Source of the DNA: a bacterium
GTDB taxonomy: Bacteria > UBP6 > UBA1177
NCBI GenBank assembly: GCA_017645765.1
Contig: JAGCNV010000019.1
Location: forward strand, 1 to 64,000
Length of the DNA stretch: 64,000 nucleotides
Reading direction: 5' to 3'
Shown: positions 1 through 64,000 of the stretch, piece by piece
How positions within the stretch are numbered: position 1 is the stretch's first letter
Layout of the letters: each line of letters opens with the position of its first letter
Translations under genes and position numbers: made by a program
Notes under the pieces: generated by a model
Seen by the model: the letters and a program-made list of their open reading frames with translations, nothing else
Databases searched by the model: none
Told to the model about the DNA's origin: nothing

Positions 1-708
1 ACCGGTCATGTCCAGACTTCGTTAGTCGATTTTCCGGAAAAAATTGCGACTCTTTTTTTCTTTTCGGGCTGCAATCTGCGCTGTCCATACTGCCACAACG
101 CGTCGCTTTTCGAGGTTCCGCCGCAGGAAAAGTGGCTTTCAAGGGACTATATAATTTCCGATATTCAGAAAAGGCTGAAATTCATTGACGGAGTTTCGTT
201 TTCGGGCGGAGAGACTTCGCTTTACGAGGAACTTATCGACCTTGTGAAAGAGATAAAAGAGCGTTTCGGTATCGACGTGAAGATTGATTCGAACGGACTA
301 AAGCCTAAATTTATTGAAAAAATCCTGCCTTATCTTTCGTATATCGCGATTGACATAAAAACGACTCCCGACCTTTACGGCGAACTCGGCTGCAAACTGC
401 CGAAAAAAGAGGTCGAGCAGAAACTTTTGGCTACGAAAGAGCTTTTGGAAAAGCAGGCAAATGCGAAAGTCGAATACCGCACGACGATGTATCCGAAACT
501 TGTTGAAAGTTACGAGCGGCTTTGCAAAATGGCTGATTTTATTCCTGAAAATGCTGTCTATTACCTCCAGCGCTTCATCTGCGACAACGCTTATTCGGCT
601 GAGGCGAAGGCTGCTGACAGCTATTCAATGGAGCAGCTTGAGAGGATGGCGATGGAAATGAGGCGCATCACGAAGCGCGACAAAATATTTGTGAGGACTT
701 ATCTGTAA
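1..708 (+). CDS. Radical SAM activating enzyme, NrdG2-like (5' end outside window)
   Basis: The reading frame is open from base 1 with no start inside the window, so the gene is cut by the left edge. About 235 residues are visible. The fourth Cys-type motif CNLRCPYC (C-x3-C-x2-C, near visible residue 28) would hold the SAM-binding [4Fe-4S] cluster, and SGGE follows near residue 72. The stretch before the cluster, with 'SLVDFP', is typical of the anaerobic ribonucleoside-triphosphate reductase activating protein family (NrdG2 type), which installs a glycyl radical on an anaerobic reductase. The partner reductase is not in this window; it may lie to the left. The stop is 8 bp before the next gene, so the two may be co-transcribed. 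A different glycyl-radical activase is the main alternative. Confidence 0.75.
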   Translation, partial: TGHVQTSLVDFPEKIATLFFFSGCNLRCPYCHNASLFEVPPQEKWLSRDYIISDIQKRLKFIDGVSFSGGETSLYEELIDLVKEIKERFGIDVKIDSNGLKPKFIEKILPYLSYIAIDIKTTPDLYGELGCKLPKKEVEQKLLATKELLEKQANAKVEYRTTMYPKLVESYERLCKMADFIPENAVYYLQRFICDNAYSAEAKAADSYSMEQLERMAMEMRRITKRDKIFVRTYL

Positions 709-716
709 GGTGAAAG

Positions 717-2336
717 ATGGATCTCAACAAAAAAATTAAAAGAAGCAGGGAAATCATTTCCGTTCTCAACAAGCACGGGCTCGGAAAATACCTTCCGCAG
801 GCACTTTTCAAAAAGTTCGGGATTTCAAAATCTTCCGATGATGCAGGCGATCCGAGACTTGAGAAAAATATCCGCGAGGCATTCGAGGAACTGGGAACTA
901 CCTTTATAAAATTGGGACAGATGATGTCGCTTAGACGCGATATTATCCCCGCTTCGATGGCGGAAGAGTTCAAAAAACTCACAGACAACGTCAAGCCGAT
1001 AGAGTTTTCGCAGATGAAACCGATAATAGAAGGTGAACTTTGTGCCGAAATAGGCGATATTTTCTCGGAATTTGATGAAAAACCGATTGCTTCGGCTTCA
1101 ATTTCGCAGGTTTACGGCGCGACTTTGAAGGAAACCGGCGAGAAGGTTGTCGTAAAAGTGAGAAAACCCGGCGTCACCGAGACGATCCGCGACGATATGG
1201 GGCTCATTTTCACGCTGGCGCACTACATCAACAAGAGTTCATATTCCAAAACCATAGATTTTGAGGCGATCGCGGAAGAGTTTTTCCAGACAATGAACAT
1301 GGAACTCGACCTTCTTCTTGAGAAATCGAACAATGAAAAATTCATCAAAAATTTCAGCTCGCCGAAGTGGAACTGGCTCAAGTTCCCGAAAATGTTCGAA
1401 ATTTACTGCACGAACAAAATGCTTGTAATGGAGCGGATCTTCGCGCTTAAGCTCGACGATGTTATAAAACCGGAGAACAGTGAACTTTTCGACAGGAAAG
1501 TGATTGCGGAGCGCGGCGCAGAAGTTCTGATGAAGATGATATTGAACGACGGATTTTTCCACGCCGATCTGCATGAAGGTAATATTTTCTTTAAGGAAAA
1601 CAACGAGATAGCTGTTATAGACACCGGAATGTGCGGATACGTCGACAAGTTCATGCGTAACAAACTGGCCGATCTTTTTATTGCTTTTGTCGCGAAGGAC
1701 TGGGAGAAAACAGCGAGAATATGCCTTGAGCTCAGCGATGGCAGCCAAATTGCCGACAGAGAGCTTTTTGTGCGTGATTTGCGTAATATTTTCGAGAACT
1801 TGCCTGACAATTTGTCTGAGATAAATACGGCAGAAGTTGTAGGAAAAATTTCGGCAGTCATCTTCAAATATAAGCTCAAAGTGCCGCGCGAACTGACGCA
1901 GCTTATAAGAAGTTTTTCAATGATTGAGGGACTTTGCAGAAAACTTGATCCCGATTTCGAGCTTATGACCGTCGCCGGAAAACTTTCGAAAGAGATAATT
2001 CTCCAGAAGTTCACCCCTGAAAATATAGCTCAGGAGGCGACGAGCGCGATTGAAAAGATTGTCGATACGGTCCATACTCTGCCCGGCACAGTGACAAATA
2101 TCACTGAAAAGCTCGAAAACGGCACGATCCAGCACAGGATCATGCTCATTTTGAATAATTCCGAACGCAGATTTGTATCAAAAATGGTGACGAGAATAAC
2201 TGCTGCGTTTCTGATGACCGGCACTTTGATTGCAGGCGGTTTTATGACCGGAAATCTTTTTACCGCCGATCTAATAGTGTTTTTTGTCTCGCTGACACTA
2301 TTTTTCTTAACTTTTTTTAAAGGAAAAAATGACTGA
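717..2336 (+). CDS. ABC1/UbiB-family atypical kinase
   Basis: The 539-residue product has the family signatures in order: KLGQ near residues 65-68 (the KxGQ inhibitory motif), the Ala-rich nucleotide loop ASISQVYGA near 127-135, VVVKVRKPG with the ATP-binding Lys near 147, HADLHEGN near 282-289 and a metal-binding IDTG near 302. The C-terminus carries two predicted membrane helices, as in UbiB/ADCK proteins. The family supports isoprenoid-quinone or other lipid metabolism. No ubi or men genes are adjacent, so the substrate pathway is unknown. An RBS-like 'aaggtgaaag' precedes the ATG. Confidence 0.85.
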   Translation: MDLNKKIKRSREIISVLNKHGLGKYLPQALFKKFGISKSSDDAGDPRLEKNIREAFEELGTTFIKLGQMMSLRRDIIPASMAEEFKKLTDNVKPIEFSQMKPIIEGELCAEIGDIFSEFDEKPIASASISQVYGATLKETGEKVVVKVRKPGVTETIRDDMGLIFTLAHYINKSSYSKTIDFEAIAEEFFQTMNMELDLLLEKSNNEKFIKNFSSPKWNWLKFPKMFEIYCTNKMLVMERIFALKLDDVIKPENSELFDRKVIAERGAEVLMKMILNDGFFHADLHEGNIFFKENNEIAVIDTGMCGYVDKFMRNKLADLFIAFVAKDWEKTARICLELSDGSQIADRELFVRDLRNIFENLPDNLSEINTAEVVGKISAVIFKYKLKVPRELTQLIRSFSMIEGLCRKLDPDFELMTVAGKLSKEIILQKFTPENIAQEATSAIEKIVDTVHTLPGTVTNITEKLENGTIQHRIMLILNNSERRFVSKMVTRITAAFLMTGTLIAGGFMTGNLFTADLIVFFVSLTLFFLTFFKGKND

Positions 2337-2437
2337 TTTTATTGGTAATTTCTTAAAAGTTTTATTTTTTGTGAATTTTTTTCATTTTTTTTCAATAAAA
2401 ATCGGCATAACCGGGAACTAAATATGAGGATTTTGCT

Positions 2438-3013
2438 GTGGTGAAGGAAGACAGGACATTGGCAAATCTTGATGACAATATTCTTGTCGATCTTGCACTG
2501 CTTGAAAAAAATCAGAAGGCGTGGACGGAACTTATAAACCGGTATTACGGAAAAGTTGCTTCCACAGTTTACAGAATTATCGGCAAAAGTGCCGAAGCGG
2601 AGGATATTGTGCAGGAAGTTTTTACCGAAATGGCGAAATCGATAAAGCTTTACAGACGCGATTCGCTGTTTTCGACTTTTCTTTATAGAATTGCGGTAAA
2701 CACGACTTACAAATACATCCAAAAGAATATGGATCGGAATGAAACTGCGGAAGAGCCTGAGTTTTTTATCCAAATCGGAGACAAATCATCAGGCAGCGAG
2801 TCTTCGCTCATAAAACAGGATAGGGCGAGAATGCTTAATAGTGCCATGAGAAAAATATCACCCGAAAAGCGCCTGGTTCTCACTCTTTACGAAGTCGAAG
2901 GAGTTCCGCTAAAAGAGATTTCCGAAATATTGAAACAACCGCTCCAGACAATCTGGTCCAGGATAAACCAGGCAAAAAAGGAGCTTTATGAAATATTGAA
3001 TCCAAGTATGTAG
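2438..3013 (+). CDS. ECF-type RNA polymerase sigma factor (GTG start)
   Basis: The 191-residue protein has a sigma-70 region 2 at about residues 25-95, containing AEDIVQEVF and a core-binding/-10 recognition segment, and a helix-turn-helix region 4 at about 130-185, containing PLKEISEILKQP. There is no region 1 or 3, which defines an ECF sigma. The start is taken as GTG because 'tgagga' lies 7 nt upstream and no ATG fits. The next gene encodes a zinc-finger/FecR membrane protein 9 bp downstream, which is the expected cognate anti-sigma, so the three genes 2438-5084 look like one operon. The stimulus is not visible. Confidence 0.88.
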   Translation: MVKEDRTLANLDDNILVDLALLEKNQKAWTELINRYYGKVASTVYRIIGKSAEAEDIVQEVFTEMAKSIKLYRRDSLFSTFLYRIAVNTTYKYIQKNMDRNETAEEPEFFIQIGDKSSGSESSLIKQDRARMLNSAMRKISPEKRLVLTLYEVEGVPLKEISEILKQPLQTIWSRINQAKKELYEILNPSM

Positions 3014-3022
3014 AGGTTTTTT

Positions 3023-4246
3023 ATGGTATCCGGAAAACACATAACAATCGAAGAGGCAATAGCTCTCGCAGACGGCAGATATGTGCTGCTTCCAGTGACG
3101 GAAGAACACGTAAAAAACTGCCCGGAATGTGCGGCTATGATAAAAAGTTTCTCCGACTGTAAGGAAATATTCGCTGAAGCCAAGGAATTTATTCCAGCTG
3201 TTAATGAGGCGAAAGTAGCTGAAATTGCGGCTAAATCGTTCGAATTTCTGCCTTTTGAAGCGGAATCTGAACCGGAAAAAGAGAAAAGTTTCAGTCTTTC
3301 CGAATTTTTCGCTTCATGGTTTAAACCCGCTCTGGCGTTTTCTCTTGCAGTTGCCGTTGTAATTACAGTCACACTTTTTAACCGTGAAAAAACAGCTGAA
3401 AACACTGAAGAAACTGCCGAAGTTGCAACAACGTCTGGTGCAGAAGTTGTTTCCGAAACCAAAGAGGATTATGCCGCAGGCGAAAGGGAAAGCGGAAGCG
3501 AGATACGGCTTGCAAAAGCAAAAATAAATGTGATTTCAAAAACTTATCTCGAAAATATAACCGATACCGACGTTTCAATGAAAAAAGGAAAAGCGAAGTT
3601 CGATGTCGTTACCGGAAACGATTTCAGAATCGATGTCGACGGAAAATTCCTTGTCAGAGTTCTTGGAACTTCGTTCACTCTTGACTATTCAGACGGAAAA
3701 CTTACGGCTGAAGTTTTCAGCGGTCTCGTTGAAATTATTGAAAAATCAAGCGGTGCGGCAACACAGCTTTCCAAAGATATGAACAAGACTTTTGATTACA
3801 AAGACCATCAGAAAGAACAACACCTTGCCATAACGACCCCTGGAAAAAAGACGAAAAACAATCCTAAGAAACAAAACTTTGCGCTGACTCCGGGCAAATC
3901 ATTCCTGTTCCAGGGAAGAGAAGCTCTCTCGGCGGGAAAAACCGGAGTGGCGCAAAAGCTTTTCACGATGGAAATCGAGAAAGGCAAAGAACCTGACAAG
4001 GCGCTTTTTGAACTTGTTTCGATCCATGAATCGAAAAGAGATTATGCGAAAATAGTGAATCTGGTCAAAAAATACGACCGGGTAATGCGCGAAAGCCGCG
4101 TGTATAAAGAAGAAATCATGATAAAAGGCTGCCTTTCGCAGAAGAAATCGGGAAGCAGAGATCTTCCGCTCTGCCATGACTACCTCAGGGAATTCCCGAG
4201 AAGTTTCCGCAGCCGCGAAATTAAGGGTATAATTGATGAAAAATAG
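3023..4246 (+). CDS. Anti-sigma factor with zinc-binding N-terminus and FecR-like domain
   Basis: The 407-residue product has HVKNCPEC near residues 29-36, the H-x3-C-x2-C core of a ZAS-type anti-sigma domain. One membrane helix follows at about 100-117. A FecR-like beta domain is seen at about 160-260 ('FRIDVDGKFLVRVLGTSF'), and a helical TPR-like C-terminus follows. The predicted topology is a cytoplasmic sigma-binding head and a periplasmic sensor. It sits 9 bp after the ECF sigma gene and overlaps the next lipoprotein gene by 11 bp. Combining ZAS and FecR parts in one chain suggests direct membrane sequestration of the sigma factor. Function is inferred from domains and synteny. Confidence 0.8.
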   Translation: MVSGKHITIEEAIALADGRYVLLPVTEEHVKNCPECAAMIKSFSDCKEIFAEAKEFIPAVNEAKVAEIAAKSFEFLPFEAESEPEKEKSFSLSEFFASWFKPALAFSLAVAVVITVTLFNREKTAENTEETAEVATTSGAEVVSETKEDYAAGERESGSEIRLAKAKINVISKTYLENITDTDVSMKKGKAKFDVVTGNDFRIDVDGKFLVRVLGTSFTLDYSDGKLTAEVFSGLVEIIEKSSGAATQLSKDMNKTFDYKDHQKEQHLAITTPGKKTKNNPKKQNFALTPGKSFLFQGREALSAGKTGVAQKLFTMEIEKGKEPDKALFELVSIHESKRDYAKIVNLVKKYDRVMRESRVYKEEIMIKGCLSQKKSGSRDLPLCHDYLREFPRSFRSREIKGIIDEK

Positions 4247-5084
4247 GTTTTTGTTAATTATTTCAATTGCTTTGTTTGTTTTTTCGTGCAATCAGTTCGT
4301 AAATTTAGGCGATAAATCAGCTGACAGTGAAGACAATACCGAAGGGCTTCCTGACGAGATTTATGAAAGTGATAATACGGATTCGGCAAGTGCCGGAAAC
4401 TACGACGATTGGAATGAAGACACTGCCGACAGCGACTATTACGATGAAGGCGGGCAGGATAACTATGAAGAAAATGATGAACAATATGCCCCCTATCCGG
4501 ATGAAGATTATTCCGATGATCATAACGCACCTTACCCTGAAGATGATGATCCTGATGCTGCCGATACCGATGAACCAGATATGAATGATCCTGATGCGCC
4601 GAATGATGATCCTTATGAAAATGCACCCGGTTACATATTCCCTGAAAGTGATCCTTTTCCTGAGGGATTTTCGAATATCGAATGCGGATGCGGCAATACT
4701 CCTGACTATTTTCCAGTGTGTTGCGACGGTATGATTTCGGTTTTTAATGCATGCTTTGCGAACTGCTACGCTGTAAAATCAGGTAACAAAATATGCTCTT
4801 CCTACAAAATAGGGTTCTGCGGCGAAGCCGGGATTATCAGAGGTCTTGACGAAGATGAAGATAGCGGGGAAGATGCAGATCCAACTGATGACGAAGATAA
4901 TGAGACGGATGATGATACGGAACTTCCTGACGAGGATGCCGATCCAGCCGAAATTCCTAACGAATGCGGCTGCTACCCCGAAAACGAGCCATCGATATTC
5001 AGCTGTGCTGATAACTCATTTTATTTCATAACAGAATGTCTGGCAAGGTGCCATTGCGAAAATCCGCATAAACTCTCTTTTTGA
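4236..5084 (+). CDS. Asp-rich lipoprotein with two Kazal-like Cys modules
   Basis: The signal peptide ends in VFSC (Cys18), a plausible lipobox. Residues about 25-145 are extremely Asp/Glu/Asn-rich. A Cys-rich module follows near 149-195 (CGC...PVCCDG...C...C), with a second, shorter one at about 243-282 (CGCYPENEPSIFSCADN). The spacing of PVC-x-DG and the later cysteines resembles Kazal protease-inhibitor folds, although the match is by eye. ATG 4236 is preferred to the TTG one codon earlier; 'aaggg' lies upstream. It overlaps the anti-sigma gene, so it is probably a member or target of that ECF operon. The role is unknown; surface display or protease inhibition are guesses. Confidence 0.75.
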   Translation: MKNRFLLIISIALFVFSCNQFVNLGDKSADSEDNTEGLPDEIYESDNTDSASAGNYDDWNEDTADSDYYDEGGQDNYEENDEQYAPYPDEDYSDDHNAPYPEDDDPDAADTDEPDMNDPDAPNDDPYENAPGYIFPESDPFPEGFSNIECGCGNTPDYFPVCCDGMISVFNACFANCYAVKSGNKICSSYKIGFCGEAGIIRGLDEDEDSGEDADPTDDEDNETDDDTELPDEDADPAEIPNECGCYPENEPSIFSCADNSFYFITECLARCHCENPHKLSF

Positions 5085-5111
5085 AAAATCCAGCCGTCAA
5101 GGCAAGAATTT

Positions 5112-7190
5112 CTATGAATAAAGTTTGATTCGTTTTTCTTTGCCGCGGATTTCCGATTCGGCGACGAATGTCAGAGAAACATCGTCAGGAAGAAGTTCCT
5201 TCGTCTGCTCGGATATGAGCAGATCGGTCTTGTAGGTTTTGCAAAGGCTTTCAATTCGGCTTGCTGTGTTTACGGTATCTCCGATAACGGTGTATTCAAG
5301 TCTGTTTGACGTCCCGATGTTTCCGGCGAGCACTGTGCCTGAACATAAACCTATTCCGAAGCGGATCTCGGGTTGTCCTTCGTTTCTCAGCTCCTCGTTA
5401 AGAGCCGCAAGCTGCTCTCTCATTCCCTGAGCGGCTTTCCATGCATCGTAGGCATGTGTTTCAGACTTGAGCGGAACACCGAAAACCGCCATTATCGCGT
5501 CACCGATATACTTGTTTATTATTCCGTTGTTTTCGACGATAGGCTTTTCCAGACGGGTAAAATAGCGGTTCAGAAGAAGAACTATCTCCTTGGGTTCGAG
5601 TTTTTCTGAGAGAGTGGTGAAACCGCGGATATCGCAGAACATTACAGTGACATCGAGATCCTGACCGCCGAGATCGGGGTCGTCGGAAAGCAGAAAATCC
5701 CTGACCTGAGGCGAAACGACTTTTCCGAAAGTGCTGTTTATCTGCGCTATATGCTCTGCCGAGCGGACGATCTTATCGACATAACCCATCGTGTCTTCGG
5801 TCATCTTGGTGAAAGCCTTATAGAGATTTTCCACCTCGTCTCCGGTGTGGATGTCAAGTCTCCGGATCTTCTCGACGTTCTCTCCGAGCGCGTTGCTGCC
5901 GCTGTAGGCGAATTCGCTTGTACGCATCGTCATAGAGTTGATCGGAAAAACGACGTTGTAATCGACGAACCAGACAACGATCGCGATAATCAGGATTACA
6001 AAGCCCATAAAGAGGAAGATCATCTGAACCAGGAAGTTCAGCTCTTTTCCGACGATCATGGACATCGGAATGTCTGCGCCGATGTAGCTGACAGTCTTTC
6101 CTGCGGAATTTTTTACGGGAGTGTAGACCGAGAGAAGCTCTCCGAAATCACTCTCCGAAATAACCGGTTCGATTTCGCCGCCTTCCAGAAGTGTCGGAAG
6201 ATATTGGTCGAAAGCGGAGTCGAGTTTTACCAGTTTACCTGGGATCGAGTCGGTCTCATTGTTGGAATGAAGGTCGAAGACAACATGTCCTCCGTCCTCT
6301 TCTATCTTATATATGTAGATGAATTTTACGGTCGGAGCAGTGGTTTTTATATCTTCAAGTTTGTGCATGACTTCAAGATAAGGCTGCTCCGTACCTTTGC
6401 TTGAGATGTATTCGTCGATTTTTTCGTGATCCAGGACCTCGGAGACTGCAATAGTGACCTCACGGGCGAATTCGGAATATTCAGTGAGAAGTGCATTTCT
6501 GTAGAGTATAAAGCTGATCGTTGATGCTGTTACGGCCAGGGTTACAAGCGCTGCCGCCAGAATGAAAATTATTTTTGATCTTAGAAAAACTGAACGGCAC
6601 TTGATTTTGTTTCTGATCTCTTCCAGATCGTTTTTTGTCAGCGGTGCCTGCTTCCAGCCGTTGAAACGAAGTGTCTCTCTGGTTTTCTCGGGAATAGCTC
6701 TGATAATGGCGATAACTATGATTACTGAAATAGTTTTATCCGCCAGATCCCACAAGAGATCAGTCAGAAAACCGGCGGTCGGAATGGAGTTTACAATACT
6801 TGGAAGGATCCCGCCGATCACGCCGCCGATAAACGCCATGACAAGTATGAAAAACGGGACTTTCCAAACCTTTTTCAGAAAACCGTGATTGGCGAGCATG
6901 GCTGAAGTCGCGGCGATCAGAACATTCATCGCGGAGTAGTATACTGACGCAAAATCCATGAAACCTTTCATGAAATTGGTGACTAAACCGACAAAAATAC
7001 CTGGAAGGTAACCTCCCAGTGCTGCGGCGAGAATGGTTCCGATAGTGTCGAACCAAAGCTGCATACCCGAATGCTTGGATAAAAACTGTGCCAGATGCGC
7101 AAAAACGACATTTATCAGAACGGAAGCAATACAGAGCAAAACAACATTCCGATGATTCCTACGTATCCCGATCCTATAGTCATCAATCAT
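5112..7190 (-). CDS. Membrane-bound class III adenylate cyclase with N-terminal multi-helix sensor
   Basis: The 692-residue product begins with 5-6 hydrophobic helices (about residues 15-165) containing a glycine-rich 'AAALGGYLPGIFVG' stretch reminiscent of ECF-transporter S components or MASE modules. A further helix (about 205-230), a periplasmic sensor region, another helix (about 385-410) and a HAMP-like linker follow. The C-terminal cyclase domain (about 510-690) retains both metal Asp residues (FCDIRGFT near 519; GDAIMAVFG near 563), the Lys before GDA, and VIGDTVNTASRIE. The Lys/Asp pair favours ATP over GTP. A GGAGGA RBS precedes ATG 7190. It converges on the lipoprotein gene at 5084 and is divergent from trkA. 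Confidence 0.85.
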   Translation of the reverse strand: MIDDYRIGIRRNHRNVVLLCIASVLINVVFAHLAQFLSKHSGMQLWFDTIGTILAAALGGYLPGIFVGLVTNFMKGFMDFASVYYSAMNVLIAATSAMLANHGFLKKVWKVPFFILVMAFIGGVIGGILPSIVNSIPTAGFLTDLLWDLADKTISVIIVIAIIRAIPEKTRETLRFNGWKQAPLTKNDLEEIRNKIKCRSVFLRSKIIFILAAALVTLAVTASTISFILYRNALLTEYSEFAREVTIAVSEVLDHEKIDEYISSKGTEQPYLEVMHKLEDIKTTAPTVKFIYIYKIEEDGGHVVFDLHSNNETDSIPGKLVKLDSAFDQYLPTLLEGGEIEPVISESDFGELLSVYTPVKNSAGKTVSYIGADIPMSMIVGKELNFLVQMIFLFMGFVILIIAIVVWFVDYNVVFPINSMTMRTSEFAYSGSNALGENVEKIRRLDIHTGDEVENLYKAFTKMTEDTMGYVDKIVRSAEHIAQINSTFGKVVSPQVRDFLLSDDPDLGGQDLDVTVMFCDIRGFTTLSEKLEPKEIVLLLNRYFTRLEKPIVENNGIINKYIGDAIMAVFGVPLKSETHAYDAWKAAQGMREQLAALNEELRNEGQPEIRFGIGLCSGTVLAGNIGTSNRLEYTVIGDTVNTASRIESLCKTYKTDLLISEQTKELLPDDVSLTFVAESEIRGKEKRIKLYS

Positions 7191-7286
7191 GCCAATCTCC
7201 TCCGAAATGCTAAAAAACTCAACAAACCTGCATATATTATCACTAATGAATCATATTAAAAGGAAAATGTGAGCTATGCCCAAAAT

Positions 7287-7326
7287 TTGACAATTTGCCT
7301 TTAATTCGTAATATTTCCGGTTTTTT
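7287..7326 (+). promoter_or_regulatory. Promoter of trkA-trkH with initial T tract
   Basis: TTGACA (7287-7292), a 16-bp spacer and TAATAT (7309-7314) are followed by TTCCGG and then T6 at 7321-7326, where transcription should begin. The ATG of trkA is at 7346, behind TTGGAG. One of about ten sites in the window sharing the -10/GC-discriminator/T-run layout. Confidence 0.65.
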
Positions 7327-7345
7327 AAATGTTCTTGGAGTTTTA

Positions 7346-8707
7346 ATGAAATTCGTGATTGCAGGTGCAGGTGCCGTCGGCTACGATATTGCCAGACACC
7401 TCATCAAAGAGGGAAAAGACGTTGTTGTTATCGAGCGGGATCCGATCCGCGCGAAGTTTATCGAAAGCAACCTCGACTGCCTTGTCATCAATAAAGAAAT
7501 AAACAGGAGTCAGACGATGCAGGAAATTGACCTTGCCGACGGAGACTACTTCATTGCAGCGACGAACAAGGACGAAACCAACCTCATCGCGTGCTCGATT
7601 GCGGCGTCATCTTCTCCTGACGGCTCGATGCTGAAACTCAGGAAAATCGCGCGAGTCAGCAACCTTGACTATTCTCACGCCGAATTTCAGGGCAGTCCGT
7701 TTCTTGGAGCCGACTACATAATTTCTCCCGAAATGGCGGCGGCGAACCACATCTCCGAAATCGTAAAACAGGGAGCTCTCAGTGATGTCCTCGCGTTTGA
7801 AGGGAGCAACATCACAGTCAGAAACGAAATCGTTGACAGAAATTCATCGTTCAGAAACAAAAATCTGATAAAAATAAGAAAAGAAATAAATAAATCTTTC
7901 CTCATAGCTTTGATAAAACGCGGCGAATCGGTGCTTATTCCGTCCGGAAACACAGTCGTCCGCGAAGGTGACGAAATTTATATCGTTGCAGACGAAAAAA
8001 CGATGGACTACATTTTTGCAAGAACGGGCAAAAAGATAAAAAAAATCGAGACAGCCCTCATCGTCGGCACGACAAAAATCGCAAAAAGCCTTCTCAGGAC
8101 CCTTTCTATGATGCCGATCAATTTGAAACTTCTTTCGGAGGACTACGAAGAGGCGAAGGATATTTCGAGGAGATACCCGAATGTTCTGGTAATTAACGGT
8201 GATGTCAGGAACGAATCGATTTTTGAGGAAGAACGCCTGAACGAAGTCGATCTTATTATCACAGTCACTGAAAATCAGGAACTCAATGTCCTTTCTGCGC
8301 TTTACGCCAAAAGTATCGGAGTCGAAAGAGCGGTTGCTTCGGTCAGCAAGGAAAGTTACATCTCTATTGCTCAAAAACTGGGTGTTGATGCAACGGTAAG
8401 CCCGAAACGAAGCACGGTAGACGCGATTTTGAAGTATATCAGGCGCGGAAAGATAATCACTCTTCACACCCTTTTTGACGGCGAGGCTGAAGCAGTTGAA
8501 ATTCTTGTTTCCGGCGAATGCAATGCATGCGGCAAAAAGATAAAAGAGCTCAATATGCCTGAAAATTCGATCATCGCCGCGATAACCAGAAACAAAGAGA
8601 TTTCGATTCCTAACGGCGACTTCGAAATGAGACCCGGTGACAGTGTCATTATAATTATGAAAAAACAGAATGTTCCTAAAGTTGAAGCGATATTTTCCGA
8701 CTTATGA
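7346..8707 (+). CDS. trkA: Trk potassium uptake regulatory subunit TrkA
   Basis: The 453-residue protein has two RCK (RCK-N plus RCK-C) halves. The first begins FVIAGAGAVG, a GxGxxG dinucleotide-binding loop followed by an acidic residue in VVVIERD. The second half has the degenerate loop VGTTKIA in place of GxGxxG, so only the first half may bind NAD(H). TrkA gates the TrkH channel in the inner membrane. The start is ATG 7346, because TTGGAG sits 5 nt upstream and the sequence from there matches the family. The gene overlaps trkH by 4 bp (ATGA), so the subunits are translationally coupled. Confidence 0.92.
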   Translation: MKFVIAGAGAVGYDIARHLIKEGKDVVVIERDPIRAKFIESNLDCLVINKEINRSQTMQEIDLADGDYFIAATNKDETNLIACSIAASSSPDGSMLKLRKIARVSNLDYSHAEFQGSPFLGADYIISPEMAAANHISEIVKQGALSDVLAFEGSNITVRNEIVDRNSSFRNKNLIKIRKEINKSFLIALIKRGESVLIPSGNTVVREGDEIYIVADEKTMDYIFARTGKKIKKIETALIVGTTKIAKSLLRTLSMMPINLKLLSEDYEEAKDISRRYPNVLVINGDVRNESIFEEERLNEVDLIITVTENQELNVLSALYAKSIGVERAVASVSKESYISIAQKLGVDATVSPKRSTVDAILKYIRRGKIITLHTLFDGEAEAVEILVSGECNACGKKIKELNMPENSIIAAITRNKEISIPNGDFEMRPGDSVIIIMKKQNVPKVEAIFSDL

Positions 8708-10155
8708 ATTTTAGTACAATACTCAAACCACTGATTATAATACTGTTTTTCGTTGCGCTCTGCATGTTTTTCCCTATTTTGGTTGCGCTGTATTATGACG
8801 AACCTGCCGCTTTGAAATCATTTTTCAGCGTCATGGTTTCGGTTGCAACCGTATGCGCCGTTATTTTTTATTTTTTAAAAAATCTTCCGATATACAGAAT
8901 CGCAGTCAGGGAAAGTTTTGTCCTTGTCGCGCTCTGCTGGGTGTCGATTTCTTTCGTTTCGGCGCTTCCTTTCTATATTTCAGGGGCGATTCCCAGCTTT
9001 TCCGAGGCTTTTTTCGAGACGGTTTCCGGTTTTTCGACAACCGGAGCTACGATTCTGACTAATATCGAGGCGCTGCCGAAGTCGATGCTCTTCTGGAGGA
9101 GTCTCACTCACTGGCTCGGCGGCATGGGAATCATCGTTCTTGCAGTTGCAGTCCTTCCTCTGCTCGGCGTCGGAGGTCTTCAGCTTTTAAAAGCGGAAGC
9201 GCCCGGTCCTACGGTTGATAAGATTTCACCCAGAATAAGCGAAACGGCGAAAACACTCTGGGGAATCTATATAGGACTGACGGTTGTCGAAGCGATGCTT
9301 CTCAATTTTGCAGGAATGTCTTATTTCGATGCTTTCAACCATGCTTTTGCGACAATTGCGACAGGCGGATTTTCCCCGAAAAACGCTTCGGTGGGCGCAT
9401 ACAACTCCCCGTTCATTGAGTGGATCGTCATAGTTTTTATGATCCTTGCCGGCATGAGTTTCACCCTGCACTACAAAATTATTACGGGAAGGGCGCGTCA
9501 GATTTTCAAAAGCACGGAACTCAGGGTTTATCTTGCGGTCATCGTGACCGGGACGATAATTGTGGCGCACAGTCTCCTGTATCACAAACTATACTCCTTT
9601 CACGGTGCAGTCAGACAGGCAATGTTTCAGGTCGTCTCGATCCTTACGACAACAGGATTTGCAACTGCGGACTATAAACAGTGGCCGCCGTTTGCACAGT
9701 ATATCATTTTTCTTTTAATGTTTTCGGGTGCTTGTAGCGGATCTACCAGCGGCGGTGTGAAACTTATCCGAATAATAACATTGATGAAACTCGCAATAAA
9801 TGAACTGAAATATCTTGTCCATCCGAAAGCTATCATGACTATTTTCATCGACGGCAATGTCGTCAAAAAGGACATGATCTACTCGATTTCGGCATTTGTT
9901 TTCCTTTACGCCGTCTGCGTTCTTACCACCGCATGTCTCTGCGCAGCTTCGGGAGTCGGGATCCTGACCTCTTTTACGGCGGCTCTTTCGACTGTCGGAA
10001 ATATCGGTCCCGGATTCGGCAGGATCGGTCCTGTTGAAAACTATCACTTCTTCAAAGACTGGGTAAAGTGGGTTTTTTCTGTCGGGATGATAATCGGCAG
10101 ACTTGAAGTCTTCACCGTCATGGTGATTTTCACAAGAGCTTTCTGGAAAAAGTAA
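8704..10155 (+). CDS. trkH: Trk potassium channel subunit TrkH
   Basis: The 483-residue membrane protein has four repeated pore regions: FSTTGATIL, ATGGFSPKN, TTTGFATADY and TVGNIGPGFG. Each keeps the glycine of the K+ selectivity filter. About ten membrane helices are predicted, the usual size for TrkH/KtrB. With TrkA it forms a K+ uptake system. It overlaps trkA by 4 bp and is the last gene of that operon; a hairpin region follows before a convergent gene. Confidence 0.92.
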   Translation: MNFSTILKPLIIILFFVALCMFFPILVALYYDEPAALKSFFSVMVSVATVCAVIFYFLKNLPIYRIAVRESFVLVALCWVSISFVSALPFYISGAIPSFSEAFFETVSGFSTTGATILTNIEALPKSMLFWRSLTHWLGGMGIIVLAVAVLPLLGVGGLQLLKAEAPGPTVDKISPRISETAKTLWGIYIGLTVVEAMLLNFAGMSYFDAFNHAFATIATGGFSPKNASVGAYNSPFIEWIVIVFMILAGMSFTLHYKIITGRARQIFKSTELRVYLAVIVTGTIIVAHSLLYHKLYSFHGAVRQAMFQVVSILTTTGFATADYKQWPPFAQYIIFLLMFSGACSGSTSGGVKLIRIITLMKLAINELKYLVHPKAIMTIFIDGNVVKKDMIYSISAFVFLYAVCVLTTACLCAASGVGILTSFTAALSTVGNIGPGFGRIGPVENYHFFKDWVKWVFSVGMIIGRLEVFTVMVIFTRAFWKK

Positions 10156-10164
10156 TCAAGAAAC

Positions 10165-10196
10165 GTTACGCCGTCACGTCGTCACGCCGTTACGAT
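10165..10196. repeat. Four tandem octamers (GTYACGYC type)
   Basis: GTTACGCC, GTCACGTC, GTCACGCC and GTTACGAT lie head to tail between the convergent trkH and thiol-reductase lipoprotein genes, just before a GC-rich hairpin. A similar octamer-plus-hairpin layout with a different unit occurs at 22926-23029. Confidence 0.7.
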
Positions 10197-10216
10197 TTTT
10201 AATCGAAAGAACGAAA

Positions 10217-10235
10217 CGCCGCCACGCGGGCGGCG
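10217..10235. terminator. GC-rich hairpin between convergent genes
   Basis: CGCCGCC (10217-10223) pairs perfectly with GGCGGCG (10229-10235) around a 5-nt loop. It lies between the stops of trkH (+) and the lipoprotein gene (-). Neither side has a long T run; the minus-strand side is moderately T-rich. A bidirectional terminator is likely but not certain. Confidence 0.5.
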
Positions 10236-10246
10236 CTCAGTGAAGA

Positions 10247-11821
10247 TTATTCGCCGCAGCCGCCCTGAGGAGCAGGTTTGTCACCGGCTTTGATTGCTTT
10301 GTCAGCTGCACAGCCTTTAAGATCTTTGTTGTGAGCGCAGATCTGTCTCTGGATGTCGTTTGCAGCAACGCCGCCACCCTGGAATTTGTTGTTGAAAATC
10401 CATGTCGGGCTGCCACCGATATTCATAGCGTTTCCGATTTTGATGTTTTCGCTGTGAAGTTTTACACCTTCGCCGCCTTTGAAGCATTTTTCGATGACGT
10501 CAGCTTTGATTTTGCCGGTTGCACATTTCTGCCAGTCGGTTCCTCTGATGTTCTCGTTGCGGCACCAGATGTAGTCCATGTAATCTTTCGGGTAGTGTTT
10601 GATCGCGCAGAGTTCACGGATGTTCTCGTCAACTTCGCCCTGACCGTGAAGTGCATTGAATTTGCCGGGAGCAGTTTCGTTTGCTATGTAGTTTACATGG
10701 AAGTCAAGTTTGTCGTCTTTGAAAGCGGCAAAAACCTCTTTCATTGCGTTGAGCGCCATAACGCCGTAGGGGCACTGGCTCATAACAAAAAGGTCAACTC
10801 TTGCCGGAATCTCTTTTCTGCAGAGCATTTCTTCTTTGCAGTCATCGTCAGCGCAGTCAACTTTGCCGTTGTCTGTGTCGTCGATTCCGTTGTCGCAGAT
10901 CTCTTTGGTCGGGTCGAATTTTGCACCGACTCTGAGAAGGATCGAACCGCCTGCTTTTACAGCCCAGCGGGCGATTTTCTGGTATTCTTCTTCTTTTTCA
11001 ACTGATTCTTCAAAAGCTAAGATAGGAAGGGTTTTGAAGCCTGCTTCTGCAAACTTTTTGTACATTTCCTGAGCTTTTGCATCGGAGTAGTCGATTGTTT
11101 CCGGAATAAGACCGGGGAACATGTTTTTAAGCTGACCGATAAGTGCTTCAGGTCTGCAGTCTTTGCATCTTTTGTCGGAAATAACTGTAACTTTTACTTT
11201 TGCCGGTTCCGGGATCGAGCTGCAAACTTCAGGTTTAGCGGTTTTGTATTCGTTGCAGATAGCTCTCAGGAAATCGTTGGAAGTTCTTCCGCCTCTGTAG
11301 GGCTGGTCAGCAAGGTAAATCGTGGGTGAACCGTTTGCGCCTTTCGATTTTGAGAATTTGTAGCTCTCAAGAAGGATGTTCTCGCCTTCGTCGCCGTCTT
11401 TGCAGGCGTTGACTTTCGCTACATTGAGACCGAGTTCTTTCGCGCAGCTTTCATAGTTTTCAGGGATCTTTCTCGATTCTTTGTTCATGCAGACTATGAG
11501 GTTCATGTAGTCTTTCGGCATGTGCTTTTTAGCGCAGAGGAAGATTTTGTCGCCCTGACGTTCTGTTTCACCGTGCATCGGCATCCAGCCGCCTTCTTTT
11601 TCGTAACCGATGTAGTTGAGTTCGAAATCAACTGCATTGCCGAGTTTGTCAAGTGTCGGTTTGATTGCGTTCATGACCTGAACACCGTAAGGACACTTAC
11701 TCATAACGTGGAAAGAAAGTTTAACTTTCTCTTTTGCTTCGGGTTCTTTTTTTTCGCCGCATGAAACGATCATGCTGATGCAAAGAGCTACAACCGAAGC
11801 TGCAAGTAATAATTTTTTCAA
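10247..11821 (-). CDS. Lipoprotein with three thioredoxin-like domains (GILT/DsbA-like)
   Basis: The start is TTG 11821, placed by GGAGG just upstream. It gives a signal peptide ending in MIVSC (Cys22), so the product is an outer- or inner-membrane lipoprotein of 524 residues. Domain 1 starts SKCPYGVQ and domain 3 SQCPYGVM. Each has a later HG..E..G/C..K/C..C pattern recalling the GILT thiol-reductase signature. The middle domain has RCKDC and a TLPIL cis-Pro segment. Between domains 2 and 3 is CDNGIDDTDNGKVDCADDDC, an Asp/Cys motif common in myxobacterial-type secreted proteins. It probably acts in periplasmic or surface disulfide chemistry. The first and third sites have CPYG rather than CxxC, so redox mechanism is uncertain. 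Confidence 0.8.
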   Translation of the reverse strand: MKKLLLAASVVALCISMIVSCGEKKEPEAKEKVKLSFHVMSKCPYGVQVMNAIKPTLDKLGNAVDFELNYIGYEKEGGWMPMHGETERQGDKIFLCAKKHMPKDYMNLIVCMNKESRKIPENYESCAKELGLNVAKVNACKDGDEGENILLESYKFSKSKGANGSPTIYLADQPYRGGRTSNDFLRAICNEYKTAKPEVCSSIPEPAKVKVTVISDKRCKDCRPEALIGQLKNMFPGLIPETIDYSDAKAQEMYKKFAEAGFKTLPILAFEESVEKEEEYQKIARWAVKAGGSILLRVGAKFDPTKEICDNGIDDTDNGKVDCADDDCKEEMLCRKEIPARVDLFVMSQCPYGVMALNAMKEVFAAFKDDKLDFHVNYIANETAPGKFNALHGQGEVDENIRELCAIKHYPKDYMDYIWCRNENIRGTDWQKCATGKIKADVIEKCFKGGEGVKLHSENIKIGNAMNIGGSPTWIFNNKFQGGGVAANDIQRQICAHNKDLKGCAADKAIKAGDKPAPQGGCGE

Positions 11822-11861
11822 GAAATCCTCCTTTAATAGGGTTATCAAAAAAACAATAAAC

Positions 11862-11903
11862 AAAAAAACGCGCGATCATATAGTTTTTATACTAAAAAAG
11901 CAA
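11862..11903 (-). promoter_or_regulatory. Promoter of the thioredoxin-domain lipoprotein gene, T-tract type
   Basis: On the minus strand TTGCTT (11903-11898), a 17-bp spacer and TATGAT (11880-11875) are followed by CGCGCG (11874-11869) and T7 (11868-11862), then G. The leader then runs to GGAGG and the TTG start at 11821. Confidence 0.65.
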
Positions 11904-11993
11904 ATAATCACGGCAACACGTTCGTTTTTTTGCCGCAGCACCCATTTTTAACAGCTTGAATTTAAAAATTATTTCAATTTTTTAAAATCCTGC

Positions 11994-12010
11994 TAAAATG
12001 CCGCGTTTTT
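11994..12010 (+). promoter_or_regulatory. Promoter of wbpB-like gene, T-tract type
   Basis: TAAAAT (11994-11999), GCCGCG (12000-12005) and T5 (12006-12010) follow the local promoter layout. The -35 is weak (TTTCAA at 11972-11977, 16-bp spacer). ATG 12040 lies 29 nt beyond, behind AAGGAG. Confidence 0.5.
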
Positions 12011-12039
12011 ATGTTGATTGTCAAAACAAGGAGATATAA

Positions 12040-12987
12040 ATGAAGAATTTTGCTCTTATCGGCGCGGCCGGTTACATTGCGCCGAGACACATGCGCGCCA
12101 TCAAAGATACTGGAAACAATCTGATTGCAATAATGGATCCGTGTGACAGCATCGGAATCATAGATTCATACTTTCCGGAAGCTGAATTTTTTACCGAATT
12201 CGAGCGTTTCGACCGTCATTTGGACAAGCTCAGAAGACGCGAAACGAAAATCGACTATGTCAGTATAACTTCGCCGAACTATCTGCACGACGCGCACATC
12301 AGAATCGCTCTCAGAAACGATGCCGACGCGATATGCGAGAAACCGCTCGTTCTCAATCCTTGGACTGTTGACAACCTTAAAATAATCGAAAACGAAACGG
12401 GGCATCACGTCAACACGATTCTCCAGCTCAGGCTTCATCCGACGATCGCCGAGTTGAAGAAAAGGATCGAAGAAGGTCCGAAAGACAAAATTTATGATAT
12501 CGATCTGACATACATCACGAGCCGCGGCAGATGGTATGACGTTTCGTGGAAAGGCGACATTTCCAAGTCCGGCGGTATGGCGACAAATATCGGAATCCAC
12601 TTTTTCGACATGCTCCAGTGGATTTTCGGATACGTCCAGAAAAATATCCTTCATGTTCAGGAAAAGGATGTCGCGGCAGGTTTCATGCAGTTCCAGCGTG
12701 CAAGAGTCCGCTGGTTCCTCAGCATCAACGACAACATGCTGCCGAAAGCTGTCAAAGAGGCGGGGAAGCGCACTTACCGTTCGATCACAGTCGACGGAAA
12801 AGAGCTTGAATTCAGCGAAGGATTCACTGAACTTCACACGAAAAGTTACGAAAAAATTCTTGCGGGCGAAGGTTTCTCTCTTGAAGATGCGCGGACTGCT
12901 GTCGAAATCGCATTCAACATCAGAAATGCTATTCCGATCGGGCTTCGCGGCGAATATCACCCGTTCCTTAAAAATTGGGGTAAATAA
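12040..12987 (+). CDS. Gfo/Idh/MocA oxidoreductase, WbpB/WlbA-like (UDP-GlcNAc-uronate 3-dehydrogenase)
   Basis: The 315-residue protein has an N-terminal Rossmann fold (ALIGAAGYIAPRHMRAIK), the family's EKP motif (ICEKPLVLNP, near residue 107) and a C-terminal alpha/beta domain. The segment 'IDSYFPEAEFFTEFERFDRH' is characteristic of WbpB/WlbA, which oxidises C3 of UDP-N-acetylglucosaminuronate on the way to 2,3-diamino-uronate sugars. The next gene encodes the matching WbpD/WlbB-like acetyltransferase with a 1-bp overlap (TAATG). A WbpA-type dehydrogenase candidate is at 28145; the WbpE aminotransferase is not clearly present in the window. The 2,3-diacetamido-uronate assignment is from family resemblance. 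Confidence 0.8.
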   Translation: MKNFALIGAAGYIAPRHMRAIKDTGNNLIAIMDPCDSIGIIDSYFPEAEFFTEFERFDRHLDKLRRRETKIDYVSITSPNYLHDAHIRIALRNDADAICEKPLVLNPWTVDNLKIIENETGHHVNTILQLRLHPTIAELKKRIEEGPKDKIYDIDLTYITSRGRWYDVSWKGDISKSGGMATNIGIHFFDMLQWIFGYVQKNILHVQEKDVAAGFMQFQRARVRWFLSINDNMLPKAVKEAGKRTYRSITVDGKELEFSEGFTELHTKSYEKILAGEGFSLEDARTAVEIAFNIRNAIPIGLRGEYHPFLKNWGK

Positions 12988-13583
12988 TGGAGAAAGATTA
13001 TTTTGTTCATGAAACCGCCATTGTTGATGACGGTGTAACTATTGGAAAAAACACAAAAATCTGGTGCTTTTCGCATATTTTGAAAAACACGAAGATCGGA
13101 GAAAGGTGCGTTGTCGGTCAGAACTGCGTTATAGGAGCGAACGTAAATATCGGTAACGGCGTGAAAATCCAGAACAATATTTCAGTTTACGACGGTGTTG
13201 AAGTCGAAGACGACGTTTTTCTGGGACCGTCAATGGTTTTTACGAATGTCATCAATCCGCGTGCCTTTATTGAAAGAAAGCACGAATTCAAAAAAACACT
13301 TATGAAAAAAGGCTGCTCTGTAGGAGCGAACGCAACTATCGTCTGCGGTACAACTATCGGAAAATATTCGTTAATCGGTGCTGGCAGCGTGGTGACGCAG
13401 GATGTTCCCGATTTTGCTCTTGTTTACGGAGTTCCGGCGAAAATACGCGGCTGGGTCTCGAAAAACGGTTACAAACTTGAATTTGACGGAAACGGCGAGG
13501 CTGTTGACGCTTCTGACGGCAGCAGATACCTTCTGAGCGGCGGCAGAGTCACGATGATTTCCGAAAATACGGAGGAAAAATGA
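12987..13583 (+). CDS. Hexapeptide-repeat N-acetyltransferase, WbpD/WlbB-like
   Basis: The 198-residue protein is a left-handed beta-helix acyltransferase built from hexapeptide repeats (for example IGERCVVGQNCVIGANVNIG). It starts YFVHETAIVDDGVTIG and contains FTNVINPRAFIERKHEF, features of WbpD/WlbB, which acetylate the C3 amine of UDP-GlcNAc3N-uronate using acetyl-CoA. Residues after about 165 form a short extension. It overlaps wbpB by 1 bp and the thioredoxin-like gene by 4 bp (ATGA), so the three are translated together. Confidence 0.8.
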   Translation: MEKDYFVHETAIVDDGVTIGKNTKIWCFSHILKNTKIGERCVVGQNCVIGANVNIGNGVKIQNNISVYDGVEVEDDVFLGPSMVFTNVINPRAFIERKHEFKKTLMKKGCSVGANATIVCGTTIGKYSLIGAGSVVTQDVPDFALVYGVPAKIRGWVSKNGYKLEFDGNGEAVDASDGSRYLLSGGRVTMISENTEEK

Positions 13584-13981
13584 GTTTTTTTGATGTCTTA
13601 AAAAGTATTTTACCGCATGAAAAAATATATCCTGTAGAACTTTCGAACGAAACTTTTTATCCTTCGCTGAAAAATTCTACCGTTCCCGTAATTGTCGATT
13701 TTTATGTAGAAAAATCTCAGCCGTGCAACATGGTTTATTCGACTCTGACCAAGTTCGCGACCGATTTCAAAGGGCGTGCGAGGGTCGGAGCGTTTAATGT
13801 TGCGCAGGATACCGACGGCAAAATCATTGTGCCGTGCAAAATAAAGGCCGTTCCTACGATCGGGATTTTCATCAAAGACGAGCCGGTAGAAATGCTCGAA
13901 GGTGTTGCGGGATATTTGAAAATCCAGGAAGCTTTCGAAAAGGCGGAAGAAAAAATCAATAAAAAGAAAAATTCTAAATAA
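13580..13981 (+). CDS. Thioredoxin-fold protein lacking the first active-site Cys
   Basis: The 133-residue protein has the thioredoxin pattern VPVIVDFYVEKSQPCNM ... AVPTIGIF, including the cis-Pro loop. The canonical WCGPC site is replaced by KSQPC, so only the second cysteine remains (near residue 49). No signal peptide is seen, so it is probably cytoplasmic. It overlaps the acetyltransferase gene by 4 bp. Disulfide exchange of the usual kind is unlikely; a binding, chaperone or monothiol role is possible. Confidence 0.75.
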   Translation: MSFFDVLKSILPHEKIYPVELSNETFYPSLKNSTVPVIVDFYVEKSQPCNMVYSTLTKFATDFKGRARVGAFNVAQDTDGKIIVPCKIKAVPTIGIFIKDEPVEMLEGVAGYLKIQEAFEKAEEKINKKKNSK

Positions 13982-13999
13982 TTATTTCGGGAGGTTGTC

Positions 14000-15697
14000 A
14001 TGAAAAAATTTTTGGTTCTGATTATTGCAGCGCTCTTTTTGGCAGTAAGCTGCGGTGGCGGTGAAAGCAAGAAGGTCATTGAAGAAAAATCGCAGACTGT
14101 CAAAGCCGAAGAAGGCGGTGAAATCGAAGTCGCAGGCGGCGAAGCAAAGATAAAAATTCCTGCCGGCGCACTCGACAAAGATACCGAAATTTCGGTAAAA
14201 CTCTACACAACAGACGGATTCAACAATAAAAACGCTCTTGCTTCCAATGTCGTAGAATTCGGTCCTTCAGGCACTAAATTCAAAAAACCCGTTGTAATCA
14301 CTATCAATGCGGAAAGATCCGTAAACGGCAAAACTGTTGCGGCTGCTGTTATGAAAAGTGACGGCTCGTGGAGTTACAGCAAAAAAGGAGCTTATGCGAT
14401 GTTCGGCGGATACAATGAAGCGGGAGATCCTATCATGACGACTGCAGCGGGAGATCCCATCATGATCAGCAACGGCAATCTGACGACTGCTGCGGGAGAT
14501 CCTATCATGAATGCTGCTGCCGGTGATCCCATCATGCTTGCTGCTGCCGGTGATCCGATTATGACCAATGCTGCGGGCGACCCGATTATGAATGCTGCGG
14601 CAGGCGATCCTATCATGATGACGACCGGTCACTTCTCAGACTATACTTTTATTGTTGTTGACGAAGTTAAGGAAGATTCTAAAGACAACGGAAAGCATCA
14701 TTCAGGTGATGTTACCTGCAAAACCATAAAAGAGTGGGATACTCTCTACGGTGACAAAGAAGATGCCGACTACAGTGACAAGAAAGACGAATCGATCTAC
14801 TGCCAGAAAACAGGCGAGATGCTCGTTTACTGCATTTACGGTGATTTCTACGGCTCATATTCCGACATTTACTCGATAAAAGTCGGAAGCAAGGAATTCA
14901 AATGCGAATCTGAAAACAATGAAGACTGTGTTTTCGGAATGGAACAGTACTGCGGACACATTGAGGGCGAATACGAGGACGGGTACTACTGCGAAGATGA
15001 GGGAAAGTGCGAGAAGACCGGCGAAATATCTAAAGCCTGCGCTTCGACAAAAGGTGACGGAAACTTCTACTATCAGGTCGGAAACAAAAAATTCGAGTGC
15101 AACGAAGAAAATATGCATTCGTGCTACGAGGAATATTACGAATACTGCGGTGATATCATTGACGACTCGGAGCCTGAAGAGGAAGAACCTGGTCTTATCT
15201 GCAAAACCGAAACCGAATGGGCTCAGGAATTTGATGAAGGCGGCAACCACAAAACATGGATATGCGAAGCGACTGGGCTCGAGATTTCAATCTGTATTCC
15301 CGACACTTTCGACATGAGCGATATGGAAGAAGGCGAATTCCCGCCTTTCTATTCGATTGAAACAGGCGGAGCGAGATTCTACTGCGATCCGTCGAGCGCC
15401 GACACAGAGGGCGGTATAGGCGATTACGCAACAAGCATGGACTGCTACAAAGAGATGGAAGATTACTGCGGCGGCAGTTACGGTGAAGAAGATGACTACG
15501 GTGACAACCAGCCGGAAGAGTGCTCGTTCTACACACACTGCGAAGGCGGAAATTTCAATATCTATGTCTGCTATCCTGAAGAAGGTGACACATACATTTT
15601 CTATAGCGGATATAAATATGACTGTGCCGATCCGGAAGACGGAATGGACAGATGCGAAGAGGAACTTAATAATTTTGCAGAATCCTGCAGCTATTAG
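14000..15697 (+). CDS. Lipoprotein with ZU5-like domain, AGDPIM repeats and four Cys-rich modules
   Basis: The signal peptide ends at AVSC (Cys18). Residues about 36-112 resemble a ZU5 domain (GGEIEVAGGEAKIKIPAGAL). Residues 141-206 contain seven copies of AGDPIM separated by short variable linkers. The remaining 350 residues hold four divergent copies of a module patterned C...C.KTGE...C......F.C....C.....YC, alternating with acidic stretches. The 565-residue product should be anchored at the cell surface or periplasm. GGGAGG precedes the start. No known function is recognised; adhesion or structural roles are possible. The ZU5 call is by eye. Confidence 0.75.
   Translation: MKKFLVLIIAALFLAVSCGGGESKKVIEEKSQTVKAEEGGEIEVAGGEAKIKIPAGALDKDTEISVKLYTTDGFNNKNALASNVVEFGPSGTKFKKPVVITINAERSVNGKTVAAAVMKSDGSWSYSKKGAYAMFGGYNEAGDPIMTTAAGDPIMISNGNLTTAAGDPIMNAAAGDPIMLAAAGDPIMTNAAGDPIMNAAAGDPIMMTTGHFSDYTFIVVDEVKEDSKDNGKHHSGDVTCKTIKEWDTLYGDKEDADYSDKKDESIYCQKTGEMLVYCIYGDFYGSYSDIYSIKVGSKEFKCESENNEDCVFGMEQYCGHIEGEYEDGYYCEDEGKCEKTGEISKACASTKGDGNFYYQVGNKKFECNEENMHSCYEEYYEYCGDIIDDSEPEEEEPGLICKTETEWAQEFDEGGNHKTWICEATGLEISICIPDTFDMSDMEEGEFPPFYSIETGGARFYCDPSSADTEGGIGDYATSMDCYKEMEDYCGGSYGEEDDYGDNQPEECSFYTHCEGGNFNIYVCYPEEGDTYIFYSGYKYDCADPEDGMDRCEEELNNFAESCSY
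14420..14617 (+). repeat. In-frame tandem repeat encoding seven AGDPIM units
   Basis: Each unit reads GCG/GCA/GCC GGN GAT/GAC CCN ATC/ATT ATG. The units are separated by 2-9 codons, mostly Ala/Thr/Asn. Synonymous variation between copies shows the peptide is constrained rather than freshly duplicated. Confidence 0.85.
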
Positions 15698-15724
15698 CTA
15701 TTAATATTTTTTGGAGGAATTGTT

Positions 15725-16417
15725 ATGAAATCTTACATCGCTGAATTTATCGGTACTTGCGCACTTGTAACGCTCGGTTGCGGCACGGCAATGCTTGTCG
15801 GCTGCGATGCTGCTTCGGGCTGCGGCTATCTTCTTACCGCGTTCGCTTTCGGTCTTACGATTGTCGGAATGGCTTACTGCGTAGGCAACATTTCCGGCTG
15901 TCACATCAACCCGGCTGTTTCGCTCGGCGTTCTTATGACCGGTGGAATGACTGTTAAAGACTTCATCGGCTACGTAATTTCCCAGTGTCTCGGCGCTCTT
16001 GCAGGCTCGGGACTTCTTGCACTCATCTTCAGCCTCGGCGGCGTTGCTGACAAAACAGGCGGATTCGGCACGAACGGTCTTGCAGGTGTCAACGGAAGTG
16101 TTGCGGCAGGTCTCATTGTCGAAATCGTTCTCACGTTCTTCTTCGTTTTCACTATTCTCGGTGTTACCTCGAAGAAAGGCAACCACGGCTCGTTTGCAGG
16201 CGTAGTAATCGGCTTCACGCTTGTTCTTATCCACATTCTCGGCATCGGTCTTACCGGAACATCGGTAAACCCGGCTAGAAGCTTCGGTCCGGCAGTTGTA
16301 GCTGCAATCGCAGGCAATACCGCTCCGATCGCTGCTCTCTGGGTTTTCATAGTTGCTCCGCTTATCGGCGCTGCAATCGCTGCATGTCTCTGGAATTTCC
16401 TTTCGAAAGAGAATTAA
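15725..16417 (+). CDS. aqpZ: Aquaporin Z-like water channel
   Basis: The 230-residue MIP-family protein has six membrane helices and both NPA loops (HINPAVS and SVNPARS). The aromatic/arginine filter residues match water-selective AqpZ: Phe in AFGLTIVGMAY, His in LIHILGIG, and Arg in NPARS. Glycerol facilitators have smaller residues at these places. It sits in the inner membrane. Start ATG 15725 has TGGAGGA 8 nt upstream. The gap to the previous gene is 27 bp. Confidence 0.92.
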   Translation: MKSYIAEFIGTCALVTLGCGTAMLVGCDAASGCGYLLTAFAFGLTIVGMAYCVGNISGCHINPAVSLGVLMTGGMTVKDFIGYVISQCLGALAGSGLLALIFSLGGVADKTGGFGTNGLAGVNGSVAAGLIVEIVLTFFFVFTILGVTSKKGNHGSFAGVVIGFTLVLIHILGIGLTGTSVNPARSFGPAVVAAIAGNTAPIAALWVFIVAPLIGAAIAACLWNFLSKEN

Positions 16418-16459
16418 ATTCTTATAAGCAGAATCACTATTAAATTTTTTCTTTTACGC

Positions 16460-16487
16460 TTGACATAGAATTTTAGTATGATATTTT
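16460..16487 (+). promoter_or_regulatory. Candidate promoter of the P-loop GTPase-like gene
   Basis: TTGACA at 16460-16465 and TATTTT at 16482-16487 are separated by 16 bp. A nearer TATGAT (16477-16482) would be only 11 bp from the -35 and cannot pair with it. The 20-bp tandem repeat at 16491-16530 would lie in the transcript leader. Confidence 0.4.
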
Positions 16488-16490
16488 TCC

Positions 16491-16530
16491 GCGCCGTTGA
16501 CTGTGTCCGGCCGCCGTTGACCTTGTCCGG
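16491..16530. repeat. Two tandem 20-bp repeats in a leader region
   Basis: Units 16491-16510 and 16511-16530 match at 17 of 20 positions. Both contain CGCCGTTGAC and end TGTCCGG. They lie between the candidate promoter and the RBS of the gene at 16564, so they could be an operator or a leader RNA element. Confidence 0.75.
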
Positions 16531-16563
16531 CCGTTTTTAATAACTTAACATTTGGAGGATCAA

Positions 16564-17925
16564 ATGACCAGAAAGAAAGTTCTCATCATGGGTGCTGCCG
16601 GTAGAGATTTCCACAACTTCAACACCTATTTCAGACACAATCCCGAGTACGAAGTAGTTGCTTTCACCGCTACTCAGATTCCTGACATCGACGGAAGAAA
16701 GTATCCGAAAGAACTCGCAGGTGAAGACCTTTACCCGAACGGTATTCCTATTTATGACGAAACCGAACTTCCGAGACTTGTAAAAGAACTCGGCGTTGAA
16801 ATCTGCGTATTCGCTTACAGCGATATTTACTATCCGATAGTTATGAGCAAAGGCGCTCTCGTTAACTCGCTCGGCGCAGACTTCGTTCTTATGGGCTATG
16901 ACAAGACGAAGATCAAATCCTGCAAACCGATCATTTCGATCTGCGCAGTAAGAACCGGCTGCGGCAAAAGCCAGACCACAAGATTCATCTATGATATTTT
17001 CAAGAAAATGGGCAAAAAGGTCGTCGCAGTTCGTCACCCGATGCCTTACGATCCTGACCTCAACAAACAGGCTGTTCAGCGCTTCGCTAAAATCGAAGAC
17101 CTCAAAGCTAACAACTGCACCATCGAGGAAATGGAAGAGTACGAGCCGCACATTGCTGCAGGCAACGTAATTTATGCTGGTGTTGACTACGAAGCTATCC
17201 TTCGTCAGGCTGAAAAAGATGTTGACGGCGAACCCGATGTCATCCTCTGGGACGGCGGAAACAACGATTTCCCGTTCTATGATTCTGACCTCAAGATCGT
17301 TGTTGTCGATCCTCTCAGACCGGGTCACGAATGCCTCTACTATCCGGGCGAAGTCAATGTTCTTATGGCTGACGTTATCGTCATCAACAAGATGGACAGC
17401 GCGAAACCGGAAGACATCGAAACAGTTAAAGCAAACTGCAAGAGACTTGCTCCGAACGCAGTTATTATCGAAGCTGACTCCGAACTTACCGTTGACGGCG
17501 ACATCAAAGGAAAGAGAGTCCTCGTTGTCGAAGACGGCCCGACGCTCACCCACGGCGGCATGAAGATCGGCGCTGCAAGCGTAGCAGCAAAGAGATTCGG
17601 CGTTAAGGAAATGGTTGACCCGAGACCGGCAGCTGTTGGCAAGATCGCTTTCACATACAAGAAGTATCCGAACATCGGCGAAGGCATCCTTCCGGCTATG
17701 GGATACGGCGAAGAGCAGACCAGAGACCTTGAGAAGACGATCAACGCAATCGATGCAGACATCGTTCTCAGCGGCACCCCGATCGACCTTGGCAGAGTCG
17801 TTAAAGTCAACAAACCGATCGTCAGAGTCGGCTATGAACTTGCTCCGAGAGGAAACGGTGCAGAAATGCTCAAGAAAGTTATTGTTGACAAACTTTTCGG
17901 CGGATGCAAAGGCTGCTGCAAATAG
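16564..17925 (+). CDS. P-loop GTPase-like protein, cyclic 2,3-diphosphoglycerate synthetase family
   Basis: The 453-residue protein starts RKKVLIMGAAGRDFHNF, has a P-loop TGCGKSQTTR near residue 135, WDGGNNDFPFY and a nucleotide-specificity-like INKMD. The pattern fits the family annotated as cyclic 2,3-diphosphoglycerate synthetase or predicted GTPase. In many anaerobes this gene neighbours carbamate kinase, as here, so the cyclic-DPG activity should not be assumed. The C-terminus ends FGGCKGCCK, with three clustered cysteines. ATG 16564 is chosen because TTGGAGG precedes it. Codon choice is markedly biased (aac, gaa, ctt, aag), suggesting high expression. Confidence 0.75.
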   Translation: MTRKKVLIMGAAGRDFHNFNTYFRHNPEYEVVAFTATQIPDIDGRKYPKELAGEDLYPNGIPIYDETELPRLVKELGVEICVFAYSDIYYPIVMSKGALVNSLGADFVLMGYDKTKIKSCKPIISICAVRTGCGKSQTTRFIYDIFKKMGKKVVAVRHPMPYDPDLNKQAVQRFAKIEDLKANNCTIEEMEEYEPHIAAGNVIYAGVDYEAILRQAEKDVDGEPDVILWDGGNNDFPFYDSDLKIVVVDPLRPGHECLYYPGEVNVLMADVIVINKMDSAKPEDIETVKANCKRLAPNAVIIEADSELTVDGDIKGKRVLVVEDGPTLTHGGMKIGAASVAAKRFGVKEMVDPRPAAVGKIAFTYKKYPNIGEGILPAMGYGEEQTRDLEKTINAIDADIVLSGTPIDLGRVVKVNKPIVRVGYELAPRGNGAEMLKKVIVDKLFGGCKGCCK

Positions 17926-17949
17926 TTTTTTGTAACTGATTTTTCCGGA

Positions 17950-17982
17950 AGAGGGGGCTTAAGTCCCCTCTTTCTTTTTTTT
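17950..17982 (+). terminator. Rho-independent terminator between GTPase-like gene and carbamate kinase
   Basis: AGAGGGG (17950-17956) pairs with CCCCTCT (17965-17971) around an 8-nt loop whose inner CTTAAG can extend the stem. A near-continuous T run to 17982 follows. Carbamate kinase starts only 12 nt later, so its expression probably depends on read-through. Confidence 0.85.
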
Positions 17983-17994
17983 GATGGAGTTTTT

Positions 17995-18933
17995 ATGAAA
18001 ATAGTGATCGCGCTCGGCGGCAATGCCCTGATAAAACCGGGAGATAAAGGAACTGTCGAAGATCAGGAAAGAAATATCCGCGCTTCAATGGACGGTATCG
18101 TCCAGCTTATAAAGGAAGGACACCAGATTGTAATCACGCACGGAAACGGCCCTCAGGCGGGAGCAAGACTCATCCGCAATGAAATGGCCGAGACCGAAGT
18201 TTATCCCGATCCGCTTGTTGTGTGCGTCGCAGACACGCAGGGTAGCATGGGATATATGATCGAACAGGGGCTTATGAACTGTCTCAGCAAGGCGGGATCG
18301 CGTGCGAAAGTTGCGACTTTGGTTACTCAGATCGAAGTAAACCCGCTTGATCCGGCATTCAAAAAGCCGACAAAACCGGTAGGTCCTTTCTACAATCAGC
18401 AGAAAGCTCTGATGAAGATGAAAAACGGCTGGAAAATGGTGGAAGACAGCGGCAGAGGTTACCGCAGAGTCGTTCCTTCGCCCATGCCTCTCAGAGTTCT
18501 CAATCCGGAAGCTATGAACACTCTCATTGATGCAGGCTTCACCGTTATTACAGGCGGAGGCGGCGGTATTCCGGTCTACAGAAGCAAGGATAAATCGGGT
18601 TATCAGGGGATCGACGCCGTTATTGACAAAGACTTGGCGAGTGTAATGATCGCGCAGACAATCGATGCCGATATGGTTGTTATCCTCACCGGTGTTGAAA
18701 AAGTCGCAGTAAACTTCAAGTCCGACAAGCCTACCTGGCTTGACCAGATGACTTCAGCGGAAGCTGAAAAATACCTGGCTCAGGGCGAATTTCCGGCAGG
18801 AAGCATGGGTCCGAAGATAAAAGCGGCGATAGATTTCGTCAAAAATGACCGCAATAAAGTTGTTATAATCACTTCCGAAGACAAACTCTCTGAGGCAATG
18901 GAGGGCAAAACCGGAACGAGAATAGTTCACTGA
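17995..18933 (+). CDS. arcC: Carbamate kinase
   Basis: The 312-residue protein has the amino-acid-kinase fold: IALGGNALIKPG at the N-terminus, THGNGPQ (near residue 48), VVPSPMP, VITGGGGGIPV and AVIDKDLAS. It catalyses ATP + carbamate to carbamoyl phosphate + ADP; in anaerobes it usually runs toward ATP synthesis. No arginine deiminase or ornithine carbamoyltransferase genes are in the window, so the carbamoyl-phosphate source is not shown. It follows the GTPase-like gene across a terminator. Confidence 0.93.
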   Translation: MKIVIALGGNALIKPGDKGTVEDQERNIRASMDGIVQLIKEGHQIVITHGNGPQAGARLIRNEMAETEVYPDPLVVCVADTQGSMGYMIEQGLMNCLSKAGSRAKVATLVTQIEVNPLDPAFKKPTKPVGPFYNQQKALMKMKNGWKMVEDSGRGYRRVVPSPMPLRVLNPEAMNTLIDAGFTVITGGGGGIPVYRSKDKSGYQGIDAVIDKDLASVMIAQTIDADMVVILTGVEKVAVNFKSDKPTWLDQMTSAEAEKYLAQGEFPAGSMGPKIKAAIDFVKNDRNKVVIITSEDKLSEAMEGKTGTRIVH

Positions 18934-18939
18934 GGTCAA

Positions 18940-19221
18940 ATGAAAAAAATTATAGTTATTGCAATAATTATCGCGGCCGCGATTGCAATTTTCGCTGTAG
19001 TCGCCGGTCAGAATGATATTGCTGAATCGGTTGAAAAAGCGGAAACGACGGTTGAACAGAAAGTTAAACCGGAAGATATGAAAAAAAATGTCAAATTGCC
19101 GGTTAAAGCTGTGAAAATGCCGACATTGAAAATAGACAAGGAAAAACTCAGAAAGAGTATCCAAAAATCCAAAGAAGAAAAGACCGATTTTAATCAAAAA
19201 CAGAAAAAATGCGGCGAATAG
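18940..19221 (+). CDS. Small Lys-rich single-pass membrane protein, unknown function
   Basis: The 93-residue product begins with an uncleaved-looking hydrophobic segment (residues 4-22, IIVIAIIIAAAIAIFAVVA), then a charged tail rich in Lys and Glu ending in KKCGE. No known domain is recognised. The start lies 6 bp after the arcC stop, with 'tgaggt' as RBS overlapping that stop, so it is probably co-transcribed. It converges on the gene at 19225 with a 3-bp gap. Confidence 0.6.
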   Translation: MKKIIVIAIIIAAAIAIFAVVAGQNDIAESVEKAETTVEQKVKPEDMKKNVKLPVKAVKMPTLKIDKEKLRKSIQKSKEEKTDFNQKQKKCGE

Positions 19222-19224
19222 CTG

Positions 19225-20814
19225 TCACATTCCAGTGATCATCAGAATAGCCTGCGATTTCAGAAACCTCAAAGCGTCGTCAGAAATGTCGGCGATGCTC
19301 ACCCAAAGTTCCCTTTTCCCGCCGTTGCGGATCATTTTTTTGTGAGATATGAATTCTGAGTAACCGATGTGGTTCTTAAGAAAAATATTTATATCTGGCC
19401 ATGCGTAATTGTTTCTGTTCTCCGATCTGAAGCGTGAAACAAATACTGAAGTGGAAGCTGACAGATACGACGGAGCCTCTTCGGAATCACTGTATGCCAG
19501 AGGGTGGAGAAGAATTTCCAGCTTGGGGAAAATTTTTTCGAGCACTTCTTTCATTATTGTATCAGAAACGACTATTCCCTTTAATTTTTCAAGAGAGGCG
19601 ATATCATCGAAATCTTTTTCCACCAGATTTCCCGCAATGTAAATATAGTCGGAAAAACCCTTAGGAATATTACGATTATAGATAAAAACATAGCGTTCGA
19701 CATTTTTGCTCTTGAAAGCGGCAAATTTTTTGATGTCGTCTGAGATCAGAGTGATTTTTGCCCTTTCCGAGTATTTTCTGAAAGTTTTCTTCTTTTCCGG
19801 AACATTTTCATTGCTTACCGGAGTTGGAAGAATTTCCTGGAATGGCAGAGTGTAGAGATGGTGGCGTGCTTTTTTGAGAAAATCTTTTTCCTCTTCCGTA
19901 TATCTGCAAATCATCAAAACTGATTTGTAACTTCCTGAAATTTCAGCATAAAGTTTGCTTTCGTCAACTTTTCTCACATTTTTGGCTTCGATCCATTTCC
20001 CTTTGTAGAAAGCACCGGAATATCCATAAAAGCCAAGAAGGCCTTTGTCAAACATGGTTGAAGAGGTTTTGTCTAGAAGAAAAGTGTATGTCAGGTTGTC
20101 CTTTGATTTTCCCGGTTTAAGTATCTCTATTCCGACCGGATAACGGTAATTCCATGATTTTTCTAAGATTTTTTCTCTTGCACAGGCTATTTTTACCTCA
20201 GGAAAGAAAGTCCTTTCAGAAAAAAGAAGAAACGGTGCATCATTCGGTGCCCAAAGATCCGGCTTCATCGAGACAGGAAATTCGAGTCCCGGTTTTGTCG
20301 TGCTTTTCTCGCGGCATCGGTTATCGCAATCGAAGCAGCACTGCGGAACGCTTTTTCTCGAAAGGCAGAGACCGAATTCGGCAATGCAGGCTTTGTCGGA
20401 AACAAAATAAACCGGCTCCAAACCGTTGTCTTGCGCGAATTTGAAATCAGCTTTTCCGCTGACAACGGGATTGACTGCGAAATCTTTGAAAAAATCGGGA
20501 AACGAAATCGTCCTGAAATTCGAAAAAAGTGCGATTTTCCCGGTATATCCAACTTCTCTCAAAGGTTTTACGATCGATGAATCAGTCAGAAAAACATAAT
20601 CGAAAATGCCGAATTTTTGTAAAAAAAGATCGAAAGGATATGAACTTTTCTCGTAAAATACTGCGGTTACCGATTTTTTACGTTTCAGTGACGCAATAAT
20701 GCGGTTAAAAGTCTCAAAATCGCTGAAAAACGGAATTACAGGAATACCTTCCGGAATGTTCTGCCGAAGATTGAAAATCTGTTCGGGAAATTTGATGAAA
20801 TAGAAGTGTTCCAA
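19225..20814 (-). CDS. Hypothetical protein, possibly a diverged U32-peptidase-like protein
   Basis: The 529-residue protein has no signal peptide and appears cytoplasmic. Around residues 65-185 it has YVFLTDSSIVKPLREVGYTG followed by a cysteine cluster, CLSRKSVPQCCFDCDNRC. This loosely recalls the barrel and Fe-S cysteines of U32-family proteins (UbiU/UbiV/TrhP), but the family signature is not intact. The remaining half shows no motif I recognise. The gene is complete and compact. Function unknown. Confidence 0.55.
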   Translation of the reverse strand: MEHFYFIKFPEQIFNLRQNIPEGIPVIPFFSDFETFNRIIASLKRKKSVTAVFYEKSSYPFDLFLQKFGIFDYVFLTDSSIVKPLREVGYTGKIALFSNFRTISFPDFFKDFAVNPVVSGKADFKFAQDNGLEPVYFVSDKACIAEFGLCLSRKSVPQCCFDCDNRCREKSTTKPGLEFPVSMKPDLWAPNDAPFLLFSERTFFPEVKIACAREKILEKSWNYRYPVGIEILKPGKSKDNLTYTFLLDKTSSTMFDKGLLGFYGYSGAFYKGKWIEAKNVRKVDESKLYAEISGSYKSVLMICRYTEEEKDFLKKARHHLYTLPFQEILPTPVSNENVPEKKKTFRKYSERAKITLISDDIKKFAAFKSKNVERYVFIYNRNIPKGFSDYIYIAGNLVEKDFDDIASLEKLKGIVVSDTIMKEVLEKIFPKLEILLHPLAYSDSEEAPSYLSASTSVFVSRFRSENRNNYAWPDINIFLKNHIGYSEFISHKKMIRNGGKRELWVSIADISDDALRFLKSQAILMITGM

Positions 20815-20825
20815 AATTCAGAAAC

Positions 20826-21068
20826 TTATTTCTTTTTACCTGCTGCTCTTTTCGAAGCTTTAAGAGGATTGAGCTTCTTCGTAACAACTTTAACTTCTCT
20901 CTTTACATGGGAAGCAAAAGAGCAAACCTGGTCATTTTCCCAGTGAAATGAAGGATCTGCATATTTTTTGCAGAAGCTGCCTGCTTCTGTCGTCTCAACT
21001 TTGTCGCAACCTTCGCAACGTTCGTCAACCGGAAGTTTTGTTATTTTGTCGAAATCTTTGTTAGCCAT
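20826..21068 (-). CDS. Small Cys-rich protein resembling the PxxKW family
   Basis: The 80-residue protein has ERCEGCDKV, then SFCKKYADPSFHWEND, VCSFASHVKRE and a basic tail LNPLKASKRAAGKKK. The two CxxC-like cysteine pairs and the P-x-x-x-W segment resemble small cysteine-rich 'PxxKW' proteins known from deltaproteobacteria. A metal-binding role is probable but unproven. ATG 21068 is chosen over an upstream start because GGAGGG lies 9 nt upstream. It follows a strong minus-strand promoter at 21137-21097. Confidence 0.65.
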   Translation of the reverse strand: MANKDFDKITKLPVDERCEGCDKVETTEAGSFCKKYADPSFHWENDQVCSFASHVKREVKVVTKKLNPLKASKRAAGKKK

Positions 21069-21096
21069 TTTTATACCCTCCAAAATGGTTAGAACC

Positions 21097-21137
21097 AAAA
21101 AACCGCGACAGCATATTCAAAAACTCAGAAATGTCAA
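21097..21137 (-). promoter_or_regulatory. Strong minus-strand promoter, T-tract type
   Basis: On the minus strand TTGACA (21137-21132), a 16-bp spacer and TATGCT (21115-21110) are followed by GTCGCGG (21109-21103), T6 (21102-21097) and GG. It drives the PxxKW-like gene and lies back to back with the plus-strand promoter at 21148. Confidence 0.7.
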
Positions 21138-21147
21138 TATAATTTGG

Positions 21148-21188
21148 TTGTTTTAGATAAAAAACGTAGTATAATGTCTTGTTTTTTT
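21148..21188 (+). promoter_or_regulatory. Promoter of the CPHC thioredoxin gene, T-tract type
   Basis: TTGTTT (21148-21153), a 16-bp spacer and TATAAT (21170-21175) are followed by GTCTTG (21176-21181) and T7 (21182-21188), then G. The start codon is at 21211. Confidence 0.7.
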
Positions 21189-21210
21189 GTAATTTGTGAG
21201 GAGAAAAACT

Positions 21211-21672
21211 ATGAAAAAATTTTTAATCATGCTTGCTTTGGCAATGATTTCATTGATGCTTTATGCCGAAGAGACGCAACAGAAAGAAAGATTCTATTTT
21301 TTCTATTCCGATTCATGCCCGCACTGTCACGAAGCAATGCCACTGATCGAATCGCTGGAAAAAGAGTTCCCAAATATTGATTTCCAAAAACTTGAGGTTT
21401 CACAATCTCCTGAAAACTCAGCGATTTTCAACAAAAAAATGGAGAAGCTCTCAACTCATGCCAGCGGTGTTCCGACTTTTGTTTTCAGAGACAAATATGT
21501 CGTCGGCTTTATAAAAGGAACTTATGAAGAGAAAATCCGCGCGATGATCACGGCTTCCGCAGAAAAACCGGCAGCTGCACTTCCAGATAAAACCGATAAA
21601 TCCAAGCAGGTGAAAACTCCGGCGCAACCCGAAAAAACTCCGAAGAAAACGGCTCCGGTGCCTGCAAAATAA
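21211..21672 (+). CDS. Exported thioredoxin-like protein (CPHC)
   Basis: The product has a signal peptide (MKKFLIMLALAMISLMLYA), then a thioredoxin-like domain with FYSDSCPHCHEAMP (CPHC near residues 36-39) and the cis-Pro segment GVPTFVFRDKYVVGF. A Lys/Pro/Ala-rich tail of about 45 residues follows. It should act in the periplasm as a thiol oxidoreductase. ATG 21211 is chosen because GAGGAG is 7 nt upstream. The domain is closely similar to the N-terminus of the next gene's product, so the two arose by duplication. Confidence 0.8.
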   Translation: MKKFLIMLALAMISLMLYAEETQQKERFYFFYSDSCPHCHEAMPLIESLEKEFPNIDFQKLEVSQSPENSAIFNKKMEKLSTHASGVPTFVFRDKYVVGFIKGTYEEKIRAMITASAEKPAAALPDKTDKSKQVKTPAQPEKTPKKTAPVPAK

Positions 21673-21711
21673 AGGTTCCAGCGGCGTTTAGGAATAAAAT
21701 TCAAGGTTTTT

Positions 21712-21753
21712 TTGTTAAAAAAATGATTTTGGCTATTATTGCCGGATTTTTTT
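21712..21753 (+). promoter_or_regulatory. Promoter of the thioredoxin-CcdA fusion gene, T-tract type
   Basis: TTGTTA (21712-21717), a 16-bp spacer and TATTAT (21734-21739) are followed by TGCCGGA (21740-21746) and T7 (21747-21753), then G. The start codon is at 21776. Confidence 0.65.
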
Positions 21754-21775
21754 GTTCGTAACTTAGGGGGTTTTT

Positions 21776-22918
21776 ATGAAAAAAATTTTCCTGCTGCTCC
21801 TTCTGGCTCTTTTTTCGTTTGCGGTTCATGCCGAAGAAGTGCAGAAAGACAACATTTTTTACTTCTTTTATTCCTATAAGTGCCCGCACTGCCACGAGGC
21901 TCAGCCGTTTATAGCGCAGATAGAAAAAGAGTATCCTGATATAACTTTCAAAAAGCTTGAAGTTCTGCAAGTTCCTGAAAACATGAGACTTTTTAGAGAG
22001 ATGACGCAGAAGCTCGGTATTCAGGGCGGCGGCGTTCCGACATTCATCTTCAACGGAAAGTTCATTGTCGGCTTCCAGTCGGGGCATCACGACGCGCTTA
22101 TCCGAGAAATGATAGAAATGAACAAAGCGGACGGTGAATCGTGCGGCGAGCAGTGCCAGGAGTGCAAGGAAAACGTGATCGATGTCCCTGTGCTTGGAAA
22201 GATCGACGCACAGCTTGTCAAACTTCCGAGTTTTACTTTTATTATCGGTCTTCTTGACGGTGTAAACCCCTGCGCTATGTGGGTTCTGATGTTCCTTCTC
22301 ACCCTTCTTGTTGCGGCGAAAAACAGGAAAAAAGTCATAATGATAGGAACGGTTTTCGTTCTTTCTTCGGGTGTTGTCTACTTCCTTTTCATGACGGCGT
22401 GGCTCAATATTTTCACGTTTATGGGAATGACGACCTACGTTACGATCGCTCTCGGAGTTGTTGCGCTTGTCATGGGACTCATCAACATGAAGGAGTTTTT
22501 CTTTTTCAAAAAAGGGGTCAGCCTGATGATTCCAGATAAAGTGAAACCCAAACTTTTCGAAAAGATGAGAAAAGTCATCAACAACAAGAGTATGTTCCTT
22601 TCGATTCTCGGAACGATCGCTCTTGCGTTTTTTGTAAATTTGATCGAGCTCGGCTGTACGATAGGACTCCCGGCGATCTACACGCGAGTTCTTTCGATCC
22701 AGAATGTTTCGACCCTCAAAAAATATCTCTTCATGGCGCTTTACAATGTTTATTACGTTGTTCCGCTGGCAATAATCGTGCTGATTTTTGTCGTTACGAT
22801 GGGTAAGCACAGATTTGAGGAAAAACACGCGAAAAAGCTCAAACTCGTGAGCGGACTTCTCATGCTCACGCTCGGATTGATTTTGATAATTAAACCCGAT
22901 CTTCTCGTTTTCTCTTAA
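21776..22918 (+). CDS. Thioredoxin-CcdA-like membrane thiol transporter
   Basis: The 380-residue product has a signal peptide, a periplasmic thioredoxin domain with YSYKCPHCHEAQP (CPHC near 38-41) and GVPTFIFNGKFIVGF, a short Cys-containing linker (SCGEQCQEC), and then a six-to-seven helix CcdA/DsbD-like membrane domain. Two helix-embedded cysteines, GVNPCAMW and IELGCTIGLP, match the CcdA/DsbD redox pair. It is predicted to pass electrons from cytoplasmic thioredoxin to periplasmic thiols. This could reduce the neighbouring CPHC protein and the GILT-like lipoprotein at 10247. Confidence 0.85.
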   Translation: MKKIFLLLLLALFSFAVHAEEVQKDNIFYFFYSYKCPHCHEAQPFIAQIEKEYPDITFKKLEVLQVPENMRLFREMTQKLGIQGGGVPTFIFNGKFIVGFQSGHHDALIREMIEMNKADGESCGEQCQECKENVIDVPVLGKIDAQLVKLPSFTFIIGLLDGVNPCAMWVLMFLLTLLVAAKNRKKVIMIGTVFVLSSGVVYFLFMTAWLNIFTFMGMTTYVTIALGVVALVMGLINMKEFFFFKKGVSLMIPDKVKPKLFEKMRKVINNKSMFLSILGTIALAFFVNLIELGCTIGLPAIYTRVLSIQNVSTLKKYLFMALYNVYYVVPLAIIVLIFVVTMGKHRFEEKHAKKLKLVSGLLMLTLGLILIIKPDLLVFS

Positions 22919-22925
22919 ATTCTTC

Positions 22926-23029
22926 GCCGCCGCTGATTCTTGTCGTAATATCGAAATGTCGAAATTTCGAAATAACGAGCGGCGGCAAATCGAAATATCG
23001 AAGGCGCGCAATAAAAAGAAAGCGGCGGC
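22926..23029. repeat. Octamer tandem repeats with GCCGCCGCT inverted/direct repeats
   Basis: GCCGCCGCT (22926-22934) is complementary to AGCGGCGGC at 22978-22986 and again at 23021-23029. Between them are octamers TCGAAATN: three at 22951-22974 and two at 22990-23005. The first set contains the perfect palindrome TCGAAATTTCGA (22959-22970). The element lies between convergent genes, as at 10165-10235, so it may act as a bidirectional terminator or REP-like element. Confidence 0.65.
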
Positions 23030-23058
23030 ATGATTACCTCCGCGTGAAATTTCAGGGT

Positions 23059-25683
23059 TTAAAGTGTTGTGATTGTGCAGCCGCCTGATTTTTTCTTTTC
23101 TTTGGGCTGATCGTCATCAAAATTCATTTCATCGTCGGAATCGTCGGCTGGCTCTTCGTCTGAAACGGTATCGCTATCCTGCGTGTCGGTGTCTTCGGGT
23201 TCGTCCGGTTCGTTGATTGAAACGCATCTCGAGTCGACGCATTTTGTTTCATCATCCGGATCAAGACAGTCAAGATCGTTTTCGCACGGCATTCCGCAGA
23301 TATTTGTTTTTCCGTTGTACTGTTTGTGGCATATAAGTGAGTAGCCGTACCCGAACGATCTGCACTGGCTGTCGTCTTCGCAGCCCGGCAGGCAGAGGTT
23401 CATGTCGTAGCCGCCGAAATTGACTTCCGCACATTTGTTCGGGCCGTCCTCTTCGTCATTGCACCGGTCGTCATTGTTGCACATGATGATGCAGATTCCG
23501 TCGGGTATTTCGGTGAGACACATCATTGCGCCGTATTTGCAGTCCTCTGTCGTTTCGCACGGTCCCATCGGCTCTGACGGGTTGTTCTGGCAAAGTTTGG
23601 TTTTTGTGTCGCAGTGCGCCTTGCTTTCGTCGCAGTCAGTATCATCCTTGCACTCGGGAACACATTTGCCGAGCATTTTATCAGTGCATGCGAACCCTTT
23701 AGGGCACGGGTTTTCATTGTTGCACTCAAGCAGGCACTCGCTGTCATAATCGCCGATCGGAGCGGTTCCGTCCGGACAGGTGAAGTTATCGTTCTTTACA
23801 ACGCAGTAACCCTCTTTGAAGTTGTATTTGTTGTATGTACCGCTGACACAAGCTGCATCGCCGCCTTTGAAATCTGCGGTTTCGCAGTCTTTGTCCTGCG
23901 AGCATTTTTCCGCAACTTTGGAAATGTCTTTATTCAAACCTTCATCAACTTTGCCGTCGCAGTTGTTGTCGATATTGTCGCCTTTCTCGTCGGTGCTTGC
24001 TTCGCACATATCGAGACCCATTGCGAGTCTGACGGCCTTGAGCAGGTTGAGTCTGCCGTAACCGTATTTGACGCTGTGTCCGTCTTTTTTGTAGAAACCC
24101 GTTTCCGGATTGACTTTATCGGCACTTTTGTGAAGGATTTCGACCGCTTCTTCAAGTGTAAGTTCAGGATTTACAGAGAAGATAACGCCGAATGCACCGG
24201 TGATTACCGGAGTTGCCGAAGAAGTTCCGCTGAACTGGTTCGTGTAGTCTTTGTCTTTCATGTCGCCGTAGCCGGTGAGGTAGCTTGTAGCGATACCGAG
24301 AGTAGGTCTCATCGAAAGGGAGGGAGCAACGATATCGAGCATATCGCCGTAGTTGGAGTAGGTGACTCGCGTATCCCAGCCTGAGCTTGCGCCGACTGTT
24401 ACGACACTGCTTGTTACTTCTTCGCAGTCTTCGCCGTCTTCCACACCTTCTTTAAAGCTGCAGTCTTCACCGCGTTTCATATTGAACTTATAGGAAAGAA
24501 TGCCGGTGTAGCTTGCATCAACGCCGTCATTGCCGCTTGCATAGACGATAACGCCGCCTTTTCCGTTTCTTCCTTCTTCCATGAATTTCTTATGGCTTTT
24601 GATTTCGCCTTCCGAAGCGGGGATTTCGCCGAAACCGGCCATCGGACCGAAAGAGCAGTTGATTGCTACGATTTCGGGATCTTCGGCATATTTCGTGTAG
24701 ACTTCCATAAGTTTTTTGTCGCTGGAACTTTCCACAGTTCCCATGCCGCCTTCCATGTAGGTTACGGGGTAGATTCCGCACCACGGGCATATTCCGACTG
24801 TTCCGATCTCGTTGCCTTCAGCGGCAGCGACACCTGCGCAGTTTGTTCCGTGCGAATATCCCGACGAACCGTACATTGCATTGTTCGGATCGTTGGGATC
24901 GTATTTGCCGGGATTTCCGGTTTCACCTTCGTGAACCATGTTGAAGCCGTCTTCAAGCTTGTTCTTGAGGTCGGGGTGGTTGAAATCGACTCCGCTGTCC
25001 ATGATTGCAACCTTGGTTTTTTCGTCGAAACCTTCAAGATTTCCCTCTTCAATCTGGTCGTGGATGAACTCCATAGCCTCTTCGAATCTGACATCGGCGT
25101 TTTTGAGGGTCTCGATCTCGTCGCCGTATACGCCTATCGCTTTGCCGGTGTTTTTAAGCGACCACTGGTAGTTTTCAGTGTAGTATTTGTCCTTGATCGG
25201 GAACTTCACCGGATTTACGGCTTTGAGCTCGTATCTTCTATAAAGGTTCGGGAAAGCGAAACCGTCACCGTTCTCAACTATCTGCTGAGCCGTTTTTACG
25301 CTGTCAGCCGCGCCGTCGAACTCTATGAGATTGTATCCGCTCATAATTTCCGTGGCTTTGACGCTGTATTTTTTCTCAATAAATTCAATGCTTCTTGTGC
25401 CTTGATAAAACAACTTTGAATCAGCGACCACAATATTCATTCCGACAAGATAAACCGGCAGATTTCCCTGCTGATGTTTGTCGATAACAATAAATTCGTT
25501 ACCGGAAACCCATTTCATTTTGTAGTTTTCGGGTGCCTTGAGAGAAGCTGCATCGATTTTCGCAGCGAAAACGTTACCGTTTCTCTTCATCTCAAAAAAC
25601 GTTCCGTCGCTTCTGTAGACTTTTTCCGCAAACAAAGTCATGCAGAAAAGCGTCATGAGCGTGAAAAGCATAAACTTTTTCAT
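23059..25683 (-). CDS. Secreted subtilisin-like serine protease with Cys-rich and Asp-rich C-terminus
   Basis: The 874-residue product has a signal peptide, an N-terminal prodomain-like region to about residue 170, and an S8 catalytic domain. The triad is intact: Asp in IMDSGVDFNHP (near 228), His in SHGTNCAG (near 277) and Ser in SGTSSATP (near 486). After about 560 come a GDNIDNNCDGKVDEG motif and several EGF/dickkopf-like cysteine modules, then a Pro/Asp/Glu-rich linker. The chain ends KKSGGCTITTL; a lone Cys in that tail recalls C-terminal sorting tags but no membrane helix follows. GGAGG precedes ATG 25683. It is probably a surface or extracellular protease. Confidence 0.9.
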   Translation of the reverse strand: MKKFMLFTLMTLFCMTLFAEKVYRSDGTFFEMKRNGNVFAAKIDAASLKAPENYKMKWVSGNEFIVIDKHQQGNLPVYLVGMNIVVADSKLFYQGTRSIEFIEKKYSVKATEIMSGYNLIEFDGAADSVKTAQQIVENGDGFAFPNLYRRYELKAVNPVKFPIKDKYYTENYQWSLKNTGKAIGVYGDEIETLKNADVRFEEAMEFIHDQIEEGNLEGFDEKTKVAIMDSGVDFNHPDLKNKLEDGFNMVHEGETGNPGKYDPNDPNNAMYGSSGYSHGTNCAGVAAAEGNEIGTVGICPWCGIYPVTYMEGGMGTVESSSDKKLMEVYTKYAEDPEIVAINCSFGPMAGFGEIPASEGEIKSHKKFMEEGRNGKGGVIVYASGNDGVDASYTGILSYKFNMKRGEDCSFKEGVEDGEDCEEVTSSVVTVGASSGWDTRVTYSNYGDMLDIVAPSLSMRPTLGIATSYLTGYGDMKDKDYTNQFSGTSSATPVITGAFGVIFSVNPELTLEEAVEILHKSADKVNPETGFYKKDGHSVKYGYGRLNLLKAVRLAMGLDMCEASTDEKGDNIDNNCDGKVDEGLNKDISKVAEKCSQDKDCETADFKGGDAACVSGTYNKYNFKEGYCVVKNDNFTCPDGTAPIGDYDSECLLECNNENPCPKGFACTDKMLGKCVPECKDDTDCDESKAHCDTKTKLCQNNPSEPMGPCETTEDCKYGAMMCLTEIPDGICIIMCNNDDRCNDEEDGPNKCAEVNFGGYDMNLCLPGCEDDSQCRSFGYGYSLICHKQYNGKTNICGMPCENDLDCLDPDDETKCVDSRCVSINEPDEPEDTDTQDSDTVSDEEPADDSDDEMNFDDDQPKEKKKSGGCTITTL

Positions 25684-25704
25684 GAATCCTCCTAAAAAAT
25701 AGTC

Positions 25705-25721
25705 AAAAAACTACAATTGTA
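25705..25721 (-). promoter_or_regulatory. Candidate promoter of the subtilase gene, T-tract type
   Basis: On the minus strand TACAAT (25721-25716) is followed by TGTAG (25715-25711) and T6 (25710-25705), then G. No good -35 hexamer was seen 16-18 bp upstream. Confidence 0.4.
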
Positions 25722-25765
25722 AGCAAAAATAGGACTTGTATTTTTTGTTCATTAAAATCAAGTGT

Positions 25766-26260
25766 TTAAGCATCTTTTCCGCAGCACTTTTTGTATTTTT
25801 TGCCGCTTCCGCAGGGACACGGATCGTTACGACCGATTTTCGGAGTTTCACGGCGGACCTGCTCAGGCATGATCTGCGTTCCGTCCTCGAAAAACCATTT
25901 CCCGTCGATTTTCTTGAACATCGCATGTTCGTGATGGCACTGCATAACACCGTCAAGCAGAGAAAACGCCTTGAAATCCACGCTTCCGGTCTCGTCATCC
26001 TTGCCGCCCGCTTCGGTTCCCGTGATTTCGAGTTTTTTCCAGTCGGTTTTTTTCGACCATCTTTCGACCGCGTCACGTGTCATATTTCCACTCTGATCGG
26101 GAACTACAGTGTCCATAATGAAATCTATTTCGTGAGCCGCAAAAGCCGAATATCTCGCACGCATCAGCTCTTCAGCCGTTTCCGCGATTTTTTTGCCTTT
26201 GATTATCGGTTCGCAGCAGTCTTCGTAATTTTTTCCGCTTCCGCAGTAACATTCAGCCAT
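25766..26260 (-). CDS. YchJ-like protein with two SEC-C zinc motifs
   Basis: The 164-residue protein has SEC-C motifs at both ends: [13 protein letters not shown] near residue 4 and [13 protein letters not shown] near 148. A YchJ-type central domain lies between ([19 protein letters not shown]). The C-x-C...CC cysteines bind zinc. The molecular role of YchJ/UPF0225 proteins is not well defined. GGAGG lies 8 nt upstream of the ATG. It follows the lipoprotein gene at 26270 by 9 bp. Confidence 0.88.
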
Positions 26261-26269
26261 TTTTTCCTC

Positions 26270-26800
26270 CTACTTCAAAATCCATTTTTTGTCTTCTTTT
26301 GAAAACTCGAACTCCGACTTTTCGACGGTGCTTTCGGGTTTTATATACTGTTTATCGGCGAGCGGCTTGAAAATTCCGTAAAGTTCGCCCTCGCAGACTG
26401 TTTTTACCTGATATTCCGCCATCGCGAATTTTCCCTTGTTCACGATCCCGTTGAAGCGGTCGAAAACCGTCGAGCATACTTCGACAGTGCAGCGGTTTTT
26501 CTCACATTTAAAAATTTTTTTACCCTCTTCGGTCGCTTCGAACATCGGCATTTTCTTGCCTGCCGCTTCGACATAGACATCATCCTTGAAAGTGAGATAT
26601 TTTCCAGTCGCAATCGCCTTGTAAACCGGAATGTAGCTCGGATCGGTCATAGCGCCCAGATAGAATGAAACGCTTCTCCCCGGCATTTTTGCAAGTCTTT
26701 CCTTAATAAGAGCTTCAGCCGTTTCAGGTTGGAGTGAGTTGTCTTCTCCGCACGCTACAAGCAGAAACAAAATAAAAGAGAAAATAAAAATCTTTTTCAT
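26270..26800 (-). CDS. Small lipoprotein, unknown function
   Basis: The 176-residue product starts MKKIFIFSFILFLLVACG, with lipobox LVAC (Cys17). The mature part has no recognised domain; it contains KCEKNRCTVEVC and MTDPSYIPVYKAI. ATG 26800 is chosen because GAGGT lies 7 nt upstream and it creates the signal peptide; the longer frame lacks one. Probably co-transcribed with the ychJ-like gene. Confidence 0.7.
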   Translation of the reverse strand: MKKIFIFSFILFLLVACGEDNSLQPETAEALIKERLAKMPGRSVSFYLGAMTDPSYIPVYKAIATGKYLTFKDDVYVEAAGKKMPMFEATEEGKKIFKCEKNRCTVEVCSTVFDRFNGIVNKGKFAMAEYQVKTVCEGELYGIFKPLADKQYIKPESTVEKSEFEFSKEDKKWILK

Positions 26801-26920
26801 AGTAAACCTCAAAAAATAGAGAACTGAAATTCCACAAATGGTAGTTGTTTTTCGAAGAATGTCCATTTTTAAGAGTTGTTTTAATTTTAGTAGTATTCTC
26901 GATATTTTTGAAAATCTGTG

Positions 26921-26940
26921 TATAATGCTGCGTTTTTTTT
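26921..26940 (+). promoter_or_regulatory. Promoter at the head of the glycan locus, T-tract type
   Basis: TATAAT (26921-26926), GCTGCG (26927-26932) and T8 (26933-26940), then G. The -35 region is weak. GGAGG and ATG 26960 follow within 20 nt. Confidence 0.55.
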
Positions 26941-26959
26941 GATTCAAGTAGGAGGAATC

Positions 26960-28042
26960 ATGAAAATCACTCTGATCGGCGGTTCAGGATTTGTCGGAAC
27001 CAGACTCACAAAAAGGCTTTTGGCAAGCGGGCACGAAGTAAAAATCGCAGACAAAAGAAAAAGCAGAATTTATCCGGATCTTTGGGTAAGGTGTGATATT
27101 CGGAACAAAGATGAAGATGCAAATGAATTCCCTGAATCTCTGACTGACGCCGCAGCTGCACCGGGACAAGCTGAGGAGGCTGCAAAGGCGATGCCAATGA
27201 AATCTTTAGTTGAGGTGCTTGCAGGAAGTGATGTTGTCATAAATCTTGCCGCTGAACACCGCGATGACGTGACTCCAAAATCGCTTTACGACGAAGTTAA
27301 TGTACAAGGCAGCGAAAATATCTGCCAAGTATGTACAAAGCTCGGTATTCACAAAATAATTTTTACAAGTTCTGTCGCAGTTTACGGTTTTGCTCCTGCC
27401 GGGACTGATGAAAGCGGGGAGATAAACTACTTCAACGACTACGGCCGCACGAAATATCTGGCCGAAGGAAAATACCGCGAATGGCTTAAGAACGATCCTG
27501 CGAACAATGCGGTCATCATCCGTCCGACCGTTATTTTCGGCGAGCAGAACAGAGGCAACGTCTACAACCTTTTGAGGCTGATCGCAGGTGGAAAATTCCC
27601 GATGGTTGGTAATGGAACCAATCGCAAAAGTATGAACTATGTCGAAAATGTCGCTGCTTTCATCGAATACGAAATTACACATGACGCCGAGCCGGGAGAA
27701 CATATTTACAACTACTGCGACGAACCGGCATACGACATGAACAGTCTTGTCCTTGACAGCTACAAAGCTCTCGGCAAAAACAAAACGAAGCTTTTTCACT
27801 GGCCTTACGGTCTTGCATACTGCGGCGGGCTCTGTTTTGATCTGCTTGCAAAAATTCTTCACAAAAAACTGGTGATAAGTTCCATTAGAGTCAAAAAATT
27901 TACTCAGGATACCTATTTTGTGGGTGCAAACATCAAAAAAACAGACTTCATTCCGCCGATAACTTTGGCTGAAGGTCTTAAACGAACGATTGAATATGAA
28001 TTTGTGAATAAGGTCGAAGGACACACTTTTACGTGTGAATAG
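26960..28042 (+). CDS. NAD-dependent epimerase/dehydratase (SDR family)
   Basis: The 360-residue extended SDR protein has the GGSGFVG NAD-binding loop near residues 6-12, TSSVAVYG, and the catalytic pair YFNDYGRTKYLAE (YxxxK near 158-162), then RPTVIFG. It probably epimerises, dehydrates or reduces a nucleotide sugar; the substrate cannot be read from the sequence. A stretch around residues 60-85 is Ala/Glu-rich and looks like a lineage-specific insert. ATG 26960 has GGAGG upstream. It opens the glycan locus. Confidence 0.82.
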   Translation: MKITLIGGSGFVGTRLTKRLLASGHEVKIADKRKSRIYPDLWVRCDIRNKDEDANEFPESLTDAAAAPGQAEEAAKAMPMKSLVEVLAGSDVVINLAAEHRDDVTPKSLYDEVNVQGSENICQVCTKLGIHKIIFTSSVAVYGFAPAGTDESGEINYFNDYGRTKYLAEGKYREWLKNDPANNAVIIRPTVIFGEQNRGNVYNLLRLIAGGKFPMVGNGTNRKSMNYVENVAAFIEYEITHDAEPGEHIYNYCDEPAYDMNSLVLDSYKALGKNKTKLFHWPYGLAYCGGLCFDLLAKILHKKLVISSIRVKKFTQDTYFVGANIKKTDFIPPITLAEGLKRTIEYEFVNKVEGHTFTCE

Positions 28043-28100
28043 CTCCTTATTTATTGACTTTTACCGTGATTTCAATATCTTCCAGCCTTGTAATTGCTTT

Positions 28101-28130
28101 TTGTTATTTGATTTACAAAATGTGTTAAAT
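28101..28130 (+). promoter_or_regulatory. Candidate promoter of the nucleotide-sugar dehydrogenase gene
   Basis: TTGTTA (28101-28106), an 18-bp spacer and TTAAAT (28125-28130). It lacks the T tract seen at other promoters here; the RBS GGAGG follows almost at once. Confidence 0.35.
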
Positions 28131-28144
28131 AATTGGAGGAAATA

Positions 28145-29461
28145 ATGTTTTCAAAATTGTATGACAAAATAGTTGCAGGAAAAGAAAAAATAGCTTTGGT
28201 CGGACTGGGCTATGTCGGAATGCCGATAGCTGTCGCTTTCGCGAAAAAGGTCCAAGTTGTCGGATTTGATTTGAACGATAAAAAAATAGCGCTTTATAAA
28301 AAAGGAATTGACCCTACTCATGAAGTAGGTGATGAAACTATAGCAAAAACAAAAGTCGAGTTCACTTCCGATGAAAAGAAGCTCCGCACGGCGAAATTCC
28401 ACATCGTAGCAGTGCCCACACCTGTAAACGATGACCACACTCCTGATCTTTATCCGGTAGAAAGTGCAAGTACTATTCTTGGTCGCAACCTTGTTAAGGG
28501 ATCAGTCGTAGTGTTTGAATCGACAGTCCATCCAGGTGTTACGGAGGATATATGTGTGCCGATTCTTGAACGGGAGTCAGGACTCAAATGCGGTACGGAT
28601 TTCAAAATCGGATATTCGCCGGAGCGTATCAATCCCGGCGACAAGGTTCACCGTCTTGAAACAATCACAAAAATAGTTTCCGGTATGGATGAAGAAACGC
28701 TGGATTGTGTTGCAAAAGTCTATGAGCTTGTTGTCGAAGCAGGGGTTTACCGTGCTGAGAACATCAAAGTGGCCGAAGCTGCGAAAGTAATCGAGAACAG
28801 CCAGCGCGACATCAATATCGCCTTTATGAACGAGTTGTCGATTATCTTCAACAAAATGGGGATCGATACGCAGGCAGTCCTGAAAGCTGCGGGAACAAAA
28901 TGGAACTTCCTTAAATTTTATCCCGGCTTGGTCGGTGGTCACTGCATCGGCGTTGACCCTTACTATCTGACTTACAAGGCTGAAAAAATCGGCTATCACA
29001 GCCAGATCATTCTTTCTGGCCGCAGGATCAACGACGATATGGGAAAATATGTCGCTGAAAGTTGCGTCAAAAATCTGATTGCGTCCGACAAAGCGGTAAG
29101 AAAAGCGAAAGTCGCGATACTTGGTTTCACCTTCAAGGAAAACTGTCCCGACACGAGAAATACGAAAGTGATTGACATCGTTCATGAGCTTCGTGAATAC
29201 GGTATAAATCCGATGATTGCCGACCCTGAGGCTGATGCCGCCGAAGCAAAAGCTCTTTACGGAGTTGAATTTGCCGATATCAAGGACGTCAAAGAAATGG
29301 ATGCCGTCATTATTGCTGTCGCCCACAAAGAGTTCAGTAATTTAAAAATGAAAACCGTTGATAAATTTTTCGGAAAAGGCAAAAAGGTTCTTCTTGACAT
29401 CAAAGGTCTTCTCAACCGCAAGGAATACGAGGATGCCGGGTACAACTACTGGAGACTGTGA
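28145..29461 (+). CDS. UDP-N-acetyl-hexosamine 6-dehydrogenase, TviB/WbpA/WbpO-like
   Basis: The 438-residue protein has the GLGYVGMP NAD loop, VAVPTPVNDDHTPDL, YSPERINPGD, the substrate-binding KVAEAAKVIENSQRDINIA, and GGHCIGVDPYYL with the catalytic Cys. These match the TviB/WbpO subgroup, which oxidises UDP-GlcNAc or UDP-GalNAc to the uronate, rather than UDP-glucose dehydrogenase. It could feed the WbpB/WbpD-like enzymes at 12040-13583. Start ATG 28145 has GGAGG 5 nt upstream. Confidence 0.85.
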   Translation: MFSKLYDKIVAGKEKIALVGLGYVGMPIAVAFAKKVQVVGFDLNDKKIALYKKGIDPTHEVGDETIAKTKVEFTSDEKKLRTAKFHIVAVPTPVNDDHTPDLYPVESASTILGRNLVKGSVVVFESTVHPGVTEDICVPILERESGLKCGTDFKIGYSPERINPGDKVHRLETITKIVSGMDEETLDCVAKVYELVVEAGVYRAENIKVAEAAKVIENSQRDINIAFMNELSIIFNKMGIDTQAVLKAAGTKWNFLKFYPGLVGGHCIGVDPYYLTYKAEKIGYHSQIILSGRRINDDMGKYVAESCVKNLIASDKAVRKAKVAILGFTFKENCPDTRNTKVIDIVHELREYGINPMIADPEADAAEAKALYGVEFADIKDVKEMDAVIIAVAHKEFSNLKMKTVDKFFGKGKKVLLDIKGLLNRKEYEDAGYNYWRL

Positions 29462-29519
29462 TTTTGGTGTGATTGGGGAAAAGGTGAAGTCTGTTTCAAA
29501 TATTGAATAAAATGTAAAA

Positions 29520-30284
29520 ATGTCAAATAGTGGTGAAACTGTAAGTATAATCATGGCGGCTTACAATGCCGAAAAGACGATAGAATCTGCCATTGAATCG
29601 GTACTTGCACAGACTTATAAAGATTGGGAACTGATAGTCGTAAACGACTGCTCCAAAGATAAAACAAAAGAAATTGTCTCAGCTGTTGCCGAAAAAGATT
29701 CCCGCGTAAGACTTATTAGCAATGAAACCAACAGCGGCGTGTCTGTTACCCGCAAAAAAGGGGCGGAAGCTGCTCGAGGGGCATGGATCGCCGTGCTGGA
29801 CAGCGACGATATGTGGAAACCCGACAAACTGGAAAAGCAGTTGCGCCTTGCAAACGACAAAAATGCCGAACTTGTTTTTACCGGTTCAGGTTTTATTGAC
29901 AACGAAGGCAATCCGATTGACTGGCAGCTTCATGTTCCGCAAATTCTTTCATACCGCGAGCTTTTGAAACAGAATCTGGTGTCGAATTCCTCTGTTCTGG
30001 TAAAAAAAGAGCTGTATGAACAGTTTTATGCTGTCGGCGACTACATGCACGAGGATTTTGCAATCTGGCTCGGAATCACGAAAACAGGACGGACAGCGTT
30101 CGGAATTGATGAGCCTCTGCTGATATACCGTCTTGCCAAGTCGTCAAAATCGAGCAACAAACTGAAAGCTGCCAGAATGAACTGGAACACCTACCGCTAT
30201 GTCGGACTAAATCCTCTTGCCGCCTCGTATTATATGTGCTGTTATACTGTCAGAGGTCTGTTGAAATACAGGCATTTGAAATAA
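29520..30284 (+). CDS. GT2-family glycosyltransferase
   Basis: The 254-residue GT-A enzyme begins VSIIMAAYNAEKTIESAIES, with ELIVVNDCSKDKT and the metal-binding DSDD motif (AVLDSDDMWKPDKLEKQ). It ends shortly after the catalytic domain without membrane helices. It should transfer a sugar from a nucleotide donor to the lipid-linked glycan. The RBS is weak, and a 58-bp gap separates it from the dehydrogenase gene. Confidence 0.85.
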   Translation: MSNSGETVSIIMAAYNAEKTIESAIESVLAQTYKDWELIVVNDCSKDKTKEIVSAVAEKDSRVRLISNETNSGVSVTRKKGAEAARGAWIAVLDSDDMWKPDKLEKQLRLANDKNAELVFTGSGFIDNEGNPIDWQLHVPQILSYRELLKQNLVSNSSVLVKKELYEQFYAVGDYMHEDFAIWLGITKTGRTAFGIDEPLLIYRLAKSSKSSNKLKAARMNWNTYRYVGLNPLAASYYMCCYTVRGLLKYRHLK

Positions 30285-30311
30285 TTATGCTGTTTTAATA
30301 GGAGAATTTAT

Positions 30312-31763
30312 ATGAAAGTCTGTTTTATCAATCCCCCTTTCAAACCTGAGTACGGAAAGTTTTCAAGGGAGTCCCGCAGTCCGTCTATAGGTCACAGCGG
30401 TGTTTTGTATTATCCGTTGTGGCTGATTTATGCTGCATGTGTCGCTGAAAAAAACGGTTTTGAGGTCGTTTTTATTGATGCTCCGGCTAAACAGCTTAAT
30501 AAAGAGCAGACTCTGGAGCGTGTCGCGAAAGAGGCGTCTGATGCCAAGCTGTTTGTGTTTGACACCAGCACTCCGTCGATTTACAGCGATGTCGAATTCG
30601 CAGGCACGATAAAGGATAAATATCCGGAAGCGTTTACAATGCTTGTCGGGACACATCCTTCGGCGACTGCTGATGAAACCATGGGAATCAGTGACAAAAT
30701 CGACGGTCTTGCAAGACACGAATATGACTACATTGTGCGTGATACGGCGATTGTTCTCCGTGACGGCGGCGATTTGTCAACTGTCATGGGGCTGACATGG
30801 AGAAAGGACGGTCAGGTTATCCACAATCCCGATGCCGAGCATATCACCGATCTGGATGAAATTCCTTATGCAGCCGATTTTATCAAGCGCCATCTTACGG
30901 TAACGGACTATGTTTTTCCGGCTGCTGCGTTTCCTGCAATTCAGATTTTCACGGGACGCGGCTGCCCGGCACAGTGCAATTTCTGTGTTTATCCGCAGAC
31001 GCTTCACGGTCACAAATACCGTCTTCGTTCACCGGAAAATGTTATCGGTGAGATTGAGTATATCCTCAAAAATTTCCCGGATGTTAAGGAAATCGTGTTC
31101 GAGGATGACACTTTTACCATCAACAAAAAACGCATGATGGAAATATGCAATCTTATACTTGAGCGGAAAATCAAAATCCGCTGGCTGTGCAATGCCCGCG
31201 TAAATCTGGATTACGAGACGATGGTGCTTATGAAAAAGGCCGGATGTCACTTGATTATTCCGGGAATAGAAAGCGTTGATCAGCAGATTCTGAACAATAT
31301 ACACAAAGGAACGACTGTGGAGCAGATTGAAGAATACGTTGCAAACGCCCGCAAAGCCGGTCTGATGATCCATGCTTGCTATATGGTCGGCAACGAGGGT
31401 GAAACCCATGAAACGATGGAAGCGACACTTGCCGCGGCGATGCGTTTCAAGACCGATACTGCTCAGTTCTTCCCGCTGATTCCGTATCCTGGAACCGGCG
31501 CATACGAATGGGCTAAAAGCAACGGCTATATCAGCGGAAAATATGACGACTACATTCTCGAAGACGGCACGCTGAACTGCATTGTCAATACTCCTGCGCT
31601 CAGTGCCAAAGAGCTTGTCGATTTCTGCCAGAAAGCGAGAAAAAAATATTATCTCCGTCCGTGGTATATTTTCCACCGCATTGTGCGCGGATTGATGGAT
31701 CCGGAAGATTTGAAGCGTTCCTTCAAGGCATTTAAAAAGTTGAAGGAGACGCTGTTTAAATGA
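30312..31763 (+). CDS. B12-binding-domain radical SAM protein
   Basis: The 483-residue protein has an N-terminal cobalamin-binding-like Rossmann region (to about residue 150) and a radical SAM core with GRGCPAQCNFCVYP (C-x3-C-x2-C, near 217-224). VFEDDTFTINKKRM and a C-terminal helical part follow. Such enzymes often methylate or rearrange unactivated carbons. In a glycan locus a sugar or lipid-carrier modification is plausible, but no substrate can be assigned. It overlaps the next gene by 4 bp (ATGA). Confidence 0.85.
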   Translation: MKVCFINPPFKPEYGKFSRESRSPSIGHSGVLYYPLWLIYAACVAEKNGFEVVFIDAPAKQLNKEQTLERVAKEASDAKLFVFDTSTPSIYSDVEFAGTIKDKYPEAFTMLVGTHPSATADETMGISDKIDGLARHEYDYIVRDTAIVLRDGGDLSTVMGLTWRKDGQVIHNPDAEHITDLDEIPYAADFIKRHLTVTDYVFPAAAFPAIQIFTGRGCPAQCNFCVYPQTLHGHKYRLRSPENVIGEIEYILKNFPDVKEIVFEDDTFTINKKRMMEICNLILERKIKIRWLCNARVNLDYETMVLMKKAGCHLIIPGIESVDQQILNNIHKGTTVEQIEEYVANARKAGLMIHACYMVGNEGETHETMEATLAAAMRFKTDTAQFFPLIPYPGTGAYEWAKSNGYISGKYDDYILEDGTLNCIVNTPALSAKELVDFCQKARKKYYLRPWYIFHRIVRGLMDPEDLKRSFKAFKKLKETLFK

Positions 31764-32731
31764 GCAATTCTCTCTCTGGGAAGAAAATTCATATTGTCAG
31801 CACGGTAAACGGTCAGGTCAATGAAGGAATGCGCAATGTGGCGACTCATATTGCCAAAGCTTTGGAAAAAGATAACGAAGTCCGCTATTCAGGGTTGAAA
31901 AATCTCGCTTCTATCATTAAAAACAGCTTTTCCTGCGATGTGACAATGGTTTTTGCGAGAGCAAACAAACTGGTTTACCGGCTTTGCCGCCTGATCAGTC
32001 TCTTCAGCAGAAATCTCTGGATTGTCTGTGTCCAGAAACCGGACAACGACTTTACGGCATTGGCCGGCAGACATCCGCTTAAAGCAAATTATCTGACTTT
32101 ATCGGAAAACGATCTTGCCGGAATAAATCCCGGGAACGGATGCAGAAAAGAAACTTTCAATGTCGGCATAAAAGCGGATAAATTCAGCCCGGTTGATAAA
32201 AAAAGGCAGAATGAACTGAAGGTAAAATACGGTTTTGATCCCTACCGGATTCTTGTCATTCATGTCGGTCACTGCTCTGCCGGACGCGGTCTTGAAGATT
32301 TCGCAGCAATTACAGATGCCGACAGAATGGTAGTTGCGTCAGGCATGTTTGAAAACGCCGAAACGGTAAAAACACTGAATGAGGCCGGAGTCAAAATCCA
32401 TAACGGCTATATGGAACATGTCGAGGAGATTTATCAGATGGCGGACGTTTATCTGTTTCCGACACGTTCTGCGGAATTTGTCATTTCTGTTCCGCTTTCC
32501 GTGATGGAGGCGCTTTCATGCGGTGTTCCGGTAATAGGATACAGGGATTTTTCAAATCTTTCGGATATTCCGGCTGAAGACGGCGCGGTTTCGCTTATTG
32601 ATGACAAAAGCGGGCTGAATGCCGCGGTAACAAGGGCGGCGGCCAAGAAATGCGACAAAAGTTATTTGAAAGTCAGCAGAACTTGGGAACAGGTAGCTTC
32701 AGATGTTTTGAATATTGTAGGGAGAAACTGA
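31760..32731 (+). CDS. GT4-like glycosyltransferase
   Basis: The 323-residue GT-B protein has the C-terminal donor domain pattern: ILVIHVGHCSAGRGLEDF, VEEIYQMADVYLFPTRSAE and VMEALSCGVPVIGYRDFSN, where the Glu of the E-x7-E region lies. The N-terminal half is short for the family. Start overlaps the radical SAM gene by 4 bp. The donor sugar is unknown. Confidence 0.8.
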   Translation: MSNSLSGKKIHIVSTVNGQVNEGMRNVATHIAKALEKDNEVRYSGLKNLASIIKNSFSCDVTMVFARANKLVYRLCRLISLFSRNLWIVCVQKPDNDFTALAGRHPLKANYLTLSENDLAGINPGNGCRKETFNVGIKADKFSPVDKKRQNELKVKYGFDPYRILVIHVGHCSAGRGLEDFAAITDADRMVVASGMFENAETVKTLNEAGVKIHNGYMEHVEEIYQMADVYLFPTRSAEFVISVPLSVMEALSCGVPVIGYRDFSNLSDIPAEDGAVSLIDDKSGLNAAVTRAAAKKCDKSYLKVSRTWEQVASDVLNIVGRN

Positions 32732-32733
32732 AT

Positions 32734-33402
32734 ATGAAGCCTGCAATGATCAGTTTTATGGGCTTGGACGGCTCCGGAAAGTCAACAAGTATCGAATATG
32801 CTTACGAGCAGCTGAAACAGCGCGGTTACAAGGTCGAGATTGTCAGAGCCGCGTATGTTATCGTTGTTATGCGCTGGATCATCAAACTCGGCAAGAAGAT
32901 TCTGATGAAAAAGGAAAGTGATCCTTTCAGCGGCAACTACAAAGCTTACCTCGAGAGTATGCGTAAACAGGCGCAGAAAGGCGGTGTGTATAAGATTTTT
33001 TCCGCGATAACCACTGTTGAATTCAAGCTCCAGATATTCTTCCGGATCCGTTTGAAGAGATTTTTCGGCACAACGCTGCTTGTTGACCGCTATATTTATG
33101 ACAACATCGTGACTTATGCGGCAAATCTCGGTCTCGGCGAGGATTACATGGAACGGACGATGAACGGCAAATGGAAACACGCGCCGCGTCCCGACCTGAT
33201 TATTTATATCAAAACACCTGTCGAAGTCTGCTGCAGCAGGAAAGACGATATTCCAGATCCGCTGTATCTTGAAATACGCAAGCCGCTTTATGAGAAAGTT
33301 GCCGAAATGTACGGTGCGACCGTTATCGCCGGAGATCAGGACAAGCAGAAGATGCTGGACGAGGTAATGGAAGCGGTCGATAAAGTTCTGCCGAAGAAAT
33401 AA
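32734..33402 (+). CDS. Thymidylate-kinase-like P-loop kinase
   Basis: The 222-residue protein starts with ISFMGLDGSGKST, a P-loop typical of thymidylate kinases. VDRYIYDNIVTYAANLG follows (the DRY/DR loop), then IIYIKTPVEVCCSRKDDIPD. The region between about residues 40 and 110 differs from true Tmk and is longer, so another small phosphorylatable substrate linked to the glycan pathway is likely. ATG 32734, with GGGAG upstream, is chosen over an upstream in-frame start. Confidence 0.7.
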   Translation: MKPAMISFMGLDGSGKSTSIEYAYEQLKQRGYKVEIVRAAYVIVVMRWIIKLGKKILMKKESDPFSGNYKAYLESMRKQAQKGGVYKIFSAITTVEFKLQIFFRIRLKRFFGTTLLVDRYIYDNIVTYAANLGLGEDYMERTMNGKWKHAPRPDLIIYIKTPVEVCCSRKDDIPDPLYLEIRKPLYEKVAEMYGATVIAGDQDKQKMLDEVMEAVDKVLPKK

Positions 33403-33414
33403 AGGAAGGTATTG

Positions 33415-34872
33415 ATGATAAAAAAACTGATTATCCTCGGCATTGACGGAATGGATTGGGATGTTGTTGTCAGATACAAGGATAAACTGCCGAATTTATA
33501 CAAACTCATGGAAAAGAACGGATTTCCGCATCTCAGATCCGTCTTTCCGGCAGACACTACGCCTGCATGGTCTACGATTTATACAGGAGTCGATCCATCC
33601 GAGCACGGCATAATCAATTTTGTGAATGTCGGCGCGAAAAACAACACTTATAAACCGCTTGTGTTCGATGATTCGGCTTTCAAAGGCAAGGCTTTCTGGG
33701 ATGTGCTTAACCGAAATGGTCTTTCCTGCGCGGTTATTCTGCCGATGAACATAAAGGAAGGCTGGAAAATCAACGGTCTTATGATCACAAGGCCGTATGA
33801 AGGAAAAATCCGTGTTTATCCGCAAAGCAGGGAAAGTTTCTACAATCCGCGTTTCGATATTCTCGGAACGGAAGGGAAGTTCACTTCTGAAAAGGATCTG
33901 CCTGCGCTAAGAGACGAGTTCTTTGCCAAAGTAAACGAAGAAATCCGCCTGACAAGGTTGGCGATAGAGAACGAGGATGTCGATGTTCTTTTCTCGTATT
34001 TTTCCACGACAGACGGCATTCAGCACGATTTCTGGCGGCATTGCGACCCGAATCATCCGGAATATCCGGGTTCGAACGAACACGAGAATGTTATCCGTGA
34101 TATGTATGTCACGATGGATAATTATGTCGGTGAGGTTATGGAAAAACAACCTGATACGCCGCTTTTGATTATGAGTGACCACGGTCACGGAGCAAGACCG
34201 GTTTATACTGTCCGCATCAACGAACTTCTGCGCCGTGGCGGATTCCTCGCACCGAAAGGTGGCGGCGACGGTTCGAAGCCTTCCGTGAAGAAAAAAATCA
34301 AAAAAATGATAAAGAAAACGGCAATTGGCGTTGTCAAGGGTATCGGTCTGCCGAAATGGGCGATGAAACTTGCCAAAAAATTTCCTGTCTGGAAAAGCCT
34401 TTTCGTTTCCGGCGGAGATTTCGACTGGGATAAGACACAGGCGTATCTGAGTGATCTGAGCGCCCTTAAAAACTACAGCTACGGCGGCATCCGTCTGAAC
34501 GAAAATGTAGCGGATAAAGATGCTCTCGCCGACAAAATTATCGAGTATCTGAAACCTGTCAAAATTGACGGAGAAGACAAGAATCTGTTTGAGTGGATTG
34601 TGCGGACAAACACATTCTATCACGGTCCTTACCTCAACAAATATCCTGAAATCATCTATCAGATGGATGAACGCTGGGGCGGAGAGTGGGAACTCGGCAA
34701 AAACGTATTCGAGAAAGGCGGCTTTATGTATATGATGTCACCCGGCGGCCACAGATGGAGAACAGCGGTTCTCTTCACAAACAATATTGAACTGAAAAAG
34801 AAAAACTACGAAATGACTGACATCTACGGAATCATAATGGATGCCGCAGGTGTCGAAAAAGGTGGCGAATAA
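33415..34872 (+). CDS. Alkaline-phosphatase-superfamily phosphodiesterase/phosphotransferase
   Basis: The 485-residue protein has LGIDGMDWD (first metal Asp, near 9-13), PADTTPAWSTIYTGVDPSEHG with the Thr nucleophile (near 49), DGIQHDFWRH and LLIMSDHGHGARP (metal DH pair). This matches PF01663-type nucleotide pyrophosphatase/phosphodiesterases. No signal peptide is visible, so it is probably cytoplasmic. In this locus it may process a nucleotide-linked or phospho-substituent. Insert residues about 285-310 are very Lys-rich. Confidence 0.75.
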   Translation: MIKKLIILGIDGMDWDVVVRYKDKLPNLYKLMEKNGFPHLRSVFPADTTPAWSTIYTGVDPSEHGIINFVNVGAKNNTYKPLVFDDSAFKGKAFWDVLNRNGLSCAVILPMNIKEGWKINGLMITRPYEGKIRVYPQSRESFYNPRFDILGTEGKFTSEKDLPALRDEFFAKVNEEIRLTRLAIENEDVDVLFSYFSTTDGIQHDFWRHCDPNHPEYPGSNEHENVIRDMYVTMDNYVGEVMEKQPDTPLLIMSDHGHGARPVYTVRINELLRRGGFLAPKGGGDGSKPSVKKKIKKMIKKTAIGVVKGIGLPKWAMKLAKKFPVWKSLFVSGGDFDWDKTQAYLSDLSALKNYSYGGIRLNENVADKDALADKIIEYLKPVKIDGEDKNLFEWIVRTNTFYHGPYLNKYPEIIYQMDERWGGEWELGKNVFEKGGFMYMMSPGGHRWRTAVLFTNNIELKKKNYEMTDIYGIIMDAAGVEKGGE

Positions 34873-36020
34873 TGACTAAAAAGAAAATATTGGTTTGGGA
34901 GACTCTCGCAACGGTTTCCGGCGGACAGAAAATGACTTTGACAATTCTGGATATGCTGGCTGATCAGTATGATTTCTGCTGTCTTATCCCGAAAGAAGGT
35001 ATGCTTTCGGATGAACTTAAAAAGCGGAATATCCCATATATTCTCATGGGAGATCAGACGCTGCCGACCGGTGTAAAAGGGAAGCAGGTAATTTTCCGCT
35101 ACGCTTGGATGTCTTTGAAAAATATATGGAAATCACTCGGTATAATTCGTAAATACAAGCCTGACATGCTGTATTGCCCGGGTCCTGCCGCTCTGCCCTG
35201 GAGTGCAGTTTGCGGAACTCTGACACGAAAGCCGGTTATATGGCATCTTCATCACATATTTCTCGACGGTGCGACAAAAAAACTGCTCAATATCTGCGGA
35301 AAGTTCAAGAGCGTCAAAAAGATTATTGCGGTATCCAACTGCGTCGGCAATCAGATTGTCAATGATGCGGCAAACAAAAAAGTCAAAGTTCTCTACAATC
35401 CGGTTGACGTCAAAAAATACGCAAACGGCGATTCAAGCAAAATTCTGGCTGAAATGGAAAAACAATTCGGATTCGCACTCGATAAATCAAGAATCTCAAT
35501 CGGTCATGTCGCTTTGGTTCAGCGTTCGAAACGGCAGGATTTCGTATTGGATGTTATTGCAGAATTAAAGCATAAAGGATTGGAAACAGTCGGAATATTT
35601 GCAGGCGAAGCGCGGGAAACAGAGTATCTGGCGGAAATAAAAGACAAGGCGGAAAAACTAGGTATATCCGGGGAAGTTGCCTTTCTTGGCAGAAGAAACG
35701 ACGTTCCCGATTTACTGAAAATGATTGATGTCCTGATGATTCCTTCCTCGTTTGAAGGTTTCCCTCTTGCAGGACTTGAAGCAGCAGCGGCCGGAGTGCC
35801 GGTGGCCGCCTGCAATGTCGCAGGAGCGGAGGAATTTATCCGTGTCAGCGGTGACGGAGCGTGTTTCACTGAGGATAATGTCGAAGAAGCAGTTGCTGCG
35901 GTTGAAACCATCATGGCGAATAAGGCTGAAATGGCTGAAAAAGGCAGAAAATTTGCTGCCGGAATGTCTAATGAAGAGTACACTGCCGGAATAAAAGCAG
36001 AATTCGGAGAGATTGTGTAA
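34872..36020 (+). CDS. GT4-family glycosyltransferase
   Basis: The 382-residue GT-B enzyme has VSGGQKMTLTILDML at the N-terminus (nucleotide/acceptor glycine loop) and ISIGHVALVQRSKRQDFVLD in the donor domain. VLMIPSSFEGFPLAGLEAAA then carries the E-x7-E catalytic motif. It starts within the TAATG that ends the previous gene. Donor unknown. Confidence 0.87.
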   Translation: MTKKKILVWETLATVSGGQKMTLTILDMLADQYDFCCLIPKEGMLSDELKKRNIPYILMGDQTLPTGVKGKQVIFRYAWMSLKNIWKSLGIIRKYKPDMLYCPGPAALPWSAVCGTLTRKPVIWHLHHIFLDGATKKLLNICGKFKSVKKIIAVSNCVGNQIVNDAANKKVKVLYNPVDVKKYANGDSSKILAEMEKQFGFALDKSRISIGHVALVQRSKRQDFVLDVIAELKHKGLETVGIFAGEARETEYLAEIKDKAEKLGISGEVAFLGRRNDVPDLLKMIDVLMIPSSFEGFPLAGLEAAAAGVPVAACNVAGAEEFIRVSGDGACFTEDNVEEAVAAVETIMANKAEMAEKGRKFAAGMSNEEYTAGIKAEFGEIV

Positions 36021-36039
36021 CCAGACGGAGAAAATCATT

Positions 36040-37146
36040 TTGCCGGAAGCTAAAAACGCATACATTATCACAAACCCGATGATTGCTGCCAACAGATCTG
36101 CTGAAGTCACTCTCAGCAAATTTCTAAGAGTGATAAAGCCTTGTTATGGAAAATTGACTGTTATCGGCGGAAATCTGAGCGTTGAAGCGGATTTAAATGA
36201 TATCGAGCTGATTTCTTTCGATATTCTTCGTGCCGGAAACAAGATTAAACGGGCTCTTGATATTCTTAAAGTCCAGTTGAAGATGTGCAAAGCTGTCAAG
36301 CGTCTGATACAAAAAAATGATACGGTTTTTTTCTGGATCGGTGACAAGATGATTCTTCCCTATAAGGCGGCGAAAAAAGCAGGCGCGGAAATAAACTATT
36401 TTATTTACGGGAATGTCGCAAAGGAAGGTTCTGTAAGCAGATTTACCAGAATATCTTCAAAACTTATCCGCTATATGGCGGAACATGCCGACTGTATCTG
36501 TATGGAGAGTAGATCTGTAATAGACGAGTGGCCCGGAATAAAGGCTCTCAGAACAAAAACAATTCATCTTTACACAGACAAGATTGAAATGAATCCGTTT
36601 GAAAACCGGGAGAAAATCATAGGCATGGTATGCCGTCTTACTGCCGGGAAACATGTAACTGAAACTATTGCTGCAATGGCTGAAGTGCATGAAAAATATC
36701 CTGACTGGAAACTTGAGATAATAGGTTCCGGCCGTCAGCAGGCAGAATGCGAACAGTTGATTTCGACTTTGAAGGCAGATGAATATGTAAAAATGCTTGG
36801 CTGGGTTGACCATGACGGAATTGCGGAAAAATCGAAAAAATGGAAATATCTCCTTTTCCCTACAGATACGGAAGGAATGCCTAACGGTCTGCTCGAAATG
36901 ATGGGAAGAGGAATTCCGGCACTGGCTTCTCCGGTCGGCGGGATAAAAGATATTGTCTCGGATAAAAAGAACGGTTTTATTCTGCCTGACTGCAGAACAG
37001 AAACAATTGCTTCACACCTGATTGAAATCGTCGGTTTGGATGAAGTGTATTACAGAAAATGTTCCGAAGAAGCTTTCAATACTATTGCCGGAGAATATTC
37101 TTTGGCCGGATCTCAAGGTAATGCCGGATCAATGCTTGGAGTTTGA
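36040..37146 (+). CDS. GT4-family glycosyltransferase (TTG start)
   Basis: The GT-B enzyme has IGMVCRLTAGKHVTETIAAM and YLLFPTDTEGMPNGLLEMMG (E-x7-E region), followed by IPALASPVGGIKDIV. TTG 36040 is chosen because GGAG lies 9 nt upstream; an alternative TTG at 36013 would overlap the previous gene by 8 bp but has poor RBS spacing. About 368 residues. Confidence 0.8.
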   Translation: MPEAKNAYIITNPMIAANRSAEVTLSKFLRVIKPCYGKLTVIGGNLSVEADLNDIELISFDILRAGNKIKRALDILKVQLKMCKAVKRLIQKNDTVFFWIGDKMILPYKAAKKAGAEINYFIYGNVAKEGSVSRFTRISSKLIRYMAEHADCICMESRSVIDEWPGIKALRTKTIHLYTDKIEMNPFENREKIIGMVCRLTAGKHVTETIAAMAEVHEKYPDWKLEIIGSGRQQAECEQLISTLKADEYVKMLGWVDHDGIAEKSKKWKYLLFPTDTEGMPNGLLEMMGRGIPALASPVGGIKDIVSDKKNGFILPDCRTETIASHLIEIVGLDEVYYRKCSEEAFNTIAGEYSLAGSQGNAGSMLGV

Positions 37147-37149
37147 TAG

Positions 37150-38499
37150 ATGATCTGGGGCTGGATTGCGGCGGCATTATTTTTGTCATGGTTTATTTGT
37201 GACAGGGATATCCCGTGGTATCACTACATTTGGATGCTGCTTCCTGTTGAAATGTACGGAATCAATATTGCCGGAGCAACTTTTAAACCTTATATGCTCT
37301 ACGGTTTTGTGATCATTGCCTATGCCATAATGAAGAATCGCGTTATAAAATTGCCGGTATCGATTGTGGTTATTGCAGTTCTGCTAATGCTGTCTGATAT
37401 TGTAAACGGTTTTATTGTTGCCTCAATCATGCAGCATTTGATGGTTTTGATGATACTGTTTATAGCATTTGAATATCTGCTGGCTCAAAATAAAACAATA
37501 CATTTTGAAGAAATCTCAAAAGTGGCTATAGCTACAACAATAGGTTACGGAATAGTGTTTACTGCAGTCAGTTTTTTGTTCAATAGAGGCATTGTACTGC
37601 CTGATGTTTACACGAATGACAGATATGCAACCGGTATAATATATTCTTCTCTGGCAGGATTTGATAAGGTTTCTGTAAGGCTTAGAGGTTTTTGCATTGA
37701 CCCTAACGGACTTGTGACGACTTTAATACCTGGTGCAACTTTCGGTCTTGCCAACTTGCTTTACAGGAAAGACAGCAGGCTGAACAAAATTAAAAGTTGT
37801 CTGGCAGTAGGGTTGTTTTTTCTGGTTGTTTTTTATTCCGGTTCCCGTATGGCTCTGTTGAGCAGTTTTATTATGGCTTCGATTATGTTTGTAATCGGAT
37901 ACAGAGAGGCCGAGCACAAGATGCAGTGGATAATTGTCGCTCTCGCAGGAACTCTTGCTTTGATGCTATTTGTTATGGTAAACCGTAGTCAACTTCTTAC
38001 AGAAATATATGACAGTTTTGAAGCATTTTTTACTTCCAGAGCTTTATTGACAGACGATGCCGGCAGGTTGACTATCTGGAGACACAACCTCAGATATCTG
38101 GAAAGGTATAACAGACTGCTTACTGGAGTCGGGCAGAATCAGATATCCAATTTAACCGTAATAGGGAAAGCCTGTCATAACACCTGGCTGGAATGGATTT
38201 GCGGAACAGGTTTGATTGTTGGAACATTTATAAACATTTTTTTTATGTTTGCACCGGTTCCGTTTTCCAAAAATGCAAAAAAATTGAAATTAGTGTACAA
38301 GCATGACGCTCTTCCTATTATTCTGGCTTATATTGTAGTGCTTATTACAATTACTTCAGTAGACAATATTGCAAATTCGGTTATGCTTTTGCTTGCTGTT
38401 CTGTTCAGATACGGAAAGCCGTCGGGAAAATCATCGGAATATACGGCGGAAACACTTGAAGCACCAGTTGTTACGGAATTGGAAAATGGTGAAAAATGA
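37150..38499 (+). CDS. O-antigen polymerase/ligase-like membrane protein (Wzy/WaaL type)
   Basis: The 449-residue protein has about eleven hydrophobic helices and a larger periplasmic loop (about residues 285-345) containing LTDDAGRLTIWRHNLRYLE and GVGQNQ. A GSRMALLSS segment precedes the loop. These features match the O-antigen ligase / Wzy polymerase superfamily. With the flippase at 45701 this points to a Wzx/Wzy-dependent pathway. Whether it polymerises or ligates cannot be told. It overlaps the next gene by 4 bp. Confidence 0.75.
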   Translation: MIWGWIAAALFLSWFICDRDIPWYHYIWMLLPVEMYGINIAGATFKPYMLYGFVIIAYAIMKNRVIKLPVSIVVIAVLLMLSDIVNGFIVASIMQHLMVLMILFIAFEYLLAQNKTIHFEEISKVAIATTIGYGIVFTAVSFLFNRGIVLPDVYTNDRYATGIIYSSLAGFDKVSVRLRGFCIDPNGLVTTLIPGATFGLANLLYRKDSRLNKIKSCLAVGLFFLVVFYSGSRMALLSSFIMASIMFVIGYREAEHKMQWIIVALAGTLALMLFVMVNRSQLLTEIYDSFEAFFTSRALLTDDAGRLTIWRHNLRYLERYNRLLTGVGQNQISNLTVIGKACHNTWLEWICGTGLIVGTFINIFFMFAPVPFSKNAKKLKLVYKHDALPIILAYIVVLITITSVDNIANSVMLLLAVLFRYGKPSGKSSEYTAETLEAPVVTELENGEK

Positions 38500-39626
38500 G
38501 TTTTAAGAAGCATCTGAAAACACTGAGACTTGAATATAGAAACAGCCGCGGAAAGAAACTGAAAGGCCGCTATATTGTTATTGAATCCGATGATTGGGGT
38601 AGCATCCGCCAGCCTTCACTCGAGGCTTGGGAAGAACAAAAGAAAAAAAGTCCCAAAACAGAGGATGATCCGTTTTTTCACTTTGACTGCCTTGAAAGCA
38701 ATTATGATATGGAACGGATTTTCGAAGTGTTGTCAAAATACAAAGATAGCACTGGAAATAACCCTGTCATAACGGCAGATTATGCTGTGGCAAATCCTGA
38801 TTTTCAAAAGATAAAGGATTCAGAATTCAAAGAGTATTATTTCGAGCCGTTTACGGGAACAGCTGAAAGATATCCGGACAGCGGTCGTCTTCTTGCATTG
38901 TGTGCACAGGGTGTATCTGCCGGAATATGGAAGCCGCAGCTGCATTGCCGTGAACATGTTCAGGTCGGAAGATGGATGTCTGCGCTGCAGAAAGCTGATC
39001 CTGAAATCATCTGGGCGTTTGAGCATAGGATGATCAGTACTGCAGAAACCGTGGAACCGGATAATCATTACGGATATATGGATGCATTCAACTATTCCGG
39101 ATATGAAGAACTTAATTTGGAGAAACTGATAGCTGATGCCGTAAAACTGTTCTATAGTTTGTTCGGATATAGCTCAAAAACTTTTGTCGCTTCGTGTTAT
39201 GTCTGGAATGATGCTCTTGAAAGAATTTTAAGAAAGAACGGAATAGCTTCGATGCAGGGCAGCTGGTATCAGTGGATCCCTTCAGAAAAAAATCACGGAT
39301 TTTTTGAAAAAAGAGTTCATTATAACGGTGAACGTTCCGGACATCAGCTCTATCTTGTAAGGAACTGTCTGTTTGAGCACTCTCTTTTCGGCAGTGAAAA
39401 TTGTGTGGAATCCTGCCTGAAGCAGATCGAAAGTGCTTTCAGGTGGCATCAGCCCGCGGTTATTTCTTCCCACAGAGTCAATTACATGAGCAGACTGGTT
39501 CCGGGAAACGGTGAGACCGGTATAATAATGCTTGATGAACTTTTGAAAGAGGTACTTAAACGCTGGCCTGATGTTCAGTTTATATCGTCTGATCAGCTTG
39601 CTGATTTATACAACAGGGAGAATTGA
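38496..39626 (+). CDS. Polysaccharide-deacetylase-like protein
   Basis: The 376-residue protein has IVIESDDWGSIRQPS near residues 27-41; the DD pair is the metal-binding start of NodB/PuuE-type deacetylases. QLHCREHVQVG (HxxxH-like, near 148) and HQPAVISSHRVNY follow. No signal peptide is seen. It probably N- or O-deacetylates a glycan intermediate in the cytoplasm. Start overlaps the upstream gene by 4 bp. Confidence 0.65.
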   Translation: MSFKKHLKTLRLEYRNSRGKKLKGRYIVIESDDWGSIRQPSLEAWEEQKKKSPKTEDDPFFHFDCLESNYDMERIFEVLSKYKDSTGNNPVITADYAVANPDFQKIKDSEFKEYYFEPFTGTAERYPDSGRLLALCAQGVSAGIWKPQLHCREHVQVGRWMSALQKADPEIIWAFEHRMISTAETVEPDNHYGYMDAFNYSGYEELNLEKLIADAVKLFYSLFGYSSKTFVASCYVWNDALERILRKNGIASMQGSWYQWIPSEKNHGFFEKRVHYNGERSGHQLYLVRNCLFEHSLFGSENCVESCLKQIESAFRWHQPAVISSHRVNYMSRLVPGNGETGIIMLDELLKEVLKRWPDVQFISSDQLADLYNREN

Positions 39627-39628
39627 AA

Positions 39629-40474
39629 ATGTCTGTCAGGGAAATAATTGTCGGAAGTGATTTGACAGTAGTTCAGAACATTCTTCTCGGTGCAATGGAT
39701 GATATTCATCGTATATGTACAGAGAACAATATTGTTTATTATCTGATCGGAGGGAGTGCTCTTGGAGCCGTTCGGCAGAAAGGTTTTATTCCGTGGGATA
39801 TCGATATAGACATCGCCATGCACAGGGATGAGTATGAAAGATTTGCCGAAGCTGCTCCTTCAGCACTGGCAAAAGGTTTTTCCTACCACAATCACTGCAA
39901 TACAAAGAATTATTACAGACCGCATGCAACGGTTTCTATCGACAATGTGCAGGCTGTCATAAATCCCGGTTATTACAGAAACAGCAAGCCTGAAAATCTG
40001 TTTATAGATATCTTTCCGTTGGACAATGCCCCGGATGACGAAAACCTTCGCGAACAGCAGGCGGCAGAGATTCGCAAGCTTATAAAACTGCACAGCAGAA
40101 AAGAGTGCGTGCTTTATAAGCGGAATTCTTTTCTTCAGGTTTTTGTCAAACGGCTGATACAGGCAGCACTTCTGCCTTATACACTGGAAAGACTGGAGAA
40201 AAAACGTGACACTATTATGACCAGATACGATAAGGAGGAAACGGAGTGCTGGTGCTCAATGGTCAGTCACTACCCGTATACAAAACAGTGCATGCCGAAG
40301 TCTGTTTACGGAAAACCTGTTCTGATGGAGTTCGCCGGAAGAGAATATTTTGTTCCGGAACAGACGGCAGATTATCTGACAAGGATTTTCGGTAAAAATT
40401 ACATGCAGCTTCCGCCTGAGGATAAACGGGTCAGACCGGACGATTTGATTGAAAAAATAATTATTGCCGAGTAA
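39629..40474 (+). CDS. LicD-family phosphotransferase
   Basis: The 281-residue protein has YYLIGGSALGAVRQKGFIPW followed by DIDIDIAM, the LicD nucleotidyltransferase-fold motif with two metal-binding Asp residues, and FIDIFPLDNAP. LicD proteins transfer phosphocholine or related phospho-alcohols (or ribitol/glycerol phosphate) from CDP donors to surface glycans. A TagD-like cytidylyltransferase is encoded 0.8 kb downstream and could make the donor. ATG 39629 has GGGAG upstream. Confidence 0.87.
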   Translation: MSVREIIVGSDLTVVQNILLGAMDDIHRICTENNIVYYLIGGSALGAVRQKGFIPWDIDIDIAMHRDEYERFAEAAPSALAKGFSYHNHCNTKNYYRPHATVSIDNVQAVINPGYYRNSKPENLFIDIFPLDNAPDDENLREQQAAEIRKLIKLHSRKECVLYKRNSFLQVFVKRLIQAALLPYTLERLEKKRDTIMTRYDKEETECWCSMVSHYPYTKQCMPKSVYGKPVLMEFAGREYFVPEQTADYLTRIFGKNYMQLPPEDKRVRPDDLIEKIIIAE

Positions 40475-40495
40475 AGCGGAGAGCGGAGAACGAAA

Positions 40496-41272
40496 ATGAT
40501 CAGGATAGATAAAATCCGGCACGGATTGAAATATGCCGAAATATGGTTTCCGAATGATGATTGGAAAAATGTGAAATCTGACATGATCCGCCTGCATTGT
40601 CTGCCGACGCCAGATGGTTTTAAAGAATCAGAAATAGAAATGCAGCATACCCGCTGGACAGATCTGACTGCTGACGAAGAGGAGCTGCAGCAGAAGATTG
40701 TCAGCAAGACGTTCAAATACGATATTCGCAGATCTTATAAAGATGCTGTCGAAATCAGACATTTTACATCGGAAGAGCTGAACAGAGATGATACGGTTAT
40801 TCAGCTTTTCGCCGGGTGTTATCACGCGATGTATGAAGAAAAGGGAATGGATATAAGTCTGGATGCCGATGCTGTTAAGAACTGTGCTCAGAACGGACAT
40901 CTGGTTTTGAGTATCGCTTCTTTTGAAGGCGAGCCGATAGTGTATCACTCGTATTTGTGCGATAAGGATATCGTGATTCTGTGGCATTCCTGCTCCAATT
41001 TCCGCAGCGATAAGGAAATGGTGAATATTATTGCACGCGCAAATAAGAGGTTGCACTGGGAAGACTGGCTCTATTTCAAGGCTGAAGGCGTAAAAACGTA
41101 TGACTGGGGAGGGGTCTTTGCGTTTGATTCCGATAACGGGATAGACAAATTCAAGGAGGCTTTCGGGGGTATTCCGCACGACTATTATCATACGGTTCCT
41201 TTAGGGCACTCACTGATTGGAAAAGCGGCACTGGCTGCATACAGACTGCATCCGAAAGAAAAAAAATTATAA
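40496..41272 (+). CDS. FemAB/GNAT-like acyltransferase
   Basis: The 258-residue protein has a GNAT-like core with VLSIASFEGEPIVYHSYLCD, a WHSCSNFRSDKEM segment and, near the end, YDWGGVFAFDSDNGIDKFKE with FGG, the pattern of FemAB/peptidoglycan-bridge-like acyltransferases. It may add an acyl or aminoacyl group to a glycan amine. It sits between LicD and TagD genes. GGAG lies 10 nt upstream. Confidence 0.65.
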   Translation: MIRIDKIRHGLKYAEIWFPNDDWKNVKSDMIRLHCLPTPDGFKESEIEMQHTRWTDLTADEEELQQKIVSKTFKYDIRRSYKDAVEIRHFTSEELNRDDTVIQLFAGCYHAMYEEKGMDISLDADAVKNCAQNGHLVLSIASFEGEPIVYHSYLCDKDIVILWHSCSNFRSDKEMVNIIARANKRLHWEDWLYFKAEGVKTYDWGGVFAFDSDNGIDKFKEAFGGIPHDYYHTVPLGHSLIGKAALAAYRLHPKEKKL

Positions 41273-41284
41273 GAGAGGTTGAAA

Positions 41285-41710
41285 ATGGGAAAAATCATCG
41301 GTTATACGACAGGTGTCTATGATATGTTTCATATCGGTCATCTCAATGTGATCCGCAGGGCAAAAGAACAGTGTGATTATCTTATAGTCGGTGTAAGCAC
41401 TGACGAACTGGTTCAGAAGGAAAAAAACAAAACGCCGGTTATTCCTTACGAGGAAAGGGCAGCGATTGTTTCGGCAATCAGATATGTCGACGAGGTTGTC
41501 CCGCAAGTCGACAAGAACAAACTTGCCGCATGGGAAAGATGTCATTTCAATAAAATGTTCGTCGGTTCTGACTGGCAGGGAACTCCTCAGTGGCAAAAAT
41601 TCGAGGAACAGTTCAGACCGCTCGGAGTTGAAATCGTTTATCTGCCGCACACAGACGGTATCTCAAGCACAGAACTGACAAAAAAGATCAAAGAATTTTT
41701 CGGCATGTGA
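41285..41710 (+). CDS. TagD-like cytidylyltransferase
   Basis: The 141-residue protein has the cytidylyltransferase signatures YTTGVYDMFHIGHLNVIRRA (HxGH), VSTDELVQKEKNKTPVIPYE, ERAAIVSAIRYVDEVV and ISSTELTKKI. It should make a CDP-alcohol such as CDP-glycerol or CDP-choline/ethanolamine from CTP and the phospho-alcohol. The LicD-like enzyme nearby is the probable user. ATG 41285 has AGAGAGG upstream. Confidence 0.88.
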   Translation: MGKIIGYTTGVYDMFHIGHLNVIRRAKEQCDYLIVGVSTDELVQKEKNKTPVIPYEERAAIVSAIRYVDEVVPQVDKNKLAAWERCHFNKMFVGSDWQGTPQWQKFEEQFRPLGVEIVYLPHTDGISSTELTKKIKEFFGM

Positions 41711-41732
41711 GTTTTAGACAGAGGATTCTCAA

Positions 41733-42686
41733 ATGGATGCAAACATAGGTGTTACAGTTTTCTGCACGACATATAATCATGAAAAATATGTCGCAAAAAC
41801 TTTGGAGAGTTTTTTATGTCAAAAAACTGATTTTCCTGTAGAAATCGTTGTCCATGATGATGCTTCCACAGACGGAACTATTGAAATAATCAAAGAGTAT
41901 GCGGAAAAATATTCCAATATTGTTCCTATCTTTGAAGAAAAAAACATGTACAGCAAAGGAGTTTCCTATGCCTGGATGTATGCGGAAAAATTGCATGGAA
42001 AGTATATAGCCCTGTGCGAAGGTGATGATTACTGGTGCAGCCCCGATAAACTGCAGAAGCAGTATGCCGCGCTGGAGGCTAATCCTGACTGTCGTTTCTG
42101 CACCCATAAAACCCAGGAGATCAATGTTGTTCTGCAGAAGGCGACAGAGATTTTCCCGCAGTTTAAGCAGAAAACGAAAAAGCTTTCCGCGAATGAAGTT
42201 TTGAGCCAAATGGGGCTTTTCGGAACGTGCTATCGCACAAGTTCATTCTTTTGTTCAAAGGAGGATCTGATCAATTATTACAATAATGTTCCGGAATTTA
42301 AAAAGGCTGCCGATGTCGGAGACGGCCCTCTTCTGATGTACTTTTGTCAGCTGGGCAATACATATTTTATCAATGAAACGATGTCCTGCTACAGCAGAGG
42401 GGTTGCCGGCGGATGGACAACTAAGATTGCCAAAGACAGGGAAAGACTGCTGAAACATTGTGACTGCTGGATTAACTGTATAAATTTATATAACGGATAT
42501 ACGCAGGGAAAATACGACAAAGAATGCAGGCAGATGATTCTTTACTGGGAATTTGAAAAACACATCCTTGCAAAAAATTTCAGTGCGGTTTTTAAACCCG
42601 AATATAGAAAAACATTCAGCGGCAGAGGACTTAAATATAAAATTAAATTGTTCCTGAAAATACTGAAGCAGAAAATTTCAAACTGA
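41733..42686 (+). CDS. GT2-family glycosyltransferase
   Basis: The 317-residue GT-A enzyme has VTVFCTTYNHEKYVAKTLES, IVVHDDASTDGT and LCEGDDYWCSPDKLQKQ, the EGDDYW metal-binding motif of polysaccharide GT2s. The C-terminus is basic and amphipathic. It is the last plus-strand gene before an inverted O-acetylation cassette, whose end lies 10 bp away. Confidence 0.87.
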   Translation: MDANIGVTVFCTTYNHEKYVAKTLESFLCQKTDFPVEIVVHDDASTDGTIEIIKEYAEKYSNIVPIFEEKNMYSKGVSYAWMYAEKLHGKYIALCEGDDYWCSPDKLQKQYAALEANPDCRFCTHKTQEINVVLQKATEIFPQFKQKTKKLSANEVLSQMGLFGTCYRTSSFFCSKEDLINYYNNVPEFKKAADVGDGPLLMYFCQLGNTYFINETMSCYSRGVAGGWTTKIAKDRERLLKHCDCWINCINLYNGYTQGKYDKECRQMILYWEFEKHILAKNFSAVFKPEYRKTFSGRGLKYKIKLFLKILKQKISN

Positions 42687-42696
42687 CCCAAAAATA

Positions 42697-44070
42697 TCAT
42701 CTGAAATCGAACGTATATTTGTGCGCATCACCGTCACTTTTTATTGAACTCGGATTATAGAGAACTATGACGGCATCAGGTCCGGTTTCCTCAATGAAGG
42801 TCTGTACGCTTCCCGTAAAGTGGCGTAGATCAATGGCATCAATATGTTTGACGCCAAGTGACACGAACGGAATAACGCAGTTACCGAACGAATCGTGTAT
42901 AAACAGCAGCCGCATGTTGTTTTTTGACAAATGGTTTTCAAAACGGGTAAGAGCATGGTCACTGTACATATATGCTCCGTAGGGGTTCCTTCCGTAGTAG
43001 TCGATTTTTTCAACCTTTTTCATGTCATAAACAATGGAAAAATCGCCGTCGAGATCGATTTCGGCATCGGGTATCGAAAAGTGCATCTGAGTTTTATATG
43101 TAGGGTATAAAAGGGAGAAATCGTCAGGTGTAGTAACTGCAAGTGTTACCTTTTTTCCTTGTGAGCCCAGGAACCATTTCGGATATAATACAATTTTGAA
43201 TTGAGATTCGTTCAATGCACCGGAGTCAGTATTGTATTTGTATTTTTGATTGAGATAGTCAAGAATGTGACGGGAAGCCCAAAGACCTGTTTCCGGAAGC
43301 CAGTGGTGATCGGTTCTGAAAAACAGGCTGTGGTGATTTAAACCTTCCGATTCAATCTCATCCCGAAGGTCGTAAATATCCACATTTGCCTGTTTCAGCC
43401 GTTGGATCAGCGCATCTGCATTCTGATTCGAGAAATCTACCACGCCTGACACGCCTTTATCCTGAATTCTGCTGATTTTGTACGGAGCCTGAATATAAAT
43501 AAAATTAATGCCGTTTTGTTTGCAATAATCAGCAAAGGAAATCATGTTGTCAGCCGCACTGTTTGTATCTCTCTGTTCAATGTACGATGTCAGGTGACCG
43601 TCAGGAAGTTTTACGATCCCGTTATATTCAGCGTAAGATGCGTAATCCCACTGAATGATGCTTTTATATTTGTTCGCAAGTTCGACGATTTTCTTATACC
43701 AAATCAGGTAATCGGTAACGTAGGTTTCAATCTTCTCTTCTACTAACAGAATGCGTTCTTTGTATTTGTCTGCGAATCCGGTCGTTGTTACTGCCTTATC
43801 GGGCACACTTTGTTTACCAGTTTCAAAAGGATAGAGGGATTGCCAATCAATTTTGACCGTAGCATTGCCCGTATCTTCATCGGTATTGTTAAGGTTTTTA
43901 AGATCAAAAAGTACGATATTCGTAAAGCTGTTTTCCATTCCAAGTTTCTTCACAAGAATTTGTCGGGTCAATGTTCGGACAATTATTGTGGCAAAAAAGA
44001 ACATAAAAATTGCAACGGCAGCTATGCAGGCGCATCTTACATAGATATTGTGTTTATTCTCGTTTGTCAT
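42697..44070 (-). CDS. AlgX/AlgJ-like SGNH-type O-acetyltransferase (DHHW family)
   Basis: The 457-residue protein has an N-terminal membrane anchor (about residues 15-33) and a periplasmic SGNH-like domain with FRTDHHWLPETG (the DHHW signature, near 257) and FIHDSFGNCVIPF (Ser of the catalytic site). DHHW proteins take acetyl groups exported by an MBOAT partner and place them on the glycan. That partner is encoded 12 bp upstream on the same strand. Confidence 0.82.
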   Translation of the reverse strand: MTNENKHNIYVRCACIAAVAIFMFFFATIIVRTLTRQILVKKLGMENSFTNIVLFDLKNLNNTDEDTGNATVKIDWQSLYPFETGKQSVPDKAVTTTGFADKYKERILLVEEKIETYVTDYLIWYKKIVELANKYKSIIQWDYASYAEYNGIVKLPDGHLTSYIEQRDTNSAADNMISFADYCKQNGINFIYIQAPYKISRIQDKGVSGVVDFSNQNADALIQRLKQANVDIYDLRDEIESEGLNHHSLFFRTDHHWLPETGLWASRHILDYLNQKYKYNTDSGALNESQFKIVLYPKWFLGSQGKKVTLAVTTPDDFSLLYPTYKTQMHFSIPDAEIDLDGDFSIVYDMKKVEKIDYYGRNPYGAYMYSDHALTRFENHLSKNNMRLLFIHDSFGNCVIPFVSLGVKHIDAIDLRHFTGSVQTFIEETGPDAVIVLYNPSSIKSDGDAHKYTFDFR

Positions 44071-44082
44071 AGCTCTCTCCGG

Positions 44083-45465
44083 TCAGAAATTGAAATAGAT
44101 AAACGGGTTATACGATGCGGAGACGATTTCAAGAATGGAAATCGAGAATATGATAAGCAGCCATGCCCATTCAACTACTTCGAGGTTTTTCTTTTTCAGA
44201 GAGTTGAATGCTTTGTTTAACAGCGGCATGGTTCCGATAAGTGACAGTATGAGAATAAGATAAGTAGATTTAACTGTTTCCGTAAACCCGCCGTCAATAA
44301 AACCGCCTGATCCGATACCGAACATATGTCCGATGTAGTTGCAGCCTGAAGCTATGTCGGGGGAGCGGAAGAATACCCAGGCAAGAATCACGACAAGCAT
44401 TGTATAAAGATGAGCTAACACCCCAAGTTTTCTAACGAATCCAAGCTGTTTTTCCGCCAGCAGAACCAAAAAATAAATAATTCCCCAGAGCATGAATGTC
44501 CAGTTCGCACCGTGCCATATTCCTGTCAGAAGCCATACGGTAAACAAATTCATGATCCACCGCGGTTTATTGACGCGGTTGCCTCCTAACGGGATGTAGA
44601 CATAATCGCGAAACCACGTGCTTAATGAAATATGCCATCTGCGCCAGAAGTCCGTGATGCTGTTTGCAATATACGGATAATTGAAGTTTTCAAGAAAGCG
44701 GAATCCGAACATCCTGCCGAGACCGATTGCCATATCCGAATAACCTGAAAAATCAAAATAGATCTGAAGAGTATATGCAATCGCACCGAGCCATGCTGTC
44801 ATAACAGAAGGATTTTCCGTATAGTCAAATATATTATCTGCTATTTGAGCCAGAAAATTGGCGAGCAGGACCTTTTTTCCGAGACCATAGATAAACCGGC
44901 GCATACCTTCCGTAAATTCTGCAAAAGATTCATGCCGTTCTGTGATTTCGTTTTCTATTTGCTGGTAACGGACAATCGGTCCGGCAATCAGTTGCGGGAA
45001 AAGAGAGATGTAAAGCGCGACATACAGCGGATTCTTCTGCGCTTTTGCGTTTCCGTAGTAAATGTCGAAAATGTATGACATCAGCTGGAATGTAAAAAAG
45101 GAAATGCCGATAGGCAGCGCGATTTCGACGATCAGCTTTGTGTTGCCGGTCAGAGCAGCAAGGTTTCTGGAAATAAACGACGCATATTTGAAAACACCGA
45201 TCAGCAGAATATCAAATATGACAGCTGTGATCATCCACAATTTTTTTCTGTCCGGATTTTTGTCCATCTGCAACCCGAGCAGCCAGTTCACAAGAATGGA
45301 AAAAAGCATAAGAAAAACAAAAACAGGTTCTCCCCATGCATAGAAAGCAATGCTGAAGAGCAGAAGAACTGCATTTTTCCACTTCCGGCTTTTAAGCGGC
45401 AGAAAATAAAGGACCAGCAGCATAGGTAAGAAGAGAAAAAGAAATACAGTGGAAGAAAAAACCAT
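44083..45465 (-). CDS. MBOAT-family O-acyltransferase (AlgI/DltB-like)
   Basis: The 460-residue membrane protein has about eleven helices. DFSGYSDMAIGLGRMFGF, NSITDFWRRWHISLSTWFRD and WLLTGIWHGANWTF are the AlgI/DltB signatures; the His in GIWHGANW is the invariant catalytic residue. It should pass acetyl groups across the inner membrane for the AlgX-like enzyme encoded next. GGAGG precedes the ATG. Confidence 0.92.
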   Translation of the reverse strand: MVFSSTVFLFLFLPMLLVLYFLPLKSRKWKNAVLLLFSIAFYAWGEPVFVFLMLFSILVNWLLGLQMDKNPDRKKLWMITAVIFDILLIGVFKYASFISRNLAALTGNTKLIVEIALPIGISFFTFQLMSYIFDIYYGNAKAQKNPLYVALYISLFPQLIAGPIVRYQQIENEITERHESFAEFTEGMRRFIYGLGKKVLLANFLAQIADNIFDYTENPSVMTAWLGAIAYTLQIYFDFSGYSDMAIGLGRMFGFRFLENFNYPYIANSITDFWRRWHISLSTWFRDYVYIPLGGNRVNKPRWIMNLFTVWLLTGIWHGANWTFMLWGIIYFLVLLAEKQLGFVRKLGVLAHLYTMLVVILAWVFFRSPDIASGCNYIGHMFGIGSGGFIDGGFTETVKSTYLILILSLIGTMPLLNKAFNSLKKKNLEVVEWAWLLIIFSISILEIVSASYNPFIYFNF

Positions 45466-45642
45466 TACAAATCCTCCAATACGGGTGTTTTCCCTGTCAA
45501 TGATTCTTCGGAGACATTATCTGTCCCGAACCAGAGCGATTTTATTATTTTGTTCTGTGAGGTAAAGAAATGTTTGAATAAAAATTTTGCTGCTGAATCT
45601 GCCGGAACAACAAAAAAAGCGTGATTTTCTTAAAAAACTTAC

Positions 45643-45661
45643 TATACTAATTCGTTTTTTT
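45643..45661 (+). promoter_or_regulatory. Candidate promoter of the flippase gene, T-tract type
   Basis: TATACT (45643-45648), AATTCG (45649-45654), T7 (45655-45661), then G. No good -35 box is seen. The 235-bp region 45466-45700 separates it from the divergent O-acetylation cassette and holds nothing else recognisable. Confidence 0.45.
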
Positions 45662-45700
45662 GTTTGTGTTTCATAATTCGGGAACAATTTCAGGTTTCTT

Positions 45701-47155
45701 ATGGGTGAAAATATAAGAAATAAAGCTTTTTCCAACATGCTCTGGCGTTTCATGGAACGTACCGGTGCGCAGGCTGTCGGATTCGTTGTACAGATAATCC
45801 TTGCAAGGCTTATTGCACCGGAAGCGTTCGGTATAATTGCAATGGTCACTGTTTTTATCGCGGTTCTGCAGGTATTTGTTGACAGCGGCATGGGAAACGC
45901 GCTGATTCAGAAGAAGAATGCCGATGACCTCGATTTTTCCAGTGTTTTCTATTTCAACATGGCTATGTGTATATTTCTTTACATAGTTATGTTTATTGCA
46001 GCGCCGTTTATAGCAGATTTTTACAATATGCCCGATCTGACTCCCGTTGTCAGAGTTCTTAGCCTGATGCTTATTATTTCCGGTGTAAGAAACATCCAGC
46101 AGGCTTATGTGTCGCGTCACCTAATGTTCAAGCGTTTCTTTTATGCAACATTGGGCGGCACAATCATGGCCGCTGTTGTCGGTATCGGAATGGCATACAA
46201 AGGTTACGGTGTATGGGCGGTCGTAGTGCAGCAGTTGTTCCGTGCAGCACTGGCGGCTGTTATTCTGTGGGTGACTGTCAAATGGCGTCCCAGACTTATG
46301 TTTTCTTTCGAAAGGCTGAAAGGACTTTTTTCGTACGGATGGAAACTGCTGGCTTCGTCTTTGATCAGTACGCTGTATGGTGAAATTCGTCCGCTAATTA
46401 TCGGAAAAGTTTATCTGCCGGAGGAACTGGCCTTTTATAACAGGGCGGAATCTCTCCCGCTTTTTGTTGTTAAAAATATAAATTCCTCCATTGACAGTGT
46501 TCTGTTGCCTACGATGTCTGCTGAGCAGGATGACAGGAATCGTGTGCGTGCTATGACAAGACGTGCAATAAAAACAAGTACATATCTTATGATGCCTATA
46601 ATGGTGGGGCTGGCGGTATGTGCCGAGCCGTTAGTCAGACTTATCCTTACCGAGAAATGGATGCCGTGTGTGCCGTTTTTAAGGGTTTTCTGTTTTGTTT
46701 ACGCTTTTCTGCCTATTCATACGGCAAATCTTAACGCCATCAAGGCTCTGGGAAGAAGTGATCTTTTTTTAAAGCTTGAAATTTTAAAGAAAACTGTCGG
46801 CTTTACTGTTATGCTTGCTACAATATTCATCAGCATAGAGGTCATGGTTTACAGTTATCTGGTGACAACCGTCATTTCAATGTGCATAAACGCATATCCG
46901 AATAAAAAGTTGCTGGATTATTCAATAAAAGATCAGATTTTTGATATGCTGCCTACAATAGCTGTCGCATGTGCGACGGCTGTTCCGTGCGGTCTTCTGA
47001 TTTTGTTCGGGCTGAACGATGTTCTGACTCTGATCATACAGATTCTGACAGGTGCTTTTTGTTACATCGGTTTGTCTAAACTGTTCAAACTGGAGGCTAT
47101 GACTTATCTGACCGATATGTTGAAGGGTTTACTATCGAAATTTATGCCAAAATAG
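45701..47155 (+). CDS. Wzx-like polysaccharide flippase
   Basis: The 484-residue protein has 12-14 predicted membrane helices and belongs to the MviN/MATE-like polysaccharide exporters. It shows MLWRFMERTGAQAVGFVVQI near the start and IAPEAFGIIAMVTVF, typical of the WzxC/TuaB subgroup. It should flip the undecaprenyl-linked repeat unit to the periplasm. ATG 45701 has only a weak RBS. Confidence 0.87.
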   Translation: MGENIRNKAFSNMLWRFMERTGAQAVGFVVQIILARLIAPEAFGIIAMVTVFIAVLQVFVDSGMGNALIQKKNADDLDFSSVFYFNMAMCIFLYIVMFIAAPFIADFYNMPDLTPVVRVLSLMLIISGVRNIQQAYVSRHLMFKRFFYATLGGTIMAAVVGIGMAYKGYGVWAVVVQQLFRAALAAVILWVTVKWRPRLMFSFERLKGLFSYGWKLLASSLISTLYGEIRPLIIGKVYLPEELAFYNRAESLPLFVVKNINSSIDSVLLPTMSAEQDDRNRVRAMTRRAIKTSTYLMMPIMVGLAVCAEPLVRLILTEKWMPCVPFLRVFCFVYAFLPIHTANLNAIKALGRSDLFLKLEILKKTVGFTVMLATIFISIEVMVYSYLVTTVISMCINAYPNKKLLDYSIKDQIFDMLPTIAVACATAVPCGLLILFGLNDVLTLIIQILTGAFCYIGLSKLFKLEAMTYLTDMLKGLLSKFMPK

Positions 47156-47164
47156 GAGGATAGC

Positions 47165-48268
47165 ATGGGTTTGTTCAAAAAGATAATGTTTATTTTCAAG
47201 CGGCATTATTTGAAGAAAAAAGGGTATAGTGATTATTATATTATGCATTACAATGAAGAACTCGAAAAAGGATACAGAGACAAGTCTTTTTCTTTGAAAG
47301 ACAGGAAATGGGCATATAAAAGAGGTTTCTGGCCTTTCAGAATTCAGCAATACGGCTTGACTGAAGAAAATTATAAGGGGATTTTCAGCGACAGGGATTA
47401 TTTTTATCTTTATCCGATCAATAACCGCTACAGCCGCTGGATCGATGACAAACTGACTATGAAATATGTCTTCGCTCCATTTGACCGGTTTATGCCGAGA
47501 TATTATTTTCACATTATGAAAGACCGCGATATCATGAAACTTATGGACTGCCCGAAAGAGTTAAAGCCTGATATTGAAAGCATAATTTTGCTTTTAGAAA
47601 ATAAAGGTCTGCTTGCCGCGAAAATGGCATCAGGAACTTACGGGATCGGTTTCTATAAACTTGAATACAAGGACGGATTGTATCTGGTGAATAAAAAGAG
47701 CTATACCAGAGATGAGTTTGGGAAATTCCTACTTTCACTTGACAATTATATTATTACCGAATTTGTCGAAATGCATCCTGACTTGAAAAAGATAAATCCT
47801 GAATCTGTCAACACTATCCGTGTTACTGTGATAAACGAACATGGAAATGACACGATTATCCCTTTTGCATTTATGAGAATAGGAACGAAAAGATCGGGCG
47901 TTGTCGATAATGTCGCAAAAGGCGGGATGGTCTGCAAGATAGATGTTAAAACCGGTAGGTTTTACGACGGTCAGGTTCTTAAAAATCACGTTTATGAGAA
48001 TGTTGAATATCATCCTGATACCCACGCAAGGCTTGAAGGTATTGTTCCGAACTGGGAATTAGTGAAAAAGACTATCCTTGAAATGTCGGAATACTGTCCT
48101 CAGCTGAAGTGGCTTGGATATGATATAGCAATTACGGCCGACGGTTTCAGCATAATCGAGATAAATTCCCACCACGGTCTGCACAAAGCCCATGAATATC
48201 CGCCGGAAGTTAGCAATTTCCTGTTTTCAGAGCTTGAGAAAAAAAAGAAAAAATACGGATTGAAATAG
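47165..48268 (+). CDS. Sugar-transfer-associated ATP-grasp protein
   Basis: The 367-residue protein has a basic N-terminus and an ATP-grasp core. YIITEFVEMHPDLKKINPES and SVNTIRVTVINE lie near the middle, and LGYDIAITADGFSIIEINSH near 325-345 carries the metal-binding E-x-N. This fits the ATPgrasp_ST family found in polysaccharide loci, thought to join an amino acid or other acid to a sugar amine. GGAGG precedes ATG. Confidence 0.8.
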   Translation: MGLFKKIMFIFKRHYLKKKGYSDYYIMHYNEELEKGYRDKSFSLKDRKWAYKRGFWPFRIQQYGLTEENYKGIFSDRDYFYLYPINNRYSRWIDDKLTMKYVFAPFDRFMPRYYFHIMKDRDIMKLMDCPKELKPDIESIILLLENKGLLAAKMASGTYGIGFYKLEYKDGLYLVNKKSYTRDEFGKFLLSLDNYIITEFVEMHPDLKKINPESVNTIRVTVINEHGNDTIIPFAFMRIGTKRSGVVDNVAKGGMVCKIDVKTGRFYDGQVLKNHVYENVEYHPDTHARLEGIVPNWELVKKTILEMSEYCPQLKWLGYDIAITADGFSIIEINSHHGLHKAHEYPPEVSNFLFSELEKKKKKYGLK

Positions 48269-48323
48269 GTCTTGTAAATTATGAATAAGGTTGTTTTTAT
48301 TAATAAACTTTTTGGAGTGAAAT

Positions 48324-49655
48324 ATGATAACAATTGAAAAACCATTTATCGTAGAAGAAGGGGATTACACCAGTTTAAAGGCCGAAGTTAAAATATCCGA
48401 CGATACAGTCCAGGCATATAAGGGGCTAAAACAAACACTTCCAAAGACTCATTGGAGAACAACTGAAGATTATCCTCCTAAAAGTTGGGAAAATGACAAT
48501 GCCTTTTTATATTTTTCAGTTCCTAAAGAATATGGAAAATATTTTTGCGAAGACAGATCGGACGCATTTGTCGTTGCCATGCTGTGGTATGCATTTATGA
48601 CAGGATCGGATATTCAATTCAAAGCACCTATATCTGAAAAAATGTTTTTCGGCATAACACAACTGCTGACCCCGGCTCTTTGCAAAAATTATAAAAAGAT
48701 TCGCTTGTCAGGGCCTGTGACTAATTCTAAAATACAGTCATGCAATGCCGTAGGCACAGGAATGAGCTGCGGCGTAGATTCATTGTATTCGTTAAAAAAA
48801 TACACCAATCCCAGTGTTCCGGAATCTTACAGACTGACACATTTAGCTTATTTTAATATGGGGGCCATTTTTCATCCGAACACAGCAGTCAATAAGCATT
48901 ATGCGATAGATGAATTTTATAAAGAAACCGATCGTATGTCTGTGGAAAAATTGGAAAATGCACGTCAGGTTGCAGTACTCAGCAATTTGTCTCTGCTGTA
49001 TGTGTATTCAAATGTAGACGAGGATTTTTACAGAGGAGCTTATGGATATAACGGAACTTACAGAAATTGCGCAATGGCGCTTTCCTTACAGAAATTATTC
49101 GGGAAATATTACGGCTCTTCCGCAGGCTGGCCTGAGTTTTTTGATTTAAGTCTTTCTGAGGGCGGTCAACATTATGAAAGCCTTTTGTATGATGTATGTT
49201 CAACAGAGTCTCTGCAATTCATTATTTCAGACTATGATACACGGCTTGAAAAAACAGAGGCTCTGGCAGATTATGAAATTGCCCATAAATATCTGGATGT
49301 TTGTTTCAATTTCAACAATTGCGGCACATGCTCGAAGTGTTACAGAACTCTTATAACACTGGATATTTTGGGTAAAGTTGATCTTTTCAACAAGGTCTTT
49401 GATGTGGAGAAGTATAAGAAAAACAGAGATTTGGCTTTTGCCTGGCTGATAGAAACCAAAAACGGTGACGCGAAAGACGACAACGTGGTTTTTGCGAAAG
49501 ATATTTATGAATTTGCAAAGCAGCGGAATGTTGCTATTCCTGCAAAATCTTATTGGTTGTATAAAAAGAAAATGGCAAGAAACGGTTATTTAACGTTGAA
49601 AAAAAGAATAAAAAAATTTGTAAAGAAAATCTTGCGTGGCAATAAAATCAACTAG
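48324..49655 (+). CDS. PP-loop ATP-pyrophosphatase-like protein with Cys cluster
   Basis: The 443-residue protein has GTGMSCGVDSLYSL near residues 148-161, a SGGxDS-type pyrophosphate-binding loop. Near 333-345 it has NNCGTCSKCYRTLITLDILG, a cysteine cluster like the zinc site of QueC and other PP-loop amide- or thio-transferases. The first 140 residues match no family I recognise. Base composition is visibly more AT-rich than its neighbours. It may adenylate a carboxylate for amide or thioamide formation on a glycan precursor. Confidence 0.6.
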   Translation: MITIEKPFIVEEGDYTSLKAEVKISDDTVQAYKGLKQTLPKTHWRTTEDYPPKSWENDNAFLYFSVPKEYGKYFCEDRSDAFVVAMLWYAFMTGSDIQFKAPISEKMFFGITQLLTPALCKNYKKIRLSGPVTNSKIQSCNAVGTGMSCGVDSLYSLKKYTNPSVPESYRLTHLAYFNMGAIFHPNTAVNKHYAIDEFYKETDRMSVEKLENARQVAVLSNLSLLYVYSNVDEDFYRGAYGYNGTYRNCAMALSLQKLFGKYYGSSAGWPEFFDLSLSEGGQHYESLLYDVCSTESLQFIISDYDTRLEKTEALADYEIAHKYLDVCFNFNNCGTCSKCYRTLITLDILGKVDLFNKVFDVEKYKKNRDLAFAWLIETKNGDAKDDNVVFAKDIYEFAKQRNVAIPAKSYWLYKKKMARNGYLTLKKRIKKFVKKILRGNKIN

Positions 49656-49677
49656 CCGGTTATCAGGAAGGTTTATT

Positions 49678-50757
49678 ATGAAAATTTCCGTTTTAGGTGC
49701 AGGCAATGCAGGTTGTGCGACCGCAGCCGATTTAACCCTTAAAGGGCACGAAGTAACTTTGATAAAAACATCCCATGCACTGCATGACGACAACTTTGAA
49801 TATCTGCTTGCAAACAACGGGGCGATGACTTTGGATGAGTTCGGGGATGTCAGAACTGCTCTCATTCACAAAGTAACAAGAGATGTAAGTGAAATCTCCA
49901 GTAGTAAAATCGTTATAATGTTTATCCAGACAAAATTTCACGAGCAGCTGATAGAGAGAATCGAGCCGTATCTGTGCGACGGACAGATTTTGTTGATAAT
50001 TCCGGGTTATCTCTCTACAGCCTATGTGCTTAAACACTGCAAAAAAGATATTGTCGTTGCTGAAGGAGAAAGTTCTTTCGTCGACGGCAGAATTTTGGAA
50101 TTGGGTCGTTTCAGAGTCGGATTCCGTAATGTCCGAAATCCTGTCGGTGTTTATCCGAAAGCGAAAAAAAATGAGACTTTCAAGGTGTTGGAGCAGCTGA
50201 ATGAGCGCATTGTTCCTTTAAATTCCGTTGTTGAAGCGGCTCTGCACAATCCGAATGTAATAGTTCACACCGTCGGAACAGTTATGAGCATTCCGTGGAT
50301 TGAGAAAACCCAAAAGGAGTTTTGTCTTTATCACGATGCCTATGCAAGAACCAATGTTGCAACCTGGCGTGTTCTTGAAGCTCTTGATTCTGAGAAAATG
50401 GATATCATAGAAAAATTGGGTTTCGAGCGTCTGAGTTATGTCGAGGCATGCAAATACCGTAATTCTCTGGACAGTACGATTGACGGCAAGGAAGTGTTTC
50501 TGGAATATGCCGAAATGCCGATACGTTCCAAAGGTCCTGCAAAAGTCGAGTCTAGATACATTACAGAGGATATACCACAAGGACTGGTAATGCTTGAAGC
50601 TTTGGGCAAGGCACTCGGTGTTGCGACTCCAATCGCGACCTCTTTGATTGAAATCGCTTCGGCTGCTTTGGGACGCGATCTTCGCAAAGAGGGAAGAACT
50701 CCGCATACTCTTGGAGAGGAAAATATTAAAAAAATCATAAATGATTGTAAAAACTGA
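49678..50757 (+). CDS. Octopine/nopaline (opine) dehydrogenase-family protein
   Basis: The 359-residue protein has an N-terminal NAD(P) fold (ISVLGAGNAGCATAADLTLK) and an opine-dehydrogenase C-terminal domain with HNPNVIVHTVGTVMSIPWIE. The family reductively couples an amino acid's amine to a 2-oxo acid. ATG 49678 is preferred, with AGGAAGG upstream; the upstream in-frame start would overlap the previous gene. The next gene, 10 bp on, encodes an aminotransferase. Confidence 0.83.
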   Translation: MKISVLGAGNAGCATAADLTLKGHEVTLIKTSHALHDDNFEYLLANNGAMTLDEFGDVRTALIHKVTRDVSEISSSKIVIMFIQTKFHEQLIERIEPYLCDGQILLIIPGYLSTAYVLKHCKKDIVVAEGESSFVDGRILELGRFRVGFRNVRNPVGVYPKAKKNETFKVLEQLNERIVPLNSVVEAALHNPNVIVHTVGTVMSIPWIEKTQKEFCLYHDAYARTNVATWRVLEALDSEKMDIIEKLGFERLSYVEACKYRNSLDSTIDGKEVFLEYAEMPIRSKGPAKVESRYITEDIPQGLVMLEALGKALGVATPIATSLIEIASAALGRDLRKEGRTPHTLGEENIKKIINDCKN

Positions 50758-50767
50758 GGTCGAAAAA

Positions 50768-51997
50768 ATGAACAAATTGGCAAATTATCCTGCAATGCAG
50801 TTGAGCGACAAAGTGAATGCTATTCCCGAAGCTCTATCTGTCTATATGAATAATATTGTCTATGCGATGAAAAGACGCGGCGACAAAATCAAGGTTCTTT
50901 CCTTGGGAGAAGCTTTTTTTGATATTCCGATGTTTCCGCTTGACGATATTGATTTCAAAAAAGGGTATCACTATTCGGAAAGCAGGGGATTGCCGGAACT
51001 CAGAAAGGTTGTCTCCGGATATTACTCGGAAAAATATAACGCACCGGTAAATCCTGACGATGAAATCATTATTTCGGCAGGTTCAAAACCGCTTATCTAT
51101 ATGGCTTTTCAGGCTGTTTTGAATCCGGGTGACGAGGTTCTTATTCCCGAACCTGCATGGTTGAGTTATCCTGAAGAAATCAAGCTTGCAAACGGTGTTC
51201 CGAAGTTTATACCTTACGATTGTCCGGTTGAAGATTTCGGAAAATATTTTACCGAAAAAACGAAAATGGTGATTATATGCAACCCGAACAATCCTGCCGG
51301 CAGAATTTATACGAAAGCAGAGATGGAAAAACTTTACTCAATCTGCCGCCCGAAAGGCATTTATATTCTTGCCGACGAGGCATACAGCGATTTTGTTATA
51401 GACGGAAAGTTCACTTCTATGGTTAATGTGGTGCCTGATAAAGACGGAATTATTGTTGTAAATTCTCTTTCCAAAAACCTCGGCATTTCAGGCTGGAGAC
51501 TCGGTTATGCGATTGCAGCACCGAAAGTTATCTATAACATTCTTAAACTAAACCAGCATCTGATAACTTGCCCGGCGACACTGCTTGCGATGTATGTTGC
51601 GCACTATTTCAAAGATATTATCTCGATAACTCTGCCGCAGGCGGAAGCTGTTGTCAGAAAACGTGCGGAAGTTGTAGATTTTATGCAAAAAATCGGTTTG
51701 GAACCGTTTGAAGGATCGGCCACTTTCTATATTTTCGTAAATATCGGAAACTATAAAAAGTCATCGATGGATTTAGGGCTTTATCTTCTGATGAAATACG
51801 GAATATCGGTTGTGCCCGGAACGGCTTACGGTCAAAGCACCGAGCGTTTTATCCGTATAGGCGTAGGTGCGGAAAGCGTGGAAACAATAAAAGAATGTCT
51901 GGAAATTATAAAGCGTGTAATTGAAAATAATGAATATGACGATTCTTTTGTGGAATCAGAGCTGAAATCACTCGGGTTCAACCGTTTTGTTCGATAG
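50768..51997 (+). CDS. Class I/II PLP aminotransferase
   Basis: The 409-residue aspartate-aminotransferase-fold protein has YHYSESRGLPELRKVVSGYY, CNPNNPAGRIYTKAEM, LADEAYSDFV and SLSKNLGISGWRLGY with the PLP-binding Lys. It starts 10 bp after the opine dehydrogenase gene, with GAGG overlapping the stop of that gene. It probably makes the amino acid or keto acid used by its neighbours. Confidence 0.88.
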   Translation: MNKLANYPAMQLSDKVNAIPEALSVYMNNIVYAMKRRGDKIKVLSLGEAFFDIPMFPLDDIDFKKGYHYSESRGLPELRKVVSGYYSEKYNAPVNPDDEIIISAGSKPLIYMAFQAVLNPGDEVLIPEPAWLSYPEEIKLANGVPKFIPYDCPVEDFGKYFTEKTKMVIICNPNNPAGRIYTKAEMEKLYSICRPKGIYILADEAYSDFVIDGKFTSMVNVVPDKDGIIVVNSLSKNLGISGWRLGYAIAAPKVIYNILKLNQHLITCPATLLAMYVAHYFKDIISITLPQAEAVVRKRAEVVDFMQKIGLEPFEGSATFYIFVNIGNYKKSSMDLGLYLLMKYGISVVPGTAYGQSTERFIRIGVGAESVETIKECLEIIKRVIENNEYDDSFVESELKSLGFNRFVR

Positions 51998-52011
51998 AAA
52001 TGAGGTCTGCA

Positions 52012-53217
52012 ATGTCAAGAGTTCTTGTTCTTCCAGGAAGTAAGTGGCAGCTGCCGCTGGTAAAAAAAATAAAAGAAATGGGACATTGGCTTTGTGTCGT
52101 AAGTCCCGAACAGAATCCGCCATGCGCCGAAGTTGCTGACGAATTTTTCAGAAGTGATATATTTGCTGTTGACAACATAGAAAAGTACGCTAAAGAACAC
52201 GCCGTTGATGCAATTGTTTCTGATGAATGCGATATAGCGATGCCTGTTGTGGCAGAGCTGGGAAACCGCTTGAAACTCAGAGCGATGTCAAAAGAAACGG
52301 CCGCACTTTTCACAGACAAGTTCCTTATGCGCGAGTTCTGCATCAAGCACGGTTTGAAATCACCGGAATACAGATTGTGTAAAACGGCTGATGAAGCAGT
52401 CGAATTTCTTAAAAATTTGGGTAAGCCGATAATAATCAAACCCCTTGACAGCAACGCAAGCCACGGTGTTTTCAAGGCTGAAACCGAAGCGGAAGTCAGA
52501 GAACATTTCGAGGAATCCTTGTCTTTTTCCAGAATTGAGCACGCTGTTCTTGCTGAAAGATATATTGTAGGAACAGAATTCACGGTTGACGGCATCAAAA
52601 CTCCGAACGCGCATTATACACTGGCAATCAGCGAGAAAAAACACTTCAAGCACAATGTCAATATCGCTAACGAGCTTTATTTCACGCACGCCAATCCTCG
52701 TTTCGATTACGAAAAACTGAAGGCAGGCAATGATGCTTTTGTTATGGCATCACCGCTGGAATACGGTTTCACTCATGCGGAATACAAATGTGAGGACGGT
52801 GAGTTTTATCTGATTGAGATCGGCGCCCGCGGCGGCGGCAATATGATTTCATCGGTGATAACGCAGTTCATGTCTGGTTATGACACTTACAAATATCTCA
52901 TTGAATGTGCTACCGGTAATGTCCAGAACAAGGATTTCTCCATCAAGGATGAATATAAGGAAAGAGCTTCGATTCTGAAGTTCTTTAAAACCCCTTCAGG
53001 CGGCGGAAAAGTAAAAAATATTCTTGGTCTGGACTATCTTGAGAATGAGCCTGACATAAAGGAATATAAACTTAACTTCGGTATCTGTGACACAATAGAA
53101 GATGCTAAAAACGATTCGGCGAGAATAGGCTTTTTTATTGCCTGTTCTGATTCTGTTGACAAACTCGATAAAGTCGTCAGCCAAGTTGAGGAAAAATTTA
53201 AAATAATATATTTTTAG
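52012..53217 (+). CDS. ATP-grasp carboxylate-amine ligase
   Basis: The 401-residue protein has a preATP-grasp start (SRVLVLPGSKWQLPLVKKI), KPIIIKPLDSNASHGVF (nucleotide-binding Lys), HAEYKCEDGEFYLIEIGARG with a metal-ligand E-I-G-A-R, and a RAGNYA-like C-terminal part. It resembles carbamoyl-phosphate-synthase-type and BacD-type ligases that join amino acids to amines. ATG 52012 fits GAGG 6 nt upstream better than ATG 52000. Confidence 0.82.
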   Translation: MSRVLVLPGSKWQLPLVKKIKEMGHWLCVVSPEQNPPCAEVADEFFRSDIFAVDNIEKYAKEHAVDAIVSDECDIAMPVVAELGNRLKLRAMSKETAALFTDKFLMREFCIKHGLKSPEYRLCKTADEAVEFLKNLGKPIIIKPLDSNASHGVFKAETEAEVREHFEESLSFSRIEHAVLAERYIVGTEFTVDGIKTPNAHYTLAISEKKHFKHNVNIANELYFTHANPRFDYEKLKAGNDAFVMASPLEYGFTHAEYKCEDGEFYLIEIGARGGGNMISSVITQFMSGYDTYKYLIECATGNVQNKDFSIKDEYKERASILKFFKTPSGGGKVKNILGLDYLENEPDIKEYKLNFGICDTIEDAKNDSARIGFFIACSDSVDKLDKVVSQVEEKFKIIYF

Positions 53218-53248
53218 TGTTTTTTAACAACAATGCCGGAGTGAAAAT

Positions 53249-54067
53249 ATGGTCCGAGTAGGATATTTGGGGTATTCGGAGAGAATGCTTTTGGATTTAG
53301 TAAATAATAAAGACTTCGAATTGTGTTTTGCTATCGGAAAGAGCGGAAGAATTTCCTATGATTACAGGACTATTGTTGCTTCTCGCGGAATCAACTACAT
53401 TGAAATAAACAATAAAAAAGAACTGCTTCAACAGACGGATCTTTTTAAAACTGTTGATGTGATTCTGATGTACAAATTTGAATTTATTCTCCCTGCATCC
53501 ATTGTTGACAACTACCGTGTTATAAATTTCCATGGCGGCGATTTGCATACAAACCGCGGAGCACATGCGGTTGTGTGGACAATTCTTCTTCAAGAACCAT
53601 CCACCTGCCTGTCATGCTATCAGCTTACCGGCGGTATTGATGAAGGATTGTTGATAAATCAATACAATGTTAATGTTTTCGAGACTGATACGCCGCATGA
53701 ACTGAACTGCAGATTAATGGACGGAATTCCCTCTTTGCTGAAAGATGTGTTTGCGTTTTTAAGCGGTGACAAAAAGGCTGTAGCAATTACCGGCGGTACG
53801 TACAGAAAGAAAATCACTGAAGCGGATTATACTATCGATTTGGAAAATGACGGTATCAGAACGATAAGAGGCAAAATCAATTCACAAAAACATTTCAACG
53901 GTGCCGTTATCAGATATCTCGGGAAGGAATACAGGGCTAAAGAGTATTATGCCTGCAAAGAACCTGCCATGAATAATGAAAAAGAAATATCGTTCAGCAA
54001 CAACGAGTTTGTCGTTTTTCGTGATAGTCTGGCACTTCACATTTTGGTTTCAGAAAGTGTATTATGA
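53249..54067 (+). CDS. Sugar N-formyltransferase (VioF/ArnA-N type)
   Basis: The 272-residue formyl-transferase-fold protein has INFHGGDLHTNRGAHAV, with the catalytic Asn and His, and GIDEGLLINQ with the Asp. These are the N-H-D residues of N10-formyl-tetrahydrofolate-dependent enzymes. A C-terminal small domain follows. With VioA, RmlA and RmlB encoded at 57181-60178, it probably makes dTDP-4-formamido-4,6-dideoxyglucose. A truncated copy of the vioA start lies 24 bp downstream. Confidence 0.82.
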   Translation: MVRVGYLGYSERMLLDLVNNKDFELCFAIGKSGRISYDYRTIVASRGINYIEINNKKELLQQTDLFKTVDVILMYKFEFILPASIVDNYRVINFHGGDLHTNRGAHAVVWTILLQEPSTCLSCYQLTGGIDEGLLINQYNVNVFETDTPHELNCRLMDGIPSLLKDVFAFLSGDKKAVAITGGTYRKKITEADYTIDLENDGIRTIRGKINSQKHFNGAVIRYLGKEYRAKEYYACKEPAMNNEKEISFSNNEFVVFRDSLALHILVSESVL

Positions 54068-54089
54068 TTTTTTAAAATCAGGAGAAACG

Positions 54090-54140
54090 CCATGACAATA
54101 AACGTTACCCGTTCCTCGATGCCAAATTTTGAGGAGTATT
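54090..54140 (+). repeat. 51-bp direct repeat, left copy
   Basis: These 51 bases are identical to 57179-57229 and comprise CC plus the first 49 bases of the vioA-like coding region. Flanking sequence on both sides is unrelated to that of the right copy. The repeats bound 3,038 bp holding an acyltransferase remnant and darTG. Confidence 0.95.
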
Positions 54141-54181
54141 TTCTAAAAGGAGATGAACAATGGAAACTCCGGCACAATTAA
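54092..54181 (+). pseudogene. Truncated 5' fragment of the vioA-like aminotransferase gene
   Basis: The frame begins [16 protein letters not shown], exactly the first 16 residues of the intact aminotransferase at 57181. It then diverges into an unrelated 13-residue tail and stops at TAA 54179-54181. It has an 'aggag' RBS, so a 29-residue peptide may be made. It overlaps the acyltransferase start at 54160. It marks the left edge of the segment between the direct repeats. Confidence 0.85.
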
Positions 54182-54930
54182 ACGATGCTACTGGGGTTCA
54201 AAACCCTAAACGACGCGACTCGAATCTTGAATTAATGAGAATAATCGCGATGCTTCTGATAGTTGCTCACCACTATGTTGTCAATTCAGGTCTAACTCTT
54301 CCGGAAGGACCGATATTCGCCGATCCGATGTCAAAACGTTCGCTTTTTCTGCTTGTTTTCGGTGCATGGGGAAAAATCGGGATAAACTGCTTTATGATGA
54401 TAACCGGATATTTCATGTGCAAATCGAATATCACGGTGAAAAAATTCGCGAAGCTGTTTTTGGAAGTTATGTTCTACCGGCTGGTAATATATTCGGTCTA
54501 CCGGATTAGCGGTTATAAGCCGTTTACTTGGATTTCTTTCGCCCAAACATTGATTCCCATAACCAATATCAATCATAATTTTACATCGTGCTTCATTTTA
54601 TTTTTTCTTTTTATTCCGTTTCTCAATCAACTCGTCCGGAATATGAATGAAAAACAGCATTTGGCTTTACTTTCGCTTTGCTTTTTTATGTATATCGTTC
54701 TGGGAACATTTCATCAAGTTACAATGAACTATGTTTCGTGGTTCATGGTGCTTTATTTCATATCTTCATACATCAGGTTTTATCCGAAGAAATGGTTCTC
54801 AAGTACAAAAATTACAGGAATTATGCTGTTGCTTACAGTTGTATTATCGATATGCAGTATTATTGGAAGTGAATGGATCGTAAAAAAAAACAGGGAAAAG
54901 TACTCCTTTCTTTTTTGTTACAGATTCTAA
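54160..54930 (+). CDS. Acyltransferase-3 family protein, N-terminal part (frameshifted)
   Basis: The 256-residue product begins with a cytoplasmic tail and NLELMRIIAMLLIVAHHYVV, the acyltransferase-3 (OafA/ExoZ-type) signature with the catalytic-region His. About seven helices follow (ITGYFMCKSNITVKKFAKLF and so on). It stops at 54930, soon after a run of nine A (54882-54890). Removing one A would continue into the downstream frame, where the remaining helices are encoded. As written the protein is truncated. GGAG precedes the ATG. A sugar O-acetyl decoration role is likely for the full-length form. Confidence 0.8.
   Translation: METPAQLNDATGVQNPKRRDSNLELMRIIAMLLIVAHHYVVNSGLTLPEGPIFADPMSKRSLFLLVFGAWGKIGINCFMMITGYFMCKSNITVKKFAKLFLEVMFYRLVIYSVYRISGYKPFTWISFAQTLIPITNINHNFTSCFILFFLFIPFLNQLVRNMNEKQHLALLSLCFFMYIVLGTFHQVTMNYVSWFMVLYFISSYIRFYPKKWFSSTKITGIMLLLTVVLSICSIIGSEWIVKKNREKYSFLFCYRF
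54882..54890 (+). other. A9 tract at the acyltransferase frameshift
   Basis: Nine consecutive A residues after TCGT. With eight, the reading would run GTA AAA AAA ACA GGG and join both halves. Candidates are slipped-strand phase variation, transcriptional slippage, a fixed mutation or a sequencing error. Confidence 0.8.
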
Positions 54931-55324
54931 TACATTTTTAGCAGCTGCAGTCGGCGTTTCCGCATTTTTGTTCTTCAAAAATATCAGGATTCCGCATAGC
55001 AGGATCATCAACACGGTTGCGGCTTCGACATTCGGAGTGCTTCTTATCCATGCCGGCGGCGATACAATGCGGCAATGGCTTTGGAAAGACACTGTCGACT
55101 GTGTGGGACATTACGGCTACAGATTTATGCCGCTTTATGCAATAGGTTGCGTTCTCGCGATATTTACGGTCTGCACTTTAATCGACATTCTGAGGATAAA
55201 CTGTCTGGAAAAACCCTTCTTCAAATTCTGGGACAAGCGGTGGGGTGGGATTGTCTTACAAAAATCGACTATAATTGATATGTCGGCAATAGATCTGAGT
55301 TTTTTTGTGTCTCATCAGATATAA
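54884..55324 (+). pseudogene. Acyltransferase-3 C-terminal remnant in the shifted frame
   Basis: This frame continues the membrane protein with FLAAAVGVSAFLFFKNIRIP, VAASTFGVLLIHAGGDTMRQ and a last helix YAIGCVLAIFTVCTLIDILR, the usual end of acyltransferase-3 proteins. It has no start codon or RBS of its own; the only in-frame initiator is a TTG at 54968. Its last 56 bp overlap the 3' end of darG on the opposite strand, and its final residues may not be native. Confidence 0.75.
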
Positions 55325-56321
55325 AATAGCCAAACAAATTTTGAATAACAATATCTGATTTTATCAATCTGGTTAATGAGTTTTTTATCTCTTCTTCAGA
55401 GAATTGTTTAGGATCTTCCTTGGGCCAGTCTTTGAGGAAGTAATGAACGATCTCATCTTCTTTAAATTGGGGATGACCTTTAACAATCGCAACAACTGTT
55501 GCTACTATTTCAAGTTCGTGATTGTCGCTGATGGAGTTTACGAAATTGGTCGCCTGTTTTATGACCGGGGTATATTTTTCGATGGTTTCTTTTACGCTGT
55601 CGCTTATAATATTGTTGTAAAGAATTTTCTGGGCCGTATCGGTATTTACATTGTAAATCTCTTGAAAATCCTTGATGTGCTGAGATAAAACCTCTATGTT
55701 GTGATCATAAGGACCATGTTTATATTCTATAAATTTAAAATAGTTGCTGCCGCTGAATATGTTTAAGAAAAAAGCAGCTTTTTGCAATCTTATTTTGCCG
55801 ATTGGCTTAAGAGCGATTTTTAATCGCATTAAGATTAAATGAGAGGCGGACATTTTGTGGAGAACTGGTTTCGGAGTGAAAACCGTCGATGGTTCATAGA
55901 TTGTTATATCAACATCCAAATTACTGAACTTTTCGATAATTTTTTGCTTAACAATGTTCCAATTCAGTCCACCGTTTCCGCAGCCTAGTGGCGGAATAGC
56001 CAGTGATTTAATGTTTCTTTCAATAATTCCTGCTTTTAATGCTTCCAATCCTGAGTCGATATAAGAATATTCTGATTTTTCACGCCATCTGTTTTTTGTT
56101 GGAAAATTGGCGATGATTTTTCCGTCTTCTTCAAAAAACAAGATTTTTCCGATTGTGAAATCACCACTTTTACATGCTTTTACGTATGCTTTATTATTTT
56201 CCGGGAATCTTTCTTTAAATTGGTAGGCAATACCTTTCCCCATAAATCCTTCACAATTTACGGTGTTTATAAGGCATTGCGATGCTGAATCTAAAATGTT
56301 TCCGGTTTTATATGTTATCAT
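55269..56321 (-). CDS. darG: DarG-like macrodomain antitoxin
   Basis: The 350-residue protein has an N-terminal macrodomain (about 1-150) with GNILDSASQCLINTVNCEGF, MGKGIAYQFKERFP and IPPLGCGNGGLNW, the ADP-ribose loops of DarG. The C-terminal 200 residues begin HLILMRLKIALKPIGKIRLQ, like the toxin-binding half of DarG. DarG removes ADP-ribose from thymidine bases and binds DarT. It follows darT by 4 bp on the same strand, as in known darTG operons, and the length matches. Confidence 0.85.
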   Translation of the reverse strand: MITYKTGNILDSASQCLINTVNCEGFMGKGIAYQFKERFPENNKAYVKACKSGDFTIGKILFFEEDGKIIANFPTKNRWREKSEYSYIDSGLEALKAGIIERNIKSLAIPPLGCGNGGLNWNIVKQKIIEKFSNLDVDITIYEPSTVFTPKPVLHKMSASHLILMRLKIALKPIGKIRLQKAAFFLNIFSGSNYFKFIEYKHGPYDHNIEVLSQHIKDFQEIYNVNTDTAQKILYNNIISDSVKETIEKYTPVIKQATNFVNSISDNHELEIVATVVAIVKGHPQFKEDEIVHYFLKDWPKEDPKQFSEEEIKNSLTRLIKSDIVIQNLFGYFISDETQKNSDLLPTYQL

Positions 56322-56325
56322 AGTC

Positions 56326-56928
56326 TTACGCCTTGCTGAATGTCGTGTTTACACAAATATCAAATTTATAGTTACCTAAAATATCTGTTGCTAAATTCTC
56401 GACATAATCTTGTGTGCCATCATTTGCTACATAAATCATAAAAAAATCGTCTGGTGTTACAGGTGATGTTGCGAGGCATTCCGCCATGCATGCATTTTTG
56501 CTTATGAGGTCATTGTAGTTTCTTTCTTCTGCTTTTTCCCAATTAATAGCTTTGAAGCCTTCATTATAGCTCATTACTTCTGCTACTGGGTTCTGCGACA
56601 AAGGGTGAGCTGTGCATATTTGAAAATTCTGTTGTTTCGCAAAATCTCTAAGAATTGTAATGCTGCAAAATGATTCGTTCGGATGAGATTTAAAAACAAT
56701 TCCTGTAAAAGCAGTCGGTTCAAAAAAATGAAAAGGAACAAATTGAAATATCCCAAGTTCTTTTCTCTTTTTGATGATGTCTTGATCTGCTATATCAACA
56801 AGATTGTTTCCAAGTCCTTTATCTTCTACGTCTTTTCTTGAAAGAAGACCCTTTCTTAAGATGCTTTCCAAATTTTTGACAGCTGTAACATGATATAATA
56901 ATTTTCCATCCTGAATTCTTTTTGCCAT
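56326..56928 (-). CDS. darT: DarT-like DNA ADP-ribosyltransferase toxin
   Basis: The 200-residue DUF4433-type protein has LLYHVTAVKNLESILRKGLL at the N-terminus and DIADQDIIKKRKELG with Arg55 in the NAD-loop position. VPFHFFEPTAF follows, and ACMAECLATSPVTPDDFF holds Glu150 at the place of the catalytic Glu. DarT ADP-ribosylates thymidine in single-stranded DNA and acts in anti-phage defence. GGAG precedes the ATG. Key residues are present, so it is probably active. The pair's base composition is more AT-rich than adjacent sugar genes, suggesting transfer. Confidence 0.83.
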   Translation of the reverse strand: MAKRIQDGKLLYHVTAVKNLESILRKGLLSRKDVEDKGLGNNLVDIADQDIIKKRKELGIFQFVPFHFFEPTAFTGIVFKSHPNESFCSITILRDFAKQQNFQICTAHPLSQNPVAEVMSYNEGFKAINWEKAEERNYNDLISKNACMAECLATSPVTPDDFFMIYVANDGTQDYVENLATDILGNYKFDICVNTTFSKA

Positions 56929-57148
56929 TTTTATTTCTCCAAAATTTTATGACCAGAAAGATTTTCTAAAAAAGAGTTTGTTGTCATCGTTTGGGCATCA
57001 CAATCATCTAAAAACGCAAAATTATAGTTGAATTAATAAAAAAAACAAGAGAGTTTTGCTTTGATTTTTCAAATAAAATCTAAGATGAAATCTCAAAACA
57101 AACCGCAGTTGTTTCGAATATTCCTCTCGCATTTCAAAAAAAAATCAG

Positions 57149-57167
57149 TATAATGCGGCGGTTTTTT
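57149..57167 (+). promoter_or_regulatory. Promoter of vioA-rmlA-rmlB-ugd, T-tract type
   Basis: TATAAT (57149-57154), GCGGCGG (57155-57161), T6 (57162-57167), then G. It lies 14 nt before the vioA ATG, inside the segment bounded by the direct repeats. The 252-bp gap 56929-57180 otherwise shows only AT-rich sequence. Confidence 0.55.
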
Positions 57168-57178
57168 GAAGGAGAGCA

Positions 57179-57229
57179 CCATGACAATAAACGTTACCCG
57201 TTCCTCGATGCCAAATTTTGAGGAGTATT
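57179..57229 (+). repeat. 51-bp direct repeat, right copy
   Basis: Identical to 54090-54140. Here it forms the intact start of the vioA-like gene. Identity ends abruptly at base 57229, within codon 17. Confidence 0.95.
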
Positions 57230-58287
57230 GCGAGGAGATCAAAGAGCTTTGGGAGAGCCGCTGGCTCACGAATTCGGGGGCGAAGCACCAGAAATTTCAG
57301 GCGGAGCTTGAAAAGATGCTGGGTGTGCCGCATGTCGCGCTTTTTACGAACGGGCATCTGGCGCTTGAAAACATAATCGCAGCTTTTGAGTTCCCGAAAG
57401 GTTCGGAAGTTATTACGACTCCTTTCACTTTCGCTTCGACGACTAATGCGATTGCGAGAAACGGTCTCACACCTGTTTTCTGCGACGTAAATCCTGAAAA
57501 TTACACGATGGATGCTGATAAAATCGATGCTCTGATAACAGAAAAAACTGTAGCGATTGTGCCAGTTCATGTTTACGGGAATATGTGCGATGTTGAAAAA
57601 ATCGCCGATATTGCGAAAAAGCACAATCTGAAGGTGATTTATGATGCGGCTCATGCTTTCGCGGTGAAATACAAAGGTGTTTCATCCGCTTGTTTCGGTG
57701 ATGCTTCGATGTTCAGCTTTCATGCGACCAAGGTCTTCAACACGATCGAGGGCGGCGCGGTCTGTTTTTCGGAAGATCCACTTGTTGACAAACTCAACAG
57801 TATGAAAAATTTCGGCATAACGAGCCCTGAAAGTGTAGGATTTGTCGGCGGAAACGCGAAAATGAGCGAATTCCAGGCGGCGATGGGAATTTGCAATCTG
57901 CGCCATCTTGATGGTGAAATCGCAAAACGAAAAGCCGTTGTCGAGCGTTACTGTGCTCACCTTGACGGAGTGAAAGGGATAAAACTCTGCAAACCGGATA
58001 AAAATGTTACTCCGAATTACGCATATTTCCCCGTTGTTTTTGACGGTTTCACGGTTTCAAGGGACGAAATTTTCGCAAAACTGGCTGAAAACGGAATTGT
58101 CGCGAGAAAATATTTCTATCCGCTCACAAACACATTCGACTGTTACAAAAATCTTCCGACTTCAGGCGCAGAAAAAACGCCGGTTGCAGCATATTTTGCA
58201 GACAGGGTACTGACTCTGCCGCTTTACGCCGACCTCGCTCTGGAAGATGTCGACAGAATCTGCGGAATAATTTTGGAAAGGAGATAA
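57181..58287 (+). CDS. DegT/DnrJ/EryC1/StrS aminotransferase, VioA-like
   Basis: The 368-residue sugar aminotransferase has [43 protein letters not shown]-like [14 protein letters not shown] and [15 protein letters not shown] with the PLP Lys. The N-terminus [13 protein letters not shown] and the overall pattern resemble VioA, which converts dTDP-4-keto-6-deoxyglucose to dTDP-4-amino-4,6-dideoxyglucose. The substrate would come from RmlA and RmlB encoded next. Its first 49 bases are duplicated at 54092. Confidence 0.88.
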
Positions 58288-58289
58288 AA

Positions 58290-59159
58290 ATGAAAGGAAT
58301 CATTCTTGCCGGCGGCAAAGGAACAAGGCTTTATCCGATGACAAAGGCTGTTTCGAAGCAGCTTCTGCCGATTTACGACAAGCCGCTGATCTACTATCCG
58401 CTTTCGATCCTCATGCTTGCAGGAATCCGCGAAGTGCTGATCATTTCGACGCCTGAGGATACTCCGCTTTACGAAAGGCTCTTCGGGACAGGCAAAAAGA
58501 TCGGAATGAAGTTCGCCTACAAAGTGCAGGATACTCCGCGCGGACTTGCCGACGCCTTTATTCTGGGAGAGGATTTTATCGGAGATGACAGCGTATGCCT
58601 GATTCTGGGCGACAATGTCTTTTACGGCCAGGATATGACAAAAACGCTCAGAAAAGCGATGGAAAATAAGGTCGGAGCCACGATCTTCGGCTATCCGGTG
58701 AAGGATGCACGCTCGTTCGGCGTGGTCGAGTTCGACAAAAAACACAAAGTTGTTTCAATTGAGGAAAAACCGGAACACCCGAAGAGCAACTACGCCGTTC
58801 CGGGGCTTTATTTCTATGACAACCGTGTTGTCGAGATCGCGAAAAACGTGAAACCTTCGGCCCGCGGCGAGATCGAAATTACCGCTGTAAACAACGCATA
58901 TCTTGAAATGGGTGAACTCAATGTCACCCTGCTCGGGCGCGGCATGGCGTGGCTCGATACCGGAACGCCCGCAAATATGCTGAAAGCGGCGGAATTTGTC
59001 GAAGCTGTGCAGGATAGACAGGGATTTTATGTTTCCTGCATCGAAGAGATCGCATGGCGGCGCGGATTCATAACGACCGAGCAGCTTAAAGAAATAGGTT
59101 GTGAACTCAAAATGACCGACTACGGCCAGTATCTGCTTTCAATCGCGGGGGAAAAATAA
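58290..59159 (+). CDS. rmlA: Glucose-1-phosphate thymidylyltransferase
   Basis: The 289-residue protein has [20 protein letters not shown], then [33 protein letters not shown] and [20 protein letters not shown], all diagnostic of RmlA. It makes dTDP-glucose from dTTP and glucose-1-phosphate. It starts 2 bp after vioA and shares TAATG with rmlB. No rmlC or rmlD follows, so the product is probably not rhamnose. Confidence 0.95.
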
Positions 59160-60178
59160 TGAACATCATCGTTACAGGCGGCGCGGGATTTATCGGCTCG
59201 AACTTCATTTTCCACATGCTTGAGGCGCATCCCGATTACAGGATCATCTGCCTCGACAAACTGACTTACGCGGGAAATCTGAGCACTTTGAAAAGTGTCA
59301 TGGATAAGCTGAATTTCCGCTTTGTGAAACTCGATATCTGCGACAGATCTGGGGTTTACAAACTTTTTGAAGAGGAAAAACCTGACATCATCGTCAATTT
59401 CGCTGCTGAAAGCCATGTTGACAGAAGTATCGAAGACCCATCAGTTTTCCTGCAGACAAACATTATCGGAACATCAGTTCTCATGGATGCGTGCAGGAAA
59501 TACGGAATAACAAGATATCATCAGGTTTCGACTGACGAAGTTTACGGCGACCTTCCCCTTGACAGGCCAGACCTTTTCTTCACCGAGGAGACTCCGATCC
59601 ACACAAGCAGCCCGTATTCAAGTTCAAAAGCGGGGGCAGACCTTCTGGTCATGGCGTATCACCGCACTTTCGGGCTTCCGGCGACGATCTCAAGATGTTC
59701 GAACAACTACGGCCCTTACCATTTCCCCGAAAAGCTTATCCCTCTGATGATTGCCAACTGCCTGAACGACAAGCCGCTTCCGGTTTACGGCGAAGGGCTC
59801 AACGTCCGCGACTGGCTCTATGTCGAAGACCACTGCAAGGCGATCGATCTTGTCATTCACAAAGGGCGTGTTGGCGAGGTCTACAACATCGGCGGCCACA
59901 ACGAAATGAGAAATATCGACATCGTGAAACTCATCTGCAAGGAACTCGGCAAACCCGAAAGCCTGATAACACATGTCAAAGACAGACTGGGCCACGATAT
60001 GCGCTACGCGATCGACCCGACGAAGATCCACAACGAACTCGGCTGGCTGCCCGAAACCAAATTCGCAGAAGGTATCAAAAAAACGATAAAATGGTATCTC
60101 GACAACCGCGAATGGTGGGAAGAGATAATAAGCGGCGAATATCAGAACTACTACAAAAAAATGTATGAAGGAAGGTAA
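59159..60178 (+). CDS. rmlB: dTDP-glucose 4,6-dehydratase
   Basis: The 339-residue extended SDR protein has VTGGAGFIGSNF, FAAESHVDRSIEDPSVFLQT, STDEVYGDLP with the catalytic Asp/Glu, and SPYSSSKAGADLL (YxxxK). It makes dTDP-4-keto-6-deoxyglucose, the VioA substrate. It overlaps rmlA by 1 bp and abuts ugd with no gap. Confidence 0.95.
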   Translation: MNIIVTGGAGFIGSNFIFHMLEAHPDYRIICLDKLTYAGNLSTLKSVMDKLNFRFVKLDICDRSGVYKLFEEEKPDIIVNFAAESHVDRSIEDPSVFLQTNIIGTSVLMDACRKYGITRYHQVSTDEVYGDLPLDRPDLFFTEETPIHTSSPYSSSKAGADLLVMAYHRTFGLPATISRCSNNYGPYHFPEKLIPLMIANCLNDKPLPVYGEGLNVRDWLYVEDHCKAIDLVIHKGRVGEVYNIGGHNEMRNIDIVKLICKELGKPESLITHVKDRLGHDMRYAIDPTKIHNELGWLPETKFAEGIKKTIKWYLDNREWWEEIISGEYQNYYKKMYEGR

Positions 60179-61420
60179 ATGCGCAAGTTCGAAGATTTGA
60201 AAATTGCGGTAGCCGGCACAGGCTACGTCGGTTTATCGCTGGCTGTTCTGCTTTCACAGCATCACGATGTTACGGCGGTGGATATCGTTCCTGAGAAGGT
60301 GAAACTTCTCAATGAAAAAAAGTCGCCGGTTCAGGATGAATACATTGAAAAATATTTGGCGGAAAAAGAGTTGAAACTCACGGCAACGACCGATGGGAAA
60401 AGCGCTTATGCCGATGCTGATATCGTAATAATTGCGGCTCCGACGAACTACGATCCGCAGAAAAATTTCTTTGATACGAGTGCTGTTGAAGCGGTCATCG
60501 ACCTTGTCAGGAGTGTCAATCCTGATGCTTTTATGGTCATCAAATCGACGGTTCCGGTAGGTTTTACAAGGCATATCCGCGAAAAGAAAAACTGTGAGAA
60601 CATACTTTTCAGTCCGGAATTTCTGCGTGAATCGAAGGCACTTTATGACAACCTCTATCCGAGCAGAATAATTGTCGGGTGCGATGAAAAAACGCGTGGA
60701 GTTGCTGAAACTTTTGCAAAACTTCTTCAGGAAGGTGCGGAAAAGAAAGATGTTCCTACGCTTTTTATGGATTTTACCGAGGCCGAGGCGGTCAAACTTT
60801 TTGCAAACACATATCTTGCGCTGCGCGTCAGCTACTTCAACGAACTTGATACTTATGCTGAGATAAAAGGATTGGAGACGGCTAACATAATCAAAGGAGT
60901 ATGCCTTGATCCGAGGATAGGTGACCACTACAACAATCCTTCCTTCGGATACGGCGGCTACTGTCTTCCGAAGGACACAAAACAACTTCTTGCGAACTAT
61001 GCCGATGTTCCTGAAAACCTGATTCAGGCGATAGTTGAGAGCAACCGCACAAGGAAGGATTTTATTGCTGACCGCATTTTGGAACGTGCCGGATATTACA
61101 CCGGAAGCAGCGATTGGGATGTAAAAAAGGAAAAGTCGGTCATAGTCGGTGTGTATCGCCTTACTATGAAAAGCAACAGCGACAATTTCAGAGCTTCGGC
61201 TATTCAGGGAATAATGAAGCGCATAAAAGCAAAAGGTGTTACGCTTGTCATTTATGAGCCGAGTCTTTCTGACGGCACGACTTTCTTCAATTCACTTGTC
61301 GTAAACGATATCGAAAAATTCAAAAAGATGAGCGATGTGATAATCGCGAACCGGTTCGATGCGATTTTGAGTGATGTCAAAGAAAAGGTCTATACGCGCG
61401 ATTTTTTCAGCAGGGATTAG
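60179..61420 (+). CDS. ugd: UDP-glucose 6-dehydrogenase
   Basis: The 413-residue protein has [45 protein letters not shown] and [15 protein letters not shown] with the catalytic Cys. It follows the short Ugd type, distinct from the TviB-like enzyme at 28145. It oxidises UDP-glucose to UDP-glucuronate. ATG 60179 directly follows the rmlB stop. It is the last gene of the operon. Confidence 0.92.
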
Positions 61421-61460
61421 AAAAAGCTTAGGCTGAGAGACTTGTCTTATTTGCGATTCC

Positions 61461-61488
61461 TTGACAGAAAAACGGGAGTTACTAAAAT
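61461..61488 (+). promoter_or_regulatory. Promoter of the small gene at 61514
   Basis: TTGACA (61461-61466), a 16-bp spacer and TAAAAT (61483-61488), then CTTTCG. The following T run is interrupted. AGGAGG and ATG 61514 lie just downstream. Confidence 0.65.
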
Positions 61489-61513
61489 CTTTCGTCATTT
61501 TTAGGAGGTCGAA

Positions 61514-61723
61514 ATGTCTATCAGCAAAGTCGGCGACGATTTGAAACAAATGCTTTTTCTAGTTCATTTTAAAGACGGATATGTGAAACCGGTGATAGCT
61601 TCCACTCCGGCTCAGGTACGCGAAATTATAGCCGCCGAAGGTGAAAGAAAGGTCGAAGATATAGAAAAAATCGTCCTGGAACAGAATTATTATCCACAGA
61701 ACGAAGATTATTACGATATTTAG
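61514..61723 (+). CDS. Small conserved-looking cytoplasmic protein, unknown function
   Basis: The 69-residue protein has no signal peptide or membrane helix. It reads as a compact alpha/beta domain: MLFLVHFKDGYVKPVIASTP, then AQVREIIAAEGERKVEDIEK and an acidic, Tyr-rich tail. No family is recognised. A good promoter and AGGAGG RBS support it as real. The next lipoprotein gene follows by 8 bp. Confidence 0.65.
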   Translation: MSISKVGDDLKQMLFLVHFKDGYVKPVIASTPAQVREIIAAEGERKVEDIEKIVLEQNYYPQNEDYYDI

Positions 61724-61731
61724 GAGGAACC

Positions 61732-62793
61732 ATGAAAAAAAATTCCTTATTTATTTTGTTTGTATTTCTCTTCTTTTTTGCCGGATGCGGCGACGGCGGA
61801 ACCGATTATGACCAATACGGCGATACCGGCGATTCTGGTAAAGATGATGATACGGCGGATACTGTTTCAGACAAAGATTCTGCCGATACTTCCGATGCTG
61901 ATCCGGTCGTACAGCCTGACGAGGACGGCGAAACTGTTAACGACGAAGACAACGACGGTTCCAATGTCGACGACGATTCTTCATCAACTCAGGATTTCTG
62001 GTCGACATGCGAGGGAATCATAGCCTGTGCTAAAGGTTGTTCCGATGATGATTCTGACTGTGTCAATAGTTGTTATGTCAAGGGAAGCGATGACGGACAG
62101 CTTTACTACAGGCGCTGGCGTGAGTGCTTTGACAACGCGTGTGCGGAAGACAAAACTGCTGAATGTTCCGCTGAAAACTGCGCTGATTGGGATGAGTGGT
62201 GCAATGTCGCAGCTGCTTTCGAATACGAATTAACTATTCCTGCACCTTACGGAAATGTCGAATTTGCAGGCGATTTTTCATTTATTCTGAATAACTCGTA
62301 TCCGACATCTGACACGCAGCTCGTGTACGAAAGTTTTGCTTCGGGTCAAATTTCTTCAACACCGGTCACTCCGGGAGGAACGATGATTTCATTCGTCAGA
62401 ACAGCTGCCGACCAGCGTGACGGAAAGGTCGTCGAAGTTTATCAGATTCCATATAATGCTAATGCTACCACACAAACCATTGGAAATCCGGTTGTTCTCC
62501 TTAGAATCAAAACCGATGCCGCAACTGAAGGCGATCACATTGTCGGGGTCGGAGATGAAAGCGAGGCCAGACTGATTGTCGGAGAGATCGATTCAAAATA
62601 TAATTTTTCGTGTTATCACGCTTTCGGAATCGGCTCATTTAAAATAGATAAAGCTGTGATAGAAACTGGTTCTGCCGGAAGTTTGAGCTTCAGCAAAGGC
62701 AGTGCGGAACTTTTCAACCCGCAGAATATTCCTGAACTGGGCGGCGATGCAACTGAAATTCTCGGTGTCGAGTCCTGTTCCCTTATCTGGTAG
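61732..62793 (+). CDS. Asp-rich lipoprotein, unknown function
   Basis: The signal peptide ends FFAGC (Cys21). Residues about 22-85 are an Asp/Ser/Thr linker. A Cys-rich region of eight to ten cysteines follows to about residue 165, then a beta-rich domain (YELTIPAPYGNVEFAGDFSF) to the end at 353. The design matches other surface lipoproteins in this window. No domain is recognised. AGGAGG precedes the ATG; 8 bp separate it from the MORN gene. Confidence 0.75.
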   Translation: MKKNSLFILFVFLFFFAGCGDGGTDYDQYGDTGDSGKDDDTADTVSDKDSADTSDADPVVQPDEDGETVNDEDNDGSNVDDDSSSTQDFWSTCEGIIACAKGCSDDDSDCVNSCYVKGSDDGQLYYRRWRECFDNACAEDKTAECSAENCADWDEWCNVAAAFEYELTIPAPYGNVEFAGDFSFILNNSYPTSDTQLVYESFASGQISSTPVTPGGTMISFVRTAADQRDGKVVEVYQIPYNANATTQTIGNPVVLLRIKTDAATEGDHIVGVGDESEARLIVGEIDSKYNFSCYHAFGIGSFKIDKAVIETGSAGSLSFSKGSAELFNPQNIPELGGDATEILGVESCSLIW

Positions 62794-62801
62794 GAGGAAA
62801 T

Positions 62802-63824
62802 ATGAAAAAAATACTTTGTGTTTTCTGCTGTTTTCTGTGCATGTTGCTGCTTTCGTGCGGAACTGCCGAAAAAAAGACTCCCCGCAAAAAAAATGTGCCG
62901 GTAGAGACAGAACAGAAAGAGGCTGATAACGGGATCACGGAAAACGGGATCCACAATCTGCCGAACGGCGACCGTTATATCGGCGGTTTCAAGGATCACA
63001 AAAAATACGGTGAAGGCGAATATATTTATGCAAACGGTGACCGCTACAAAGGTTTTTTCGAGAACGGTCACTACAACGGTCAGGGCGAGCTTACGCTGAA
63101 GGACGGCACGAAGTATGTCGGTGAATTTAAAGACGGTCTCCGTCACGGGCAGGGAACTTTGACTTTTCCGAGCGGCGCCAAGTACGAAGGCTCTTTTGTC
63201 AAAGACATGATGGAAGGTGAAGGCGTCTACCGTTTTCCCGATGAAAGAGAGTACCGCGGGAATTTCAGCAAAAACTTCAGGCATGGTCACGGCGTGATGA
63301 TTTTCCCGAGCGGTGCTGAATACGACGGCGATTTCAACAATGACAAACGGAGCGGAAAAGGTAAGATGACCTATCGCAACGGCACTGTCTATGAAGGAGA
63401 TTTCGTTGACGGAAAACGCGAAGGTCAGGGAAAACTGACCAAGAAAAACGGCGATGTCTATACCGGTGATTTCGAAGCTGACAACCCTGAGGGCATGGGA
63501 AAATATGTCTTTGCTAACGGAGACGTCTACGAAGGAGAAATCAAGCAGGGTGCTCTTACGGGAAACGGAAAGAAAACAATGAAATCAGGCGTTTATGAAG
63601 GTGAATTTCTTAATGGCGCATATCACGGCATGGGCAAATTTACAGGGAAAAACGGTGCCGTAAGATACGGTGTATGGCATCACGGCAATCTTGCGAATCA
63701 GCTTCCTCTGCCTGAAGAAGGAGGTGATAGCGAAGAAAGCGCTTCTTCGGATGAAGACGAATCCGGAAGTGAAGAAAAATCTGCCCCGGTAAAAGAAGAA
63801 AACGGCGAAAATCCGGCAGAGTAG
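62802..63824 (+). CDS. MORN-repeat lipoprotein
   Basis: The product has a lipobox LLSC (Cys19), a basic linker, and then about ten MORN repeats spaced at roughly 23 residues (YIGGFKDHKKYGEGEY, YKGFFENGHYNGQGEL, YVGEFKDGLRHGQGTL and so on). The last 45 residues are Glu/Ser-rich. MORN repeats form an extended beta sheet that binds proteins or lipids. A surface or periplasmic location is predicted. It ends 1 bp before pth. Confidence 0.88.
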   Translation: MKKILCVFCCFLCMLLLSCGTAEKKTPRKKNVPVETEQKEADNGITENGIHNLPNGDRYIGGFKDHKKYGEGEYIYANGDRYKGFFENGHYNGQGELTLKDGTKYVGEFKDGLRHGQGTLTFPSGAKYEGSFVKDMMEGEGVYRFPDEREYRGNFSKNFRHGHGVMIFPSGAEYDGDFNNDKRSGKGKMTYRNGTVYEGDFVDGKREGQGKLTKKNGDVYTGDFEADNPEGMGKYVFANGDVYEGEIKQGALTGNGKKTMKSGVYEGEFLNGAYHGMGKFTGKNGAVRYGVWHHGNLANQLPLPEEGGDSEESASSDEDESGSEEKSAPVKEENGENPAE

Positions 63825-63825
63825 C

Positions 63826-64000
63826 ATGCTTGTCGTTTTTTTGGGAAATCCTGGTTCCGAATACAAACTCACAAGACACAATTCAGGTTTTATAGTTGCC
63901 GAAAAGATGGTGATGCTTCAGGACTTGCGCTGGAGTCAGAAATTTTTCGGAATGTTCGCGAAGAAGGATTTCAACGGGCGTCAGCACTGTTTTTTGAAGC
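63826..64000 (+). CDS. pth: Peptidyl-tRNA hydrolase (3' end outside window)
   Basis: The first 58 residues show VVFLGNPGSEYKLTRHNSGF, with the Asn and His of the Pth active site. The enzyme hydrolyses peptidyl-tRNA released from stalled ribosomes. It is cut by the right edge. The start is 1 bp after the MORN gene. Confidence 0.9.
   Translation, partial: MLVVFLGNPGSEYKLTRHNSGFIVAEKMVMLQDLRWSQKFFGMFAKKDFNGRQHCFLK

Follow-up and report, generated by a model that had tools for sequence, protein, structure and literature searches.

N-(1-Carboxyethyl)amino acids (opines) are found on bacterial surface glycans: alanopine is amide-linked to Qui4N in the O-antigen of Providencia alcalifaciens O35, and carboxyethyl-lysine is carried on galacturonate in Providencia rustigianii O14 (PMC10609480). 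Amide formation on a surface polysaccharide by an ATP-grasp enzyme has been proven for the C-terminal, TupA-like part of Cj1438 from Campylobacter jejuni, whose substrates are capsule glucuronate, which it activates, and serinol or ethanolamine phosphate (PMC11800379). QueC chemistry offers a further route, through which the QueC-family protein Cap9, like QatC a component of anti-phage systems, builds a protein amide (PMC13279940, PMC13329287). Another PP-loop-type group, the WbpG/WbuX-type N-sugar amidotransferases of O-antigen synthesis, bears the motifs CxxC(x)6CxC and SGGxDSxY (PMC13329287). Literature searches on opine dehydrogenase combined with ATP-grasp and O-antigen returned nothing relevant, and the papers searched describe no such gene set for opine-bearing O-antigens.

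Here we describe a gene module from an uncultured bacterium that, in our favored reading, held with moderate confidence, decorates a surface glycan: an opine made by an opine dehydrogenase (ODH) would be amide-linked by ligases to a sugar, probably a 4-amino-4,6-dideoxyhexose.

Gene content and the opine dehydrogenase

The module lies within a surface-sugar cluster of the window, by which we mean the whole 64-kb stretch of DNA analyzed. The five consecutive genes at 47165–53217 reported in the initial annotation are all present as open reading frames, on the + strand and nearly head to tail. The run extends past these limits, with a flippase on the 5′ side and, on the 3′ side, a formyltransferase, a split acyltransferase and then a dTDP-4-amino-sugar block (Table 1). 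ATPgrasp_ST and ODH are each represented by exactly one gene in the genome, and the two genes lie 1.4 kb apart. Two UDP-sugar dehydrogenases are encoded in the window, and none of its scanned proteins matched TupA (PF14305).

Table 1. Features of the module and its surroundings (window positions).
Feature	Position	Strand	Match or remark
Wzx-type flippase (first in run)	45701..47155	+	Polysacc_synt_3, 344 bits
AG1, sugar-transfer-associated ATP-grasp ligase	47165..48268	+	ATPgrasp_ST PF14397, 135.4 bits, cut-off 31.4
PP, QueC-fold protein (predicted fold)	48324..49655	+	No Pfam or NCBIfam match
ODH, opine dehydrogenase (start revised)	49678..50757	+	Octopine_DH PF02317, 129.2 bits, cut-off 30
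AT, class I/II aminotransferase (possible start 50768)	50741..51997	+	Aminotran_1_2 PF00155, 191 bits
AG2, ATP-grasp with L-amino-acid-ligase C-terminal domain	52000..53217	+	ATP-grasp_4 and LAL_C2, over cut-off
FT, formyltransferase-fold putative N-acyl capping enzyme	53249..54067	+	Formyl_trans_N, 37 bits
Split acyltransferase	54160-55324		Downstream of FT
dTDP-4-amino-sugar block	57166-60178		Comprises DesI-type, RmlA and RmlB-type genes
DegT-type aminotransferase, best match DesI (dTDP-4-dehydro-6-deoxyglucose 4-aminotransferase)	57166..58287	+	TIGR04427, 275 bits, under 650 cut-off
RmlA, glucose-1-phosphate thymidylyltransferase	58290..59159	+	TIGR01207, 463 bits, over cut-off
RmlB-type dTDP-glucose 4,6-dehydratase	59159..60178	+	PF16363, 293 bits
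UDP-sugar dehydrogenase, uronic-acid supply	60179..61420	+	UDPG_MGDP_dh domains

ODH probably starts at ATG 49678 rather than GTG 49636, because every homologue starts MK(I/V/F). Its Rossmann GxGxxG/A motif is present as GAGNAG, and the catalytic His211, Asp312 and Arg307 (numbered from GTG 49636) are kept in an alignment of 17/17 homologues. Judged from these residues and a family model over its cut-off, the opine-type chemistry first assigned to the locus appears sound. The nearest solved structure is 1bg6, the N-(1-D-carboxylethyl)-L-norvaline dehydrogenase ArODH, which belongs to the same family, shares the His-Asp dyad and has an Asn198 whose equivalent is retained in ODH; at low sequence identity, its Ala111 is a Tyr in the window ODH clade, so the amino-acid pocket would differ. 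We know of no placement of the 1bg6 enzyme in a glycan locus. Plasmid-borne ODH matches were 24–29% identical, too remote to be informative.

The pocket pair described for opine dehydrogenases (PMC10787698) corresponds to Tyr125/Asn207 in ODH, whereas enzymes for acidic amino acids have Arg/Gly there, making an acidic amino acid a less likely substrate. The same study reports a conserved tryptophan; no tryptophan column reached 70% across the 17 aligned ODH sequences, with the exact reference position unmapped, and the substrate could therefore differ. This absent column, together with an additional match to the ApbA domain, would suit another reductase of the ketopantoate-reductase-like superfamily standing among ordinary glycan genes, but we consider that identity improbable in view of the fully conserved dyad and Arg, the closest solved structure and the repeated pairing of ODH with amino-acid/peptide-type ligases.

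Linkage of ODH to glycan ATP-grasp ligases

An ATPgrasp_ST gene lies ≤5 kb away in six of the eight ODH loci surveyed, a co-location expected with P ~6e-12 if genes were placed at random, under a null that is crude, since clustering is usual for glycan genes and the window is not a random draw. The pair was found in L006, L007, L039, L042, L043 and the congeneric locus L064, ODH occurs with TupA in L008, L052 and L064, and a flippase adjoins ODH in L051 and L052. L042 and L007 have the order ligase–ODH–(PP)–ligase–CapA in common. ODH stands without any ligase nearby in L053 and L054, in the former beside genes that looked phage-like by eye. Since ATPgrasp_ST and ODH recur together in this neighborhood survey, the objection that they are only chance neighbors fails; that ODH belongs with ATPgrasp_ST or another glycan ATP-grasp is well supported and recurs in several bacterial groups.

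L039 and L043 each hold a bare ligase and ODH pair around which no glycan genes were recognized, which argues for direct coupling of the two enzymes. Opine metallophores are known from other systems, and such isolated pairs would also be compatible with a secreted product, either an opine small molecule or a metallophore, in place of a glycan decoration. We find this very unlikely for the window, as here and in three congeners the genes sit between a flippase and sugar-nucleotide genes, and no exporter or metallophore synthase partner was seen in the window.

Four congeneric species again carry ODH with ATP-grasp ligases, and in three of them these genes are placed between the same flippase (71–81% identical to that of the window) and the same dTDP-4-amino-sugar genes (DesI/rmlA/rmlB 85–97% identical across the congener loci; the DesI-type gene 85–94% identical in three). 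L064 retains AG1 at 81% and ODH at 90% identity and has a TupA-type ATP-grasp; PP is absent from this locus, indicating that it is not essential to the ODH/AG1 step. In L065 and L066 the ODH is another one, at 38% identity, and two other ATP-grasps accompany it. Where the window has AT and AG2, congeners have TupA-type and other ATP-grasps, a GNAT or further enzymes, and in one congener a GNAT occupies the position of FT.

AG1 has five residues invariant among seven homologues (K153, R219, D320, E332 and N334); its structure model was too poor (pLDDT 60) and was discarded. The LAL_C2 domain of AG2 scored 32.5 bits (cut-off 29.4), and a 25%-identical relative is encoded immediately after a sugar transferase in a capsule operon of Enterococcus hirae. 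The nearest solved relatives of AT are aspartate/aromatic aminotransferases, and FT matched a dTDP-4-amino-4,6-dideoxyglucose formyltransferase model at E 1.7e-8, under the cut-off of that model. Outside the genus, no relative was found to have the window-type AT or LAL-type ATP-grasp next to ODH, and the proposal that all five genes constitute one cassette finds no support: on sequence comparison, AT and AG2 fall outside the conserved unit, AT appearing lineage-specific and other ligases replacing both in relatives.

No orthologues of AT, AG2 or FT were seen in other ODH loci, and AG2-like ligases also turn up in capsule and glycan loci of plasmids where ODH is missing. Two separate decorations might thus be encoded side by side, an opine amide by AG1–PP–ODH and an N-formylated aminoacyl sugar by AT–AG2–FT. 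We regard this as possible but doubtful, given the contiguous single-strand run with short gaps and the one flippase and one amino-sugar block that would serve both; it is compatible with our favored reading and simply splits the module.

The QueC-fold protein PP

Neither Pfam nor NCBIfam provides a model that matches PP; Pfam QueC PF06508 matched two of its 21 homologues (best E 0.046) and not PP. An AlphaFold2 model (pLDDT 90) had QatC (E 1.4e-4, prob 1.00) and Cap9 (prob 0.82) as best Foldseek matches in the PDB, and matched phage QueC at E 1.3e-5, prob 1.00. Twelve residues are invariant across the 21 homologues. The PP loop reads SCGVDS where SGGxDS is expected, with SCGVD invariant in 21/21 homologues, as are the four cysteines of a C-x5-C-x2-C-x2-C motif. 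This C(x)5CxxCxxC was aligned by hhalign with the C(x)8CxxCxxC zinc motif of QueC (P 0.0017, probability 15%). As modeled, PP has the QueC fold and represents a family of its own without a Pfam or NCBIfam model; it is a predicted carboxylate-adenylating amide ligase. The initial label of PP-loop protein agrees with this fold model, while database matches and the canonical loop do not back it.

PP shares with QatC and Cap9 the fold and the cysteine cluster, and with QatC the extended N-terminus. It differs from them in its SCGVDS loop, in matching neither PF06508 nor PADLOC, and in standing in glycan loci with ligases, without a QatB or CD-NTase partner. A role as a defense gene was rejected on the missing PADLOC match, and a role as the preQ0 synthase of this genome because a canonical QueC (204.8 bits, cut-off 150.3) is encoded elsewhere. 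WbpG/WbuX-type enzymes are likewise PP-loop-type, but PP contains neither of their motifs and has no NCBIfam match. A single QatC match, at E 0.051, came from the second PP-like protein of L008 alone.

The PP family occurs in bacteria and archaea, often adjoining glycan or peptide ligases; no homologues were found in viral contigs and phages or among 27 phylum-mate genomes. The window PP and its three closest relatives (51–55% identity) all adjoin ODH, and remoter homologues do not; for PP, too, the objection of chance neighbors therefore fails, within this closest clade. We tentatively propose, as a suggestion short of an even chance, that PP represents a new use of the QueC fold, with SCGVD as family mark: a dedicated amide ligase for surface glycans and glycan-linked peptides, spread over bacteria and archaea, that in this module would ligate or amidate the opine.

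Proposed product and acceptor sugar

From its family and catalytic residues, ODH would reductively couple an amino acid with a 2-keto acid, for which pyruvate is the probable candidate, yielding an N-(1-carboxyalkyl)amino acid. An ATP-grasp ligase, foremost AG1, may then activate a carboxylate of the opine and form an amide with the amine of a sugar carried on a nucleotide or lipid. The most likely acceptor is a 4-amino-4,6-dideoxyhexose from the adjacent RmlA, RmlB and DesI-type genes; the DesI-type DegT aminotransferase is the likely source of this amino sugar. In the weakest step of the scheme, PP might adenylate a carboxylate and make a further amide, which could amidate the opine, add a second residue or form the link to the sugar. 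AT and AG2 could supply and attach one more amino acid, specific to the lineage, and FT could cap an amine, before the finished unit is flipped by the Wzx protein whose gene heads the run. If FT formylates the amine of the acceptor sugar, N4 of that sugar would not be free.

Amide ligation in a surface-glycan context, as originally suggested, gains support from the gene families and the neighborhood, the bond itself being predicted. The analogy then drawn with Providencia and Proteus was apt, and P. alcalifaciens O35 offers a sharper match because 4-amino-sugar genes adjoin the module: like the predicted product, its O-antigen bears 4-amino-4,6-dideoxyglucose amidated with an N-(carboxyethyl)amino acid. 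That comparison is one of glycan structure in another organism, whereas the module is known from its genes alone, and Qui4N as acceptor is a guess, as the DesI and formyltransferase models both match under cut-off.

The Cj1438 system also makes amides on a surface polysaccharide by an ATP-grasp, of the type seen near ODH in three loci; AG1, in contrast, is ATPgrasp_ST and not TupA, and no opine dehydrogenase is described for the Cj1438 system. The TupA-type precedent activates a sugar carboxylate, whereas the ligation proposed here activates that of the opine. On that precedent, and as in P. rustigianii O14, AG1 and PP could instead act on a hexuronic acid, activating its C6 carboxylate so that an amino acid or opine is attached through its amine, an arrangement with which the two UDP-sugar dehydrogenases and the TupA-containing, PP-free L064 would agree. 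We rate it unlikely, since 4-amino-sugar genes rather than a dehydrogenase follow the ligases in three congeners and a simple alanine-type opine offers only a hindered secondary amine.

For opine amide-linked to an amino sugar, the best reading is that the product chemistry is already known and the enzyme set is new. Opine-bearing O-antigens have been chemically known for years; a portable ODH and ATP-grasp core, swapped within the surface locus of one genus, would make opine-decorated glycans predictable from sequence. A family of QueC-fold ligases in glycan loci would widen the use of this fold beyond its present ties to queuosine, LarE, amidotransferases and the anti-phage modification of proteins.

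Gene run and surroundings

The initial annotation had read five consecutive genes of this stretch as an opine-type decoration module, and that arrangement holds: all five are present on the same strand with near-zero gaps. Pfam assigns four of them, to ATPgrasp_ST (AG1), Octopine_DH (the opine dehydrogenase, ODH), Aminotran_1_2 (AT) and ATP-grasp_4/LAL_C2 (AG2); the second gene, encoding the QueC-fold PP protein, has no match in Pfam or NCBIfam. The whole region from ~26.9 kb onward is a surface-polysaccharide cluster, which includes glycosyltransferases, LicD and Wzy-type genes.

Features of the decoration gene run and its downstream neighbors
Feature	Coordinates	Strand	Remark
Flippase	from 45701		opens the gene run
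AG1	47165-48268	+	
PP	48324-49655	+	
ODH	49678-50757	+	start at 49678 preferred as the better placed
AT	50741-51997	+	
AG2	52000-53217	+	
Formyltransferase	from 53249		continues the run downstream of the five genes
Membrane acyltransferase (PF01757)	54160-55324	+	apparently split; frame stops at 54930, C-terminal part likely in another frame
DarT/DarG toxin-antitoxin pair	55269-56928	-	PADLOC E 7.6e-28 and 4.2e-93
DegT/RmlA/RmlB/UDP-sugar dehydrogenase block	57166-61420		after the DarTG pair

The DarT/DarG pair, with a GC content of 34.5%, separates the decoration genes from the dTDP-amino-sugar block and is absent at that place in three congeneric loci.

The PP protein and its family

A two-sequence profile of PP, searched against the genomes of 84,980 species, retrieved 18 loci from Bacteroidota, Bacillota, Alphaproteobacteria and archaea, many of them from rumen or gut. 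Across 21 aligned PP domains, invariance is limited to G146, S148-D152 (SCGVD), R307, C327, N332, C333, C336 and C339. The AlphaFold2 model of PP is confident (pLDDT 90.4), and its best PDB match is the QueC-family anti-phage protein QatC, which aligns over nearly the full length (E 1.4e-4, probability 1.00) with a TM-score of only ~0.4. A second protein of that kind, Cap9, is also among the best PDB matches (probability 0.82), and among viral proteins it is phage QueC that matches best. Likeness to QueC in sequence profiles is weak and located at the cysteine cluster; the genome encodes a separate QueC besides PP. A recent survey devoted to PF06508 does not bring up polysaccharide, ATP-grasp or opine settings, with the exception of the WbpG-type O-antigen amidotransferases, whose motifs differ from those of PP. 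The GC content of the PP gene is low, at 37.3% (GC3 35.8%), which could fit import.

PP-family genes lie near ATPgrasp_ST in four loci of other genomes (L006, L007, L009 and L014) and near a Mur ligase in L014 and L019, and in L020 the PP-family protein is fused to CapA (PGA_cap).

Further architectures were observed in the family. In L015 and L019, the PP domain forms the N-terminus of ~845-residue proteins; that of L015 continues with D-Ala-D-Ala-carboxypeptidase-like and methyltransferase domains, and that of L019 adjoins a Mur ligase/VanY protein and, by eye, apparent 2-aminoethylphosphonate genes. Rumen methanogenic archaea (L013, L017) carry PP-type genes in tandem, fused in L013 to Sel1 repeats, and the alphaproteobacterial proteins (L003, L016, L018, L021) have an N-terminal extension that by eye is polysaccharide pyruvyltransferase-like. 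L008 holds two PP-type proteins together with TupA and CapA; the second and more divergent of these (L008:6423-7736; SGGLDA, weak QatC match) lies directly upstream of ODH.

ODH and its linkage to ATP-grasp ligases

ODH matches PF02317 with 129 bits, and among solved structures N-(1-D-carboxylethyl)-L-norvaline dehydrogenase (ArODH) is the closest to it. All 17 ODH homologues keep the catalytic His-Asp dyad and the Arg that senses NADH, residues whose roles have been described (PMC2924402, PMC10787698). At the position equivalent to ArODH Ala111 the clade of this ODH has Tyr, and the equivalent of Asn198 is retained, whereas aspartate-preferring opine dehydrogenases have an Arg/Gly pair at these positions. 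Because no conserved tryptophan was found in the 17 sequences, the ODH substrate should not be over-read.

For each of the three closest PP homologues outside this genome (51-55%), an ODH lies no more than about two genes away; these ODHs are 35, 64 and 72% identical to the present one. Nine further loci were read in an ODH-anchored survey independent of PP anchoring. L039 and L043 hold ATPgrasp_ST and ODH and nothing more; L042, inside a glycan cluster, holds ATP-grasp, ATPgrasp_ST, ODH, ATPgrasp_ST and CapA, the gene set of L007 minus PP. A flippase adjoins ODH in L051 and L052, the latter also with TupA, and no ligase was found near ODH in L053-L056. ATPgrasp_ST is rare in these genomes, occurring as a single copy both in the present one and in another, G530. 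These locus counts are small and come from metagenome-assembled genomes, in which misassembly is possible, with the relatives' ORFs called by a simple script and Pfam scans on some only; moreover, since glycan genes cluster, the random-placement probability (~6e-12 for ATPgrasp_ST within 5 kb in six of eight ODH loci) overstates the significance of the linkage.

Separately, the ODH homologue at L053:7758-8849 (41% to the present ODH) lies amid genes that are phage-like by eye.

Proposed chemistry and variation within the genus

From the observed genes, motifs, fold and linkage, we infer that the module would form an opine, which its ligases would join to an acceptor as an amide; of these steps, the one assigned to PP is the most tentative. 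Our guess for the acceptor is a 4-amino sugar, because 4-amino-sugar genes adjoin the module and alanopine-Qui4N is known from P. alcalifaciens O35 (PMC10609480). The acceptor could instead be a uronate, for which P. rustigianii O14 provides a precedent and C. jejuni a TupA-like amidoligase of proven activity (PMC11800379).

ODH occurs in four species of the genus. The order in L064 is flippase, ATPgrasp_ST (81%), ODH (90%), TupA, another ATP-grasp, GNAT and DesI/rmlA/rmlB (94-97%), with no PP at the locus. In L065 and L066 a different ODH (38%) lies between the flippase and the DesI-type genes, together with two ATP-grasps and two unassigned genes, and in L067 a distant ODH is preceded by an ATP-grasp. 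These gene contents show a single surface locus whose interior has been exchanged while the theme of ODH with ATP-grasp has been kept.
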